Below are positions 1 through 64,000 of a DNA stretch of 64,000 nt, piece by piece (positions within the stretch are counted from its first letter, which is position 1; every line of letters begins with the position of its first letter). The DNA lies in NCBI RefSeq assembly GCF_900458435.1, contig NZ_UHCT01000001.1, forward strand, positions 868,001 through 932,000. Direction: 5' to 3'. The notes beneath the pieces were generated by a model that saw only the letters and a program-made list of their open reading frames with translations, had not been told where the DNA came from and made no database searches. Origin of the DNA: Staphylococcus carnosus. Lineage in GTDB: Bacteria; Bacillota; Bacilli; Staphylococcales; Staphylococcaceae. The translations under genes were made by a program, and so were the position numbers.

Positions 1-228
1 GTCGTTGAAAGTATAAATGATGTATTCGTGGTCATCAGTATCAATAATAACGCGGTTAGTTTTACCGAATGTTGAACCGATTCTTGAAACTTCTTTGCCT
101 GTTTCTGGAACTGCGTGAAGATCTTGGTCTTCTCTGATGCTTGTAATGCTTTCTGTTGGGATCTTGATATTTGCAACTCTCCATTGAATTTTCACTTCAT
201 TATTATCTTTTTTAACTGTCATTGCCAT
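1..228 (-). CDS. UPF0457 family protein, N-terminal part (cut by window start)
   Basis: The first 76 codons of a minus-strand gene run off the left edge without a stop. The protein starts [12 protein letters not shown] and contains [15 protein letters not shown], which I recognise as the short staphylococcal UPF0457 (YnzG-like) family of roughly 85 residues, so only a few residues should be missing. The function of the family is unknown; the strand pattern would suit a small beta-rich, PH-like fold, which is inference. The start at 228 follows an AAAGGATG ribosome site with about 10 bases spacing; an ATG two codons later is also possible. A promoter and a cre-like site lie upstream. Confidence 0.75.
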
Positions 229-263
229 AGTAAGAACACATCCTTTTAAATTATTGTAAACTC

Positions 264-292
264 ATCATACACCATTTAGAAAACGTTTTCAA
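264..292 (-). promoter_or_regulatory. Predicted sigma-A promoter of the UPF0457 gene
   Basis: Read on the minus strand there is TTGAAA (287-292), a 17-base spacer and TATGAT (264-269), about 36 bases before the start codon. The spacer and -35 box overlap a cre-like palindrome. Confidence 0.5.
278..291. promoter_or_regulatory. cre-like (CcpA) site
   Basis: The sequence AGAAAACGTTTTCA matches the catabolite-responsive element consensus TGWAANCGNTNWCA at all but one position when read on the minus strand, and is nearly palindromic. It lies across the -35 box and spacer of the predicted UPF0457 promoter, the position expected for CcpA repression. Confidence 0.5.
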
Positions 293-352
293 CAAATGTG
301 AGATACTTTTTTTAAATATGTCATACTAATAGAAAAAGGCGAACAGAAGGAC

Positions 353-366
353 CGAAAATATGTTCG
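353..366. promoter_or_regulatory. LexA-type SOS box upstream of the ydjM-like gene
   Basis: CGAAAATATGTTCG differs at one position from the Gram-positive LexA palindrome CGAACATATGTTCG. It sits about 20 bases before a TAAAAT-type -10 box (near 385), so it would cover the -35 region. A further half site, GCGAACA, begins at 339. Confidence 0.45.
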
Positions 367-417
367 TTTTTATGTGCGTTTTGTGGTAAAATATTAAAAT
401 CAGAAGGGAGAATTAAG

Positions 418-933
418 ATGACAGGAAAAACGCACATCTCATGCGGGTTTTTAATTGGTACGCTCGCAGTTAATTATTATCATCCAGACATATTTACTTC
501 TATTACAACTGTTGTCTTAGCAGTGGCTGGAAGTATGTTGCCTGACATTTGCCATACACAAAGTAAAATCGGTCGCAGATTTAAACTTTTAAGTATAATT
601 GTTCGTATTTTGTTCGGGCATAGAACTTTTACACATTCACTTTTATTTACATTATTGATGGCATTATTACTCAAAACAATACATACACCAGAAGTTTATT
701 TCACAGCTTTCATAGGTGGTATGGCTTCACACATTATTTTGGATATGCTGACACCTAGAGGGGTTAAGTTATTATATCCATTACCGTTATCTGTCAAACT
801 CCCGATTCAATTTAAAACTGGCGGAATGGTAGATTTATCTCTCGCTACTGCATTTACTTTTGGTGGTACCTATGTTATATTTCGCGAGGTTATTAATCAA
901 TGGTTGAATCAATTTATTACATTACCTTTTTAA
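418..933 (+). CDS. YdjM/DUF457-type membrane metal-dependent hydrolase
   Basis: This 171-residue integral membrane protein resembles the YdjM/YbcI family of putative membrane-bound metal-dependent hydrolases. The family pattern is visible: GKTH near the N-terminus, LPDICHTQSKIGRR around 41-54, GHRTFTHS around 67-74 and SHIILDMLTPRGVKLLYPL around 104-122, giving conserved His and Asp residues between four or so hydrophobic helices. The substrate is unknown. It starts with ATG after AGAAGGGAG. E. coli ydjM is a known LexA target, and here a LexA-type box lies in the promoter, which suggests damage induction (inference). It is monocistronic by appearance. Confidence 0.75.
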   Translation: MTGKTHISCGFLIGTLAVNYYHPDIFTSITTVVLAVAGSMLPDICHTQSKIGRRFKLLSIIVRILFGHRTFTHSLLFTLLMALLLKTIHTPEVYFTAFIGGMASHIILDMLTPRGVKLLYPLPLSVKLPIQFKTGGMVDLSLATAFTFGGTYVIFREVINQWLNQFITLPF

Positions 934-1045
934 CGCTATATATTGATGGTAAATAGGGTATAACATATCCGGTGAATGGTTCTTAAGCTTCATATAAAGT
1001 TAACAATTCATTCATGAACGTGATTAAGCCGAATTGATTAATGTA

Positions 1046-1054
1046 TGATATAAT
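1046..1054 (+). promoter_or_regulatory. Extended -10 promoter of the UDP-sugar pyrophosphorylase gene
   Basis: TGATATAAT is an extended -10 element 84 bases before the start codon; no good -35 box is visible. The leader holds a small inverted repeat, CGGAA...TTCCG. Confidence 0.4.
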
Positions 1055-1137
1055 TTTAGAATATTAAGAGTAACGGAAGTCATTAATATTCCGAGAGCTC
1101 GTTAATCGCGGAGAATTTAAGGAGAGGTAACATTAAA

Positions 1138-2331
1138 ATGTTGGATAAGAACAAATTAGAGAAAAATAATCAACAGCACTTACTAGAATATGAAAAATTA
1201 ATGAGTTCAAATGAAAAAGAAAATATTGCTGCTAAGTTAGAATCTTTAGACTTATCTGCGATCCAAGATATGTATCAATCGCTTTATGTTGAAAAGTCGC
1301 AAAATAAAAATAAAGAAGCCGAAGAAGCAACTGAAGTTAAATATAAAGTACGCAAAGATTATACAGAAGAAGAACTCAATGCTTTTCATCAAACAGGCAT
1401 CAATGCGATTAAAGAAGGTCAATTTGCTGTAGTGTTAATGGCAGGGGGACAAGGAACACGTTTAGGATATGATGGTCCTAAAGGTTCATTTGAAATCGAA
1501 GGTGTGAGTCTTTTTGAATTGCAAGCTAGACAGTTGATTCAGCTTTCTGAAGAAGCAGGTCACAATATAGATTGGTATATCATGACGAGTGATATCAATG
1601 ATGAAGCGACACGTCAATTCTTTGCAGAAAAAGATTACTTCGGCTATGATTCTGATTTCGTTCATTTTTTCAAACAACAGAATATTGTTGCTTTAAATGA
1701 AGAAGGCGGTATTGTTTTAGCTGAAAATGGTGAAGTGATGGAAACACCAAATGGAAATGGCGGCGTATTCAAAGCTTTAGACGAGCAAGGTTACTTAGAA
1801 AAAATGGAACAAGATGGTGTTAAATTTATCTTTATGAATAATATTGATAATGTGTTGGCGCGTGTTTTAGATCCTGTATTTGCTGGTTTCACAGTAGATT
1901 TCAATCGAGACATCAGTTCTAAAACGATTGAACCTAAACAAGGTGAGAGTGTGGGCCGTTTAGTAAATATCAATTGTAAAGATGGTGTGCTTGAGTATTC
2001 TGAGTTGGATGAATCAGAAGCGGATGCTTTCCATAATGCGAATATTGGAATTCATGCATTTAAGTTGGCATTCATTCAATCTGCAGTAGATAGAGAATTA
2101 CCATATCATTTAGCAGTGAAACAGTTAGCGCAACTTGATGAGGATTTTGATGTTGTGACAAAACCAACATTAAAATTTGAGTTGTTCTATTTTGATATTT
2201 TTAAATACGCAACAAGCTTTATTACCTTGCAAGTTCCAAGAGAAGAAGAGTTTTCACCACTTAAAAACCGTGAAGGTAAAGATAGTGTTGAAACAGCAAC
2301 AGAGGATTTAAAACGTAGAAATCTTATTTAA
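1138..2331 (+). CDS. UDP-sugar pyrophosphorylase (UDPGP family uridylyltransferase)
   Basis: This 397-residue enzyme belongs to the UDPGP family that joins a sugar-1-phosphate to UTP, such as UDP-N-acetylhexosamine or UDP-glucose pyrophosphorylases. The nucleotide-binding signature [18 protein letters not shown] lies at about 100-117, and [13 protein letters not shown] and [10 protein letters not shown] match later conserved blocks. Staphylococci carry a close homolog annotated as a probable uridylyltransferase; the sugar it uses is not established from sequence. ATG is preceded by AAGGAGAGG. The next gene begins about 20 bases after its stop, so the two are probably co-transcribed. Confidence 0.85.
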
Positions 2332-2351
2332 CAGCAAAGGTGGAGTCATTA

Positions 2352-3035
2352 TTGAAACAGGCTTCAAATACGGAAAAGGAAAGTACATTGAGTCGATTTA
2401 AAGATATTATTCCGTTATCTTTTGGTGAAGAAATTGGAAATGCAGTATCCCATGGAGCAGCTGCATTTGTGACATTGATTGCTTTACCATACGCAGCGGT
2501 CCACAGTTATAATCAAGGCGGTGTGTTATCGTCAGTAAGTGTCTCTATATATGTAATCAGTATCTTTTTGATGTTGCTGTCATCGACTGTTTACCATGTC
2601 ATGCAAAATCATTCTTCTCATAAATATATTATGAGAATTATAGATCACAGTATGATTTACATTGCGATAGCTGGCACTTATACTCCGGTTTCTTTGGTAT
2701 TAGTCGGAGGATGGTTCGGATGGATTATAATGGTTCTATTGTGGGGTATCACAATTTGGGGCATTTTATATAAAGCAATCGCTGAAAAGGTCAATCCTAA
2801 ATTAAGCTTATTTATGTATTTAATTATGGGATGGGTCGGAATTATCTATATCCCTATTATATGGAAAGAAGCTTCATGGCAATTTATGATGTTTATCTTG
2901 CTTGGCGGTATCGCATATACAATTGGTGCATGGTTCTATGCGCAAAAAAATAGACCATATTTCCATATGATTTGGCATATTTTTATTGTGATTGCTTCGT
3001 TGTGTCACTTTGTAGGTATTTTATATTATATGTAA
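2352..3035 (+). CDS. Hemolysin III family (HlyIII/PAQR-like) membrane protein
   Basis: The roughly 227-residue protein has seven hydrophobic segments and the HlyIII signatures GEEIGNAVSHG near the start, SSTVYHVM, RIIDHSMIYIAIAGTYTPV in the middle and MIWHIFIVIASLCHF at the end; the His and Asp residues are the putative metal site of the PAQR superfamily. Bacterial members are named after a pore-forming activity of a Bacillus protein, but the normal role is unclear. A GTG at 2340 lies inside the ribosome site AAAGGTGGAG, so I prefer the in-frame TTG at 2352 with about 7 bases spacing. It is likely co-transcribed with the preceding gene. Confidence 0.8.
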   Translation: MKQASNTEKESTLSRFKDIIPLSFGEEIGNAVSHGAAAFVTLIALPYAAVHSYNQGGVLSSVSVSIYVISIFLMLLSSTVYHVMQNHSSHKYIMRIIDHSMIYIAIAGTYTPVSLVLVGGWFGWIIMVLLWGITIWGILYKAIAEKVNPKLSLFMYLIMGWVGIIYIPIIWKEASWQFMMFILLGGIAYTIGAWFYAQKNRPYFHMIWHIFIVIASLCHFVGILYYM

Positions 3036-3045
3036 GGATAAGCAT

Positions 3046-3102
3046 GAGAGGTGAAATTTTAAATAACAAGCCAATTTGTTATTTAACCATTTCAACCTCT
3101 TT
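3046..3102 (+). terminator. Stem-loop after the hlyIII-like gene
   Basis: An inner perfect arm pair AAATAACAA / TTGTTATTT is extended by an outer GAGGTGAAAT-like arm. The downstream T-run is short, so it may be a weak terminator or an mRNA-stabilising hairpin. Confidence 0.45.
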
Positions 3103-3152
3103 CTTATTGTAAGAGTGTTTGAAAAGAGTTTGAGAAAAGAGGAAAAAGTATT

Positions 3153-4490
3153 ATGAAGTTGAAGTCTATTGGTGTAGTGACAGCGCTCGTATTAATCATG
3201 TTTATGTCTGCAATTGAAACATCGATTATATCGTTAGCATTACCGACCATAAAAAGTGATTTGAATGTAACAGCATCCATTTCTCTAGTGTTTTCTGTTT
3301 ATTTTATAGCGCTGGTGATTGTAAATCCGTTAGTAGGGGAATTTTTATCGCGTTTTAAATTGATTTATGTAACACTTACAGGTTTATTGCTGTTTATAAT
3401 AGGTAGTTTATTTTCAGGACTAAGTTCAACATTTACGTTATTAATTATCTCACGCTTTGTGCAAGGGCTCGGCGCTGGGATTATGATGGTATTGAGTCAA
3501 ATAGTACCTAAACTTGCATTTGAAATTCCACTAAGATATAAAATTATGGGTATTGTCGGAAGTGTTTGGGGAATTTCAAGTATTATTGGTCCTTTATTAG
3601 GCGGAGGGATTTTAGAATTTGCAACGTGGCACTGGTTGTTCTTTATTAATATTCCAATTGCAATTGTTGCAGGAATATTAGCATTTATTACATTTCATTT
3701 TGATGAGGATAGAGTCGAAAGTGAAGAGCCATTTGACAGTAAAGGACTTTCTTACTTTTATTTAACATTAATCTTTATTGTTGGTGCCGTCACAACACCG
3801 CTTCCATTTTGGTTGAAAGCAATTGCTTTAATTGTCGGTGCTGCTTTAGCATTTAAATTATTTAAAGTTGAAAAGAAAATGCGTATTCCATTTTTACCAG
3901 TTGCAGAATTTAACCGTACAATTACGTTAGTGTTTGTTACTGACTTTATTTATGCAATGATGCTGATGGGTTATAACTTATATATGCCGATTTATTTACA
4001 AGAAGAGCTAGGTTTATCTCCATTGCAAAGCGGTTTTGTTGTATTCCCGATTTCAGTTGCATGGTTGCTGATTAATTTTAATTTGCATCGTATTGAAGCT
4101 AATATTACAAGGAAAACATTGTACATCGGTGCATTTACTTCCTTGTTGGTATGTAGTATTTTAATTTTTGCTACGCATGCAGCACCTGTCTTATTAGCAT
4201 TCACATTATTACTTGCAGGAGCGAGCTTTGGTGTGGTTTATACAAAAGACAGTGTGATTGTGCAAGAGGAAACGTCACCTCATGAAATGAAACGTATGAT
4301 GTCCTTTTACTCTTTATCGAAAAATCTTGGTAATTCCATTGGATCTACAATTATGGGAGGCATCTACGCTTTACCATTTGTAATCGGCGGCGCGCGTATT
4401 TTAAATAATGTAGCCTTAATTATTATATTTATCATTATATTATTTGTGCTTTGGGTCGTACTTTATAAAAACCATACATCTGAAGCTTAG
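3153..4490 (+). CDS. sdrM: MFS multidrug efflux pump SdrM
   Basis: This 445-residue major facilitator protein is of the DHA2 drug:H+ antiporter type. It has an acidic residue in the first helix (SAIETSIISLALP), the family motif C-like SIIGPLLGGGILEFATWHWLFF region and about 14 hydrophobic segments. It heads the order sdrM-sepA-lmrS, which I recognise from S. aureus, where SdrM exports fluoroquinolones and dyes. ATG follows AGAGGAAAAAG. A strong hairpin directly after the stop separates it from sepA. Confidence 0.8.
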   Translation: MKLKSIGVVTALVLIMFMSAIETSIISLALPTIKSDLNVTASISLVFSVYFIALVIVNPLVGEFLSRFKLIYVTLTGLLLFIIGSLFSGLSSTFTLLIISRFVQGLGAGIMMVLSQIVPKLAFEIPLRYKIMGIVGSVWGISSIIGPLLGGGILEFATWHWLFFINIPIAIVAGILAFITFHFDEDRVESEEPFDSKGLSYFYLTLIFIVGAVTTPLPFWLKAIALIVGAALAFKLFKVEKKMRIPFLPVAEFNRTITLVFVTDFIYAMMLMGYNLYMPIYLQEELGLSPLQSGFVVFPISVAWLLINFNLHRIEANITRKTLYIGAFTSLLVCSILIFATHAAPVLLAFTLLLAGASFGVVYTKDSVIVQEETSPHEMKRMMSFYSLSKNLGNSIGSTIMGGIYALPFVIGGARILNNVALIIIFIIILFVLWVVLYKNHTSEA

Positions 4491-4491
4491 T

Positions 4492-4522
4492 GAATATCCC
4501 GCTGCGAAGCGGGATATTTTAA
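4492..4522 (+). terminator. Rho-independent terminator after sdrM
   Basis: ATATCCCGCT, a GCGA tetraloop, then AGCGGGATAT followed by TTTT. Confidence 0.85.
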
Positions 4523-4591
4523 TTTATTGCTTTATAGAGAATATGTTATGATACATTTGTAAAATTACGATAAGAAATGAGGTGAGGATGC

Positions 4592-5059
4592 TTGAAATTT
4601 TTTAAATTCAATTTTTTCAATCTAATATCGACTTTAATTGTGCTTTTTGTATTTGTGATTTCAGGAGCAGTATTCCTCACACTTTTAGGATTTATATTAT
4701 ATGGTCTCAGTAGATTGCTTATTTTCTGGCATCTAGGGTATTTTGGTTATAATAAAGGTTTCTATCAAAATCTATTGTATTATGGTAGTTATATTGTATT
4801 AGGCTATTTTACGATGTTTACCGTTGAGTACTTAATGGATTACTTTAAGAAAAAGTTGCCGCAAAGTCCTTATTTCCATGGCGAAATCTTTCATTTGATT
4901 TCCTATTCTGTGACAACAGTGATGTTTTTCTTCATTGTGCATATTCATTACACTTATATAAATATAGATTATTGGGTGATTATGCTTATTATGGCTTTCT
5001 TATATGTATGTAAGGAAGTATTCTACCCGGATAGTGAAAATCTGAACAGGAATAAGTGA
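4592..5059 (+). CDS. sepA: Multidrug efflux protein SepA
   Basis: This 155-residue hydrophobic protein has four predicted membrane helices and closely matches S. aureus SepA (about 157 residues) from memory, including [21 protein letters not shown] and [10 protein letters not shown]. SepA is associated with antiseptic and dye resistance in S. aureus; it belongs to no large transporter family, and its mechanism is open. The start is TTG at 4592 after GAGGTGAGG; an ATG at 4588 is out of frame and hits a stop within six codons. It is flanked by sdrM and lmrS. Confidence 0.85.
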
Positions 5060-5064
5060 CCTCC

Positions 5065-5116
5065 GCAAGCAATTAGTTTGCTTCGCTAACCTTTATTGTT
5101 GCATCATAACAAAGGT
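5065..5116 (+). promoter_or_regulatory. Two hairpins between sepA and lmrS
   Basis: Hairpin one pairs AAGCAA (5067-5072) with TTGCTT (5078-5083). Hairpin two pairs ACCTTT and GTT (5089-5100) with AAC and AAAGGT (5108-5116). Neither is followed by a T-run, so attenuation is not obvious; they may set mRNA processing or translation of lmrS. Confidence 0.35.
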
Positions 5117-5138
5117 AAGTATGAAAAGGAGTGTTTAA

Positions 5139-6587
5139 ATGTCCGAACAGGTCATATCTAAGCATCGACGTAATATAATTGTTTCAGTGATGATATTAAG
5201 TGGTTTTATTTCTATTTTAAACCAAACTTTACTTAATACTGCTTTACCTTCAATTATGCGCGGACTCCATGTCGGAGAAAATACGGCACAATGGCTGGTA
5301 ACAGGATTTATGCTTGTTAATGGTGTAATGATTCCATTAACAGCCTATTTAATGGATAAGGTTAAAACGCGTCCCTTATACCTTGCTTCGATGGGAATAT
5401 TTTTATTTGGTACGATTGTAGCAGCAATAGCACCTAACTTCGGAGTTCTGATGACGGCACGTGTAATTCAAGCTATGGGTGCTGGAATTATAATGCCGTT
5501 AATGCAATTTACGCTATTCTCATTATTCCCAAGAGATAAACGCGGCTTTGCGATGGGATTAGCTGGTTTGGTTATCTCATTTGCTCCAGCAATTGGTCCT
5601 ACGTTATCTGGTTTGATTATCGATATCAGTAGTTGGCGTGTACCGTTTATTGCAGTAGCAGTTATTGCTGGAGGCGGTTTTATATTCGGTGCAACAAGTA
5701 TTTCTAACTATAATGATCCTAAAGATATTACATTAGATAAATTATCCGTAGTTTATTCTACACTTGGTTTTGGTGTGATGTTGTATGCATTCAGTAATGC
5801 TGGATCATTAGGATTTACAAGTTGGATGTTTTACGTACCGTTAATTTTAAGTTTAATCGTAATAGCAATTTTTATTAAACGTCAGTTGACAATTTCAAAT
5901 CCGATATTGAATTTAAGGGTATTTAAGAATAAAACATTCACTCTCACAACAATTTGTTCAATGATTGTAATGATGTCAATGATAGGTCCTGCTTTATTGA
6001 TTCCAATGTATGTTCAAAATGCGATGGGGCTATCTGCGTTATTATCTGGTGTAGTTATATTACCTGGCGCAATTATAAATGGAGCAATGTCTATTTATAC
6101 TGGTAAAGCCTATGACAAATATGGTGTTAGACCGCTAATCATGATTGGCTTTACATTATTGATTATTTTGACAGGTGTATTAGCATTCTTAAAAGTTGAT
6201 ACGCCATATTGGCTGCTTGTTGTCGTATATGCTTTAAGAATGTTTTCAGTATCTATATTGACAATGCCGTTAAACACAGCAGGTGTAAATGCACTTCCAA
6301 ACAAAGATATATCTCATGGTACTGCAATTATGAACTTTGCCAGAATGATGGCTTCATCAATTGGTACTGCATTAATGGTTGCACTTATGACAACTGGAGC
6401 AAAAGCGTTTGCTCCAAAACCTCATGCAGGTGCTTCTAAAGAATTACTGCAAAGAGAAGCGGTTGCACGTGGGGTAGACTTGTCGTTTGGTGTAATTACC
6501 ATACTTGTGATTATTGGATTGATTGTAGGATTGTTTGTCAGAGATAAAGAAAAAGGAAGTAAGGCGCCGAATGTACGTGAAATTTAA
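5139..6587 (+). CDS. lmrS: MFS multidrug efflux pump LmrS
   Basis: This 482-residue DHA2-family 14-helix transporter matches S. aureus LmrS (480 residues) across its length, for example NQTLLNTALPSIM in helix 1, QWLVTGFMLVNGVMIPLTAY in helix 2 and GHTIMNF-like SHGTAIMNFARMMASSIGTA near the end. LmrS exports linezolid, chloramphenicol, trimethoprim and other drugs in S. aureus; activity here is inferred. ATG follows AAAAGGAGTG. It is the last gene of the efflux cluster and ends in a clear terminator. Confidence 0.85.
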   Translation: MSEQVISKHRRNIIVSVMILSGFISILNQTLLNTALPSIMRGLHVGENTAQWLVTGFMLVNGVMIPLTAYLMDKVKTRPLYLASMGIFLFGTIVAAIAPNFGVLMTARVIQAMGAGIIMPLMQFTLFSLFPRDKRGFAMGLAGLVISFAPAIGPTLSGLIIDISSWRVPFIAVAVIAGGGFIFGATSISNYNDPKDITLDKLSVVYSTLGFGVMLYAFSNAGSLGFTSWMFYVPLILSLIVIAIFIKRQLTISNPILNLRVFKNKTFTLTTICSMIVMMSMIGPALLIPMYVQNAMGLSALLSGVVILPGAIINGAMSIYTGKAYDKYGVRPLIMIGFTLLIILTGVLAFLKVDTPYWLLVVVYALRMFSVSILTMPLNTAGVNALPNKDISHGTAIMNFARMMASSIGTALMVALMTTGAKAFAPKPHAGASKELLQREAVARGVDLSFGVITILVIIGLIVGLFVRDKEKGSKAPNVREI

Positions 6588-6603
6588 ATAAGAACATAAA
6601 ATT

Positions 6604-6646
6604 ACCAGTAAAAACAGCTTTTTGGGTGTTTTTACTGGTTTTTTGT
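6604..6646 (+). terminator. Terminator after lmrS
   Basis: ACCAGTAAAAAC pairs with GTTTTTACTGGT, followed by a TTTTTT run. Confidence 0.85.
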
Positions 6647-6754
6647 AAATAAAGTGCAGAATTGAGCGAATTGATTGTCTCATTCGTTACCACTTATACA
6701 TTAAGTTTGTTAAAATAAAGAAAGTAAATACTAATATATTTGGGGTGACAAGCT

Positions 6755-7822
6755 TTGTTAACAGTTGAACAAGTCAACAAATTAGTGGGAAATCTAAAAG
6801 ATCCTATTTTAGATGTACCGCTTAAAGATACAGGTGGTATTGTAAATATCACAATAAAAGAAGAAATCGAACATGCCAGTGTCAAAATTGCAATAGCTAA
6901 ATTAGGTGGAAAACCGCAATTAGACTTGCAAATGGCTGTCGTTCAAACATTAAAAGAGAATGGTGCAAATACAGTAGGGATTCGTTTTGAAGAATTGAAC
7001 CCAGAAACTGTAGCTAAATTTACAGGAGAAGATCCTAATGCTGAACCTCAAACAATTGAAGGTCTGCTTTCTAAAGACAACCCAGTTGAATTTATTGCAG
7101 TTGCGTCAGGTAAAGGTGGCGTTGGTAAATCAACAGTTGCTGTCAATTTAGCAGTAGCACTTGCGAGAGAAGGTAAAAAAGTTGGACTGATTGATGCTGA
7201 TATTTATGGTTTTAGTGTTCCTGACATGATGGGAATTGATAACAAACCAGGTATTGAAGGTAAATCAGTTAAACCTGTTGAACGTCATGGAGTAAAAGTA
7301 ATGTCTATGGCTTTCTTTGTTGAAGAAAATGCTCCAGTAATATGGCGTGGACCAATGTTGGGTAAAATGCTTACTAACTTCTTTACTGATGTTAAATGGG
7401 GAGAATTAGATTACTTATTGCTAGATTTACCTCCAGGTACAGGTGATGTTGCATTAGATGTACATACAATGCTACCTTCAAGTAAAGAAATCATCGTTAC
7501 AACTCCACATCCAACAGCAGCCTTTGTAGCAGCTCGTGCAGGAGCAATGGCTAAACATACAGAACACTCTATTTTAGGTGTTATTGAAAATATGTCTTGG
7601 TTCGAAAGTAAAGAAACAGGAAACAAAGAATATGTATTTGGTAAAGATGGAGGCAAAAAGTTAGCGGATGAACTTAATTCTGAATTATTAGGTCAGTTGC
7701 CATTAGCACAGCCAACTTGGGATCCAAAAGATTTTGCACCTTCTATTTATCAACCAACAGACAAATTAGGTGAAATATATCAAGAAATGGCTCAAAAAAT
7801 CATTACTAAAACAATGAAATAG
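6755..7822 (+). CDS. Mrp/NBP35-type P-loop ATPase (ApbC/SalA-like)
   Basis: This 355-residue protein has an N-terminal MIP18-like (DUF59) domain of about 95 residues and a P-loop ATPase domain with deviant Walker A ASGKGGVGKST at about 117-127, GLIDADIYGFSVPDM and LLLDLPPGTGDV. Mrp/ApbC proteins carry Fe-S clusters to client apoproteins; Bacillus SalA is a regulatory relative. The C-terminal CxxC that holds the bridging cluster in ApbC is absent: the position reads NMSWFESKETGNKEYVFG. It therefore fits the SalA-like branch better than a classical cluster carrier. TTG start at 6755 follows GGGGTGAC. Confidence 0.8.
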   Translation: MLTVEQVNKLVGNLKDPILDVPLKDTGGIVNITIKEEIEHASVKIAIAKLGGKPQLDLQMAVVQTLKENGANTVGIRFEELNPETVAKFTGEDPNAEPQTIEGLLSKDNPVEFIAVASGKGGVGKSTVAVNLAVALAREGKKVGLIDADIYGFSVPDMMGIDNKPGIEGKSVKPVERHGVKVMSMAFFVEENAPVIWRGPMLGKMLTNFFTDVKWGELDYLLLDLPPGTGDVALDVHTMLPSSKEIIVTTPHPTAAFVAARAGAMAKHTEHSILGVIENMSWFESKETGNKEYVFGKDGGKKLADELNSELLGQLPLAQPTWDPKDFAPSIYQPTDKLGEIYQEMAQKIITKTMK

Positions 7823-7830
7823 AATGCTAA

Positions 7831-7884
7831 ACAAGAAAAACGCATGTTTTAAAAAAAATATGCGTTTTTCTCTTGCATTTTTTT
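7831..7884 (+). terminator. Terminator after the mrp/salA-like gene
   Basis: CAAGAAAAACGCAT pairs with ATGCGTTTTTCTCTTG (slightly bulged), followed by a T-rich run. Confidence 0.75.
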
Positions 7885-7965
7885 ATAATCCTGTTAGAAT
7901 ATATCTTTGTGAGTGGGAAAAAGAAAGATATTTCAAAGCTTACAAAAAATATTTGAAAATAGTTG

Positions 7966-7994
7966 TTGACTTAACAATCTATTGATGATATACT
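7966..7994 (+). promoter_or_regulatory. rRNA operon promoter P1
   Basis: TTGACT, 17-base spacer, TATACT, about 265 bases before the 16S gene, preceded by an A/T-rich stretch that could act as an UP element. Confidence 0.75.
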
Positions 7995-8098
7995 TATAAA
8001 GTCGCTGAAAAAACGAAGCGAAAACAAAGAGTGTAAAATTGACTCTTGATTAAATGAAGAAAACATTTTAAAATTGTAAAAGTAATGTTAATTAATTG

Positions 8099-8127
8099 TT
8101 GACTTCTTCAATAAGAAGTGTTATAAT
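8099..8127 (+). promoter_or_regulatory. rRNA operon promoter P2 with a palindromic spacer
   Basis: TTGACT, 17-base spacer, TATAAT. The spacer and the end of the -35 box contain a perfect inverted repeat, ACTTCTT CAAT AAGAAGT (8102-8119). Confidence 0.75.
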
Positions 8128-8148
8128 AAATGTCGTTACTGAAAAAAT

Positions 8149-8163
8149 GAACATTGAAAACTG
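8149..8163 (+). promoter_or_regulatory. boxA-like antitermination element in the rrn leader
   Basis: GAACATTGAAAACTG resembles the Bacillus/Staphylococcus rrn boxA and recurs in the 16S-23S spacer. It would bind NusB/S10 to protect rRNA transcription from Rho. Confidence 0.5.
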
Positions 8164-8258
8164 AATGACAATATGTCAACGTTAATTCCAAATTAACAAA
8201 CGTCTTAGGACGTTTTAAAACAAATTAGTTTTTATGAGCTAGTCAAACAAATCATAAC

Positions 8259-9821
<1,563 letters not shown>

Positions 9822-9908
9822 ATACGGAACAGTTTCAACAGAAACTGACGGATTAACGTGACATATTGTATTCAGTTTTGAATGCTCATTCGAGTATTCA
9901 TGATTGTA

Positions 9909-9925
9909 CCTTGAAAACTAGATAA
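9909..9925 (+). promoter_or_regulatory. boxA-like element in the 16S-23S spacer
   Basis: CCTTGAAAACTAGATAA is the usual spacer copy of the antitermination signal. The spacer (9814-10055) contains no tRNA gene. Confidence 0.5.
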
Positions 9926-10055
9926 GTAAGTAATAAATAGATTTTACCAAGCAAAACCGAGTGAATTAGAGTTTTAAAAGCTTTATTCATTTAAATGAAT
10001 CGCTAGTAATCGATTTGCCGATGGCAAAGAAGATTACTCACATAATTAATAACGT

Positions 10056-12978
<2,923 letters not shown>

Positions 12979-13051
12979 CCAATTTCAAGTTTTGATTGGT
13001 TGAATTGATAATTACTTACTATCTAGTTTTGAATGTATAATCATTCTATTG

Positions 13052-13166
13052 TCTGGTGACAATGGCAAAGAGGTCACACCTGTTCCCATGCCGAACACAG
13101 TAGTTAAGCTCTTTAGCGCCGATGGTAGTCGGACTTACGTTCCGCAAGAGTAGGACGTTGCCAGGC
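13052..13166 (+). rRNA. rrf: 5S ribosomal RNA
   Basis: 115 bases from TCTGGTGACAATGGC to ACGTTGCCAGGC, with the conserved CCGAACACAG loop. Confidence 0.96.
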
Positions 13167-13177
13167 AATTGTATTAT

Positions 13178-13252
13178 TCCACAGTAGCTCAGTGGTAGAG
13201 CTATCGGCTGTTAACCGATCGGTCGTAGGTTCGAGTCCTACCTGTGGAGCCA
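13178..13252 (+). tRNA. tRNA-Asn (GTT)
   Basis: Acceptor arms TCCACAG / CTGTGGA, anticodon GTT at 13210-13212, T-loop GGTTCGAGTCC, encoded CCA. First tRNA after 5S. Confidence 0.95.
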
Positions 13253-13255
13253 TAT

Positions 13256-13327
13256 GGCCCCGTGGTCAAGCGGTTAAGACACCGCCCTTTCACGGCGGTA
13301 ACACGGGTTCGAGTCCCGTCGGGGTCA
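13256..13327 (+). tRNA. tRNA-Glu (TTC), CCA not encoded
   Basis: Acceptor GGCCCCG / CGGGGTC, anticodon TTC at 13289-13291. The sequence after the discriminator A is TTT, so CCA must be added by the CCA-adding enzyme. Confidence 0.95.
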
Positions 13328-13337
13328 TTTACATATA

Positions 13338-13413
13338 GGAGAATTAGCTCAGCAGGGAGAGCATCTGCCTTACAAGCAGAGGGTCGGCGGTTCGAACCCG
13401 TCATTCTCCACCA
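13338..13413 (+). tRNA. tRNA-Val (TAC)
   Basis: Acceptor GGAGAAT / ATTCTCC, anticodon TAC at 13371-13373, encoded CCA. Confidence 0.95.
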
Positions 13414-13436
13414 TCTTAATGAACTGAATATTTGCT

Positions 13437-13520
13437 GGAGGGGTAGCGAAGTGGCTAAACGCGGCGGACTGTAAATCCGCTCCTTCGGGTTCGGCAGTTC
13501 GAATCTGCCCCCCTCCACCA
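13437..13520 (+). tRNA. tRNA-Tyr (GTA)
   Basis: 84 bases with a long variable arm, acceptor GGAGGGG / CCCCTCC, anticodon stem GCGGA / TCCGC enclosing CTGTAAA, encoded CCA. Confidence 0.95.
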
Positions 13521-13527
13521 TCTTTAA

Positions 13528-13602
13528 TGGGCTATAGCCAAGCGGTAAGGCAACGGACTTTGACTCCGTCATTCACTGGTTCGAATCCAGTTAGCCCAGC
13601 CA
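13528..13602 (+). tRNA. tRNA-Gln (TTG)
   Basis: Acceptor TGGGCTA / TAGCCCA, anticodon stem ACGGA / TCCGT enclosing CTTTGAC, encoded CCA. Confidence 0.95.
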
Positions 13603-13605
13603 TTA

Positions 13606-13678
13606 GAGCCATTAGCTCAGTTGGTAGAGCATCTGACTTTTAATCAGAGGGTCAGAGGTTCGAATCCTCTATGGCTCA
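13606..13678 (+). tRNA. tRNA-Lys (TTT), CCA not encoded
   Basis: Acceptor GAGCCAT / ATGGCTC, anticodon stem TCTGA / TCAGA enclosing CTTTTAA. The base after the discriminator begins CTG, so CCA is added after transcription. Confidence 0.95.
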
Positions 13679-13683
13679 CTGTT

Positions 13684-13710
13684 AGCACTCTTTTAAGAGT
13701 GCTTTTTTTA
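13684..13710 (+). terminator. Terminator of the rrn-tRNA operon
   Basis: AGCACTCTT, loop TT, AAGAGTGCT, then a run of seven T. Confidence 0.92.
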
Positions 13711-13784
13711 TACTCTTTTTTAAATTCATGGAAGATATTATTTGTATAAATACGTATTTTCATTCAAGGATACTACTACTTTTA

Positions 13785-13793
13785 TGATATAAT
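13785..13793 (+). promoter_or_regulatory. Extended -10 promoter of the cdaA-cdaR-glmM operon
   Basis: TGATATAAT lies 74 bases before the cdaA start; no consensus -35 box is visible. Confidence 0.45.
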
Positions 13794-13866
13794 TTGTGTG
13801 TATGACGGCTATTTATCAATTAGATAAAATGGTTATCATTGTAATTAGGTTACCGGAGGAGATGCT

Positions 13867-14673
13867 ATGAATTTTGGCAGCTTTTTTGAAAATTTTAACA
13901 CGGTAAAGTTAATAACAAGTGTATTAGACTTAGTTATCGTATGGTATGTTATTTACCTTCTAATCACTGTATTCAAAGGTACAAAAGCAATTCAACTCCT
14001 CAAAGGAATCATTGTGATTGTAATTGGCCGTTGGGTAAGTGCTGCCTTGGATTTAACAACTACTGCCCGTTTATTCGATATGGTTATTCAATGGGGGTTC
14101 TTGGCAATAATCGTTATATTCCAGCCTGAAATTCGTCGTGCTTTAGAGCAATTGGGTAGAGGTAATCTATTCAAGCGCTATACTGACAGCTCTTCAGCTG
14201 ATCAACAAAAATTGATTAAAGCTGTATCAGGTGCAGTTCAGTATATGGCGAAAAGACGTATCGGTGCCTTAATTGTTTTTGAAAAGAAAACAGGTTTGCA
14301 AGATTATATTGAAACCGGTATTCCGATGGATTCGGATATTTCACAAGAACTATTAACAAATGTGTTTATTCCTAACACGCCATTACATGATGGAGCAATG
14401 ATTATTCAAGGTACTAAGATTGCAAGTGCTGCTTGTTACTTGCCTCTTTCTGATAGCTCAAAAATATCTAAAAGCTTAGGTACGAGACACCGTGCTGCTG
14501 TAGGTATTTCAGAAGTGTCAGATGCGTTTACTGCGGTTGTATCTGAAGAAACAGGTTCAATTTCTATCACATTTGATGGTAAATTGAGAAAAGATATTTC
14601 ATTGGAAGTCTTTGAAGAATTATTAGCAGAGCATTGGTTTGATACAAGACTTCAAAAGAAAGGTGTGAATTAG
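13867..14673 (+). CDS. dacA: Diadenylate cyclase CdaA (DacA)
   Basis: This 268-residue membrane enzyme makes cyclic di-AMP from two ATP. Three hydrophobic helices occupy about residues 10-85, followed by the DAC domain with the catalytic DGA motif in NTPLHDGAMII (about 173-183) and the GTRHRAA motif (about 203-209). In staphylococci this is the main c-di-AMP synthase, and the nucleotide controls osmolyte and potassium uptake and wall strength. ATG follows GGAGGAG. The stop is one base from the next start, giving the conserved operon cdaA-cdaR-glmM; CdaR and GlmM both modulate CdaA activity in known systems. Confidence 0.95.
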   Translation: MNFGSFFENFNTVKLITSVLDLVIVWYVIYLLITVFKGTKAIQLLKGIIVIVIGRWVSAALDLTTTARLFDMVIQWGFLAIIVIFQPEIRRALEQLGRGNLFKRYTDSSSADQQKLIKAVSGAVQYMAKRRIGALIVFEKKTGLQDYIETGIPMDSDISQELLTNVFIPNTPLHDGAMIIQGTKIASAACYLPLSDSSKISKSLGTRHRAAVGISEVSDAFTAVVSEETGSISITFDGKLRKDISLEVFEELLAEHWFDTRLQKKGVN

Positions 14674-14674
14674 A

Positions 14675-15607
14675 ATGTTTGAGAGCAAATGGGGATTACG
14701 TTTTGTTGCATTTGTCTTAGCATTAGCCTTCTTTTTAACAGTGAATAATGTTTTTGGGAATATTTTCAGTTCTTCAGCTCTTACACAAAGTACAACACGT
14801 ACAATACAAAATGTTCCTGTAGAAGCTACATATAACAGTAAAGAATTGTACGCATCAGGGATACCTGATAATGTTGATGTTCAGCTAAAAGGCTCACAAT
14901 CTAAAGTTTTAAAAGCTGAACAATCTGATGACATTAAAGTCGAACTGGATTTAACTAAAACTAAATTAGGTAAACATAAAGTTGACTATGTCATTAAAGG
15001 ACTTGATAAAGATGTTGATGGAACAGTCAATCCAAAGCAAGCTAATATCAATCTAGAGAAAAAAGTTACGAAAGAACTGACTGTTCAACCAGATGTGAGC
15101 AATAAAGATATTGATTCAGATTATCAAATTGCAAACCAATCTGTTTCTCCGCATAAAGTGAAAGTAATCGGCGGTGAACATCAAGTTGAAAACATTGCTT
15201 ATTTAAAAGCAACTTTTAAAGATGCATCAAGTATCAGTCAAGATACCACTGATACAGGACAAATCGTAGCTTTTGATAAAAACTTGAATAAAATTGACGT
15301 TATTACTAAACCGAGCAGTGTTAATATTACTGTAGAATTAAAACCCTATAGTAAAAAAGTGGATATTAAGAAAAAAGTAATTGGTAAAGCAAATTCTAAT
15401 ATCAAAGCAGATGATATTGATTTATCAAAACAACAAATTGAAATATTTGGAAATAGAGAAGACTTAAACAGTATTAGTCAGATAACAGGTGAAATTGATC
15501 TTTCAGATTTTGATAATTCAGATGAAGCACCAGTAAAGTTAACAATACCTGATAAAGTCACTGATACAGATCCAAGTGATATCAAAGCGTATTTATCAAA
15601 TCACTAA
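14675..15607 (+). CDS. cdaR: CdaR (YbbR-domain regulator of CdaA)
   Basis: This 310-residue protein has one N-terminal membrane anchor (about 8-28) and an extracellular part made of several YbbR repeats of about 80 residues; repeated phrases are PVEATYNSKELY, LTVQPDVSNK and KKVDIKKKVIGKA. CdaR binds and regulates the diadenylate cyclase from the outside of the membrane. It starts one base after the cdaA stop with AAAGGTGTG as ribosome site, and ends 29 bases before glmM. Confidence 0.92.
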   Translation: MFESKWGLRFVAFVLALAFFLTVNNVFGNIFSSSALTQSTTRTIQNVPVEATYNSKELYASGIPDNVDVQLKGSQSKVLKAEQSDDIKVELDLTKTKLGKHKVDYVIKGLDKDVDGTVNPKQANINLEKKVTKELTVQPDVSNKDIDSDYQIANQSVSPHKVKVIGGEHQVENIAYLKATFKDASSISQDTTDTGQIVAFDKNLNKIDVITKPSSVNITVELKPYSKKVDIKKKVIGKANSNIKADDIDLSKQQIEIFGNREDLNSISQITGEIDLSDFDNSDEAPVKLTIPDKVTDTDPSDIKAYLSNH

Positions 15608-15636
15608 ATTTTAAGCATTAAAAGGAGAATTTTGAA

Positions 15637-16992
15637 ATGGGCAAATATTTTGGTACTGACGGTGTAAGAGGTGTAGCAAACAAAGAACTTACACCTGAAC
15701 TTGCATTCAAACTAGGAAGATACGGAGGATATGTTTTAGCACATAATGAAGATAAAAAACATCCTCAAGTACTAGTAGGCCGTGACACTCGAGTTTCAGG
15801 CGAAATGTTAGAATCAGCCTTGATTGCTGGCTTGATTTCTATTGGAGCTGAAGTCATGAGATTAGGTGTTATTTCTACACCAGGCGTTGCTTATCTCACT
15901 AAAGAGATGGATGCAGAATTAGGTGTTATGATTTCTGCATCACATAATCCAGTTGCTGATAATGGTATTAAATTCTTTGGCTCAGACGGATTTAAATTAT
16001 CTGATGATCAAGAAAATGAAATTGAAGCATTACTTGATGAAGAAAATCCTGATTTACCACGTCCAGTTGGTAATGAAATAGTGCACTATTCAGATTACTT
16101 CGAAGGTGCTCAAAAATATTTAAGCTATATTAAATCAACAATTGATGTTAATTTAGATGGTCTTAAAATTGCATTGGATGGCGCAAATGGTTCTACTTCA
16201 CAACTTGCTCCATTCTTATTCGGAGACTTAGAAGCTGATACAGAAGTAATCGGATGCAGTCCAGATGGCTATAATATCAATGAGGGTGTAGGTTCTACAC
16301 ATCCAGAAGCTCTAGCAAAAACTGTTGTAGAAACAGAAAGTGATTTCGGCTTAGCTTTTGATGGAGATGGAGACCGATTAATTGCAGTTGATGAAAAGGG
16401 CAATATTGTAGATGGCGACCAAATCATGTTCATTATTGGTCAAGAAATGGCTAAAAACCAAGAATTGAATGATAATATGATTGTTTCAACTGTCATGAGT
16501 AATTTAGGATTCTATAAAGCTTTAGAAGCTGAAGGCATCAAATCTAACAAAACTAAAGTTGGAGACCGTTACGTAGTGGAAGAAATGCGTAAAGGTAATT
16601 ATAACCTTGGTGGGGAACAATCTGGTCATATTGTATTAATGGATTATAATACAACAGGTGATGGATTGCTTACAGGTGTACAATTAGCTGCAGTTGTAAA
16701 ATTAACAGGAAAATCATTAAGCGAACTCGCTGAACAAATGAAAAAATATCCTCAGTCACTTATCAATGTACGCGTTACTGATAAACATGGCGTTACTGAT
16801 AATGAAGATGTTAAAGCAGAGATGGATCGTGTAGAAGCTGATATGAACGGAGAAGGACGTATTTTAGTTCGGCCTTCAGGCACAGAACCTTTAGTTCGTG
16901 TAATGGTAGAAGCTGCTACTGATGAAAAAGCTCAAAGCTATGCACAGCAGATTGCTGATGTGGTAGAAGAAAAAATGGGCTTAGATAATTAA
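15637..16992 (+). CDS. glmM: Phosphoglucosamine mutase GlmM
   Basis: This 451-residue enzyme interconverts glucosamine-6-phosphate and glucosamine-1-phosphate on the route to UDP-GlcNAc. The phosphoserine loop [17 protein letters not shown] places the active serine at 102, the metal loop is [13 protein letters not shown] (near 240), the sugar-binding loop GGEQSGH is near 325 and the phosphate-binding loop [15 protein letters not shown] is near the C-terminus. The length is normal. ATG follows AAAGGAG. GlmM is the last gene of the c-di-AMP operon; it can bind and inhibit CdaA in relatives. Confidence 0.97.
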
Positions 16993-17007
16993 GGGAATCA
17001 TTAAAAT

Positions 17008-17044
17008 AAACGGGCTGGATACGATGTGTGTCCAGTCCGTTTTA
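17008..17044. terminator. Bidirectional terminator between glmM and mgtC
   Basis: An ACGGGCTGGA / TCCAGTCCGT stem has A-rich flank on the left and T-rich flank on the right, so it can end both converging genes. Confidence 0.8.
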
Positions 17045-17713
17045 TCTTACCATCTTGATTTCATCATGCTGTATCAAATCTTCCAATAATTTATTATGAT
17101 TAAAACTGCGTTTTATTGAAACTTTTCCCATCACATTCATCGTAATAGTCTCTTTATCAATTTTTAGAATTTGAATATTGATATTTTTTACATGATGATA
17201 TAAGAAAATTTTGGCGATTTTATTTTGAATATCCTCAGAATAATCTGCTTGAATATGTACCTTTATTGATTCGCTTAAACGAATAGATTTAAAAAGCATA
17301 TCCTCACGGAAAACATATTGGATGATCACAATTAAAATAGTAGAAACTATACCAATGAAATAAAGTCCAGAGCCTAATGCCATACCGATGCCTGAAGTTA
17401 TCCAAACACCTGCAGCTGTAGTCAGACCATTAACATTTTGGTTTCTAATTAAAATTGTACCAGCACCGATAAAACTAATCCCGCTGACGACTTGAGCCCC
17501 AATACGAGAGGGGTCTAAACTTATATTGGTTTCATGTAAGATATCATTAAAACCATATTTAGAAATAATTAGAAAAAGTGCAGAGGCTGCAGCAACTAAG
17601 ATGTGTGTTCTGATACCCGCTGATTTAAGACGAACTGTTCTTTCGTATCCAATGGTAGCTCCGCATATAGCGGCTACAAAAATACGTAAAAACAAATCTA
17701 GTTGAAACATCAT
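17042..17713 (-). CDS. MgtC/SapB family membrane protein
   Basis: This roughly 223-residue protein begins MMFQLDLFLRIFVAAICGA and has the MgtC pattern GATIGYERTVRLKSAGIRTHILV, then SFIGAGTI and TTAAGVWITSGIGMALGSG, with five membrane helices and a soluble C-terminal ACT-like domain from about 150. MgtC proteins help survival at low magnesium and modulate ATP synthase in Salmonella; the role in staphylococci is less clear. The start at 17713 follows AAGGAGAT; an upstream in-frame ATG at 17767 has no ribosome site. Confidence 0.85.
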   Translation of the reverse strand: MMFQLDLFLRIFVAAICGATIGYERTVRLKSAGIRTHILVAAASALFLIISKYGFNDILHETNISLDPSRIGAQVVSGISFIGAGTILIRNQNVNGLTTAAGVWITSGIGMALGSGLYFIGIVSTILIVIIQYVFREDMLFKSIRLSESIKVHIQADYSEDIQNKIAKIFLYHHVKNINIQILKIDKETITMNVMGKVSIKRSFNHNKLLEDLIQHDEIKMVR

Positions 17714-17775
17714 ATTTATATCTCCTTGTTCTTTCATAGCTTTTAGTTCATATATACCACTAAACAATAAAAAAT

Positions 17776-17820
17776 AGACTGGTCATTCACGGTTAAAGAT
17801 GAATGAACAGTCTTATTTTT
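17776..17820. terminator. Terminator at the end of the mtl operon
   Basis: AGACTGGTCATTCA pairs with TGAATGAACAGTCT with one mismatch. A-rich bases on the left read as a T-run on the minus strand, ending mtlD transcripts. Confidence 0.75.
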
Positions 17821-17822
17821 AA

Positions 17823-18926
17823 TTAAAGTTGATTATAAACGCTTTCGATTTCTGCAGCTAATTTTGAATCGATTTGAGCATACTCTTTTAAGAATGCTTC
17901 GATACCATGTTCTTGAATATACTTATTCTTTTCAACAGTTTCAGTATCTTTATCATCTTGATATTTAAGCAAGAACGCTGCTTCATGCGTTAATCCTTCA
18001 TGCGCTAAATCATGTTCATAAAGATAATTTAATGGTTTAATAATTCTATCTTTAGGGCCGATTTTACGCAATGTGCCACGACCGACACGTGTTAAGTCAT
18101 CTGATAAGTTAGGATTTTTAAAGCGACCAATTATTTTTTCAACATAATCAGCTTGTTCTTGTTCAGAAAAGCCAAATTCATCAATAATATATTGGCTTGT
18201 TTCATTTAAAACTTCGCGCAAACCAGACTCTACTTTTCCATCTGAAATAGCATCTAATACGGTTTGATGACCATAATATTGACCTGCATAAGCGATATAA
18301 GCATGACCTGTGTTTACAGTCATTAATTTACGCTCAATATAAGGTCTTAAATCGTCTACATACTTAATATGTTCTAACTGAGGACCATACCAAGCATCAG
18401 CTTCAACCACCCATTCAAAGAAAGGTTCAACTAATACATCTAGAATATTTTCATGAGTTTGCTGAGGTACAATTCTATCTACTGCTGAGTTTGCAAAATG
18501 AATATGGTCAGGAAGCGGGCCTGTAATATCTAAAACTGCTTCTTTCAAAGTATCTGTAGCCATAATTGCATTTTCACAAGCAACAACATTAACAGGTGTT
18601 TCTTTTTCTTTTAATGCAGGTGCAAGTGATTTGGCAATTATAGGAAGTAAGTTAACACCTACGGCTGTTGTGATAATATCAGCTTCTAATAATGCTTGAT
18701 GAAGTTTTTCTGGATCTTGAGCTGAATTAATCGCATCTACACCTTTAATTGTTGATGTTGTACGTGCTTCATCAGCAAGAATGACGTCATATTGATGGTC
18801 ATGATTTAATGCATCTACAATCGCACTATTGACGTCTGAGAAGGTAACTTCTACATTATTATCTGAAAGAATTTGGCCGATGAAACCTCGGCCAATATTC
18901 CCGGCTCCGAAATGAACTGCTTTCAT
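17823..18926 (-). CDS. mtlD: Mannitol-1-phosphate 5-dehydrogenase
   Basis: This 367-residue NAD-dependent enzyme oxidises mannitol-1-phosphate to fructose-6-phosphate. The N-terminal Rossmann motif is [13 protein letters not shown], and the catalytic-domain block [15 protein letters not shown] carries the conserved Lys-Asn-His residues of polyol dehydrogenases. Its start overlaps the mtlF stop by one base (TAATG), a sign of translational coupling. It is the last gene of mtlA-mtlR-mtlF-mtlD. Confidence 0.96.
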
Positions 18927-19360
18927 TATACGTCAGCCTCCTCAAAAACTGCTTTGATTTCTTCAGGAGATTTTGTATTTACAATACGGTCTACATTTTC
19001 TTCTTCGCTGAACGTAATTGCGATTTTAGATAATAAGTCTAAATGTTCACCATCTTTACCTGCGATACCGACTACTACTTTAGCAACGTCATCTCCCCAT
19101 TGCACACCTTCAGGAATTTGTAAAAGTGTAAGTCCAGATTGTAATACAGCGCTTTTAGCTTCATCAGTACCATGAGGAATAGCAAGGCCATTACCCATAA
19201 ATGTAGATACAACTGCTTCACGATCTTTCATTGCTTGAATATAATCTTCAGTAACTGCACCAGCATCTACAAGTGCTTGTCCTGCTTTTTCAATTGCTTC
19301 GTTTTGATCCTCGAAAGATTGGTTTAAAAAGATATTTTCATTACTGAATAATTCAGTCAT
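18926..19360 (-). CDS. mtlF: Mannitol-specific PTS enzyme IIA
   Basis: This 144-residue soluble EIIA takes phosphate from HPr and passes it to the IIB domain of MtlA. The phosphorylated histidine is in [14 protein letters not shown] (about residue 64). It overlaps mtlD by one base and begins 6 bases after the mtlR stop, so the three genes are translated as a block. Confidence 0.95.
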
Positions 19361-19366
19361 AATCGA

Positions 19367-21400
19367 TCACTCCATTTTTAATATTTTTTTCGTTTCTTGA
19401 ATAAAGGCTTGTTTCATACTGTCTTGCAATTCAATTGTGTTTTGCATTAAATCATCAATTCTATGCAAATTACAAGTAATAGTTTCTGATACTGCACTTA
19501 CAACCTGAGAGGCAGGACTATTTTCAGGTAAAAACATGCTGATTAAATAATTGATTTCTCTTGTTTGCCCTGATGAAGTAATTGAAAGTGGTTTTTTCAA
19601 TCGTGTAAATAAAATCATCGGTTTTTGAATCAGCGCATGTTTCATATGAGGTAGACCAATAGGATAGGGGTCTAAAACAATTTCTCTTTCCTCTGCATAG
19701 TCTTTAAGTACTTGTTTAAATTGACTTTTACTCTCAATACTATGATTCTTACTGAGTTGTTTTAATAAATAATCTTGCCAGTTTGAAACTGTTGTCTCAT
19801 CAACTTGAACATTCTTTAGTACCTCTAAATTCTCGCTTATCTGACTAACCATCAAATTTACAGATTCTGAATCTGATAGTTCAGTTGTAGTTTGCACTTC
19901 TTTATAATCTGATGAATGTCTCGTGTTTAAATAATTTGCTACAAAATTGATATCTTGATCCGGTAATAGGGGATTTACTGTAATGTATGGTTCTTGAATA
20001 TCTAAACCGATTGTAGAGATAATCCCGTCATAACTTTTCAAATTCAATTGTTTCAAATCACTGAGTGAAGCTTGAGTTGTTTTACCGATTTCCGAAAAGG
20101 CTTGGTTGAGCCGTGTAGCAAGCACTCTGCTTGTACCGATACCTGAACTGCAGACAACTAAAATATTTAAAGCTTTCTCTTTTAGATGTTTAATTGAACC
20201 TCCAAAATGCAGTACAACAAAAGCAATCTCACTGCTTGGAAAATTCAAATCCGGCCAAATTTCAGCCAAACCATGTTCAACACTGTCATATAACCTGGAA
20301 TATTTAGTGCGAATCATTTCGGTTAATGGATTATGTGTTTCAATATTGGCATTCAGTCGATTGATAGCAGGGATTAAATGTAATTTCAAACCTGATGTCA
20401 ATGTAGATTTATCATCAAATTCATATTGAGAATGTTGTTCTACATAAGCAATTAACCGTGAAATCTTATTATCATCACGAACTTGAACGTTAGAATTTTC
20501 TTCATCTTTTCTTCTTTTTGCCCCACGCAAGTGAATTGTAATAAAGGTTATCTCTGCTGTATTGAAAGACACTTGATAAATCGTTGAAAGTTGCTGTGCT
20601 AGTGATGAAGCAACTTGATATTCTAAAGTATCTTTAACTGAGTTATAAATATCTTGGTCAATCGCAACATTTTCACCATGCTGTATACGCTCAATACTTA
20701 AAACAATGTGTACAGTTAAGGTTAGGTAACTGGCTTCTGTTAAGGTGTAAGGCAAAGCATCTAAATAATCCATTAAAATACGTTCAACTTGAAAGATATT
20801 TTCAAGTTCCACCATAGAGAGTTGAGAAACATTCAGCGATTGATAGACAAAATGGTTTTCAATAACCGAGTAAACACTTGTGCTGTTCAAGTTAGTAACC
20901 ATCATTTGACTCAACATTTCACGTTTTTTAGCTTCTGATCCGGTTAATGAAACACCTGATCCTCGTTTACGCTCAATTGAGAGTTGGTAATCCGCTGCTT
21001 CTGTTTCCAATTCGTCTAATATTTTAGTGAGGGTAGTAGAAGCTACACCAATTTCATGCGCTAAACTATATTGTTTAATAGGTATTTTACTTTGGATTAA
21101 TGCATATAGGATAATTGCTTTTTGTTCCTCAGCTGTTAAATCAACGGCTGTCATCTGATTAAGTTCAGTCCGCAATTGGCTTAAACTTTCTGAAGAAGCT
21201 TTCAATTGAACGCCTTTTTTAGGAATACGTTCAATTGAAATGTTCAATGCTTCTAAATCTTGCTCTAATGTTTTCAGTTCTCGGTGTATCGTTCTTGAAG
21301 AAACTGCAAGTTGTTGGGCAATTTCATATATAGTAATGAATTGACCTTGGTATTTCATCAATAGTGTTACGATTTCTTTTTCTCTGTTGCTTAAAAACAT
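19367..21400 (-). CDS. mtlR: Mannitol operon activator MtlR (PRD-containing)
   Basis: This transcription activator of about 677 residues has N-terminal helix-turn-helix domains (LSNREKEIVTLLMKYQG and IYEIAQQLAVSSRTIHRELK), two PTS regulation domains with phosphorylatable histidines (TVHIVLSIERIQHG and FITIHLRGAKRR), an EIIB-like domain with a cysteine in VVCSSGIGTSRVLATRL, and a C-terminal EIIA-like domain with GLPHMKHA. It turns the mtl operon on when PTS phosphorylation signals mannitol uptake and low glucose. I prefer ATG at 21400, which has AGGTGA upstream; a GTG at 21409 lies in that ribosome site. Confidence 0.93.
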   Translation of the reverse strand: MFLSNREKEIVTLLMKYQGQFITIYEIAQQLAVSSRTIHRELKTLEQDLEALNISIERIPKKGVQLKASSESLSQLRTELNQMTAVDLTAEEQKAIILYALIQSKIPIKQYSLAHEIGVASTTLTKILDELETEAADYQLSIERKRGSGVSLTGSEAKKREMLSQMMVTNLNSTSVYSVIENHFVYQSLNVSQLSMVELENIFQVERILMDYLDALPYTLTEASYLTLTVHIVLSIERIQHGENVAIDQDIYNSVKDTLEYQVASSLAQQLSTIYQVSFNTAEITFITIHLRGAKRRKDEENSNVQVRDDNKISRLIAYVEQHSQYEFDDKSTLTSGLKLHLIPAINRLNANIETHNPLTEMIRTKYSRLYDSVEHGLAEIWPDLNFPSSEIAFVVLHFGGSIKHLKEKALNILVVCSSGIGTSRVLATRLNQAFSEIGKTTQASLSDLKQLNLKSYDGIISTIGLDIQEPYITVNPLLPDQDINFVANYLNTRHSSDYKEVQTTTELSDSESVNLMVSQISENLEVLKNVQVDETTVSNWQDYLLKQLSKNHSIESKSQFKQVLKDYAEEREIVLDPYPIGLPHMKHALIQKPMILFTRLKKPLSITSSGQTREINYLISMFLPENSPASQVVSAVSETITCNLHRIDDLMQNTIELQDSMKQAFIQETKKILKME

Positions 21401-21436
21401 AGGCATCACCTGCTTTTGGTCTTTTAAGGCACCTAA

Positions 21437-22984
21437 TTAATCTTGATCTTCTTTTAAATTATTGATTAATTCTTCATATCTTGGAGAATTTAAGAAGTTT
21501 TCTACAGAAATATGAATCGCATCAGGTGACTGTTTGATTGCACGATCTGTTAATTTTTTCTGAGTAATAACAAGTTGTGCATTTTTCGGCAATTGGTTAA
21601 TAGCTGTATTGGTTACTTGAATATTTTCTAATCCAGCGTTTTTAAATTTATTTCGTAACATACTTGCACCCATTGCACTTGAACCCATACCCGCATCACA
21701 TGCGAAGATAACATGGTCAACATTGTTATAATTATGAGCATCAACGTCTTCCGTGTTGTAATCATCTAACAATTCATCACTATCTTTATCTTCAGCTTTA
21801 TTAGAAGCGGCTGTGGCAGTTGTTGTTTCAGCAGTTTTGTTATCAGCAGCTTTATTATCGTCTTTTGCACTAAGTTTAGAAGCGACACTTGATTTTTTAC
21901 CTTTAGTTGCTTCCATTTGAGCAGTTGCTTCTGCTAAATCTTGTTTTGGATCTTTTGTGAATTTAAGGATTAATGCTGATACGACGAATGAAACAAGGGC
22001 TGCTAGTACTACACCAGTCAGCATATGCAAGAATTCGCCTTTAGGAGCATTGATTGCATAAACAATAATTGATCCTGGAGAAGCAGGTGTTTTAAAACCA
22101 AAGTCTAATAGTGAGTAAGTCGCAACACCAGTCATACCACCTAAGATAACTGATACAAATAGTAAAGGTCTCATCAATACGTATGGGAAGTAAATTTCAT
22201 GAATACCACCGAAAAATTGAATAATCCCTGCACCATAAGATGTTGCTTTAGCAGTACCTTTACCGAAAATCATGTAAGCAATCAAGACACCGATACCTGG
22301 ACCAGGGTTTGATTCAATCGTATATAGAATAGATTGGCCTGCATGTGCAGCTTGATCAGCACCAAGTGGTGTGAATACACCATGGTTAATTGCATTATTT
22401 AAGAACACGATTTTAGCAGGTTCTACTAAAATACTTACTAATGGTAATAAATGCGCATGTACTAAAGCTTCAACGCCAACTGATAAAATATGCATGATAA
22501 ATTTCATGATTGGTGCTAAAACTTCAAAACCGAATATCGTCATGATAAAGCCTAAGATACCAGCTGAGAAGTTATTGAATAACATTTCAAAGCCTTGCGG
22601 TGTTCTAGGTTGAACGAATTCATCAGTTTTTTTCATTAGCCAACCGACTAATGGACCCATAATCATTGCACCTAATAACATCGGTGTATCCGGTAGCGCA
22701 ACGATAACCCCCATAGTAGCCGTTGCTGCAATGATACCGCCACGTAAGTCGTGAATTAATCGGCCCCCGCTAAATGCAATAAGTAATGGAATAAGGTACG
22801 TAATCATTGGACCTGCAAGTTGTGCCAGGTCTTTGTTAGGGAACCAACCATTATCGATAAAGATAGCAGCGATAAAACCCCATGCGATGAATGCGCCGAT
22901 ATTCGGCATAATCATACTGCTTAAGAAAGAACCGAAAGCTTGGACTTTACGTCCAATCCCTTTATTTTCTTGTGAATTTGACAT
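21437..22984 (-). CDS. mtlA: Mannitol PTS permease, enzyme IICB
   Basis: This 515-residue transporter takes up mannitol and phosphorylates it to mannitol-1-phosphate. The IIC domain (about 10-340) has eight or so hydrophobic segments and the signature GGIHEIYFPYVLM. A low-complexity linker rich in Ala, Lys, Thr and Asp (about 350-415) joins the IIB domain, whose active cysteine is in VIFACDAGMGSSAMGAS. EIIA is a separate protein (mtlF), as in other staphylococci. The start at 22984 follows AGAGGTGG; a GTG three codons earlier lies inside that site. The 515-residue length equals that known for S. carnosus MtlA. Confidence 0.96.
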   Translation of the reverse strand: MSNSQENKGIGRKVQAFGSFLSSMIMPNIGAFIAWGFIAAIFIDNGWFPNKDLAQLAGPMITYLIPLLIAFSGGRLIHDLRGGIIAATATMGVIVALPDTPMLLGAMIMGPLVGWLMKKTDEFVQPRTPQGFEMLFNNFSAGILGFIMTIFGFEVLAPIMKFIMHILSVGVEALVHAHLLPLVSILVEPAKIVFLNNAINHGVFTPLGADQAAHAGQSILYTIESNPGPGIGVLIAYMIFGKGTAKATSYGAGIIQFFGGIHEIYFPYVLMRPLLFVSVILGGMTGVATYSLLDFGFKTPASPGSIIVYAINAPKGEFLHMLTGVVLAALVSFVVSALILKFTKDPKQDLAEATAQMEATKGKKSSVASKLSAKDDNKAADNKTAETTTATAASNKAEDKDSDELLDDYNTEDVDAHNYNNVDHVIFACDAGMGSSAMGASMLRNKFKNAGLENIQVTNTAINQLPKNAQLVITQKKLTDRAIKQSPDAIHISVENFLNSPRYEELINNLKEDQD

Positions 22985-23107
22985 TGTATCCACCTCTTTA
23001 ATTTAAATTTGATATACATTTATTGTGAGGGGAGAAAGGATTAAACTCAATCTAAAGTAAATCGACGTTTGTCACTGAATTGTTGCCATTTGTAAAAGTG
23101 AATACAT

Positions 23108-23159
23108 ATTATAGAAGAAATTTGATTTTAGCTAATAATTTGTGTTTAAAAAATACAAA
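23108..23159 (-). promoter_or_regulatory. mtlA promoter region with a candidate MtlR operator
   Basis: On the minus strand TATAAT (23108-23113) has no good -35 box, as expected for an activated promoter. Just upstream is an imperfect inverted repeat, TTTGTGTTT AAA AAATACAAA (23139-23159), a plausible activator site. The assignment to MtlR is inference from position. Confidence 0.4.
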
Positions 23160-23179
23160 ATAATTACATAATTTACGAG

Positions 23180-23193
23180 TGAAAACGCATTCA
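23180..23193. promoter_or_regulatory. cre-like (CcpA) site between mtlA and glmS
   Basis: TGAAAACGCATTCA matches TGWAANCGNTNWCA with one mismatch. It is 67 bases upstream of the mtlA -10 box and about 90 bases upstream of the glmS ribozyme. Confidence 0.5.
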
Positions 23194-23269
23194 TTTTAAG
23201 TAATTGTTTGCAATTATTAAAACACTCATTGTAAAATGAATTATATTACGTGTGAAGGAGGGTAGATGT

Positions 23270-23475
23270 AGAAGATATAATTATAGCGCCCGTACAATTT
23301 AGGCAAACAAAGCACTGATTTATAACTTATAACAGAAGTGATAATAGCTTTTAAGCTGATATTGTAGACGAGGAAGACAGTGATCGGATTATCGGCGGAT
23401 GCTGTCTCGGATGAGGTCGTTCGTAAGTTTGCAGAGCAAAACACTGGGGCAACTCGGTGCACAAAGTTTGTAAAC
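23270..23475 (+). ncRNA. glmS ribozyme (glucosamine-6-phosphate riboswitch)
   Basis: The core AGCGCC follows TATAATTAT, with the expected cleavage site between A23285 and G23286. Downstream elements of the glmS class are recognisable: TTGTAGACGAGGAAGACAG near 23372-23390, the long P3/P3.1 region and the closing CTCGGTGCACAAAGTTTG. The RNA cuts itself when it binds glucosamine-6-phosphate, and the cleaved mRNA is degraded, lowering GlmS. The 3' boundary is approximate. It sits 210 bases before glmS. Confidence 0.92.
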
Positions 23476-23685
23476 AGACCAAAGTATATATTTTTTTGAA
23501 GCGGAACTCATTACAAGGGGATTAGTATGCCATTTTTGAAATGTTGATGTGAGAAGAAACATTTTGAAGCGGCTTTATTTTGATGTGCTGCTATTGAATA
23601 AGTGAGAAGATTTAATACAAGCGAAAAAAGAATATTCCCCTATCAAAAGGGTTACCGCAATTTTAAAATGCGGAGGAATTTTATT
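23476..23685 (+). other. glmS 5' leader between ribozyme and start codon
   Basis: This 210-base stretch has no credible ORF. It holds a perfect AAATGTT / AACATTT hairpin (23539-23564), the phrase TTTGAAGCGG twice (near 23497 and 23564), and a CCGCA / TGCGG hairpin (23655-23673) whose right arm runs into the glmS Shine-Dalgarno GGAGG (23672-23676). Confidence 0.4.
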
Positions 23686-25491
23686 ATGTGTGGAATCGTA
23701 GGATATATTGGGAAAGATAATGCTAAAGAAATTTTATTAAAAGGTCTAGAAAAATTAGAATACAGAGGTTATGATTCAGCTGGTATCGCTTTAGAAAATG
23801 CTGATGGGGTAACTGTATTTAAAGAAAAAGGCCGTATTGCAGATTTAAGAAATATTGCAGATGATAGTGACGTTGATGGTACTTTAGGAATTGGTCATAC
23901 GCGTTGGGCTACACATGGTGTACCTAATCACGAAAACTCTCATCCTCATCAATCAGCAACGAAACGTTTTACTTTAGTGCACAATGGCGTAATTGAAAAC
24001 TATGAAGAATTGCGTGATGAGTATTTAGCAGATGTAAAATTCTTATCAGAAACTGATACTGAAGTTATCATTCAATTGATTGAACATTTCTCAAATGAAG
24101 GTCTTTCAACTGAAGAAGCATTTACTAAAGTTGTTGAGTTATTGCACGGTTCATATGCATTAGCGTTATTAGACGAAGAAGACAGCGATACAATTTACGT
24201 TGCTAAAAATAAATCACCATTATTAATTGGTGTTGGAGAAGATTTTAATGTTGTAGCTTCTGATGCATTAGCGATGTTACAAGTTACAAATGAATATAAA
24301 GAAATTCATGATCATGAAATTGTAATTGTTAAACGCGACGAAGTAATTATTAAAGATGTTGACGGCAATGTACAAGATAGAGATACTTATATAGCTGAAA
24401 TTGATGCATCTGATGCAGAAAAAGGTGTTTATGATCACTATATGCTTAAAGAAATTCATGAACAACCAGCTGTAATGCGTCGTATTATCCAAGAATACCA
24501 AGATGACCAGGGTAACTTGAAAATGGACGATGCAATTATTGATGATGTAGCAAAAGCTGACCGTATTTATATCATTGCTGCAGGTACAAGTTATCATGCG
24601 GGATTAGTAGGTAAAGAATTTATCGAAAAATGGGCTGGTGTTCCTACTGAAGTACATGTTGCTTCTGAATTTGTATACAATACACCGCTTTTATCTGAAA
24701 AACCATTATTCATCTATATTTCACAATCAGGTGAAACAGCAGATAGCCGTGCAGTATTAGTAGAAATGAAAAAACGTGGTCACAAATCACTTACAGTAAC
24801 AAATGTACCTGGTTCAACATTATCACGTGAAGCTGATCATACATTATTATTGCATGCAGGTCCTGAAATTGCTGTAGCATCTACAAAAGCATATACTGCT
24901 CAAATTGCAGTGCTTTCAATTTTATCTCAAATTGTAGCTGAACGTCATGGTAAAGAAGCGACAATAGATTTATTGCAAGAATTAGCAAAAGCAGCTAATG
25001 CTATGGAAGCAGTTGTAGATGATGCTGAATTTATGGAACAAATTGCAACTGATTATTTAGAAACAACACGTAATGCATTCTTCATTGGTCGTACAATCGA
25101 TTATAATGTCAGCCTTGAAGGTGCATTGAAACTAAAAGAAATTTCATATATTCAAGCTGAAGGATTTGCAGGCGGTGAATTAAAACATGGTACAATTGCT
25201 TTAATCGAAGACAATACACCTGTTATCGCACTTGCAACACAAGAAAATGTGAACCTATCTATCCGTGGTAATGTGAAAGAAGTTGCTGCACGTGGTGCGC
25301 ATACTTGCATCATTTCAATGGATGGCTTGAATAAAGCAGGAGACACTTATGTGATTCCTCAAATCAATGAGTTATTGACACCGTTAGTATCTGTAGTGCC
25401 ATTACAATTAATTTCATACTATGCTGCATTACATCGTGGATTAGACGTTGATAAACCACGTAACTTAGCGAAATCAGTAACAGTTGAATAA
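23686..25491 (+). CDS. glmS: Glutamine-fructose-6-phosphate aminotransferase GlmS
   Basis: This 601-residue enzyme makes glucosamine-6-phosphate from fructose-6-phosphate and glutamine, the first step to UDP-GlcNAc. After removal of Met, Cys1 of MCGIVGYIG is the glutaminase nucleophile. [19 protein letters not shown] and a tandem SIS isomerase domain with [13 protein letters not shown] follow, and the C-terminus ends [11 protein letters not shown] as usual. I chose the ATG at 23686 because the cysteine must be exposed and GGAGG precedes it; a longer reading frame begins at 23602. Expression is set by the upstream ribozyme. Confidence 0.97.
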
Positions 25492-25503
25492 TTTTTGACA
25501 TTA

Positions 25504-25540
25504 GCTGTCACTTCTAATGAGGTGACAGTTTTTTTAATAT
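25504..25540 (+). terminator. Terminator after glmS
   Basis: CTGTCACT and AGGTGACAG arms separated by a short loop, followed by seven T. Confidence 0.85.
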
Positions 25541-25556
25541 GATTAGGTTGCTAAAA

Positions 25557-25577
25557 GATTATGAAAATGCCATAATC
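25557..25577. repeat. Candidate left-end hairpin of the tnpB element
   Basis: GATTATG and CATAATC form a perfect 7-bp stem with a 7-base loop, like the subterminal hairpins that Y1 transposases recognise. Confidence 0.45.
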
Positions 25578-25678
25578 AAGGCGATAACTAGATCTTGGAG
25601 AGAGAATACTGTTACTAAAAATGTAATCAAGAGCTATTAAATATACCTGAACATAATTATAATTCAATTGAGGTGACA

Positions 25679-25846
25679 ATGATGTATAAGACTAAAAAAA
25701 TAATTGGAAAATTAGGGAGAACTATTTCCGCCCCATCTAATCGTAAATATACAGCATACAGTCGGGCTGCGGACCCATCGCAACCTGATGCATTACAAAA
25801 TCAATTTGAAATTTTAACACATTACCGTAACTATCCATACTTTTAG
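25679..25846 (+). CDS. Small 55-residue protein upstream of tnpB, unknown function
   Basis: An ATG (ATGATG) follows GAGGTGAC at good spacing and opens 55 codons ending in TAG. The protein is basic at the start (MMYKTKKIIGKLGRTISA), has a polar middle (YSRAADPSQPDALQNQFEIL) and ends THYRNYPYF. I do not recognise it. It lies between the left hairpin and tnpB, 48 bases before the tnpB start, so it may be part of the element or a host gene that the element landed next to. The strong ribosome site supports real translation. Confidence 0.5.
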   Translation: MMYKTKKIIGKLGRTISAPSNRKYTAYSRAADPSQPDALQNQFEILTHYRNYPYF

Positions 25847-25894
25847 CGGTTGTATCTATGGTTTTTATCAATTGAAGAAAGAGGGTGGCAAAAT

Positions 25895-27004
25895 ATGCTG
25901 AGAGCGTATAGAACCGAAATCAATCCTTCTTTTGAACAACGACAAACCATCAACCAAACTATCGGCACATGCCGTTGGATGTACAACAAATTTATCGAGA
26001 CTAACCAAAATTTCCATAAAACTGGGCAATCATACATGAACGGTTATGCCTTCAGCAAATGGATGAACAATGTATATCTTCCCAATAACCCTGATAAACA
26101 TTGGATTAAACAAAGTGCCAGCAAAGCCGTCAAACAATCTATTATGAATGCACATCGTGCTTATCAGACATTTTTCAAAAATAAAAAAGGTTATCCGAAG
26201 TTTAAAAAGAAATCAGGCATTGGAAGCTATTATTTAATCGGTACAATTCATGTACAACGGCATCGCATCCAATTACCGAAGTTGGGATGGATTAAATTAA
26301 AAGAAAAAAGTTATATTCCAACAAATAATATAAAATCTGCAACCATTGTTAAAGAATATGACAGATATTATGTCTCGGTATTAGTTGATCAACTCCCATC
26401 TCCTATTTTTAAACCAAAACAAACAGACGGAATCGGTATTGATTTGGGGTTGAAAGAAGCTGTATTCACACCCTCCGGTGTGAAAATCAGAAGCTTCAAA
26501 ACGAATCAAACGATTGTTAAACTTGATAAATCTTTGAAACGACAGCAGCGTAAATTATCCAGAAAGAAAAAAGGTTCTCATAATTGGTATAAACAGTTGT
26601 TGAAACTACAAAGAATATACCGACGTATTAAAAACATTAAAAGAAATATCAAACACAAAGGCATACTTTCTATTGTCCGTACAAATCCGCAATTTATTAC
26701 CATTGAAAATTTGAACATCAAAGGCATGATGAGAAACAAAAGATTGGCCAATAGTTTTCAGCAGATTGGACTCGGTTACATTGTTGAATGGTTGAAAATC
26801 AAATGTCAAGATTACGGTATTGAATTACGCCAAGTCGACAGATTTTATCTATCCAGTCAAATATGTTCTGATTGCGGCTACATACAACCCATGCCTTTGA
26901 ATCAAAGAACGTACCATTGTCATCATTGCGGAATGATTAAAGACAGAGATATCAATGCCAGTATTAATTTAAAGCAAGCAACAGATTACACCGTGATAGT
27001 GTAA
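25895..27004 (+). CDS. tnpB: TnpB RNA-guided nuclease (IS605 OrfB family)
   Basis: This 369-residue protein has an N-terminal OrfB helix-turn-helix/wedge region (RMYNKFI-like RWMYNKFIETNQ), then a split RuvC nuclease with D183 in GIGIDLGLKEA, E271 in FITIENLNIKGM and D352 in KDRDINASINL. A zinc ribbon uses C324, C327, C342 and C345. All catalytic and zinc residues are intact, so it is probably an active guide-RNA nuclease. ATG at 25895 follows GAGGGTGG; the frame is open 15 codons further upstream without a ribosome site. No transposase partner is adjacent. Confidence 0.9.
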   Translation: MLRAYRTEINPSFEQRQTINQTIGTCRWMYNKFIETNQNFHKTGQSYMNGYAFSKWMNNVYLPNNPDKHWIKQSASKAVKQSIMNAHRAYQTFFKNKKGYPKFKKKSGIGSYYLIGTIHVQRHRIQLPKLGWIKLKEKSYIPTNNIKSATIVKEYDRYYVSVLVDQLPSPIFKPKQTDGIGIDLGLKEAVFTPSGVKIRSFKTNQTIVKLDKSLKRQQRKLSRKKKGSHNWYKQLLKLQRIYRRIKNIKRNIKHKGILSIVRTNPQFITIENLNIKGMMRNKRLANSFQQIGLGYIVEWLKIKCQDYGIELRQVDRFYLSSQICSDCGYIQPMPLNQRTYHCHHCGMIKDRDINASINLKQATDYTVIV

Positions 27005-27148
27005 TAAAAATAGCGAAAGGAAAACTGCTAAAAGATTATCACACAATTTAAATGTATTGATAAAGTTTCAAACTACGGTGGGCTACATCGGAAGTAACGC
27101 TCTGGGAGAGGTTTATAGACCTGATTTCAAATGGAATCAACCTCGTTG
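27005..27148 (+). ncRNA. Candidate omega RNA (reRNA) and right end of the tnpB element
   Basis: TnpB guides are made from the 3' end of tnpB and the right end of the element. Here the region after the stop has hairpin-forming phrases: TTATC/GATAA (27036-27063 region), CTCT GGG AGAG, AGGT TTATAG ACCT and GATTTCAAATGGAATC. A plausible scaffold 3' end is near 27140, with following bases as guide. Boundaries are guessed from family behaviour. Confidence 0.4.
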
Positions 27149-27202
27149 AAAAGAGAAATTCTCTAATGACATTTGAATATGTTTTTAGTAGCAGGACAAG
27201 AA

Positions 27203-28057
27203 ATGGATAACGTACAAGCAATTTTTTTAGATATGGATGGTACGATACTGCAAGAAAATAACAAAGTATCAGATGAAACTGCTGAGGTTATTAAAAAATT
27301 ACGTCAAGTTGGATATAAAGTATTTATCGCAACAGGTCGTTCTTTTGATGAAATTAAAAATTTAACACCTGAAGGATTTGAAATTGATGGTGTGATTTCT
27401 TCTAATGGTACTCGTGGTGATGCTGAAGGAAAAATGATTTTTGAACATAGTTTAACCTATGAAGCAGTACAACAAATTATAAAAGAAGCAAAGGACCAAC
27501 AGATTTATTATGAAGTATTTCCATTCAGCGGCAAGCGTATGATTTTAAATGAAGATTATGATTGGATTACTAAGATGGTAGAAGGGGATACGCCACCTAA
27601 TAACGTTGGAATCAGTGAATGGAATTCACGTAAATCAGCGTTGGATGGTAATGTGAATTGGGTTGATGAAATACCTGAAACTAAATTCTCTAAGATCTAT
27701 ATGTTCACACCAGATTTAGAAAAAATTACTGCTTTTAGAGAACATTTAATTGATGAAAAAGAAACATTAAGTATTTCAGTTTCAAATTCATCTCGCTATA
27801 ATGCGGAAACAATGGCTGCTGGTATTGATAAAGGAACAGGAATAAAAGAAATGATTGAGCATTTTAATATTCCGCAATCAGCTACATTAGTGATCGGTGA
27901 CAGTGACAATGACCGTTCAATGTTTGCATTTGGACATTATACTGTTGCAATGAAAAATGCGCGTCCTGAAATTCAAGCATTAGCTAAAGATGTCACATCA
28001 TATGATAATGAAGAAAATGGAGCAGCGCGTTATTTAGAAGAACACTTCTTAAAATAA
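27203..28057 (+). CDS. Cof-type HAD family phosphatase
   Basis: This protein of about 284 residues has the haloacid dehalogenase motifs: IFLDMDGTIL near the start, IATGR, a conserved Lys in the C2-cap region, and the acidic loop VIGDSDNDRSMF near 240. These enzymes remove phosphate from sugar phosphates or nucleotides; the substrate is not visible. I chose ATG 27203, which has AGGA at short spacing; TTG 27173 in the same frame has no ribosome site. The tnpB element ends less than 60 bases upstream, so its native promoter may have been replaced. Confidence 0.82.
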   Translation: MDNVQAIFLDMDGTILQENNKVSDETAEVIKKLRQVGYKVFIATGRSFDEIKNLTPEGFEIDGVISSNGTRGDAEGKMIFEHSLTYEAVQQIIKEAKDQQIYYEVFPFSGKRMILNEDYDWITKMVEGDTPPNNVGISEWNSRKSALDGNVNWVDEIPETKFSKIYMFTPDLEKITAFREHLIDEKETLSISVSNSSRYNAETMAAGIDKGTGIKEMIEHFNIPQSATLVIGDSDNDRSMFAFGHYTVAMKNARPEIQALAKDVTSYDNEENGAARYLEEHFLK

Positions 28058-28065
28058 AACATAAA

Positions 28066-28110
28066 AATAAAAGTCGGTGAAAACTTTTGAGGTTTTCACC
28101 GACTTTTATT
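28066..28110. terminator. Bidirectional terminator after the HAD gene
   Basis: A 16-bp perfect stem, AAAAGTCGGTGAAAAC with its complement, serves both converging genes. Confidence 0.85.
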
Positions 28111-28145
28111 TGAGACTAGAATTGTATCTGAGTCTATTTATTCAA

Positions 28146-29330
28146 CTATTTTTTAAAGTCATCAGAACGTTCATCAACATCTTTTTTCTTGTTTTTTAAA
28201 TGGTCAAATGTTGAATCTGAATATTCTTCTTTTGTTTCCTTTAAATCTTCTTTTTTGCCATCTTTGTTGAATTTTTCTTCAACTTCTTCTTTCTCTTCTG
28301 AAACTTTATTAGTTATATTGTTAGTTTTCTTATCTTTCTTGCTAGTTTTATCTTTAGCATTTTTTGAACCTTTTACAGCAGCTGAGCCTTCAACTACTTT
28401 ATCTCCAATTGTTTTAGATTTTTTATTTCTTTCTGGAGTGAAGTGTTCTGTTGCTTTACTAAAGAATTGAACGATAGCCATTAAGTTTAAGTAATAAACT
28501 ACAATTCGAACCACATAGATAATTACAATCACAATATAAACTAAAATTTGAGCTAAATTTTGAGACATATGCTGTGTTGCAAGCATTACTAACTGTGGTA
28601 TTGGATCAGAAAAGATAATTACAATCAAGTTTAATAAAATTAAACCTAAGAATAATTTAAACCAAGAATGATGTCCATTTTTAAGAGATTTAAAACTTTG
28701 TTTTACGTCTTTAAAAGCACCGGCTTTACGGGCTCTTAAATAAGCTACGACATAAGCAATCACAATATAAGCAAAGAACCAAACAAATAATGATAAAATA
28801 AATTTGGATAATGTCATGCCTATTAATTGAATTGCAATAAATGCTCCCATATTGCCGCCAAGGCTGCCTTGAAGACTTGAGATTACATATTGTAATAATG
28901 CGTTGAATAATTGATTAACAAAGTAAACAATTATAGTTGTAATTAGTAATACTAATAATGTAAACAATGCAAGTTTAACACTTTTTAGATAACTGCCTTT
29001 TTTGAAAGCAGTAAATACATCTGTTAAATGCACTTCTTCTTTATGAATAGCTTTATATACTACATTTATTGCACCTACGACTAATTGGAATCCTACAAAA
29101 ATGAATATAAGTAATGGTATAATCAAGGAAATGATAAGCGGTAGTGCTGCTTGGAACATTGGACCTTGATACATCATTGACATCATAAACATTTGTAGTG
29201 CCTGTTGCACGGGCATTAATGTAAATGCAACGATTAAAATAAATACAAAGAATGTTAAAATGCTGAATAGAGCAGTTTTAGCATTTTGAGGCTTTGCATT
29301 CTTAAAAGCTTGTTTGTAAAATGTAAACAA
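28146..29330 (-). CDS. Polytopic membrane protein with a long charged C-terminal tail
   Basis: I do not recognise a named family with certainty. The protein of about 394 residues starts MFTFYKQAFKNAKPQNAKTA, has about six hydrophobic segments between 25 and 300, and then about 90 residues almost entirely Lys, Glu, Asp, Ser and Thr. The transmembrane part resembles bacterial integral membrane proteins of the DUF975/glycerophosphoryl-diester-like type. The TTG start at 29330 follows AAAGGAGT at 8 bases; an ATG 11 codons upstream has no ribosome site. It is monocistronic. Confidence 0.65.
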   Translation of the reverse strand: MFTFYKQAFKNAKPQNAKTALFSILTFFVFILIVAFTLMPVQQALQMFMMSMMYQGPMFQAALPLIISLIIPLLIFIFVGFQLVVGAINVVYKAIHKEEVHLTDVFTAFKKGSYLKSVKLALFTLLVLLITTIIVYFVNQLFNALLQYVISSLQGSLGGNMGAFIAIQLIGMTLSKFILSLFVWFFAYIVIAYVVAYLRARKAGAFKDVKQSFKSLKNGHHSWFKLFLGLILLNLIVIIFSDPIPQLVMLATQHMSQNLAQILVYIVIVIIYVVRIVVYYLNLMAIVQFFSKATEHFTPERNKKSKTIGDKVVEGSAAVKGSKNAKDKTSKKDKKTNNITNKVSEEKEEVEEKFNKDGKKEDLKETKEEYSDSTFDHLKNKKKDVDERSDDFKK

Positions 29331-29460
29331 TTGCTTCGCACTCCTTTGATATGATATACACACAATATCAAAAAAATGCGTGTAATCAAATTAAAAAACG
29401 AAGTATTTGTATATTTTGTTACATTTAGAGAATTTATAAACTAATATAAGGGTGATAGCA

Positions 29461-30195
29461 TTGAAATTTGCAGTAATTACAGATATTCATGGGAACATGG
29501 ATGCATTATCAGAAGTATTAAGAGATATTGACAGAAGAGGGGACATTGACTACATTTATAATTTGGGAGACGTCATAGGAATCGGACATAATACTAATGA
29601 AGTATTAGGCATGATAACTTCTAGAAATGATATTACTTCTATTGCAGGAAATCATGATAAAGCTATTATGTCTGTGATCAACAACACGCCTTATCCTGAG
29701 GATTTAAAAGATAAATTTTATGAGCATCATCATTGGGTAGCTGAGCATTTAAATCCTCAATATTATGAATTTCTAAATACTTTGCCTCGTGAATTTACAT
29801 TAGATTTATTAGGACAATCTGTATTAGGTATTCATTATGAAATTGAAAATGCTAAATTAGAAGATACAATAGACCAGATACCATTCAGTCCAATTGTTGA
29901 ACCATCTGCAGAACATATGAAAACTTTATTCGCAGATAAAGATGCAGATGTTATATTGTTTGGCCACAATCATACATTGCATCATTTCATTAATGAAGAT
30001 ACGGTGTATTTTAATCCGGGGTCAGTAGGGTTGAACCGTGCACCATATACTGTATATGGTATAGTAACAATTACACCGGAACAATCAAATATTGAGCAAG
30101 TACGAGTAGCATATGATAACACACGTTTTATAGATGGTTTTGAAGTAAAAGAAGTGCCAGGCAGAGCACTCATCTTTGATAAATTTATACAATAG
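29461..30195 (+). CDS. Metallophosphoesterase (calcineurin-like)
   Basis: This 244-residue protein carries the full metallophosphoesterase set: VITDIHGN, LGDVIGIGHN, AGNHDKAI, and FGHNHTLHHF with NPGSVG after it. It should be a cytosolic two-metal phosphodiesterase or phosphatase; the substrate is unknown. A TTG at 29461 follows AAGGGTGAT; the GTG at 29452 lies in that ribosome site, so the shorter form is preferred. Confidence 0.82.
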   Translation: MKFAVITDIHGNMDALSEVLRDIDRRGDIDYIYNLGDVIGIGHNTNEVLGMITSRNDITSIAGNHDKAIMSVINNTPYPEDLKDKFYEHHHWVAEHLNPQYYEFLNTLPREFTLDLLGQSVLGIHYEIENAKLEDTIDQIPFSPIVEPSAEHMKTLFADKDADVILFGHNHTLHHFINEDTVYFNPGSVGLNRAPYTVYGIVTITPEQSNIEQVRVAYDNTRFIDGFEVKEVPGRALIFDKFIQ

Positions 30196-30196
30196 C

Positions 30197-30246
30197 AAAA
30201 ATCCTTTGCATCATTACAGTTTAATGAGGATGCAAAGGATTTTTTT
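30197..30246. terminator. Bidirectional terminator between phosphoesterase and czrB
   Basis: A stem built on AAAATCCTTTGCATC with its complement and T/A-rich flanks on both sides. Confidence 0.8.
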
Positions 30247-31186
30247 AATGTGCAATAGATAAATGTTCGCATAACGTTTTTGAACTATGATTATTATTTT
30301 TAGATTCTAATTGTATTGTCATATGGTGAATATTTAAATCATTTAATCGCATTTCAATACGATGCAGTAATTGCTCGCATTCTTCTATAGTCATTGTATC
30401 TTGAACAACGGCATGACAACTGAACGCATTTAAATCATTAGAAATAGTCCATACATGGCAATCATGAACATTTTCAATTTCATTTTCTTCAAGGACTGTA
30501 TTTACTACTTCATCAATGTTGATGTCTTTTGGAGTACCTTCCATCAAAATAGTAAGTGAATCTTTTATTAATCCATAACTGCTGCGTAATAGTAGGACAG
30601 ATACCAACATACTAGCGATAGGGTCAGCAAGTGTGAAATTAAATAGCCAAATTAATATCGCTGCTGCAATCGCACCCACTGAACCAAGTAAGTCACCGAG
30701 TACATGTAAGAAAGCGCCACGCATATTAATATTATGATGCGTATCTCCGCCTCGCATCATTAACCAAGCCACTATGATATTTATGATAAGTCCGATCACA
30801 CTGATGATTAACATTTCAGTCGACATGACTTCTGGAGGTTGAGCTATTCTGCGTATTGCTTCTATTAATATTCCAATACTAATTACGAAAAGCAATACAC
30901 CATTAAATAATGCAGCTAATATTTCAAAACGTTTATAGCCGAATGTCATTTCTGTTGTGGCGTTTCGTTCGCCATATTTAAAAGCGAAAAGTGCTAATCC
31001 TAACGAAAAGGCATCGCTTAACATATGCACACCATCAGATAATAAGGCTAAACTATTTGCGAAATATCCTCCGATAAGTTCGACAATCATGAAAGCAGTG
31101 ATAATTGCAAAAGAGAATGCTAAAACACGTTTATTATCAGTATGGACATGGTGGTGGTGATGGCGTTCATGTTCTGAATGACTCAT
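30245..31186 (-). CDS. czrB: Zinc/cobalt efflux CDF transporter
   Basis: This 313-residue cation diffusion facilitator has a His-rich N-terminus (HSEHERHHHHHVHTDNK), six membrane helices and the metal-site pairs HMLSDAFSLGLAL in helix 2 and HVLGDLLGSVGA in helix 5, then a cytosolic CDF C-terminal domain. It exports Zn2+ and Co2+ in exchange for protons. It lies 23 bases after czrA on the same strand, so the pair forms the zinc-responsive operon known in staphylococci. ATG follows AAAGGAAG. Confidence 0.92.
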   Translation of the reverse strand: MSHSEHERHHHHHVHTDNKRVLAFSFAIITAFMIVELIGGYFANSLALLSDGVHMLSDAFSLGLALFAFKYGERNATTEMTFGYKRFEILAALFNGVLLFVISIGILIEAIRRIAQPPEVMSTEMLIISVIGLIINIIVAWLMMRGGDTHHNINMRGAFLHVLGDLLGSVGAIAAAILIWLFNFTLADPIASMLVSVLLLRSSYGLIKDSLTILMEGTPKDINIDEVVNTVLEENEIENVHDCHVWTISNDLNAFSCHAVVQDTMTIEECEQLLHRIEMRLNDLNIHHMTIQLESKNNNHSSKTLCEHLSIAH

Positions 31187-31209
31187 ACTATTACTTCCTT
31201 TCTACTTAG

Positions 31210-31515
31210 TTAATTTGCTGGGTGTTCTGCATGGTGAATGGCTTGATTCAAAAGTGTAACGACATGTTCATCATTTAACATATAAATCTTTGACTGACCT
31301 TGTCGTTCAGATTTTACTAATTCAGCATTTCTCAATATTTTTAACTGGTGAGAAACGTTTGATTGAGAAAGTCCTAAAGTATGTGTGATATGGCCGACAC
31401 TAGAAGGACCTTGTTCTAATAAATGCATAATTCTTATGCGATTAGGTTCACTTAATGATTTAAAAATGTCAGTTACATTTGCGAGTGTACTTGCTTTAAG
31501 TTCATGATTACTCAT
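31210..31515 (-). CDS. czrA: Zinc-sensing repressor CzrA (ArsR/SmtB family)
   Basis: This 101-residue winged-helix repressor has the recognition helix SQSNVSHQLKIL and all four residues of the alpha-5 zinc site known from S. aureus CzrA, here D82, H84, H95 and H98. Zinc binding releases DNA and allows czrB expression. The gene is autoregulated through the palindrome that begins 22 bases upstream of its start. ATG follows TAGGAGT. Confidence 0.93.
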   Translation of the reverse strand: MSNHELKASTLANVTDIFKSLSEPNRIRIMHLLEQGPSSVGHITHTLGLSQSNVSHQLKILRNAELVKSERQGQSKIYMLNDEHVVTLLNQAIHHAEHPAN

Positions 31516-31536
31516 TTAAGAACTCCTATCTATTAA

Positions 31537-31558
31537 TATATGAACAACTATTCATATA
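31537..31558. promoter_or_regulatory. CzrA operator
   Basis: TATATGAA and TTCATATA form a perfect palindrome with a 6-base centre, matching the ArsR/SmtB-type operator. It lies immediately downstream of the czrA -10 box. Confidence 0.8.
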
Positions 31559-31560
31559 TA

Positions 31561-31589
31561 ATGATAATTCTAATTTGAGCTAAAGTCAA
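31561..31589 (-). promoter_or_regulatory. czrA-czrB promoter
   Basis: On the minus strand TTGACT (31584-31589), 17-base spacer, TATCAT (31561-31566). Confidence 0.7.
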
Positions 31590-31677
31590 TGTTATGAGAA
31601 CAGACAGAGGAAGTTTAAGAAAATCACCACAGGGAATTAATTACACATATGACAATCTAAACTGAGGAGTGATTGAT

Positions 31678-32340
31678 TTGAGTATTTTAGTTTTAGGTGC
31701 AAACGGTGGCGTAGGTAAACAAATCGTTTCTAAATTAAAAGAAGAAAATAAAGAAGTATCTGCAGCATACCGTAAAGACGATCAAGTTGATAAAGCAATC
31801 GGCGAAGGGTATGACGCAAGAAATGTAGATGTTGAAAAAGATGAAATCGAAAAATTAGCAGATAAATTTAAAGGCTTTGATCAAGTTGTATTCTCTGTAG
31901 GTTCAGGCGGTAATACAGGTGATGATAAAACAATTATCATTGACTTAGATGGAGCTGTAAAAGCAATCGAAGCCAGCAAAAAAGCAGGTGTAAAACACTT
32001 TGTAATGGTTTCAACTTATGATTCAAGTCGTGAAGCATTTGATAGTGTTCCAGAATTAAAAGCTTATACTATCGCAAAACATTACGCCGATAATCACTTA
32101 CGCGACTCAGGTTTATTCCACACAATTGTACATCCAGGCGCCTTAGAAAATGGTCCTGGCACAGGTAATGTAGACATCGCAAAACACTTTGATGGCGGAG
32201 GCTCTGTACCTAGAGAAGATGTAGCTTCTGTTATTGTAGATGTACTTGAAAATGAAAAATTCCAAGGCGGAGAATTCCAAGTCATCAGCGGCTCAGAACC
32301 TATTGAAGATGCACTAGAAAACTTTTATAAAAAACAATAA
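31678..32340 (+). CDS. NAD(P)-binding Rossmann-fold protein (atypical SDR/NmrA-like)
   Basis: This protein of 220 residues starts MSILVLGANGGVGKQIV, an NAD(P)-binding glycine motif of the atypical short-chain dehydrogenase type (GxxGxxG). VSTYDSS and YTIAKHYADNHLRDSGL supply the usual Tyr-x3-Lys-like region, followed by TIVHPGALENGPGTG. Members act as NADPH sensors or reductases; the substrate is unknown. TTG 31678 follows GAGGAG at 8 bases; the GTG at 31669 overlaps that ribosome site. Confidence 0.78.
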   Translation: MSILVLGANGGVGKQIVSKLKEENKEVSAAYRKDDQVDKAIGEGYDARNVDVEKDEIEKLADKFKGFDQVVFSVGSGGNTGDDKTIIIDLDGAVKAIEASKKAGVKHFVMVSTYDSSREAFDSVPELKAYTIAKHYADNHLRDSGLFHTIVHPGALENGPGTGNVDIAKHFDGGGSVPREDVASVIVDVLENEKFQGGEFQVISGSEPIEDALENFYKKQ

Positions 32341-32387
32341 TCCATTTTAAACTATGAACTAATAAAATGAACTACTTTATATCACAT

Positions 32388-32419
32388 CGTTATTTTGAGA
32401 CTGTTTATTCAAAATAGCG
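32388..32419 (+). terminator. Stem-loop after the SDR-like gene
   Basis: CGTTATTTTGA pairs with TCAAAATAGCG (one G-T pair). The T content downstream is modest. Confidence 0.5.
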
Positions 32420-32615
32420 GTGTGTTTTGTGTCTATTTTAATAGCATTTATCTGGAGAATGTTTAATGGAAATATACTTACAAAATACTTCGTAATAGCA
32501 TGTTCATTATAAACAAAACAGCAAATGTAATTTTAAGTGTTGTTTTTTGAGATTAGCCAGTATGAATTTAATAGGATTTGTTATAATAAATGTATTAAAG
32601 CCGTGGGGGTAAACA

Positions 32616-33314
32616 ATGAAAATTTCAAAGACAAAAATATACGAGAAAATTGCCGACATTATTTTAGAACAAATAAAATCAGGTGAATATGCGGTCGGCG
32701 ATAAATTGCCTTCCATTCAAGCACTTTCAAAAGAGTACGGAGTAAGTGTGGCTTCAGTCAGAGAAGCCTTTAATGCTTTACGTACAATAGGAGTCATTGA
32801 GATTAAGCAAGGCTATGGTACATTTGTTACCCAAAAAGAACCTGTTTTTTTCAATTTGGAAGAATCTTCATTAACACGTAAACAAGTAGAAGATTTGTTA
32901 GAGTTGAGAGAAATAGTAGAGTTAGCAACTGTGAAAAAAGCAGCAGAATTAGGGACAGAAGAAAATTTACTTGAATTGAAAACTGCTTTAGAAATGATGG
33001 AAAGTGCAGTGGCAGATGGAACTTCAGGCGAAGCAGCAGATTTGAAATTCCACCTAGCAATCGCAAAAGCTGCTCAGAATTCAATGTTATTTGATTTGAT
33101 GAATAATATTTCTGATGTGATTCAGGAAACAATGAAAGAAACACGAAAAATGTATTTATTTAATAAGCAAAGAACATTGAAGCGATTGTACGATGAACAT
33201 TTAAAAATATATGAAGCAATTGAACAAAGAGACGTTGAAGCAGCAGAAAACAATATGAGACTTCATTTAGAGGAAGTACAAGATACGATACTGCAGAATA
33301 TGGCTACTAAATAA
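32616..33314 (+). CDS. GntR-family regulator, FadR/FCD subfamily
   Basis: This 232-residue regulator has an N-terminal winged helix (YEKIADIILEQIKSGEYAVGDKLPSIQALSKEYGVS, about 9-44) and a C-terminal all-helical FCD domain with LRE, FHLAIAKAAQN and H-rich metal-site residues typical of the lactate and gluconate regulators. Its closest named relatives are LutR/LldR-like proteins, but no carbon-use operon is adjacent, so the target is unknown. An extended -10 (TGTTATAAT, 32579-32587) precedes it; ATG follows GGGGG. Confidence 0.8.
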   Translation: MKISKTKIYEKIADIILEQIKSGEYAVGDKLPSIQALSKEYGVSVASVREAFNALRTIGVIEIKQGYGTFVTQKEPVFFNLEESSLTRKQVEDLLELREIVELATVKKAAELGTEENLLELKTALEMMESAVADGTSGEAADLKFHLAIAKAAQNSMLFDLMNNISDVIQETMKETRKMYLFNKQRTLKRLYDEHLKIYEAIEQRDVEAAENNMRLHLEEVQDTILQNMATK

Positions 33315-33351
33315 TAATTAATTAGAAGTATTAAGTTGAAATTTGGAAATT

Positions 33352-33396
33352 AAACTTTCAAGTCACGATATTAGAGGAGGGCTTGAAAGTTTTTTG
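33352..33396 (+). terminator. Terminator after the GntR gene
   Basis: AACTTTCAAG pairs with CTTGAAAGTT, followed by TTTTTT. Confidence 0.8.
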
Positions 33397-33403
33397 TATT
33401 TTA

Positions 33404-33545
33404 AAAGACCTAAACTTTTCCGTAGTTTAGGTCTTTGCGCAAATTTTTTATCGATCTGAATAACTAGGTTATTCATTTGACATTAATCATATTCATTACC
33501 TTATATGTAACTCATGTTAAGTTATTATTAACATACTCCTATTAT
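33404..33545 (-). ncRNA. Candidate small RNA on the minus strand
   Basis: On the minus strand TTGTTT, an 18-base spacer and TATAAT (33541-33546) could start a transcript near 33534. It would carry a perfect GAATAAC / GTTATTC hairpin (33458-33474) and end in the strong AAAGACCTAAACT hairpin (33404-33436), after which the minus strand reads TTTT. Predicted length is about 130 bases; no convincing ORF is inside. The rest of the gap to manA (33546-33860) shows no feature apart from an extended -10 before manA. Confidence 0.3.
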
Positions 33546-33732
33546 AACCGGTATATTAAGGTTTAAACAAGCTATAAAAGTTCTTTTTTGTAGAAAAAAT
33601 TATGGAATTTTTCACTAGAAAATAAAAAGTGTTAATAGATGTAATCCTTTAGTTTTAAAGCTATAGAATTCAACGTTACTTTTGCATACATTTCTAAATG
33701 TTTATTGAATACTACCCTCTATTGAAAAATCT

Positions 33733-33741
33733 TGTTATAAT
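33733..33741 (+). promoter_or_regulatory. Extended -10 promoter of manA
   Basis: TGTTATAAT lies about 130 bases before the manA start; the -35 region is weak. Confidence 0.4.
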
Positions 33742-33870
33742 GTTAAGGATAACGCATACATAAAATAGAAAGATAGAAATAACGCGTTTTAATTTTTGAA
33801 AACTCTTTTAAAAATTGATTTTACATAAAATAGAGAAACCAACTAATAAAGGTGGAGGTGGACAAATTCT

Positions 33871-34809
33871 ATGCCATTGTTTTTGAAACCGATTTTTAAA
33901 GAAAGAATCTGGGGCAGTGACAATTTAGAAAAATATGGTTACCAGCTCCCAGAAAAAGATGTGGGGGAGGTATGGGCAATTTCCGCACATCAATATGGTG
34001 ATAGTATAATCACAAATGGGCCGTATTCAGGTGAACCATTAAGTCGTGTCTGGGATGAGCATAAAGAGTTATTCGGTGAATTTCCAACTGCTCAATTTCC
34101 TCTTATGGTGAAAATGATAGATGCCCAAGAACCACTATCTGTACAAGTGCACCCCAATACTGCTTATGCATATGAGCATGAAAATGGTGATTATGGCAAG
34201 CAAGAATGCTGGTATATCATTGAGGCTGAAGAAGATGCAGAGATTATTTACGGTTTAAATACGGATTCTAAAGATAAATTTATAGAAGCATTAGATGAAG
34301 AAGCGCATCAAGATTTATTTAAGCATATTCCTGTTAAAGCAGGAGATTTCTTTTTTATTCCAAACGGAATTGTACATGCTATTGGTAAAGGAATCACTGT
34401 TTATGAAGTAACACAATCATCTGATGTTACTTATCGTATTTATGATTATGATCGTACGGATGAAGCGGGCAATAAACGTGAAATGCATATCGAGAAAGCA
34501 AAAGATGTCGTTGAAGTTAGGGAAGAGAGTCCTAATGTCATACCTGATACTGAAATCATAGAAAATCATAAAAGAACACAATATATTTCCAATGACAGTT
34601 TTACTGTAGTGAAATGGGAAGTTACCGGCACTTTAAATTACATGAAACCAAGAGAATTTTGTTTGGTTACAATTTTAGATGGTGAAGGTACATTGGTAAC
34701 TGATGGTGACATCTATGAACTAGAAAAAGGTAAAAGTTTTATTCTGACATCTGAGGATTTAGATAATATCTTTAAAGGTGATTTTACGATTATGATTACC
34801 TATGTTTAA
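33871..34809 (+). CDS. manA: Mannose-6-phosphate isomerase (class I)
   Basis: This 312-residue zinc enzyme interconverts mannose-6-phosphate and fructose-6-phosphate. It starts MPLFLKPIFKERIWG, as in Firmicute short forms, and carries the metal-site motifs LSVQVHPN, YGKQECWYI and GIVHAIGKGITVYEVTQSSD. The C-terminal cupin ends the protein. ATG follows GGTGGAGG. A 76-residue membrane protein follows after 27 bases. Confidence 0.93.
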   Translation: MPLFLKPIFKERIWGSDNLEKYGYQLPEKDVGEVWAISAHQYGDSIITNGPYSGEPLSRVWDEHKELFGEFPTAQFPLMVKMIDAQEPLSVQVHPNTAYAYEHENGDYGKQECWYIIEAEEDAEIIYGLNTDSKDKFIEALDEEAHQDLFKHIPVKAGDFFFIPNGIVHAIGKGITVYEVTQSSDVTYRIYDYDRTDEAGNKREMHIEKAKDVVEVREESPNVIPDTEIIENHKRTQYISNDSFTVVKWEVTGTLNYMKPREFCLVTILDGEGTLVTDGDIYELEKGKSFILTSEDLDNIFKGDFTIMITYV

Positions 34810-34836
34810 TTCATATCAGCGAAAGAGGTGTGGTAA

Positions 34837-35067
34837 ATGCGTAAATTTCTCTATTTAGCTTTAATATGCGGGATATTATCAGGCGCTGGTATCTTTTTGA
34901 ATTTTCCTAAATATCCTAATCTGATAATCCCAGCAGCATTTTCTATACTTGGAATGGTTTGTGCACTTATTACAATTGCTGATAAGAAAACAAGCGGCAT
35001 GCTAACTCTTGGAGGCGTACTCATTAATTTGATGCCATTGCTGGCCATATTTATGATGCCGAAATAA
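34837..35067 (+). CDS. Small membrane protein, unknown function
   Basis: The 76-residue protein has three hydrophobic stretches (about 4-22, 29-47 and 55-74) separated by short polar turns (FPKYPN and DKKTSG). I do not recognise a family. It has a good ribosome site (AAAGAGGTG) and lies 27 bases after manA, so it may be translated from the manA mRNA. Confidence 0.65.
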   Translation: MRKFLYLALICGILSGAGIFLNFPKYPNLIIPAAFSILGMVCALITIADKKTSGMLTLGGVLINLMPLLAIFMMPK

Positions 35068-35197
35068 CAATAACTTGTCATGCGTTTTAGCATTTGATAT
35101 AAATATCTAGAATAGTAGTTTGCAATATGGAGAGGGATTATCAGCCTGTACAAAAAATATTGCACTCAAAGAAATTTTTAAAAGGAGCAGTGTCGAT

Positions 35198-36574
35198 ATG
35201 ACTGAAGAAACAAATTATTTCTGGCTGAATTGCGGTTACAATCGCTGGAATCATAATGAACCGCTTGTAGGACAAACTACTTTATTTGAATCTGGTGCTC
35301 AATTCAACCCTACTCAAGGTTTTCGTGCATTTAAAAAGGCAAAAGCAGGCGATAAAGTTATTTTTTATCAAGTCCAAACAGATGCAGGACTTTTAGGAAG
35401 CGGAGAAATTATCAGTGTCCAAACTGGTGCACAACATAAGATACGTGTTCAATTCCGTTTAACAGAAGCGTTAAAGCCATTAACAGCAGATTATTTAAAA
35501 CGTAGTGAAGCTTTAGAGTTCCGTATCAATAATATGAAAGAGACGTTATTCAATCAAATTTCGCCTGAAGAATTTGATTTGATTGAGCGATTGGGCAATG
35601 GTACTGCTCAAATTCCGCGTTATTTCTTCTTAGCTGAAAACAAAGAATTTGAACCAGGTGAAACATATACGCTTTTTACACATACTTATAACGGTATTAA
35701 GCGAAATGGATATCATTATTATACGCAATTAGAAATTGGAGATAAAATTGTATTTTATAGTCGAGAACAAGATCATTCGGTTGTGGGCTTAGGAGAAGTG
35801 ACTCAACATCTTCGTGAATTGCCGCCTATTCCAGGCCGTACTAATAGTACTGCTATTGAAGTAAAATATAACGAAGATATTAATCCAGTCAGTTTATCAA
35901 CTTTAAATAAGCATCCGCGTTTAAAAAACTTATATTATCTTCAGGAAAATGCAAAACAAGCTATTGCGAGCATGTCACAAGCACAATTTGGTGCTATCTT
36001 AGAAATGAGCGAACATAATGGTTTGAAATCACAATTTGAAGCAGTTGAAAAAAATAATGTGATTGATAAAAACGATGATGATATTAAACCGTTCATTCTA
36101 TTAGTAATTAATGATAAAGATCGAGCAGAAGGATTAAAAGCTGCTGAAAATTTATTGCAAAAAACAAATGCCAATCCCGTTATCACAAGTGGTCACCCTG
36201 ATTTTACAGAAGATATGCTTTATGGAAAATATTTACCGAATGAAGCGGGTGCTTTGTATTTCAGAGAAGGATTTATTACTGAATTAATGCCGAAAACAGA
36301 TCGTAGTTATTTAGTAATCGATAATTTTAATCGTATTGATCCAGATATTTTCCAAACATATATCAATGTTTTAGAAGGATATGAAATGACATTACCGCGA
36401 TATAACCGTGATGGCACGATGATTAAATGGTCTCGTAAAAAAGATTCTTTTTATCATTTTAATCCGAACTGGCACATTATTGGTGTAACGTATGATTCTC
36501 TAGAAGAAATTAAAGAAAAATACTCAGAACAATTTTTAAAATATGCACGTATCGTCAAAGTAAATCACGATTAG
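35198..36574 (+). CDS. Double EVE-domain protein with a degenerate McrB-like AAA domain
   Basis: The 458-residue protein has an N-terminal EVE (PUA-like) domain at about 6-130 (YFWLNCGYNRWNHNEPLVGQ, FRAFKKAKAGDKVIFYQV, GLLGSGEI), a second EVE-like domain at about 141-265 (YTLFTHTYNGIKRNGYHYY, GDKIVFYS, VVGLGEVTQ), and a C-terminal region at 296-456 whose strand order matches McrB-type AAA+ GTPases: YGKYLPNEAGALYFREGFI, then YLVIDNFNRID in the Walker B position, then NPNWHIIGVTYDS. The Walker A lysine loop is absent and the Walker B Glu is Asn. EVE domains bind modified bases in DNA or RNA, and McrB normally drives the nuclease McrC; no mcrC lies nearby. ATG 35198 follows AAAAGGAG. Confidence 0.75.
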   Translation: MTEETNYFWLNCGYNRWNHNEPLVGQTTLFESGAQFNPTQGFRAFKKAKAGDKVIFYQVQTDAGLLGSGEIISVQTGAQHKIRVQFRLTEALKPLTADYLKRSEALEFRINNMKETLFNQISPEEFDLIERLGNGTAQIPRYFFLAENKEFEPGETYTLFTHTYNGIKRNGYHYYTQLEIGDKIVFYSREQDHSVVGLGEVTQHLRELPPIPGRTNSTAIEVKYNEDINPVSLSTLNKHPRLKNLYYLQENAKQAIASMSQAQFGAILEMSEHNGLKSQFEAVEKNNVIDKNDDDIKPFILLVINDKDRAEGLKAAENLLQKTNANPVITSGHPDFTEDMLYGKYLPNEAGALYFREGFITELMPKTDRSYLVIDNFNRIDPDIFQTYINVLEGYEMTLPRYNRDGTMIKWSRKKDSFYHFNPNWHIIGVTYDSLEEIKEKYSEQFLKYARIVKVNHD

Positions 36575-36578
36575 TAAT

Positions 36579-36632
36579 AAGATTGACTATTTATGTCTTT
36601 TTAATGAAGACATAAATAGTCAATCTTTTTTG
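36579..36632 (+). terminator. Terminator after the EVE protein gene
   Basis: A 21-bp perfect stem with a 7-base loop, followed by TTTTTT. Confidence 0.92.
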
Positions 36633-36710
36633 TATGTGTTGGAAATTTGCTCTGGCGGGTATGCATTATTTATACTTAATATAAGAGAAAAATAAAGGAG
36701 AGATTGATTG

Positions 36711-37094
36711 ATGCCAATTATTTATTATGATGCTAACTGTGTTTATTGTTATAACTATGCCATATGGTTGATTAGACATGGTTTATCTCCTAGCTATCAA
36801 TTTGCAACATTAAAAGGACCAGCTGGTCAAGAACTAGAACGTAAACACCCAGGTATTTTAGATATGAATACTGTAGTGTTACAAGAAGGTGAACACTTAT
36901 ATTTCAAATCAACTGCGATTGCAAAATTATTAATGTCACTTACTCAAGATAAATGGATGGGTATATTGCTCACATTGGTGCCGAAACCTATTCGCAATTT
37001 CGGTTACGATTTATTCGCAAACAATCGCGATAAAATGTGGCATGCAGAATGGCAAAAACCGAATGCCTATGAACAATCATTCTTCATAGATTAA
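36711..37094 (+). CDS. DCC-family thiol-disulfide oxidoreductase (DUF393)
   Basis: This 127-residue protein starts MPIIYYDANCVYCYNYA, the DCC signature in which the DxxCxxC pair (C9 and C12 region) sits after the first strand of a thioredoxin-like fold. Members are small redox proteins of unknown partner. ATG 36711 follows GGAGAG; a TTG one codon earlier is less likely. Confidence 0.8.
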   Translation: MPIIYYDANCVYCYNYAIWLIRHGLSPSYQFATLKGPAGQELERKHPGILDMNTVVLQEGEHLYFKSTAIAKLLMSLTQDKWMGILLTLVPKPIRNFGYDLFANNRDKMWHAEWQKPNAYEQSFFID

Positions 37095-37280
37095 AAAAGT
37101 GGAAATCCAAATGTAAAAATAATTGTAGTAGTCGATGTTTTCAATGGTGCGCTTGCATTTGAATTAATTGAGAATAGAAACTTTAGTGATGTTATATTAA
37201 TTGCTAATAAATCAACAAGTTTTTCTGTGATTGGTTTGGGTGCCCAAGGTGCTATGCCATACTACTCTCAAATTGAATAG
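37095..37280 (+). pseudogene. Open frame without a start codon, possible gene remnant
   Basis: The frame that follows the DCC gene stop stays open for 61 codons to TAG but has no start codon or ribosome site. The translation (VKIIVVVDVFNGALAFELIE ... GLGAQGAMPYYSQIE) looks protein-like and faintly recalls the first strand of ComB-type 2-phosphosulfolactate phosphatases. I read it as a decayed gene fragment; the family match is weak. The rest of the gap to 37340 shows nothing else. Confidence 0.35.
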
Positions 37281-37340
37281 ACTTATCAAAAGAGGGTATA
37301 TATAACTTGTGGGGATATTTTAAAGCAAATGGATTCTTGA

Positions 37341-37355
37341 TTAGAATTATTTTAA
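37341..37355. promoter_or_regulatory. Second PerR-like box upstream of dps
   Basis: TTAGAATTATTTTAA, a near copy of the promoter box 41 bases downstream; GATTAGAATTATT is shared exactly. Confidence 0.4.
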
Positions 37356-37373
37356 TCTAAGACCTAATTTCTC

Positions 37374-37402
37374 TTTACAGATTAGAATTATTATAATATA
37401 AT
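37374..37402 (+). promoter_or_regulatory. dps promoter with PerR box in the spacer
   Basis: TTTACA (37374-37379), 17-base spacer, TATAAT (37397-37402). The spacer contains TTAGAATTATTATAA (37382-37396), one mismatch from the PerR consensus TTATAATNATTATAA, as in staphylococcal peroxide-stress genes. Confidence 0.75.
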
Positions 37403-37451
37403 AGTTATTATAAAGAGAAAACGACAACAACTTAAAGGAGCGATTATTTTT

Positions 37452-37898
37452 ATGGCAAACAAACAAGATGTAGTAGATGTGTTAAATGAACAAGTAGCAA
37501 ACTGGACAGTGTTATATACAAAAATTCATAACTTCCATTGGTTTGTAAAAGGACCTCATTTCTTCTCATTACATGTTAAATTTGAAGAATTATACAATGA
37601 AGCAAGTGAAACAATTGATGAATTAGCTGAACGTATTTTAGCTATCGGTGGCGCACCAATTGCTACTATGAAAAAAAGCTTAGATGTAGCTATCGTTGAT
37701 GAAGCTGAATCAGAAGGTTCTGCTGAAGATATGGTAAATGCAATTTCTAAAGACTTCAGTAATATCTCTGATCAATTAGAAAAAGCAATTGAAGTTGCTG
37801 GAGATGCTGAAGATGATGTATCACAAGATATGTTAATCGCATTGCAAACATCTGTAGATAAACACAACTGGATGTTCCAATCTTTCTTAGGTAAATAA
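37452..37898 (+). CDS. dps: Dps-type DNA-binding ferritin (MrgA)
   Basis: This 148-residue miniferritin has the ferroxidase residues in NFHWFVKGPHFFSLHVKFEELYNEASETID: two His, Asp and Glu contributed across a dimer interface. It oxidises iron with hydrogen peroxide and stores it, protecting DNA; the family forms dodecamers. In S. aureus the same gene (mrgA) precedes deoD, as here. It is expected to be derepressed by peroxide through the PerR box in its promoter. ATG follows AAAGGAG. Confidence 0.94.
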   Translation: MANKQDVVDVLNEQVANWTVLYTKIHNFHWFVKGPHFFSLHVKFEELYNEASETIDELAERILAIGGAPIATMKKSLDVAIVDEAESEGSAEDMVNAISKDFSNISDQLEKAIEVAGDAEDDVSQDMLIALQTSVDKHNWMFQSFLGK

Positions 37899-37931
37899 TC
37901 GTTCGAAAACGGTTGAATATGGGCATATATC

Positions 37932-37970
37932 AAACTCTTACTTTATTTTTTAAAAGTAAGAGTTTTTTAT
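37932..37970 (+). terminator. Terminator after dps
   Basis: AACTCTTACTTT pairs with AAAGTAAGAGTT, then TTTTT. Confidence 0.9.
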
Positions 37971-38159
37971 TTTGAAATAATTAAGGTTTTGTAAAATAGA
38001 GTTGACGTTAACAAGTAGTTTTGTATAATAAATTTCAGAAAGTACTTTGATATTTATTAAATATAAAATGTGCGCCATGTGATGTGTAAGATTCATAAAA
38101 CAACGATACATAAAAACATGATATTAACAGATGAAAATGAGAGGACGTGGCCAGTCAAA

Positions 38160-38843
38160 ATGAATCGTTATATAGGGGGATTTTTAGCTGCAACGCTATT
38201 ATTAGGCGGATGTAGTCAAAAAGATGATGAAAATCATAATAGTAAAAAAGATCATGTCAAAACTGTTCAGCAAGGCAAAGGTACTAAACATCAAGTCGCT
38301 CATATAGATGGTGTCACTAAAGTTGATGGTATAATTTTAGTGAATAAATCAGTTCCGATTGCAAAAGGTTATAATAAAGGCGAAGATGCAGTTGCTAAAA
38401 CACAATTAAGTAAAATGATTAGTGATGGCAGAAAAGAAGGATTGAATATTATCTATAGAAGTGGTTTCAGATCTTATGCTGAACAAACACAACTTTATAA
38501 TAGTTATGTTCAGCGTGATGGTAAAAAGGCAGCTGATAAGTATAGTGCAGCTCCTGGTACTTCTGAACATCAAACTGGATTGGCTTTTGATATTGGTACC
38601 AATCCTAGTAACTCAGATTTCAAAACTGCATTCGGTTCAACAGCAGAAGGAAGATGGTTGGCTAAAAATGCTTATAAATATGGGTTCATTTTAAGATATC
38701 CAAAAGGTAAAGAAAAAATAACAGGTTATCAATATGAACCATGGCATTTTAGATATGTCGGCAAAAAGGCTGCAAAAGCTATTCATGATCAGAAAACTAC
38801 ATTAGAAGAATATTTAGATTATGGATACAACAAAAGAAAATGA
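38160..38843 (+). CDS. VanY-type D-alanyl-D-alanine carboxypeptidase, lipoprotein
   Basis: This 227-residue protein begins with a lipoprotein signal, MNRYIGGFLAATLLLGGC, with the acylated cysteine in the LGGC lipobox. The peptidase M15B domain has YRSGFRSYAEQTQLYN, the zinc motif SEHQTGLAFDIG and EPWHFRYVG. It should trim the terminal D-Ala from peptidoglycan stems at the outer membrane face. I chose ATG 38160 because the signal peptide starts there; longer in-frame starts (38070 or 38118) would add a charged extension, and no start has a strong ribosome site. Confidence 0.82.
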   Translation: MNRYIGGFLAATLLLGGCSQKDDENHNSKKDHVKTVQQGKGTKHQVAHIDGVTKVDGIILVNKSVPIAKGYNKGEDAVAKTQLSKMISDGRKEGLNIIYRSGFRSYAEQTQLYNSYVQRDGKKAADKYSAAPGTSEHQTGLAFDIGTNPSNSDFKTAFGSTAEGRWLAKNAYKYGFILRYPKGKEKITGYQYEPWHFRYVGKKAAKAIHDQKTTLEEYLDYGYNKRK

Positions 38844-38845
38844 TA

Positions 38846-38884
38846 AAAAAAGTGCGCACTTTTTCGGTTCGCACTTTTTTTATC
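38846..38884. terminator. Bidirectional terminator between vanY-like gene and deoD
   Basis: AAAGTGCG pairs with CGCACTTT with A- and T-rich flanks. Confidence 0.8.
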
Positions 38885-38904
38885 AGGATAAAGTTTTATC
38901 AGGA

Positions 38905-39612
38905 TTATGCAATTTCTAATGCAATTTCCATCATTTGAGTAAATGAGTTTTGACGTTCCTCAGCTGTAGTTGCTTCATCACGTAAAATGTGATCACTTAC
39001 AGTGAAAATACCTAACGCTTTTTTACCTGCATAAGTTGCGTTTAAGTAAAGGCCAGCTGATTCCATTTCAATACCTAAAATTCCCATACGGTGCCATTGA
39101 TCATTAAAAGTAGGGTCAGCATTGTAGAATGTATCTGATGAAAGCACATTACCAACGTGTGTAGTTGCACCTAGTTCATCAGCAGCTTTTTTAGCTTTTA
39201 CCATTAAGTCGAAATCTCCAAGAGGAGCAAAGTGACCAGGAATATTGTATTGATCTACATAACTAGAATTTGTAGAAGCCCCTTGTGCAATAATAATATC
39301 GTATAAATTAACATCTTCTTGTAATGCACCACAAGAACCTACTCTGATAATTGTATCTACATCAAAAGTGTTATAAAGTTCATATGAGTATATTCCGATA
39401 CTTGGAATCCCCATACCTGATCCCATTACAGAAACTTCTTTACCTTTGTATGTTCCAGTGTATCCGAACATATTTCGAACTTCGTTAAATTGTACTACAT
39501 CTTCTAAATAGTTATCAGCAATATATTTTGCACGTAACGGGTCGCCTGGCATTAAAACAGTTTTAGCAATTTTAGTACCATTTGGTTGAATATGTGGTGT
39601 ACCTTTTGTCAT
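38905..39612 (-). CDS. deoD: Purine nucleoside phosphorylase DeoD
   Basis: This 235-residue hexameric type enzyme splits purine nucleosides with phosphate. It starts MTKGTPHIQPNGTKIAKTVLMPGDPLRAKYI, with the phosphate-binding GDPLRAK and RVGSCGA, the nucleoside site GIEMESAGLY and the acid SDHILRDEATT. It faces deoC across a 225-base gap; both serve nucleoside salvage. ATG follows AAGGAGCAG. Confidence 0.95.
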   Translation of the reverse strand: MTKGTPHIQPNGTKIAKTVLMPGDPLRAKYIADNYLEDVVQFNEVRNMFGYTGTYKGKEVSVMGSGMGIPSIGIYSYELYNTFDVDTIIRVGSCGALQEDVNLYDIIIAQGASTNSSYVDQYNIPGHFAPLGDFDLMVKAKKAADELGATTHVGNVLSSDTFYNADPTFNDQWHRMGILGIEMESAGLYLNATYAGKKALGIFTVSDHILRDEATTAEERQNSFTQMMEIALEIA

Positions 39613-39836
39613 ATATAATCTGCTCCTTCATTAAAAAAGAATATTTAATTTAAAGATAACATGAGAAGGGCTGATTTGCGAGGATAATAATGTTTGCACA
39701 TGTTTTTGAGTTGAATTTGTGAAAATTCTTATTTAGGAGAATCTCTTATATTTTAGTAGGCTAAAATATTTGGTAAAATAGTAGACAAGAAGATAAAATA
39801 AATTAAGATAAATAGAAAAATTGGAGGCAATAATCC

Positions 39837-40499
39837 ATGGATTACGCAAAATATATTGATCATACATTATTAAAACCAGATGCAACATTGGATCAAATTG
39901 ATAAATTAATAGATGAAGCAAAAGAATATCATTTTAAATCTGTATGTATTAACCCGACATACGTTAAACATGCAGCTGAAGCTTTAAAAGATTCTGATGT
40001 ATTGGTATGTACAGTAATTGGTTTCCCATTAGGTGCAAATACTTCAGCAACTAAAGCTTTTGAAGTTGAAGATGCTGTTAAGAATGGTGCCGACGAATTA
40101 GATATGATTATTAATATCGGAGCATTAAAGGATGGACGTTATGATGAAGTGAGAAAAGACATTGAAGCGGTTGTAAAAGCTTCAGGAGATCATACAGTTA
40201 AAGTGATTATTGAAACAGTATTATTAACTGACGAAGAAAAAAGAAAAGCTTCAGAAATTAGTAAAGAAGCAGGCGCTGATTTTGTTAAAACATCAACTGG
40301 TTTTGCAGGCGGCGGTGCCACTGTTGAAGACGTTAAGTTAATGAAAGAAGTAGTGGGCGATGATCTAGAAGTAAAAGCTTCTGGTGGCGTTCGTAATTTA
40401 GAAGACTTTAAAGCGATGATAGATGCAGGAGCAACACGTGTGGGAGCAAGTGCAGGAGTTCAAATTATTCAAGGATTAGAATCTGATTCAGACTATTAA
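39837..40499 (+). CDS. deoC: Deoxyribose-phosphate aldolase DeoC
   Basis: This 220-residue TIM-barrel aldolase breaks deoxyribose-5-phosphate into acetaldehyde and glyceraldehyde-3-phosphate. [26 protein letters not shown] and the Schiff-base lysine in [11 protein letters not shown] are all present. In S. aureus deoC follows deoD and precedes pdp; here pdp is missing and a femAB-like gene follows. ATG follows TGGAGG. Confidence 0.95.
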
Positions 40500-40512
40500 T
40501 AGAAATTATTCT

Positions 40513-40550
40513 AAAGTATACCTTTTCTTTTTTGAGAAGGTATACTTTTT
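40513..40550 (+). terminator. Terminator after deoC
   Basis: AAAGTATACCTT pairs with AAGGTATACTTT, then TTTT. Confidence 0.9.
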
Positions 40551-40653
40551 TATTGCACAAAGAACAATATGAATATTTTAGGCTACTATATTGTACGCTT
40601 TATAAAACAGTGGTAATCTTAAAGAGATGTTAAATCAACAAAGGAGTTACAGC

Positions 40654-41906
40654 ATGTATTTTACAACATTGACAGCAGAAGAATTTCAACAATTTACTAA
40701 AGAAAATTTTTCCACTACACGCAATATTCAAGGCATTTTCAATATAGAAACATAAATCAAAAGGATAGCCATTTAGTTGGAGTCAAAGATAGCAGTGATA
40801 ATGTTATTGCAGCTTGTCTTTTAACTGAGGCAAGATGTTTAAGATATTTTAGATATTTCTATACTCACAGAGGCCCTGTAATGGATTATAGTGACATGAA
40901 ATTAGTGAAATATTTTTTCGCCTCCCTTACTAAATATTTAAGAAAACTTAAATGTATTTATGTATTGGTAGACCCGTATCTACTTGAAAGCATTAGAGAG
41001 ACAGACGGAGAAATTATAGATAAGTATAATAACAAGGTATTAATAAAAGAATTAGCAAAACTAGGCTATATTCATCAAGGATATTCAACAGGCTATTCTC
41101 AAATGAGCCAAATTAGATGGTTATCTGTTTTGGATTTAAAAGACAAAACGGAAACACAAATATTAAATGAGATGGACTATCAAACACGCAGAAATATTAA
41201 AAAAACATACGAAATGGGTGTGCAGGTCAGAACTTTATCTATAGATGAAACACCTGCATTTTTTGAATTATTCAGGATGGCAGAGGAAAAGCATGGGTTT
41301 AAATTTCGAGAATTAGAATACTTTAAACAAATGCAACATACCTATGGAAATCGTGCATTCTTAAAAATGGCTTATGTTGATCTACATAACTATTTAAATA
41401 AATTAAATGAGAAACAGAACGAGTTAGTCTCAGAGTTGAATAAAATTAATGCTAAATTAGAGGAAAGTCCTAATTCCAAAAAGACAAAAAGTAAATTGAA
41501 TCAACTCAAACAACAAGAAGCGAGTAATAATCGTAAAATAAATGAAACGAAAGATTTAATAAAGACAAAAGGGGATACTTTAAATCTTGCGGCAGCATTA
41601 TATTTGTACAACGAACATGAAGTTTATTATTTATCAAGTGGTTCTAACCCAGAATATAACCAATTCATGGGCGCTTATAGACTTCAATGGGAAATGATTA
41701 AATTTGCTAAAAAGAATCATATAGATCGTTATAATTTTTATGGTGTTACTGGAGATTTTTCTGATAACGCAGAGGATTATGGGGTACAAAGATTTAAAGA
41801 AGGTTTCAATGCATATATTGAAGAATATATTGGAGACTTTATAAAACCTGTACGCCCATTGATTTATAAATTATATCAACTCACTGAAAAAGCACGCCAT
41901 AAATAA
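40654..41906 (+). pseudogene. FemABX-family peptidoglycan aminoacyltransferase, frameshifted
   Basis: Reading from ATG 40654 (after AAAGGAG) gives MYFTTLTAEEFQQFTKENF, then a shift into the -1 frame at A4T5 (40703-40711) gives FHYTQYSRHF and continues without stop to 41906. The joined product of about 417 residues aligns along its length with FemA/FemB, including IAACLLTEARCLRYFRYFY, HRGPVMDYS, a coiled-coil helical arm (about 240-300) and DRYNFYGVTGDFSDNAEDYG. These enzymes add glycines or serines to the interpeptide bridge from tRNA. In the starting frame a stop falls at codon 34. It is an accessory copy, perhaps Lif-like. A start at 40881 would lack the first substrate domain segment. Confidence 0.7.
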
Positions 41907-41987
41907 AAAAGTTGTATTATAAGAAGGATGAAATGCAACAATAATAGAATTTTAAAAAGACTGTTATTTAGATATCCTTTTTAATAT

Positions 41988-42042
41988 AAATAGAGACTCC
42001 GATAATGAAATGATTTTTCACTACCGGAGTCTCTATTTATTT
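41988..42042. terminator. Bidirectional terminator between femAB-like gene and luxS
   Basis: AAATAGAGACTCCG pairs with CGGAGTCTCTATTT. Confidence 0.85.
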
Positions 42043-42062
42043 ACTTATTATTAAACCACGTA

Positions 42063-42527
42063 TTATTCACTGAAAATTTTATCCCATTGATCTCTTTTGT
42101 CTAAGAAATCTTGAGCAATTTCTTTCGCACCTTCTAGTGAGTGACTTGCTGCCCAACCACATTGAACTTCGTTGCATGCTGGTACTTCATCTGCTGCAAG
42201 AACATCTTTTAAAGTTGCTTCAATAATATTCAAAACATCTTCATAATCATCATGATTGATTAAAGATACATAAAATCCTGTTTGGCAACCCATAGGGCTT
42301 AAATCAACCACTTTATCAGTATGGTTTCTAATATTTTCAGCCATTAAATGTTCTAAAGAATGCAATCCTGGCATTTTCATGTGCTCTTTATTAGGTTGTT
42401 TGAAACGAATATCATATTTTTTAATTACATCGCCGTTTGCGCCTTCTACTGTTCCTGCTAAACGTACGAATGGTGCAACAACTTTAGTGTGGTCTAAATT
42501 GAAACTTTCAACGTTCATTTTTGGCAT
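42063..42527 (-). CDS. luxS: S-ribosylhomocysteine lyase LuxS
   Basis: This 154-residue metalloenzyme converts S-ribosylhomocysteine to homocysteine and the AI-2 precursor. The metal ligands H56 and H60 lie in [11 protein letters not shown]81 in PMGCQTGFY is catalytic, and a third ligand cysteine lies in [11 protein letters not shown]. Length and motifs are normal. It starts after GAGGAGG. It is divergent from the large M20/ATP-grasp gene. Confidence 0.97.
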
Positions 42528-42812
42528 AACGTAAATCCTCCTCTAGTTCTTTGTATTAATTGTAACAAGCAAAAGGCACTTTTACAATTTGTATGGCTCA
42601 ATTTTACGGTTTAAGTTGATAAGTTTACTCGGGATAAATTTATTAAATTTTCGAAAAAGTAATGACAAAGCCTAGAAAAAGCATTAAAATGTTTATTAAT
42701 CGATTTTACTGATAAAGATATAATCATGAGATTGAAAGCTATAAACGAGAGTTCCCAGAATCTTTCAATGCTCAACAGATTTATAACTTTTGAATAAAGG
42801 GAGCTATGTGAA

Positions 42813-45197
42813 ATGTCAGTTGAAACACAAGTTGAACAATTTATTAAAAATAAAGAGTCAGAATTTATAGATATTAGTCATAGAATTCATGAACGTCCGG
42901 AATTAGGAAACCAAGAAGTATTCGCTTCTGGTTTATTAATGCAAGAACTCACGAAATATGGATTTGAAATTGAACAAGATATTGCAGGACACCCAACTGG
43001 TTTTATTGCTGAATATAATAGTCATAAACCAGGCCCCACTATTGGCTTCCTTGCTGAATATGATGCATTGCCAGGTCTTGGACATGCATGCGGTCACAAT
43101 GTTATTGGAACAACAAGTGTTTTAGCAGGTATCGCTTTGAAAGAAGTGATTGACGAAGTAGGAGGCAAAGTAGTTGTGCTCGGCTGTCCTGCAGAAGAGG
43201 GCGGCGAAAATGGAAGTGCCAAGGCAAGTTATGTTAAAGCAGGTGTCATTGATCAACTAGATGTTGCTTTAATGCTGCATCCAGGGAACGAAACGTATAA
43301 AACAATTAATACATTAGCAGTAGATGTATTAGATATTAAGTTTTACGGACGTAGTGCACATGCATCAGAAAATGCAGATGAGGCAATCAATGCATTAGAT
43401 GCGATGATCAGTTTCTTTAATGGTATTGCACAACTTAGACAGCAAATTAAAAAGGGTGAACGTGTGCATGGTGTCATTTTAGATGGAGGCCAAGCTGCAA
43501 ATATCATTCCTGATTTTACACATGCACGTTTTTATACGAGATCAAGAACAAGAAAAGATTTAGACTTTTTAACAAAACGTGTAGGTCAAATTGCACAAGG
43601 GGCAGCTGTACAAACAGGCTGTGATTATGAATGCAAACCTATTCAAAATGGTGTGAACGAATTTATTTTGACTCCTACATTAGATGAACTATTTGCTTAT
43701 TATGCTAAAAAGTATGGAGAAGAAGTTAGTGAAGATGATTTTGGATATGGTTCAACAGATACAGGTAATGTCAGCCATGTGGTACCGACATTGCATGCGC
43801 ATATTAAAATTGGACCAAGCAACTTAGTCGGGCATACTTATAAATTTAAAGAAGCTGCAGCGAGTGAGCATGGTGACAGCGCATTAATCAAAGGTGCAAC
43901 AATTTTAACGCGTATGGCGCTAGATTTGATTTCTAATAACGAATTATTAAGAGAAATCAAAGAACAACATGTGCGCAAAGTGAAAAAAGCTTCACTGAAA
44001 GAATTCCGTAAGCATTCTGAACAGCCGAAAGTAACGTTAAGTGATTTATATGAGGACGATATTGTCTATACATCTCGACCTTCATATGTTTCAAATCCAT
44101 GGTTGGAACCAGATGAACATCAATCTAACTTTTTAACTGGACGTGAATTATTAATCGCCAATAAAATGCCAGTTATTGTCCATGAAGCGAGTGTCACAGA
44201 TAAACTCAAACAACTCTTTGATGAAGTAGGCAAAGAAGTACCTAATAATGTCTATAAGTTTCATAACCAAGCAAGTTATGAACATTTATTGCAATCATTA
44301 ACAAAAGAAGATCACAAAAAAATCTATTTCCAATATGTGCATAGCGAAGATTTAGTAGCTAAAGAAGATTATGCGCTCGATAAAGATGTGTATGTTGCAT
44401 TGAATAACAAAGCGCGTATACCTGAATGGACGGCTGGTAAATATCTGCCTAAACGTCAAATTGTAGAAATAGAAGAATTTGAAGCAGCTGTGCGAGATTG
44501 GGATTTCCCGCTTGTTTTGAAACCTGGTGATGATTTGCCGACAGCTGGTGGATATGGTGTGATGATTTGTTATAACGAAGAAGATTTAGACAAAGCCATC
44601 AAAAGAATTAATAATGCAGTTGAAGAGACAGACACAATTATTATTGAACAAAAAATCGAGGCAATTGCCAACTACTGTGTTCAGTTTGCTTATTCTGAAC
44701 AATTAGGTTTGAAATATTTAGGTACAACTGAACAGTTAACGAATAAATATGGTTTCTATAATGGTAACCAAAGCGTGCCAGTTGATGAAGTACCGCAAGC
44801 TGTCATTGAAGCGGGTAGAGAAATCATGGAAATCGGTATTGATAAAGGTTTCTATGGTGTTGGCGGTTTTGATTTGCTGTTTGATAAATATGGAGATGTT
44901 TATGCAATTGATTTGAACTTCCGTCAAAATGGTTCAACAAGTATGTTGTTGTTGGATGATGAATTATCTGGTGCTAACCATAAATTTTATAGTTACTTCG
45001 CAAATGGTGACAATACAAAATTTTTCCGTACGATAATGAAGTATGTACGACAAGGTAAAATTTATCCATTGTCTTATTATGACGGAGATTGGTATGGTAA
45101 GAATAAAGTGAATTCTCGCTTTGCTTGTATCTGGCATGGCAGCAGTCGTGAAGAAGTTGAACTCAATGAACGTGCATTCTTAAAAGAATTAGAATAA
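42813..45197 (+). CDS. Fusion of M20 peptidase (PM20D2/AbgB-like) and ATP-grasp ligase
   Basis: This 794-residue protein joins two enzymes. Residues 1-385 are an M20 amidohydrolase with AEYDALPGLGHACGHN (82-96), GCPAEEGGENG (124-134), a metal His in MLHPG (156), the dimerisation lid from about 172 and VGHTYKF (339-345). This form of the active site is that of AbgB and PM20D2 rather than classical carboxypeptidases. After a basic linker (385-415), residues 440-794 look like an ATP-grasp ligase: LVLKPGDD (568-574), TIIIEQKIE (608-616), GGFDLLFDKYGDVYAIDLNFRQN (684-706). Mammalian PM20D2 cleaves faulty dipeptides made by the ATP-grasp enzyme carnosine synthase, so a make-and-repair peptide enzyme is a fair guess. 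ATG follows AAAGGGAG. Confidence 0.8.
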   Translation: MSVETQVEQFIKNKESEFIDISHRIHERPELGNQEVFASGLLMQELTKYGFEIEQDIAGHPTGFIAEYNSHKPGPTIGFLAEYDALPGLGHACGHNVIGTTSVLAGIALKEVIDEVGGKVVVLGCPAEEGGENGSAKASYVKAGVIDQLDVALMLHPGNETYKTINTLAVDVLDIKFYGRSAHASENADEAINALDAMISFFNGIAQLRQQIKKGERVHGVILDGGQAANIIPDFTHARFYTRSRTRKDLDFLTKRVGQIAQGAAVQTGCDYECKPIQNGVNEFILTPTLDELFAYYAKKYGEEVSEDDFGYGSTDTGNVSHVVPTLHAHIKIGPSNLVGHTYKFKEAAASEHGDSALIKGATILTRMALDLISNNELLREIKEQHVRKVKKASLKEFRKHSEQPKVTLSDLYEDDIVYTSRPSYVSNPWLEPDEHQSNFLTGRELLIANKMPVIVHEASVTDKLKQLFDEVGKEVPNNVYKFHNQASYEHLLQSLTKEDHKKIYFQYVHSEDLVAKEDYALDKDVYVALNNKARIPEWTAGKYLPKRQIVEIEEFEAAVRDWDFPLVLKPGDDLPTAGGYGVMICYNEEDLDKAIKRINNAVEETDTIIIEQKIEAIANYCVQFAYSEQLGLKYLGTTEQLTNKYGFYNGNQSVPVDEVPQAVIEAGREIMEIGIDKGFYGVGGFDLLFDKYGDVYAIDLNFRQNGSTSMLLLDDELSGANHKFYSYFANGDNTKFFRTIMKYVRQGKIYPLSYYDGDWYGKNKVNSRFACIWHGSSREEVELNERAFLKELE

Positions 45198-45329
45198 TGA
45201 AGAATATTAATAAACCAGCAGTTTATTCTGTTGGTTTATTTAGTTATATTCAATAATGTTACATTGACTGATATGAGATATTATCATATATTTGGGATGA
45301 TAAACAACAATAGAGAAAGTGGGTTTGTT

Positions 45330-45995
45330 ATGGATTATAAACACGAATCATTTTTTAAGGATTTACTTGTAAATGAAACTTACTATATTGCTATCAAGGA
45401 CAAGAAAATGGTAAGAAAAGAAGTAGATGGCAAAAATTATCCTTGCTTTTGGACTGAGAAAAGCTTAGCAGAAGAGTTTTTTAAAGATAATCATCAAAGT
45501 TATGATAAAATTATTTCACGCGACATCGATCGTTTTGTAACAAGTGAAATGGATGATTTATTCGATAAAGGCGATGAAGTACTTGTTAATGTTACGGATA
45601 CTGTAAAAGGTCATTTTATTGATATTTATGAATTCACAAAAGAATTAATGACTGAACTTGATCGTATTCGTACTGTAGAGTTTTCACGTATTACAGCAAG
45701 CACTGATGAAGTCTATGGATTAACAGACAAAGGCAGTAAGCATTTTATTATCATCAGTGAAAATGGTGAAAGCAAGCCGAATATCATGCCAGTATGGAGT
45801 GATTACAAATCTGCTGAAAAAGTACGCGACGAAGATTTTGAAGAATGCGAAGTTCGCGAAGTAGAAGGTGAAGTTTTCAGCGACTGGTTAGAAAAATTGA
45901 GAGACAATGATGAAGGTGTAGGAATTAATCTCAAACCTGGCGTTGTTGGTACAATAGTTTCTGCGCAAACTTTAAAAAATGAACTTTCATATTAA
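45330..45995 (+). CDS. DUF2750-like protein of unknown function
   Basis: This acidic 221-residue protein starts MDYKHESFFKDLLVNETYYI. Two similar halves each contain a Trp-centred phrase (CFWTEKSLAEEFF at about 30-42 and MPVWSDYKSAEKVR at about 150-163), consistent with two DUF2750-type units. No catalytic motif is visible. I chose ATG 45330 (AGTGGG upstream) over an open extension of 33 codons. It follows the M20/ATP-grasp gene by about 130 bases on the same strand. Confidence 0.65.
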   Translation: MDYKHESFFKDLLVNETYYIAIKDKKMVRKEVDGKNYPCFWTEKSLAEEFFKDNHQSYDKIISRDIDRFVTSEMDDLFDKGDEVLVNVTDTVKGHFIDIYEFTKELMTELDRIRTVEFSRITASTDEVYGLTDKGSKHFIIISENGESKPNIMPVWSDYKSAEKVRDEDFEECEVREVEGEVFSDWLEKLRDNDEGVGINLKPGVVGTIVSAQTLKNELSY

Positions 45996-45999
45996 AAGA

Positions 46000-46036
46000 A
46001 AAATCCGCAACCTGATTATAGGTCGCGGATTTTTTT
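46000..46036. terminator. Bidirectional terminator before coaW
   Basis: AAATCCGC pairs with GCGGATTT with an inner ACCT / AGGT pair, then a T-run. Confidence 0.85.
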
Positions 46037-46841
46037 ACTCAGCCCCTAAATAGACACTACCGAGTGCACCTGAAAAGGCGCCGTGTTCGATATAGAATGG
46101 TTTGAATCCGCGTAAAACTGTATAGTCTTCTACTACTTTGCGGAGAAGCGGATTGTTATTAAATGAAGAACCGATATATACTACGTTTTCAGTATCGAAT
46201 TCACGTGCTAGCGTAATCGCCATTGTTGTTACAACTTCGCCGACAACACCCATTACAGAAGCTAATTTATCAGCTGCAGATAGTTCTTTATCTAAGTTAT
46301 GCAGAACATGTCCGAAGTTAGAAGCTGTTAAATCTCCAGGAATTGGAGGTTCACTGTTTTTATAAATATGTTTGACTTTCAAGTCAATAAATTCTCTATC
46401 ACCTTGTTGTGCTGTATCAGTAAGTTCAGTATAGTCTGAAAGGCCAGATAACAGGTAACCTAAGCCTTGAATCATCCCACCGCCGGCACCAATACCGCCT
46501 ACACGTTTTTGTGATTTACCATCAGAAAAGTGTAATGACGTACCGGTTCCGACATTCGCAAAAATATAATTATCTAAGAAATGTCCCTGTTCTTCTAATA
46601 AAACCTCAAGTCCTTTAGAAGAAGCATCAAATTCCACAAATTCTTGTGAAGGAAAGTTTAATTGACTTTGTATTAATTTAGCTTTACCACCCGTTAAAGT
46701 TACATTAGTACACGTTTGATTGTTCAACCAATCTACTACTTTATCTAAATTTGAAGAAAGTTCAGTGCGGAATGTACGTTCACCATTATTGATTTCTACA
46801 ATTTTAATTAAAGTCCCGCCAGCATCAATACCGATTTTCAT
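46035..46841 (-). CDS. coaW: Type II pantothenate kinase CoaW
   Basis: This 268-residue kinase phosphorylates pantothenate in the first step of coenzyme A synthesis. It begins [16 protein letters not shown], the phosphate-binding motif of the ASKHA fold, and has [23 protein letters not shown] and [14 protein letters not shown]. Staphylococci use this eukaryote-like form, which is not inhibited by CoA. The start at 46841 follows GAGGTGA; the GTG three codons earlier overlaps that site. Confidence 0.94.
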
Positions 46842-46929
46842 AAATTTCACCTCATAAGTATGTATATCTCATAATCATTAATAGTATAATCAAATGGAAA
46901 AGAAAAAACAAAGTTAAGGGGGATAAATA

Positions 46930-47295
46930 ATGCAATTAAGTCCTTATATTATCGTAAATGATGTTAAAAAAGCAGCTGATTTTTATAATTCCATATTTGG
47001 TGGAGAAATTATCATACTCAATCAGCAAAAAGATAAAATTTTGCATGCTGAAGTTCAAATCAATGAAAGCACTGTTATACATCTATCGAGTAACTATGGA
47101 AAACCATTCAGTAATGATAACGTAAATTTAATTCTGACTTTTGATAATTTAGAAGAAGAGCAACGTGTGTATCATGCTTTAAGTGATAATGGGGATCCGC
47201 ATATGCCGCTTGCTAAAACATTCTTTAATTCGATGCACGGCCAAGTTAAAGATCAGTTTGGTATTAACTGGCTGATGAACTGTTTCTTAAAATGA
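46930..47295 (+). CDS. VOC-family (glyoxalase/PhnB-like) protein
   Basis: This 121-residue protein shows the paired beta-alpha-beta modules of the vicinal oxygen chelate fold: MQLSPYIIVNDVKKAADFYNSIFGGEI and later FNSMHGQVKDQFGINWLMNC, typical of the PhnB-like branch. Substrate unknown. ATG follows AAGGGGG. Confidence 0.75.
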   Translation: MQLSPYIIVNDVKKAADFYNSIFGGEIIILNQQKDKILHAEVQINESTVIHLSSNYGKPFSNDNVNLILTFDNLEEEQRVYHALSDNGDPHMPLAKTFFNSMHGQVKDQFGINWLMNCFLK

Positions 47296-47366
47296 AAATA
47301 GGGTACTTTCAACACAAACAGATTAACGAATGTGAAGACTAAAAGAAATGACTAGGGGATAATTAA

Positions 47367-48227
47367 ATGAAACACAGAAAACAATATGACGATATTACCA
47401 TCCAGCCATACGAACAAAAGTATTATCATAATGTTTTAGAATTTGAACTATCAGAACGCCAACAAATATATTCATCTCTACCCATACAAGTGTTGGAAGA
47501 TGCTTTAGAGGATGAGGACCGTATTGCGAATATCGCAATTAATAAAGATAAAGAAGTGATTGGTTTTTTTGTCTTACACCAATATTATCAACATGAAGGG
47601 TATGATACACCTGAAAATGTAGTGTATATTCGTTCATTATCAGTTAATGAAAAATTCCAAGGAAATGGATATGGTACTAAAATTATGATGAACCTTCCAG
47701 ATTATGTGCAATCACTTTATAGCGATTTCAATCATCTCTATTTAGTTGTAGATGCAGAAAATCAGGCCGCTTGGAATGTATATGAACGCGCAGGTTTTAT
47801 GCATGCAGCTACGAAAGAAGAAGGGCCGATCGGAAAAGAACGTCTTTATTATTTAGATTTAGATTCAAAGTATGTATCATCCTTAAAACTGATTGCGCCA
47901 GAAGCGCAACCTGATAAGGAAATAGATACTGTGAATCTTGTTCTTGATGGTGAAAAAGTAGGTTTTATTGCTTTGCAAGCAACAAATAGCAGAATGCATA
48001 TACGTGGTATAGAGGTGTACGAACAATTTCGTAATCAAGGTATTGCTGAAAGTGCATTGCGTCAGCTTGCAACATATGTAAGAAAAAATTATCCTACGAT
48101 TAATGCATTAGATATTATTCTATTTGGAGAACATAATGAGTTGAAGCCGTTATGCATGAATAGTAATTTTGTCGAAACACTCCAAACGAACGACTATGTG
48201 AAATATGAAAAATATATTGTCTATTAA
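47367..48227 (+). CDS. Tandem GNAT acetyltransferase
   Basis: This 286-residue protein has two GNAT units. The first (about 1-165) has GFFVL, VVYIRSLSVNEKFQGNGYGTKIM as the acetyl-CoA loop (Q/RxxGxG/A) and NVYERAGF. The second (about 190-285) has VGFIAL, IRGIEVYEQFRNQGIAESAL and a degenerate end. Usually only one unit is active. Substrate unknown. ATG follows AGGGGAT. Confidence 0.78.
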   Translation: MKHRKQYDDITIQPYEQKYYHNVLEFELSERQQIYSSLPIQVLEDALEDEDRIANIAINKDKEVIGFFVLHQYYQHEGYDTPENVVYIRSLSVNEKFQGNGYGTKIMMNLPDYVQSLYSDFNHLYLVVDAENQAAWNVYERAGFMHAATKEEGPIGKERLYYLDLDSKYVSSLKLIAPEAQPDKEIDTVNLVLDGEKVGFIALQATNSRMHIRGIEVYEQFRNQGIAESALRQLATYVRKNYPTINALDIILFGEHNELKPLCMNSNFVETLQTNDYVKYEKYIVY

Positions 48228-48355
48228 GAGAAAGTAATGCAATGCCATTGCGAAAAGCGATATTGTCATTTATAATTTAATTTTGTTAACATGGATATCA
48301 AGAAATTTTATGAATAGACTGATAAAGAAAGCCTTTGAAAGGAAGTTATTAAATA

Positions 48356-48910
48356 ATGAAAATTCAAGACTACACAAAAGAAATGGTAGACGAAAAATCA
48401 TTTATCGATATGGCTCATACGTTATTAGAAGAAAAAGGCACTACAATGAACTTGTATGATATTATTGATGAATTTAAAGCATTAGGTCATTATGAAGATG
48501 ATGAACATTTAGAAAACCGTATTGTTCAATTCTATACTGACTTAAATACTGATGGCCGCTTCCTTAATGTTGGAGAAAACAACTGGGGATTACGTGATTG
48601 GTATTCAGTAGACGATATTGAAGAAAAAATCGCACCGACAATCCAAAAATTCGACATCTTAGATGAAGATGACGAAGAAGATAAAAATCTTAAACTTCTT
48701 GGTGAAGAAGAGGAAGAAATCGATGACCAAGAAACAGCAGAAGCAGATGCTGAAGACGACGATGAAGATTTAGATGATCCTCAAGACGAAGAGGAAATCA
48801 ACGATTCTGATATCGTTATCGAAGAAGACAAAGATGAAATGGATGAAGCGGAACAATTATTCGAAGAAGAAGAAGACTTCAACGATGATCCGGACGACGA
48901 TAAAATTTAA
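48356..48910 (+). CDS. rpoE: RNA polymerase delta subunit RpoE
   Basis: This 184-residue protein has a folded N-terminal HARE-HTH domain (about 1-90, [28 protein letters not shown] and [17 protein letters not shown]) and an unstructured, almost wholly acidic tail. Delta is a Firmicute subunit that speeds RNA polymerase recycling and sets initiating-NTP sensitivity. It directly precedes pyrG as in Bacillus. ATG follows GGAAG. Confidence 0.94.
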
Positions 48911-48948
48911 TTGACTTTTTCTGTAAAAATGATAAAATTTTATTCGGG
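48911..48948 (+). promoter_or_regulatory. pyrG promoter with GGGC start (CTP sensing)
   Basis: TTGACT (48911-48916), 16-base spacer, TAAAAT (48933-48938), then the initiating GGGCT at 48946. This matches the Bacillus pyrG arrangement in which low CTP stalls polymerase at the C and causes extra G to be added to the transcript. Confidence 0.7.
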
Positions 48949-48980
48949 CTCCTTTAATTAGGACAACGTGTATAAACCAT

Positions 48981-49022
48981 ACGCTCCCCCTTTACATGTG
49001 ATGTGAGAGGGAGCGTTTTTTA
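48981..49022 (+). terminator. pyrG attenuator and rpoE terminator
   Basis: ACGCTCCC pairs with GGGAGCGT, followed by TTTTTT. The left arm CTCCCCCTTT is C/U-rich, so poly-G at the transcript start could pair with it and prevent termination. Confidence 0.8.
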
Positions 49023-49127
49023 ATTTTTTTAAACAGGTGAATCAGCAATTAAGACAGAAATATCGGATAGGTATTGTCTTAAGATAAAAAGAAGCATAGA
49101 CAAATATATAAGTAAATTAATTTGTGA

Positions 49128-50771
<1,644 letters not shown>

Positions 50772-50781
50772 TTAGACATAT

Positions 50782-50820
50782 AAAAACGCATCTCCATTCA
50801 AAATAGGAGATGCGTTTATT
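50782..50820. terminator. Bidirectional terminator after pyrG
   Basis: AAACGCATCTCC pairs with GGAGATGCGTTT. Confidence 0.85.
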
Positions 50821-51353
50821 TATGCATTTGGATCTAAGTCTAAGTCACGTATCATTTCAATCATTTGAGTATAAATCTCATAATAGATATAACTCAATGC
50901 CATTGGATGAGGTTGAACGACTTTGTCATAATCCTCTGTATAGACAATAGGACGAGGAGTATTTAAGTTAATATAATGCAATAAATGATCTGGGATTTCT
51001 ACTTCTTTATTTTTATTGCAAATCAATACGAAATCAACATCTAAATCAATCAGAGCCTGTGTATCATGTTGCACTGCTTCAGTGTAAAAAGGTGCAAACA
51101 GCAATACACGATCTGTAGTATCTAGGTCATTAAAATTATCTAAGTCAGATAATAAACGACTCGATTCTAATTTTTCATGACTTTGTGTTATATAGGTTTC
51201 GAAAAATTTTAAATCATCATATCCTCTGACATAGACATTTCCTTCGCCGCCGATTGCTTGAATTAAACATTGAGCTGCCATTTGTATGTCTAAAGCTTGA
51301 TTGTTGATACGATTGAAAATACCAGTAAGTTGGGTTTGTAGTATATTTGCCAT
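50820..51353 (-). CDS. DUF2529 protein (YwjG-like)
   Basis: This protein of 177 residues begins MANILQTQLTGIFNRINNQ and matches the DUF2529 family, known in Bacillus as YwjG, also found between pyrG and fba. The fold looks SIS-like (GGEGNVYVRGYDDLKFFETY, RVLLFAPF) but no catalytic residue is clear. The start at 51353 follows GGAGG; a GTG four codons upstream is part of that site. Confidence 0.75.
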   Translation of the reverse strand: MANILQTQLTGIFNRINNQALDIQMAAQCLIQAIGGEGNVYVRGYDDLKFFETYITQSHEKLESSRLLSDLDNFNDLDTTDRVLLFAPFYTEAVQHDTQALIDLDVDFVLICNKNKEVEIPDHLLHYINLNTPRPIVYTEDYDKVVQPHPMALSYIYYEIYTQMIEMIRDLDLDPNA

Positions 51354-51514
51354 GAGTTCCTCCACTATTTAATCTCTCCATTATATTTTAAAGTAGAAAA
51401 TAATGTAATTCAATCTTCTGAATGATGTATAATCACCTAGAAATTTGGGGTAGTGTATTACAACACATTGCTTTAAAAAGAGTAATGGTTTGAAAGTGAA
51501 AGCGATATAAAAAT

Positions 51515-51528
51515 TGAATACGTTTTCA
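51515..51528. promoter_or_regulatory. cre-like site upstream of fba
   Basis: TGAATACGTTTTCA matches TGWAANCGNTNWCA with one mismatch and lies about 75 bases before an extended -10 (TGATATACT, 51602-51610) that probably drives fba. Confidence 0.35.
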
Positions 51529-51656
51529 TTTGAAAATTCACACAAATTTATCAATTAAAACCGCTTACATTGTTTTTTGCAATGCATTTAAGGGGTTATT
51601 TTGATATACTTAAAGTGTAAAAATCACGTGCGCGACGCACTCAAGGAGGAACTTTC

Positions 51657-52514
51657 ATGCCTTTAGTTTCAATGAAAGAAATGTTAATCGATGCGAAAGA
51701 AAAAGGTTATGCTGTTGGTCAATATAACCTGAACAACCTAGAATTCACTCAAGCAATTCTAGAAGCTTCACAAGAACAAAATGCACCAGTTATCTTAGGT
51801 GTATCAGAAGGTGCAGCTCGTTATATGAGCGGTTTCTACACTGTAGTAAAAATGGTTGAAGGATTATTACACGACCTTAAAATTACAGTACCAGTTGCAA
51901 TTCACTTAGATCACGGTTCAAGCTTCGAAAAATGTAAAGAAGCAATTGATGCTGGTTTCACATCAGTAATGATTGATGCTTCTCACAGCCCATTTGAAGA
52001 AAACATCGAAACTACTAAAAAAGTAGTTGAATATGCTCATGAACGCGGTGTTTCTGTAGAAGCTGAATTAGGTACTGTAGGTGGACAAGAAGACGACGTT
52101 GTAGCTGACGGCGTTATTTATGCAGATCCTAAAGAGTGTCAAGAATTGGTTGAAAAAACTGGAATCGATACATTAGCTCCAGCATTAGGTTCTGTTCACG
52201 GTCCTTACAAAGGTGAACCAAACTTAGGTTTCAAAGAAATGGAAGAAATCGGAGAATCAACTGGTTTACCATTAGTATTACATGGTGGTACTGGTATCCC
52301 AACTAAAGATATCCAAAAATCTATTTCTTTAGGTACAGCTAAAATCAATGTTAATACTGAAAACCAAATTGCTTCTGCTAAAGCAGTTCGTGAAGTGTTA
52401 AACAACGATAAAGAAGTTTACGATCCTCGTAAATATTTAGGACCAGCTCGTGAAGCTATCAAAGCTACTGTAACTGGCAAAATTAAAGAGTTTGGTACTT
52501 CTAACCGCGCTTAA
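51657..52514 (+). CDS. fba: Class II fructose-bisphosphate aldolase
   Basis: This 285-residue zinc aldolase splits fructose-1,6-bisphosphate in glycolysis. Metal and catalytic residues are in [35 protein letters not shown] and [10 protein letters not shown]. Codon use is that of a highly expressed gene. ATG follows AAGGAGGAAC. It is followed by a clear terminator. Confidence 0.97.
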
Positions 52515-52535
52515 TCAACTTAGGCATTTTAATCA

Positions 52536-52566
52536 AGAGAGCATCTTTAGAAGGTGCTCTTTTTTC
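52536..52566 (+). terminator. Terminator after fba
   Basis: AGAGCATCTT and AAGGTGCTCT arms, then TTTTTT. Confidence 0.9.
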
Positions 52567-52697
52567 GTGCGTCGCAATAAGGAAGATTAAAAAGGTTGAA
52601 GTACTGCTATAAAAATATAAAATACAATTAGAGTAATTTCGCAACCAAATTACAATTGTTTTCTAGTGAAATAATTTTACAGTTCTAATGTGCTTTA

Positions 52698-52706
52698 TGC
52701 TATAAT
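52698..52706 (+). promoter_or_regulatory. Distal murZ promoter (extended -10)
   Basis: TGCTATAAT; TTTACA lies 19 bases upstream of the -10 box. A transcript from here would have a leader of about 330 bases before murZ. Confidence 0.45.
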
Positions 52707-52776
52707 GTCTAAAGTGATTTAAGCAATAAACTACGAGAATTTATATGTATGTTCAAACCTAAATATCATAAGGTAC

Positions 52777-52878
52777 ATAATTTATATTGAAGAAAACTTT
52801 TAATATAAATTATATGAGATAGTTTTATCACGGAAACTAATATTTTTACGAAGTGATAATACTATAACTCATATTTTT
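52777..52878 (+). promoter_or_regulatory. Structured leader with a terminator-like hairpin upstream of murZ
   Basis: Two long hairpins lie back to back: ATAATTTATATT with its complement (52777-52813), then a roughly 19-bp stem with one mismatch and a 2-base bulge (52812-52831 with 52853-52874) closing a 21-base loop and followed by TTTT. The second looks like an attenuator. A further TATAAT (52883-52888) downstream could be a second promoter. No ORF is visible between fba and murZ. Confidence 0.45.
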
Positions 52879-53041
52879 ATATTATAATCAAATAGAGCGA
52901 TTACAAATAGAAACTATCGGATTGAATAAATCGGAAAATGACCAATAGAAAAGTCATTGAAGGTGGGGTAAGTGTTTATTATTTTTGATAACCACTTGTA
53001 AAAAGAAGGATTAAAGATTGAATGAAAAAGGAGAACAAAGG

Positions 53042-54301
53042 ATGGCTCAAGAAGTAATAAAAATCAGAGGCGGGCAGCCATTAAATGGAAAAATTAAAAT
53101 CAACGGTGCTAAAAATAGTGCGGTTGCTATTATTCCTGCAGCATTATTAGCAGAAGATGTTGTGACATTGGAAGGTCTGCCGCAAATCTCAGATGTTGAA
53201 ACATTGGTAAGTTTATTAGGAGATTTAAATATTAAAACTGACTTGGATCATACAAATTTGACTGTAGATCCTACAGAAATTAAAAATGCTTCCTTACCAA
53301 ATCACAAAGTAGAGTCATTGAGAGCGTCATATTATATGATGGGTGCAATGCTTGGACGTTTTAAAAAATGTGTGATTGGTTTGCCGGGCGGTTGTCCATT
53401 AGGACCAAGACCAATTGATCAACATATCAAAGGGTTTAAAGCGTTAGGTGCTAAAATCGATGAATCAAGCCCGACTTCTATGAAGATTGAAGCAGACGAA
53501 TTAAAAGGTGCAAATATCTTCTTAGATATGGTAAGTGTTGGTGCAACAATCAATATTATGCTGGCTGCAGTAAGAGCAGAAGGTCAGACTGTGATTGAAA
53601 ATGCTGCGAAAGAACCTGAAGTTGTGGATGTTGCTACGTTCTTAACAGGAATGGGTGCCAAAATTAAAGGTGCAGGTACGAGCACAATCAAAATTACTGG
53701 TGTACAGCATTTACATGGTGTTTCTCATCAAATTATTCCAGATCGTATTGAAGCGGGTACTTATATGTGTATGGCTGCTGCATGCGGTACTGAAGTCGAA
53801 TTAGAGAATATTATTCCTAAACACATTGAACCTTTGACTGTTAAACTTCGTGAATTAGGTGCAGATGTTGAAATGAATGATGACAGCGCGATTATAAGAA
53901 GTAAGAAACCATATGAAAGCGTGAATATCAAAACATTAGTATATCCAGGTTTTGCGACGGACTTACAACAGCCTATTACACCATTATTGTTCTTAGCAGA
54001 TGGACCTTCATTTGTGACAGATACAATTTATCCTGAGCGTTTTAAACATATTGATGAACTTCAAAAAATGGGCGGCAATATTCATGTAGATCAAGGAACA
54101 GCTACAATTAAACCTTCTCAATTGCATGGTGCTGCTGTATATGCAAGTGACTTGCGTGCAGGTGCTTGTTTGATGGTTGCCGGTTTGATTGCTGAAGGTG
54201 TCACTACAATTTATAATGTGAACCATATTTATAGAGGTTACACAAATATTGTGGAAAACTTAAAATCACTTGGTGCAGATATTTGGAGTGAAAAACTCTA
54301 A
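53042..54301 (+). CDS. murZ: UDP-N-acetylglucosamine 1-carboxyvinyltransferase MurZ (MurA2)
   Basis: This 419-residue enzyme adds enolpyruvate from PEP to UDP-GlcNAc, the first committed step of peptidoglycan. The catalytic cysteine, the fosfomycin target, is C118 in [23 protein letters not shown] near residue 22 holds the conserved Lys-Asn. The position after fba identifies it as the second staphylococcal paralogue, MurZ. ATG 53042 follows AAAGGAG; the frame is open 8 codons further up without good spacing. Confidence 0.93.
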
Positions 54302-54365
54302 AATTTGTGATATACTTTGTATACTAAAACTAATCATGATTGTAAATCATGGAGAGGTGATTTAA

Positions 54366-54701
54366 ATGGAAGTATGTCCTTATTTAGAAGAAACATTTAA
54401 AGTCATCGGCAGAAGTTGGAATGGATTAATTATTAACTATCTTTCAAGATGTCCCGAAAGTTCAGCACATTTCAGTGATATGAAAAAAGATTTGAAACCA
54501 ATTACGCCACGTGCGTTAAGTTTAAAATTAACTGAATTGATGGATTGGGATTTAGTTGATAAAAATATCATTTCAAAAGCACCGCTCTCAATTGTTTATC
54601 AACTTACTGAGAAAGGCGAAGCTTTGGCTGAAGCTTTAAAACCGATGGAAGAATGGGCTCAAAAATATGTAGAACTTGAAAATAATCAAGCAGAAGTATA
54701 A
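54366..54701 (+). CDS. HxlR-family transcriptional regulator
   Basis: This 111-residue winged-helix protein begins MEVCPYLEETFKVIGRSWNGLIINYL, the HxlR pattern with a cysteine near the N-terminus (C4) that senses reactive aldehydes or quinones in relatives such as HypR, YodB and QsrR. LKPITPRALSLKLTELMDWDLV is the recognition region. It lies between murZ and an aldehyde dehydrogenase, the likely target (inference). ATG follows GGAGAGGTG. Confidence 0.82.
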   Translation: MEVCPYLEETFKVIGRSWNGLIINYLSRCPESSAHFSDMKKDLKPITPRALSLKLTELMDWDLVDKNIISKAPLSIVYQLTEKGEALAEALKPMEEWAQKYVELENNQAEV

Positions 54702-54709
54702 ATAACAAA

Positions 54710-54746
54710 CAGTATGTTCATTATTTGAATGTACTGTTTTTTTGTT
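54710..54746 (+). terminator. Terminator after the HxlR gene
   Basis: AACAGTA pairs with TACTGTT with a longer partly paired interior, then TTTTTTT. Confidence 0.75.
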
Positions 54747-54825
54747 TTGAGCAGATTCGTTTAAAAATCACAAATTACGGTTAAAATATACAATATAAGT
54801 CGTATTTTCTAAGGAGTGACTATAA

Positions 54826-56253
54826 TTGAGAATTCAAACTAAACAATATATCAATGGCGAATGGGTGGACAGTGCAAGTGGTGAAACACTTGATGTTATT
54901 AACCCAGCTAATGAAGAAGTATTAGGTAAAATTGCAAAAGGCAATAAAGAAGATGTAGATAAAGCAGTAGATGCTGCAAATGATGTTTACCTTGAATTCC
55001 GTCACAGTAGTGTAGAATTTAGAAGAGATTTATTAGATAAAATCGTACAAGAGTATAAAAATAGAAAAGATGATATTGTAGAAGCAATTACAGATGAATT
55101 AGGTTCACCGCTTGAAGTTTCTAAGAATGTGCATTACGAAATGGGTCTTGCGCACTTTACTGAGGCAAGAGATGCATTAGATAACTTCGAATTTGAAGAA
55201 AAACGCGGTGATGACTTAGTTGTGAAAGAAGCGATTGGTGTAGCAGGTTTAATTACACCTTGGAACTTCCCAACAAACCAAACATCTTTAAAATTAGCAG
55301 CTGCGTTTGCAGCAGGCTCTCCAGTTGTGTTGAAACCTTCTGAAATGACACCATTTGCTGCAATTATTTTAGCAGAAATCTTTGACAAAGTCGGCGTACC
55401 AAAAGGTGTGTTCAACTTAGTAAATGGTGATGGCGAAGGTGTCGGCAATCCATTAAGTGAAAATCCAAAAGTACGTATGATGTCATTTACTGGTTCCGGC
55501 CCGACTGGTGCTAAAATCATGAAAAAAGCTGCGGATGACTTCAAGAAAGTATCATTAGAATTAGGTGGTAAATCTCCTTATATTATTCTTGATGATTCAG
55601 ATATTGATGGTGCGGCTGAAGCGGCAGTAGGTAAAGTCTATAACAATACGGGTCAAGTTTGTACAGCAGGTACACGTACAATTGTTCCTGAATCTATGAA
55701 AGATGACTTTATCAAAGCAGCTAAAGAAAAAATGAGCCAAGTTAAAGTAGGCGACCCTAGAGAAAAAGGTGTTCAAATGGGCCCTATTATCAGTAAAAAA
55801 CAATTTGATCAAGTTGAAGACTATATTCAAAAAGGTATCGATGAAGGTGCTGAACTTGTATTAGGCGGTGTCGGCAAACCTGAAGGATTAGAAAAAGGTT
55901 ATTTTGCTAAACCAACTATCTTTGCTAATGTGACAAATGATATGACAATTGCACAAGAAGAAATCTTCGGTCCTGTAATGTCAATTATCACTTACAAAGA
56001 CTTAAATGAAGCAATTAAAATCGCAAATGACACTAAATATGGTCTTGCTGGCTATGTTTATGGTAAAGACTTGAATACTTTAAGAAAAGTAGCACGTGAA
56101 ATTGAAGCAGGCACAATCGAAATCAATGAAGCTGGTCGTAAACCAGACTTACCATTCGGCGGTTATAAACAATCAGGTCTTGGCCGTGAATGGGGTGACT
56201 ACGGAATTGAAGAATTCCTAGAAATTAAATCAATCGCAGGTTATTATGAATAA
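54826..56253 (+). CDS. NAD(P)-dependent aldehyde dehydrogenase
   Basis: This 475-residue enzyme oxidises an aldehyde to its acid. TPWNFPTNQ and SFTGSGPTG bind the cofactor, the general base is in LELGGKSP, and the catalytic cysteine is in [12 protein letters not shown] (near residue 280). S. aureus has the same gene next to rho (annotated AldA2). Substrate unknown. The start is TTG 54826 after AAGGAGTG. The HxlR gene upstream may regulate it. Confidence 0.9.
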
Positions 56254-56287
56254 TTAATAAATCAATTTAATAGATGTTTTAAGTTCT

Positions 56288-56316
56288 GAACCAGGGATTA
56301 ATTCCCTGGTTTTTAT
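56288..56316 (+). terminator. Terminator after the aldehyde dehydrogenase gene
   Basis: AACCAGGG, short A/T loop, CCCTGGTT, then TTT. Confidence 0.88.
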
Positions 56317-56469
56317 TATTTTAAGAAAAATTCAACCGATGTATCAGTTAATATTATTATTTGAACAGATTGATTTTGTAATTAAAATCAAAATTTGCTA
56401 TAGTAAGTCTAGTATAATTACTTGCTCACGAGTAATTAATCCGAATCTATAATGAAATGAGTGTCAATC

Positions 56470-57786
56470 ATGACTGAAAGAGTGCGTACATCTCCTCAAT
56501 ATGAGTCTTTTCATGAGTTGTACAAGAACAATACAACGAAAGTTTTAACTGAAAAGGCTAAAGCGTTGAAATTAACAAATTATAGTAAATTAAATAAAAA
56601 AGAATTAGTTTTAGCCATCATGGAAGCACAGATGGAAAAAGATGGTAATTATTATATGGAAGGTATCTTAGATGATATTCAGCCGGATGGATACGGTTTT
56701 TTAAGAACAGTCAACTATTCTAAAGGTGAAAAAGATATCTATATTTCAGCCAGCCAAATTCGACGCTTTGAAATTAAACTGGGTGACAAAGTCACTGGTA
56801 AAGTAAGAAAACCTAAGGACAATGAAAAATACTATGGTTTGCTTCAAGTTGATTTCGTCAACGATCATAATGCTGAGGAAGTAAAGAAAAGACCCCACTT
56901 CCAAGCTCTAACTCCACTTTATCCCGAAGAAAGAATCAAATTAGAAACAGAACCCACTAATTATTCAACAAGAATTATGGATTTAGTTGCGCCAATCGGT
57001 TTAGGTCAACGTGGATTGATTGTAGCACCTCCAAAAGCAGGTAAAACATCATTATTAAAAGAAATTGCAAATGCAATTACAACAAATAAACCTGATGCTA
57101 AATTATTTATCCTCTTAGTAGGAGAACGTCCTGAAGAGGTTACAGACATTGAACGCTCAAGCGAAGATGCTGAAGTAGTACACTCAACATTTGATGAACC
57201 GCCGCAACACCATGTTAAAGTTGCTGAATTACTATTAGAACGTGCGAAACGTTTAGTTGAAATTGGTGAGGATGTCATTATTTTAATGGATTCTATTACA
57301 CGTTTAGCACGTGCTTATAACTTAGTCATTCCACCAAGTGGTCGTACATTATCAGGCGGTTTAGATCCTGCTTCACTGTACAAACCTAAAAACTTTTTCG
57401 GTGCTGCTAGAAATATTGAAGCTGGCGGAAGCTTGACTATTCTTGCTACAGCGTTGGTAGATACAGGTTCTAGAATGGACGATGTCATTTATGAAGAGTT
57501 TAAAGGTACGGGTAACATGGAATTGCACCTTGACCGAAAACTTTCTGAACGCCGTATTTTCCCAGCAATTGATATCGCTAGAAGTTCTACACGTAAAGAA
57601 GAATTATTGGTGGATAAAAAAGAATTAGACAGTCTATGGCAATTACGTAATATGTTCCGTGATACAACTGACTTTACTGAACGTTTTATTCGTAAATTGA
57701 AAAAATCAAAAACAAACAAAGAGTTTTTCGAACAATTACAGGATGCAGCTATAGAAAGTAAGAAAACAGGCAAGCCGATTATCTAA
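56470..57786 (+). CDS. rho: Transcription termination factor Rho
   Basis: This 438-residue hexameric helicase has an N-terminal RNA-binding domain (GILDDIQPDGYGFLR, SASQIRRFEIKLGDKVTG), the Walker A APPKAGKTSLLKEIA, VGERPEEVTDIERS, Walker B VIILMDSITRLARAYN and the R-loop GGLDPASLYKPKNFFGAARN. The start is ATG 56470, which gives the same length as S. aureus Rho; a GTG three codons earlier is possible and neither start has a strong ribosome site. A long leader precedes it, in keeping with Rho autoregulation in other bacteria. Confidence 0.94.
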   Translation: MTERVRTSPQYESFHELYKNNTTKVLTEKAKALKLTNYSKLNKKELVLAIMEAQMEKDGNYYMEGILDDIQPDGYGFLRTVNYSKGEKDIYISASQIRRFEIKLGDKVTGKVRKPKDNEKYYGLLQVDFVNDHNAEEVKKRPHFQALTPLYPEERIKLETEPTNYSTRIMDLVAPIGLGQRGLIVAPPKAGKTSLLKEIANAITTNKPDAKLFILLVGERPEEVTDIERSSEDAEVVHSTFDEPPQHHVKVAELLLERAKRLVEIGEDVIILMDSITRLARAYNLVIPPSGRTLSGGLDPASLYKPKNFFGAARNIEAGGSLTILATALVDTGSRMDDVIYEEFKGTGNMELHLDRKLSERRIFPAIDIARSSTRKEELLVDKKELDSLWQLRNMFRDTTDFTERFIRKLKKSKTNKEFFEQLQDAAIESKKTGKPII

Positions 57787-57917
57787 TAATTTCTTTTAGA
57801 AGAATTTGAGAATGGGTTGCAATTTATACTGCTACCAATTATAATTACTAAGTATTGGGTAAAAACTCACAAATAACTCTGTTCCAGATGGTTCAGGGCA
57901 AAGGAGCTGAAATAATA

Positions 57918-58181
57918 ATGAGACAAGGAATTCATCCTGAATACCACAAAGTTATTTTCTTAGATACAACAACTAACTTTAAATTTTTAAGTGGTTCAAC
58001 TAAAACATCATCAGAAACTATGGAATGGGAAGACGGTAACGAATATCCAGTAATTCGTTTAGATATCTCTTCTGATTCACATCCATTCTACACTGGTCGT
58101 CAAAAATTCGCTGCTGCGGATGGCCGTGTTGAACGTTTCAACAAAAAATTTGGTCTTAAATCATCAAATGATAACGAATAA
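57918..58181 (+). CDS. rpmE2: Ribosomal protein bL31, type B (zinc-free)
   Basis: This 87-residue protein starts [28 protein letters not shown] and ends [12 protein letters not shown]. It lacks the CxxC zinc motifs of type A L31, so it is the type B form. The start is ATG 57918 after AAAGGAG; the frame is open a further 21 codons upstream. A good terminator follows. Confidence 0.95.
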
Positions 58182-58192
58182 TTTAGAATTTC

Positions 58193-58224
58193 GAAACTCC
58201 CGCTTTGGCGGGAGTTTTTTTATT
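58193..58224 (+). terminator. Terminator after rpmE2
   Basis: AAACTCCCGC, TTTG loop, GCGGGAGTTT, then TTTTT. Confidence 0.93.
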
Positions 58225-58316
58225 TTGTCTCATTTAAGTTGAAATTAGGTACGCTATCAAAATTAAAAATATGATATAATGAGATGATTTTGATTTGAAA
58301 AGGAAGGAAAAGCATA

Positions 58317-58916
58317 ATGTACGAAACTTATCATTCCGGATGGATTGAATGTATCACAGGCAGTATGTTCAGCGGAAAATCTGAAGAACTGATTCGCAGA
58401 TTAAAGCGGGGCATTTTTGCGAAACAAAAAGTGGTAGTATTCAAACCTACAATAGACGATCGTTACCATAAAGAAAAAGTGGTATCTCATAATGGCAATG
58501 CAATTGAAGCAATCAATATCCAAAAAGCTGAAGAGATTCTAGAACATGACTTAACTCAAGTAGATGTTATTGGAATTGATGAAGTTCAATTTTTTGAAAA
58601 TAAAATCGTAGAAATTGCTCAAGATTTAGCAGAACAAGGCCACCGTGTCATTGTTGCAGGACTAGACATGGATTTTAAAGGCAGACCTTTTGAACCTATG
58701 CCGCAACTTTTGGCAGTGAGTGAACTTGTTACAAAGCTCCAAGCAGTTTGTGCTGTATGCGGTGCACCGGCCAGCAGAACACAGCGTCTTATTAATGGCA
58801 GACCTGCAAAAGCTGATGACCCTGTTATTATGGTTGGAGCAGATGAGAGTTATGAACCAAGATGCCGAGCGCACCATATTGTAGCGCCGAGTGAATCTGA
58901 GAAGGAGGAATTGTGA
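58317..58916 (+). CDS. tdk: Thymidine kinase
   Basis: This 199-residue type II thymidine kinase has the Walker [21 protein letters not shown], and zinc-ribbon cysteines in [13 protein letters not shown] and CRAHH. It salvages thymidine to dTMP. Its stop overlaps the prfA start as TGATG, so tdk-prfA-prmC are translated together. ATG follows GGAAGG. Confidence 0.96.
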
Positions 58917-59992
58917 TGTTTGACCAGTTAGATATTGTTGAAGAACGTTATGAACAATTAAATGAATTACTAAGTGATCCAGATGTAGTGAGTGATTCGA
59001 ATAAACTTCGTGAATATTCTAAAGAACAATCTGATTTACAAAAGACTGTAGATGTTTATCGTCAATATAAACAAAACAAAGAAGATATTGATGAAATCGT
59101 AGAAATGCTGTCTGAAACATCAGATAAAGAAGAAGTAGATATGTTGAAAGCTGACATGAATGAACTCAAAGATACATTGCCAGGTTTAGAGGAAGAGTTG
59201 AAAATGCTGCTTATCCCTAAAGACCCTAATGATGACAAAAACGTTGTGGTTGAAATCAGAGCGGCTGCCGGCGGTGACGAAGCTGCTATCTTTGCTGGAG
59301 ATTTATATCGTATGTACACACGTTTCAGTGAAGGACTTGGTTATAAAACAGAAGTGATTGAAATGAACGATAGCGACCATGGCGGATTTAAAGAGATCAG
59401 TTTCACAATTAATGGACAAGGTGCTTATTCTAAATTGAAATATGAAAACGGAGCTCACCGTGTGCAACGTGTGCCAGAAACTGAATCTGGCGGCCGTATT
59501 CATACTTCTACAGCAACAGTTGCTGTATTGCCTGAAGCAGAAGACGTAGAAGTGGATATTAAAGATGCAGATTTAAAAATCGAAACATATCGTTCAAGTG
59601 GTGCCGGTGGACAGCACGTCAATACAACTGACTCAGCTGTACGTATTACCCACTTGCCGACTGGTATTATTGCGACTTCTTCTGAAAAATCTCAAATTCA
59701 AAACCGTGAAAAAGCTTTAAAAGTATTAAAAGCACGTGTTTATGATATGAAATTGCAAGAAGAACAAGAAAAATATGATTCAGAACGTAAATCTGCAGTA
59801 GGTACTGGAGATCGTTCAGAACGTATTCGTACGTATAACTATCCTCAAAACCGTGTAACAGATCACCGTATCGGTTTAACAATTCAAAAGCTTGATCAAA
59901 TTGTTGAAGGTAAATTAGATGAAATCATTGATGCTTTAACAATGTCTGAACAAACTGAGAAATTGAAAGAATTGAATAACGTTGACCTATAG
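58916..59992 (+). CDS. prfA: Peptide chain release factor 1
   Basis: This 358-residue factor reads UAA and UAG stops. The GGQ motif in [14 protein letters not shown] triggers peptide release and is the site methylated by PrmC, which is encoded next. ATG 58916 overlaps the tdk stop and follows AAGGAGG. Length equals that of S. aureus RF1. Confidence 0.96.
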
Positions 59993-60824
59993 GGAAGCTG
60001 TGCGGAAAGCTTCAGAAGAAGCAGTTGCCAAGGGCTTTGAGCCTAAACGTGCAGAATGGCTGCTGATGGATTTATTCGACTGGTCATTTACAGATTATGT
60101 CATGAAAAGAGAAGAAAAGGTTTCAGATGATGAGTTGAAACGTTTTAATGATGCTGTGGACCGTATGCTTTCAGGCGAACCGATTCAATACATTACAGGA
60201 TTTCAAACTTTTTTAGGCGAGAAATTCACTGTAGATTATCGTTGTTTGATTCCGCGCCCTGAAACAGAAGAAGTATTGATGCATTTTATAGAACGTTGTC
60301 AACAAGGTGATGTTGTAGCAGATATCGGAACAGGAAGCGGTATTATAGCTGTGATGTTGAAACAATTACGTCCTGATTTGAAAGTATATGCCACAGATTT
60401 GTACGATGGACCTTTACAAATAGCTCAACAAAATGCAGATGCACACCATACAGAAATTACTTTTTTAAAAGGCAATGCTTTAGAGCCGTTAGTTGAAAAC
60501 AATATTCGTTTAGATGGACTGATTTCAAATCCGCCTTATATTGATTTTGCAGATGCTTCAGAAATGACAGAAACAGTTTTAGATTATGAACCGCATCAAG
60601 CATTGTTTGCGGAAAATCATGGCTTAGCGATTTATGCTGCTATCATTGAACAGCTCCCATTCGTAATGCAGAACGGGGCAATCGTAGTATTTGAAATCGG
60701 TTTTGAACAAGGGCCGACATTGAAAAGAATGATAGAAGAAAAATATCCTCATATTGAGGTTGAGGTAATTGCAGATATCAACGGTAATGATCGTATCGTA
60801 TCATTTCAATGGAAATCTGTATAA
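59982..60824 (+). CDS. prmC: Release-factor glutamine methyltransferase PrmC
   Basis: This 280-residue enzyme methylates the GGQ glutamine of release factors with SAM. It has an N-terminal helical domain, [14 protein letters not shown] as the SAM loop and the glutamine-binding [10 protein letters not shown]. It starts with TTG 59982 inside the end of prfA (11-base overlap); the ribosome site is weak, so translation probably depends on prfA. Confidence 0.92.
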
Positions 60825-60881
60825 AAAGTTATGGAGAGTTGGGAATGTTATTAAATTCCTGATTCTCGCATAACTTTTTCT
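60824..60881 (+). terminator. Terminator after prmC
   Basis: AAAGTTATG pairs with CATAACTTT, with an inner GGGAAT / ATTCC pair, then TTTC TTTT. Confidence 0.75.
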
Positions 60882-60915
60882 TTTGCTTTAAAATAATGAT
60901 GAAAGGACGTGTCAT

Positions 60916-61962
60916 ATGATGCAGACAAAAATATGGGATTTACGCGGAGAGGTTGATTCACCGAATGCAAAAGCAGCAATAGAAGAAATTGCTGAAGTAT
61001 ATCGTGAAGGCGAGTTAGTCGCAATCCCGACAGAAACAGTCTATGGATTAGGTGCTAATGCTAAAGATGATGCAACTGTTAAAAAAATCTATGAAGCAAA
61101 AGGCCGTCCGTCAGATAATCCATTAATTGTACATATTTATGATGAAGCGCAAATGGATGATTTTATTACTGAGATTCCTGAAAAAGCTCAACAATTGATG
61201 GATGTGTTTTGGCCAGGACCTATTTCATTTATTTTGCCACTAAAAGAAGGATTTTTATGCAAAAGAGTGTCGGGCGGTTTATCGTCTATTGCTGTCAGAA
61301 TGCCGAGTCATCCGGTTGGACGTGCTATTTTGAAGGCAGTACGATTGCCGATTGCAGCACCAAGCGCAAATTTAAGCGGGCGCCCATCACCAACAACATT
61401 TGAACATGTTAATCATGATTTGAATGGCAAAGTAGCAGGTATTGTCAATGGCGACCAAAGTGAAGAGGGTTTGGAAAGTACAGTGTTGGATTGTACGCAG
61501 TACCCATTCAGAATAGCACGTCCGGGTGCCATTACAGCTGAAATGATTGAACAAGTGATTCCTGGAAGTATAGATACTGACTCTGTGTTAAATACAGACA
61601 AACCAATTGCACCTGGTATGAAATATAAACACTATTCTCCGGATACACCAGTAGCGATGCTGACAAATTTAAATACAGCAATTACATCTCAGAATAATTG
61701 GGAAAGTACTTTGTTTGCTGTACCGGCTACGTTAAGAAAATATATTCCTGAAAATGCTGTATACCGAGAATTAAGTGTAGATGAAACAGATTTAAAAAAT
61801 GCCAATCATAATTTGTATCAAATACTGCATGAATTAGATACAGATACAAATATCGAACAAGGTTATATATTCAAATTTGATAAAACGGATGAAAGCAATG
61901 CATTTCTTAATCGTTTAGAAAAAGCAACTGGAAATCAAATAGTAGGAGCAGAACAGTTATGA
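60916..61962 (+). CDS. L-threonylcarbamoyladenylate synthase (Sua5/YwlC)
   Basis: This 348-residue enzyme makes threonylcarbamoyl-AMP for the t6A modification of tRNA. The YrdC domain (about 1-210) has AIPTETVYGLGANA, KGRPSDNPL and APSANLSGRPSPT; the C-terminal Sua5 domain has APGMKYKHYSPDTPVA. It overlaps the next gene by four bases (ATGA). ATG follows AAAGGACG. Confidence 0.93.
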   Translation: MMQTKIWDLRGEVDSPNAKAAIEEIAEVYREGELVAIPTETVYGLGANAKDDATVKKIYEAKGRPSDNPLIVHIYDEAQMDDFITEIPEKAQQLMDVFWPGPISFILPLKEGFLCKRVSGGLSSIAVRMPSHPVGRAILKAVRLPIAAPSANLSGRPSPTTFEHVNHDLNGKVAGIVNGDQSEEGLESTVLDCTQYPFRIARPGAITAEMIEQVIPGSIDTDSVLNTDKPIAPGMKYKHYSPDTPVAMLTNLNTAITSQNNWESTLFAVPATLRKYIPENAVYRELSVDETDLKNANHNLYQILHELDTDTNIEQGYIFKFDKTDESNAFLNRLEKATGNQIVGAEQL

Positions 61963-62384
61963 AAATAATTTTTGTCTGTACAGGCAATACATGCCGCAGT
62001 CCAATGGCAGAAAGTATTGCAAAAAAACTTTTGCCTGAACATACAATTGAATCACGCGGTTTATTTGCAATGGATGGACAAGCAACTTCTATCTATACAG
62101 AAGAAATTTTAGAACAAGAAAATTTTGATGCTCCAACATTGGCACAACAATGGCGTGATACAGATACTGATGCAGATTTAATTTTGACAATGACAACAAG
62201 TCATAAGCAGCAACTTGAAATGATGTATCCGGAAACATTACCTATTTATACGTTATATGAATATGCTGAACAAGACGGCGAAGTTTCAGATCCTATCGGC
62301 GGTAATTATTCAGATTACCAAAATGTGTATAAGGAATTGTATTATTTAATCACAGAATTGAAACATCGTATCGAGTTTCTATGA
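61959..62384 (+). CDS. ptpB: Low-molecular-weight phosphatase, arginine phosphatase type (YwlE/PtpB)
   Basis: This 141-residue phosphatase has the CX5R loop CTGNTCRS (C7 to R13). Thr11 in that loop is the residue that gives Bacillus YwlE its preference for phosphoarginine, so this is probably a protein-arginine phosphatase that opposes McsB. The acid loop is VSDPIGG. It overlaps the preceding gene by four bases. Confidence 0.88.
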   Translation: MKIIFVCTGNTCRSPMAESIAKKLLPEHTIESRGLFAMDGQATSIYTEEILEQENFDAPTLAQQWRDTDTDADLILTMTTSHKQQLEMMYPETLPIYTLYEYAEQDGEVSDPIGGNYSDYQNVYKELYYLITELKHRIEFL

Positions 62385-62528
62385 ATAATTAGTATAAGTT
62401 AAGGTACAAATGCGTTATAATATTCCCATAAAGCATCGTTTGCTTATATTAGAAATAAGTTAGTAAGAAAAGTTGATTTTTTTAGGAACTTATTTCAATG
62501 TCATCAAAAAACAAAGGGGTGGAATTAA

Positions 62529-63056
62529 ATGGAAAATTTGGAGTTATTGCTAGATGAATTGAAAGAACAAGATTTCTTTAAAGCTGGTGAAATTTGTGTA
62601 ATCGGCTGCTCTACATCTGAAGTGATCGGGGAAAGAATCGGTTCTGTAGGTTCAATTGATGTTGCACAGCAAATCTTTGACGCTTTAATGAAAGTAAGTA
62701 ATGAGACAGGCGTTATTTTCGCATTCCAAGGATGTGAGCACATTAATAGGGCAATTACGATCGAACGCGAACATTTCAATCCACTTACAATGGAAGAGGT
62801 AACAGTTGTACCTGCTGTACATGCTGGAGGCAGTATGTCTACTTATGCTTATCGGCATATGAAAAATCCGATGGTAGTTGAAGAAATTACAGCTGCATGC
62901 GGAATTGATATTGGACAAACTATGATTGGTATGCATATTAAACACGTTGCTATACCAATTCGTACTTCAGTAAAAACAGTAGGGGATGCAATTGTCACGA
63001 TTGCTTCTTCCAGACCGAAATTGATTGGCGGCGAACGTGCTCATTATACTTTATAA
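62529..63056 (+). CDS. UPF0340/TIGR01440 family protein (YwlG)
   Basis: This 175-residue protein of unknown function begins [22 protein letters not shown], has [16 protein letters not shown] and ends [10 protein letters not shown]... [32 protein letters not shown], the YwlG pattern. It lies in the conserved ywlC-ywlE-ywlG-glyA order. ATG follows AAGGGGTG. Confidence 0.88.
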
Positions 63057-63081
63057 CTAATCGAATTGGGGGAATGATGTC

Positions 63082-64000
63082 ATGTCATTTATCGAAAAGG
63101 AAGACAAAGCAGTATTTGAAGCTATTCAAAATGAATACAACCGCCAGAACAACAACATTGAATTAATCGCATCTGAAAACTTTGTATCTGAAGCAGTTAT
63201 GGAGGCACAAGGTTCGGTATTAACGAATAAGTACGCTGAAGGATATCCAGGTCGTCGTTACTACGGTGGCTGCCAATATGTAGATATTACTGAAACATTA
63301 GCAATTGAACGTGCTAAAGAATTATTCGGTGCAGAACATGTAAATGTTCAACCGCATTCAGGTTCACAAGCAAATATGGCAGTTTATTTAGTAGCGTTAG
63401 ATCATGGAGATACTGTATTAGGTATGAATTTGAGCCATGGTGGTCATTTAACTCATGGTTCTCCAGTTAATTTCAGCGGTAAGTTTTATAACTTTGTTGA
63501 ATATGGAGTAGATAAAGAAACAGAACGTATCGACTATGAAGAAGTACGTCGCCTTGCAAAAGAAAACAAACCAAAGTTAATTGTTGCAGGCGCATCTGCT
63601 TACCCTCGTGAAATCGACTTTAAGAAATTTAAAGAAATTGCTGATGAAGTCGGTGCTAAATTAATGGTAGATATGGCACATATTGCTGGTCTTGTAGCTG
63701 CAGGCTTACATCAAAATCCTGTAGATTATGCTGATTTTGTTACAACAACAACGCATAAAACTTTAAGAGGGCCACGTGGTGGTATGATTCTTACTAAAGA
63801 AGAATATGCAAAACAAATTGATAAAACAATCTTCCCAGGTATTCAAGGTGGACCTTTAGAGCATGTTATTGCTGCAAAAGCAGTAGCGTTCGGTGAAGCT
63901 TTAAATCCTGATTTCAAAGATTATCAAGAACAAGTTGTCAAAAATGCAAAAGCATTAGCTGATACATTGATTGAAGAAGGTTTCAGAGTTGTATCAGGCG
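63082..64000 (+). CDS. glyA: Serine hydroxymethyltransferase, N-terminal part (cut by window end)
   Basis: About 306 of some 412 codons are present. The PLP enzyme converts serine and tetrahydrofolate to glycine and methylene-tetrahydrofolate. [25 protein letters not shown], the PLP lysine in [14 protein letters not shown] and [11 protein letters not shown] are all seen. ATG 63082 follows GGGGGAA, 25 bases after the ywlG stop. Confidence 0.97.

Follow-up and report, generated by a model that had tools for sequence, protein, structure and literature searches.

The window analysed here, a 64,000-nucleotide stretch of the Staphylococcus carnosus genome, contains a gene whose single reading frame joins two halves that can be identified with very little doubt as the dipeptidase HmrA and the ligase LdmS. 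The frame from 42813 to 45197 on the forward strand was open throughout, from its ATG to the stop codon, and its translation comprised 794 codons; the opposite strand, read in that register, contained many stops. A first-pass annotation of this DNA had described one open frame at this place, and the frame proved to be real, encoding a 794-residue chain that is shared by relatives. The three motifs quoted there were present in the translation, and luxS was confirmed as the divergent neighbour at a spacing of 285 bases (42528-42812). The locus contains the following features.

42063..42527, reverse strand: luxS, S-ribosylhomocysteine lyase, divergent neighbour (PF02664; NF002604 above cut-off)
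42528..42812, no strand: divergent region of 285 bases between luxS and hmrA-ldmS, without a SAM riboswitch, unlike part of the relatives
42662..42690, forward strand: tentative promoter-like pair ATGACA-17-TAAAAT, hexamers kept in the fused loci with one exception
42813..45197, forward strand: gene joining hmrA and ldmS, 794 aa followed by the stop, with the same fused frame in 8/84 genomes of the genus
42822..43976, forward strand: HmrA / M20D metallo-dipeptidase half, residues 4-388 (3RAM, E 8.8e-194; TIGR01891), dimerisation domain at residues 174-264
43089..43835, forward strand: stretch with the putative catalytic residues of the peptidase, C93, H95, E128, E129, H156 and H341, none of which varies among the 80 split and 8 fused sequences
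43971..44024, forward strand: fusion linker, residues 387-404, at the position that split species use for the stop of hmrA and for the ribosome site and start codon of ldmS
44025..45182, forward strand: ligase half, the ATP-grasp L-aspartate--L-methionine ligase LdmS, matched by the model NF047900 at residues 405-790 and also by 7R8P
44409..44924, forward strand: stretch with the putative ATP-grasp residues K533, K570, E612, D687, D700, N702 and R704, likewise without variation in the 80 split and 8 fused sequences
45209..45240, forward strand: terminator-like hairpin directly 3' of the stop, a lead only

Identity and conservation of the two halves

In the PDB sequence search the peptidase half matched HmrA (3RAM) over its whole length, and it scored 207 bits against the amidohydrolase model TIGR01891, which has a cut-off of 153.75. 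Pfam placed Peptidase_M20 at residues 83-370 and M20_dimer at residues 174-264 of the chain, and an M20 fold is predicted for this half from sequence models only. The local Pfam copy recognised the M20 part and not the ligase half. The ligase half was matched by the NCBIfam model NF047900 with 656.3 bits (cut-off 475, residues 405-790), a family named L-aspartate--L-methionine ligase LdmS, i.e., with Asp-Met as its product, and by the PDB entries 7R8P and 7R8Q over residues 401-794 at an E value of 9.6e-189 (1.3e-189 for 7R8P in a second search). The first-pass annotation had called an M20 dipeptidase joined to an ATP-grasp ligase and had proposed a domain-database search, which found both halves (M20D; ATP-grasp NF047900). 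Its domain call stood as an M20D, PM20D2-like peptidase fused to an ATP-grasp ligase that forms dipeptides, but the ligase half spans ∼394 residues rather than 355.

Behind HmrA and the ligase, the highest-ranking PDB hits of the chain were Xaa-Arg dipeptidases such as 8XZC (E 1.5e-59), which we take to be PM20D2 structures, and the AbgB-type entry 3IO1 followed far behind (E 1.1e-12). No carnosine synthase was present among the 19 PDB matches of the ligase half at E up to 1, although the PDB may hold none, and no support was found for an aminoacyl conjugate as product, which had also been suggested. A published function of the staphylococcal homologue had been named as counting against that proposal, and it exists in part: HmrA and LdmS of S. 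aureus have both been published, so that the two reactions are not unknown. A close relative of the protein, from S. debuckii (95% identical), is publicly recorded under the bare name 'amidohydrolase', an annotation that hides the ligase half, although a third Pfam domain, PF27267, is assigned to this record.

S. aureus LdmS is said to form Asp-Met, with a selectivity that was reportedly measured with amino acids offered in vitro, and an ldmS operon and regulators of Met and Cys metabolism are reportedly described in the same work, by Pederick et al. (2022). The substrate of LdmS in the cell may differ from the Asp and Met used in vitro. For the peptidase, Jamdar (2015) gives the S. aureus HmrA homologue as specific for Met-X dipeptides, and Botelho (2011; PDB 3RAM) also terms S. 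aureus HmrA an endopeptidase. It is listed as tetrameric in a review table. S. aureus GmpC, an NlpA/Lipoprotein_9 protein as is MetQ, binds Gly-Met according to PMC5020093.

Invariant columns were defined among the 80 split sequences, with gaps tolerated in no more than two rows. Among the 156 HmrA and 88 LdmS columns obtained, 150 and 84, respectively, were unchanged in all eight fused sequences. The alignment showed that every residue of the peptidase set was kept in 8/8 fused sequences; after M20D structures, we take this set to serve metal binding and catalysis (metal ligands and a Glu base). The ATP-grasp set, presumably the ATP and magnesium residues as in other ATP-grasp enzymes, was likewise kept in 8/8. 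The changed columns (E34, I97, G144, I327, P329 and K363 in HmrA; T462, F527, G637 and L750 in LdmS, all in the letters of the split species) lay outside the catalytic sets. For 8 of the 28 possible fused pairs, dN/dS of the halves was 0.011-0.072 where computable; one LdmS value could not be computed because the synonymous sites were saturated. The 18 linker codons differed by 0-4 non-synonymous versus 4-11 synonymous changes (8 of 28 possible fused pairs). The linker is under purifying selection, in a clade with near-saturated synonymous sites. Both halves are predicted, with good confidence, to be active in one chain.

Distribution and origin of the fused gene

Matches to HmrA and LdmS, whole or in pieces, were found in all 84 Staphylococcus genomes. 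A single fused frame was present in eight of them (G000, G017, G020, G049 and G062-G065). In the remaining 76, hmrA and ldmS or their broken remains adjoin, with a stop between them or in different frames. A tree of 88 sequences, comprising 80 genus loci and 8 from Macrococcus-type and Mammaliicoccus records (G007, G040, G055 and G057 were left out as broken), placed the eight fused sequences in one clade with a support of 1.0. The fused ligase half was 57-70% identical to split Staphylococcus LdmS copies beside hmrA, and the fused peptidase half 70-76% identical to unbroken split HmrA copies of the genus. A sequencing or assembly artefact that joined two genes has a virtually negligible probability and is refuted by the recurrence of the same frame in these genomes with many synonymous differences, and by its presence in two protein clusters, one with 28 members and one with 114.

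In the 16 split loci that were examined, ldmS either started within a few bases of the hmrA stop or overlapped it, and the ribosome site was located within the end of hmrA. A start with a ribosome-site match of at least 5 was present at the junction in 65 of the 80 split sequences and absent in 15. The genes of the fused clade have lost both the stop of hmrA and the start codon of ldmS, with an 18-residue linker in their place, and their junction retains no ribosome site that is strong and conserved. Judging from these comparisons, hmrA and ldmS became one chain in one Staphylococcus clade, most simply once, and the simplest reading is that the fusion product has been kept since.

Separate internal translation of the ligase half was considered and rejected. 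No in-frame ATG occurred in codons 381-430 of any of the eight fused genes, and weak 4-base ribosome-site matches before a GTG or TTG were found within these codons in three of the eight, each at a different codon; there is therefore no conserved internal start.

Searches among relatives of ∼437-1389 aa that share exact words, one of them scoring the best 8000 candidates, found no LdmS fusion outside the two clusters mentioned above (P0002 and P0003). An open frame of 668 in G492 was rejected as a candidate M20 fusion, as its real frame has 387 aa. Among the matches listed in titles and abstract openings, with most subscription journals outside the coverage, the fused hmrA-ldmS gene was undescribed, and no prior description of the fused clade, of the riboswitch before the pair or of the links between HmrA and metNIQ was found. 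The fusion appears to be the novelty, both halves being known already, and the hmrA-ldmS pair itself is likely to be known.

Riboswitches and methionine genes around hmrA and ldmS

A first Rfam scan found a SAM riboswitch before hmrA in 10 of 14 loci, and a model built from these ten, which match it by construction, found the element in 37 of 100 loci. It was present before the pair in 21/84 Staphylococcus genomes (with a weak score of 38.6 bits at L046) and, outside Staphylococcus, immediately before hmrA in all 15 of the loci examined that have the two genes side by side. These 15 loci represent 13 genomes (L152/L027 and L153/L024 each count as one genome), and the other genomes of the window's family were sampled in part. 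The riboswitch lay on the same strand as hmrA and ended 47-106 bases before the start of the hmrA alignment in the 29 loci measured. No SAM riboswitch (RF00162) was detected in positions 42450-42880 of the window, before any of the eight fused genes (0/8), in any of the 60 sequences of the clade that holds them, in the genomes taken to be S. schweitzeri, S. simiae, S. caprae and S. lugdunensis, or at L111. The window's genome contains eight SAM riboswitches elsewhere, two of them before metN-like genes. At four fused and non-riboswitch loci (L001, L036, L049 and L068), no T-box or other Rfam leader reached the gathering score.

The promoter-like hexamers ATGACA and TAAAAT were the same in the eight fused loci except for one ATGGCA, and ATGACA also occurred in the 11 split loci aligned; the region contained 17 promoter-like sites versus 15.4 in shuffled sequences, which is not above chance. 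Terminator-like hairpins numbered 3 versus 2.0 in shuffles, and the one directly behind the gene suggests, as a lead only, a single-gene transcript. A block upstream of hmrA that resembles a regulator site was conserved in 11 aligned split loci without the riboswitch, and it may represent a link to CymR.

In G084, from another family of the order, hmrA and ldmS are located behind a SAM riboswitch and are directly followed by metN-, metI- and metQ-like genes. Relative to the NCBI cut-offs, MetN (374.6 of 499.7) and MetQ (186.9 of 374) scored below and MetI (221.1 of 212) above; the Pfam family score of this MetQ was far over its own cut-off, and the metN genes behind SAM riboswitches in the window's own genome scored like the MetN of G084 (391.7 and 376.7). 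Elsewhere in the class, 398 genomes were drawn and 94 had an HmrA match. In 29 of the best 30 HmrA loci, the gene immediately before hmrA and in the same orientation encoded MetQ. The 30 loci represent 11 genera, with 15 loci from one genus and two being the loci that had prompted the MetQ test; MetQ was found beside 0/8 control M20 loci. From a reading of the sequences, the 30th locus lies beside genes for cystathionine lyase, cystathionine synthase and an oligopeptide-binding protein. No SAM riboswitch was found within ∼1.5 kb upstream of these 30 loci (0/30), a stretch that ends inside the operon. All four metNIQ-hmrA operons with longer upstream sequence (L188, L189, L222 and L223) had the order SAM riboswitch, metN, metI, metQ, hmrA. 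L190, L221 and L224, which are not metNIQ operons, had no SAM riboswitch. No ldmS was found within about 1.5 kb on each side of the 30 class loci, and no MetQ beside hmrA in the 83 Staphylococcus loci scanned (L001, L031-L112).

Outside the order, ldmS had no adjoining hmrA within 5-7 kb on each side in 6/6 loci, two of which scored below the family cut-off, and no SAM riboswitch was found in the stretches fetched. Three of these six genomes contained an HmrA relative elsewhere (E below 1e-70) and the other three did not. A T-box leader was present in two of the six stretches, at a distance of 4 to 5 kb from the ligase gene. The three additional ldmS copies of Staphylococcus (L114-L116) were likewise without hmrA beside them and without a SAM riboswitch in the stretch fetched. 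An HmrA relative without an LdmS above the cut-off was found in five genomes of the order (G097, G116, G117, G119 and G120); one of these loci, L173, had neither MetQ nor riboswitch. As ldmS alone and hmrA alone both occur, the two activities are separable, and LdmS must be useful on its own.

Possible functions of the fused chain

The metNIQ operons and SAM riboswitches indicate methionine salvage first, and a role in methionine metabolism is very likely. Since the transporter operons lack LdmS, salvage is favoured as the base function of HmrA. We consider the fused protein, with a probability of roughly 0.55, to be a bifunctional methionine-dipeptide enzyme that recovers the Met of Met-X for capture as Asp-Met. 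The substrates of the N-terminal half would be Met-X dipeptides, either taken up or formed intracellularly, from which it would release Met; the C-terminal half would spend ATP to capture the freed Met as Asp-Met, which the peptidase would spare because its N-terminal residue is Asp and not Met. As making and breaking would act on different bonds, no alternation of the activities would be needed, and the fusion would fix a 1:1 ratio and set Met release next to Met capture. The direction of flow, salvage first and capture afterwards, is tentative and somewhat less probable than not. Several observations speak against salvage and capture. A ligase that ties up Met is odd under a riboswitch that opens at low SAM, unless capture helps the cell to retain Met; the riboswitch, which part of the relatives carry, is missing from the window and from every fused locus; ldmS is separable from hmrA and the riboswitch, both outside the order and in the extra Staphylococcus copies; and HmrA has also been published as an endopeptidase (Botelho 2011).

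The main rival of salvage is proofreading, the idea put forward in the first-pass annotation, in which the ligase would sometimes make wrong dipeptides (Met-Met, Met-Asp, Met-Ala) and the Met-specific peptidase would destroy them while sparing Asp-Met. The closeness of the M20 half to the Xaa-Arg dipeptidase (PM20D2) structures is consistent with it, as are the reported Met-X preference, which matches the wrong-order products of an Asp and Met ligase, and the fixed 1:1 ratio, which fits a repair enzyme. PM20D2 also offers a precedent for repair, as it clears side products of carnosine synthase. The 1:1 arrangement would suit either salvage or proofreading, and the metNIQ loci in which HmrA occurs without ldmS point to salvage rather than repair; the loci in which ldmS has no neighbouring hmrA also speak against proofreading, which we regard as rather unlikely. 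The two genes might also have been joined neutrally, by a chance loss of the stop and the ribosome site, with each half working as before and the link being meaningless. The split genes are already adjacent, with almost no space between them in the 16 loci examined, the fusion is confined to one clade and the domains are intact, all of which such an event would explain; against this, the linker codons are under purifying selection, though folding would keep a linker anyway, and reversion to two genes was seen in 0/8 genomes, so that we regard a meaningless link as quite unlikely.

A reversible store, in which the ligase would turn abundant Met into Asp-Met and the peptidase would hydrolyse this same dipeptide later, would account for both activities concerning Met dipeptides. 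It is nevertheless improbable, since the preference reported for HmrA is for an N-terminal Met and not Asp, one chain cannot express two activities at different times, and the riboswitch control in relatives opens at low SAM. Beyond these alternatives, one chain could include product proofreading or substrate channelling, with a shared Met pool, Met passing from the peptidase to the ligase site and wrong dipeptides being destroyed on the spot. We regard this as rather doubtful; if true, Asp-Met would really occur in staphylococcal cells as a metabolite that holds methionine.

For LdmS, an in vitro reaction has reportedly been published, and its purpose is unexplained in the literature covered. 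The natural fusion suggests that a Met-X dipeptidase is the partner of LdmS, and the links to metNIQ and SAM riboswitches suggest methionine salvage as the process that is served. As the two enzymes are separate neighbours in most relatives and one chain here, the fused gene is a natural test case, and it may turn the question of why Asp-Met is made into a test on one protein, in what is probably a food-related species group.

Compared with known systems, the chain shares its whole ligase half with LdmS of S. aureus (7R8P, 7R8Q, NF047900), including the ATP-grasp residues, but LdmS is a separate protein in split species and the C-terminal half of a longer chain here. The whole peptidase half is shared with S. 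aureus HmrA (3RAM), including the catalytic residues, whereas the S. aureus protein is separate and listed as tetrameric and the one described here is tied to a ligase. The metNIQ-hmrA operons of the class have the same HmrA family, methionine transporter genes and, where checked, a SAM riboswitch; unlike the fused gene, they are without ldmS (30 loci, about 1.5 kb on each side). In vertebrates, PM20D2 and carnosine synthase likewise combine a PM20D2-like peptidase with an ATP-grasp dipeptide ligase. There they are two proteins, whereas here a single chain carries both, with a ligase that had no carnosine synthase among its 19 PDB matches at E up to 1 and a putative repair role.

Methionine transporter genes beside hmrA

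A linkage of hmrA and ldmS to methionine transport genes was seen in G084, a genome from another family of the order. At 5387-10480 of the locus fetched from this genome (L148), a SAM riboswitch is followed by hmrA, ldmS and metN-, metI- and metQ-like genes, all in the same direction, and the junctions between them overlap or are tightly spaced. In other genomes of the class metQ lies directly upstream of the HmrA orthologue in 29 of 30 loci (L191-L220), and a SAM riboswitch precedes metN in all four loci with longer upstream sequence (L188, L189, L222 and L223). An FMN riboswitch is also present downstream of the metNIQ-hmrA operon of genome G359 (L222, 5873-6017); as far as could be seen, it is a chance neighbour.

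At a further locus (L224, 2931-4169; genome G457) the HmrA orthologue adjoins opposite-strand genes whose sequences suggest a cystathionine synthase and a cystathionine lyase, and also neighbours a gene read from its sequence as an oligopeptide-binding lipoprotein.

Genes near the fused gene in the window

40881-41906: FemAB-family gene (341 aa); Pfam match starting at model position 73
45209-45240: terminator-like hairpin
45231-45995: gene with a DUF2750 domain (Pfam), downstream of the fused gene; listed start TTG

Because its Pfam match begins only at model position 73, the FemAB-family gene is probably N-terminally short or its start was called too late. The hairpin lies near the listed TTG start of the DUF2750 gene, which may therefore be too early.

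Staphylococcal copies and the region upstream of hmrA

Additional ldmS genes without hmrA were found in G077 (L114, L115) and G059 (L116), with 54-58% identity to the window's ligase half; a gene for a BCCT transporter and one for a monooxygenase of the NtaA/DmoA type lie beside the L115 copy. In four Staphylococcus genomes stops or shifts appear to break hmrA and/or ldmS (L112, G057; L113/L047, G040; L147, G055; L106, G007), and a single stop lies within ldmS in L046 (G053) and L099 (G016). These disruptions might reflect decay or sequencing error.

About 100 bases 5' of hmrA (L068, L049 and relatives) a block is kept across 11 aligned split loci without the riboswitch, and it is altered in the fused clade. 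This block may represent a regulator site.
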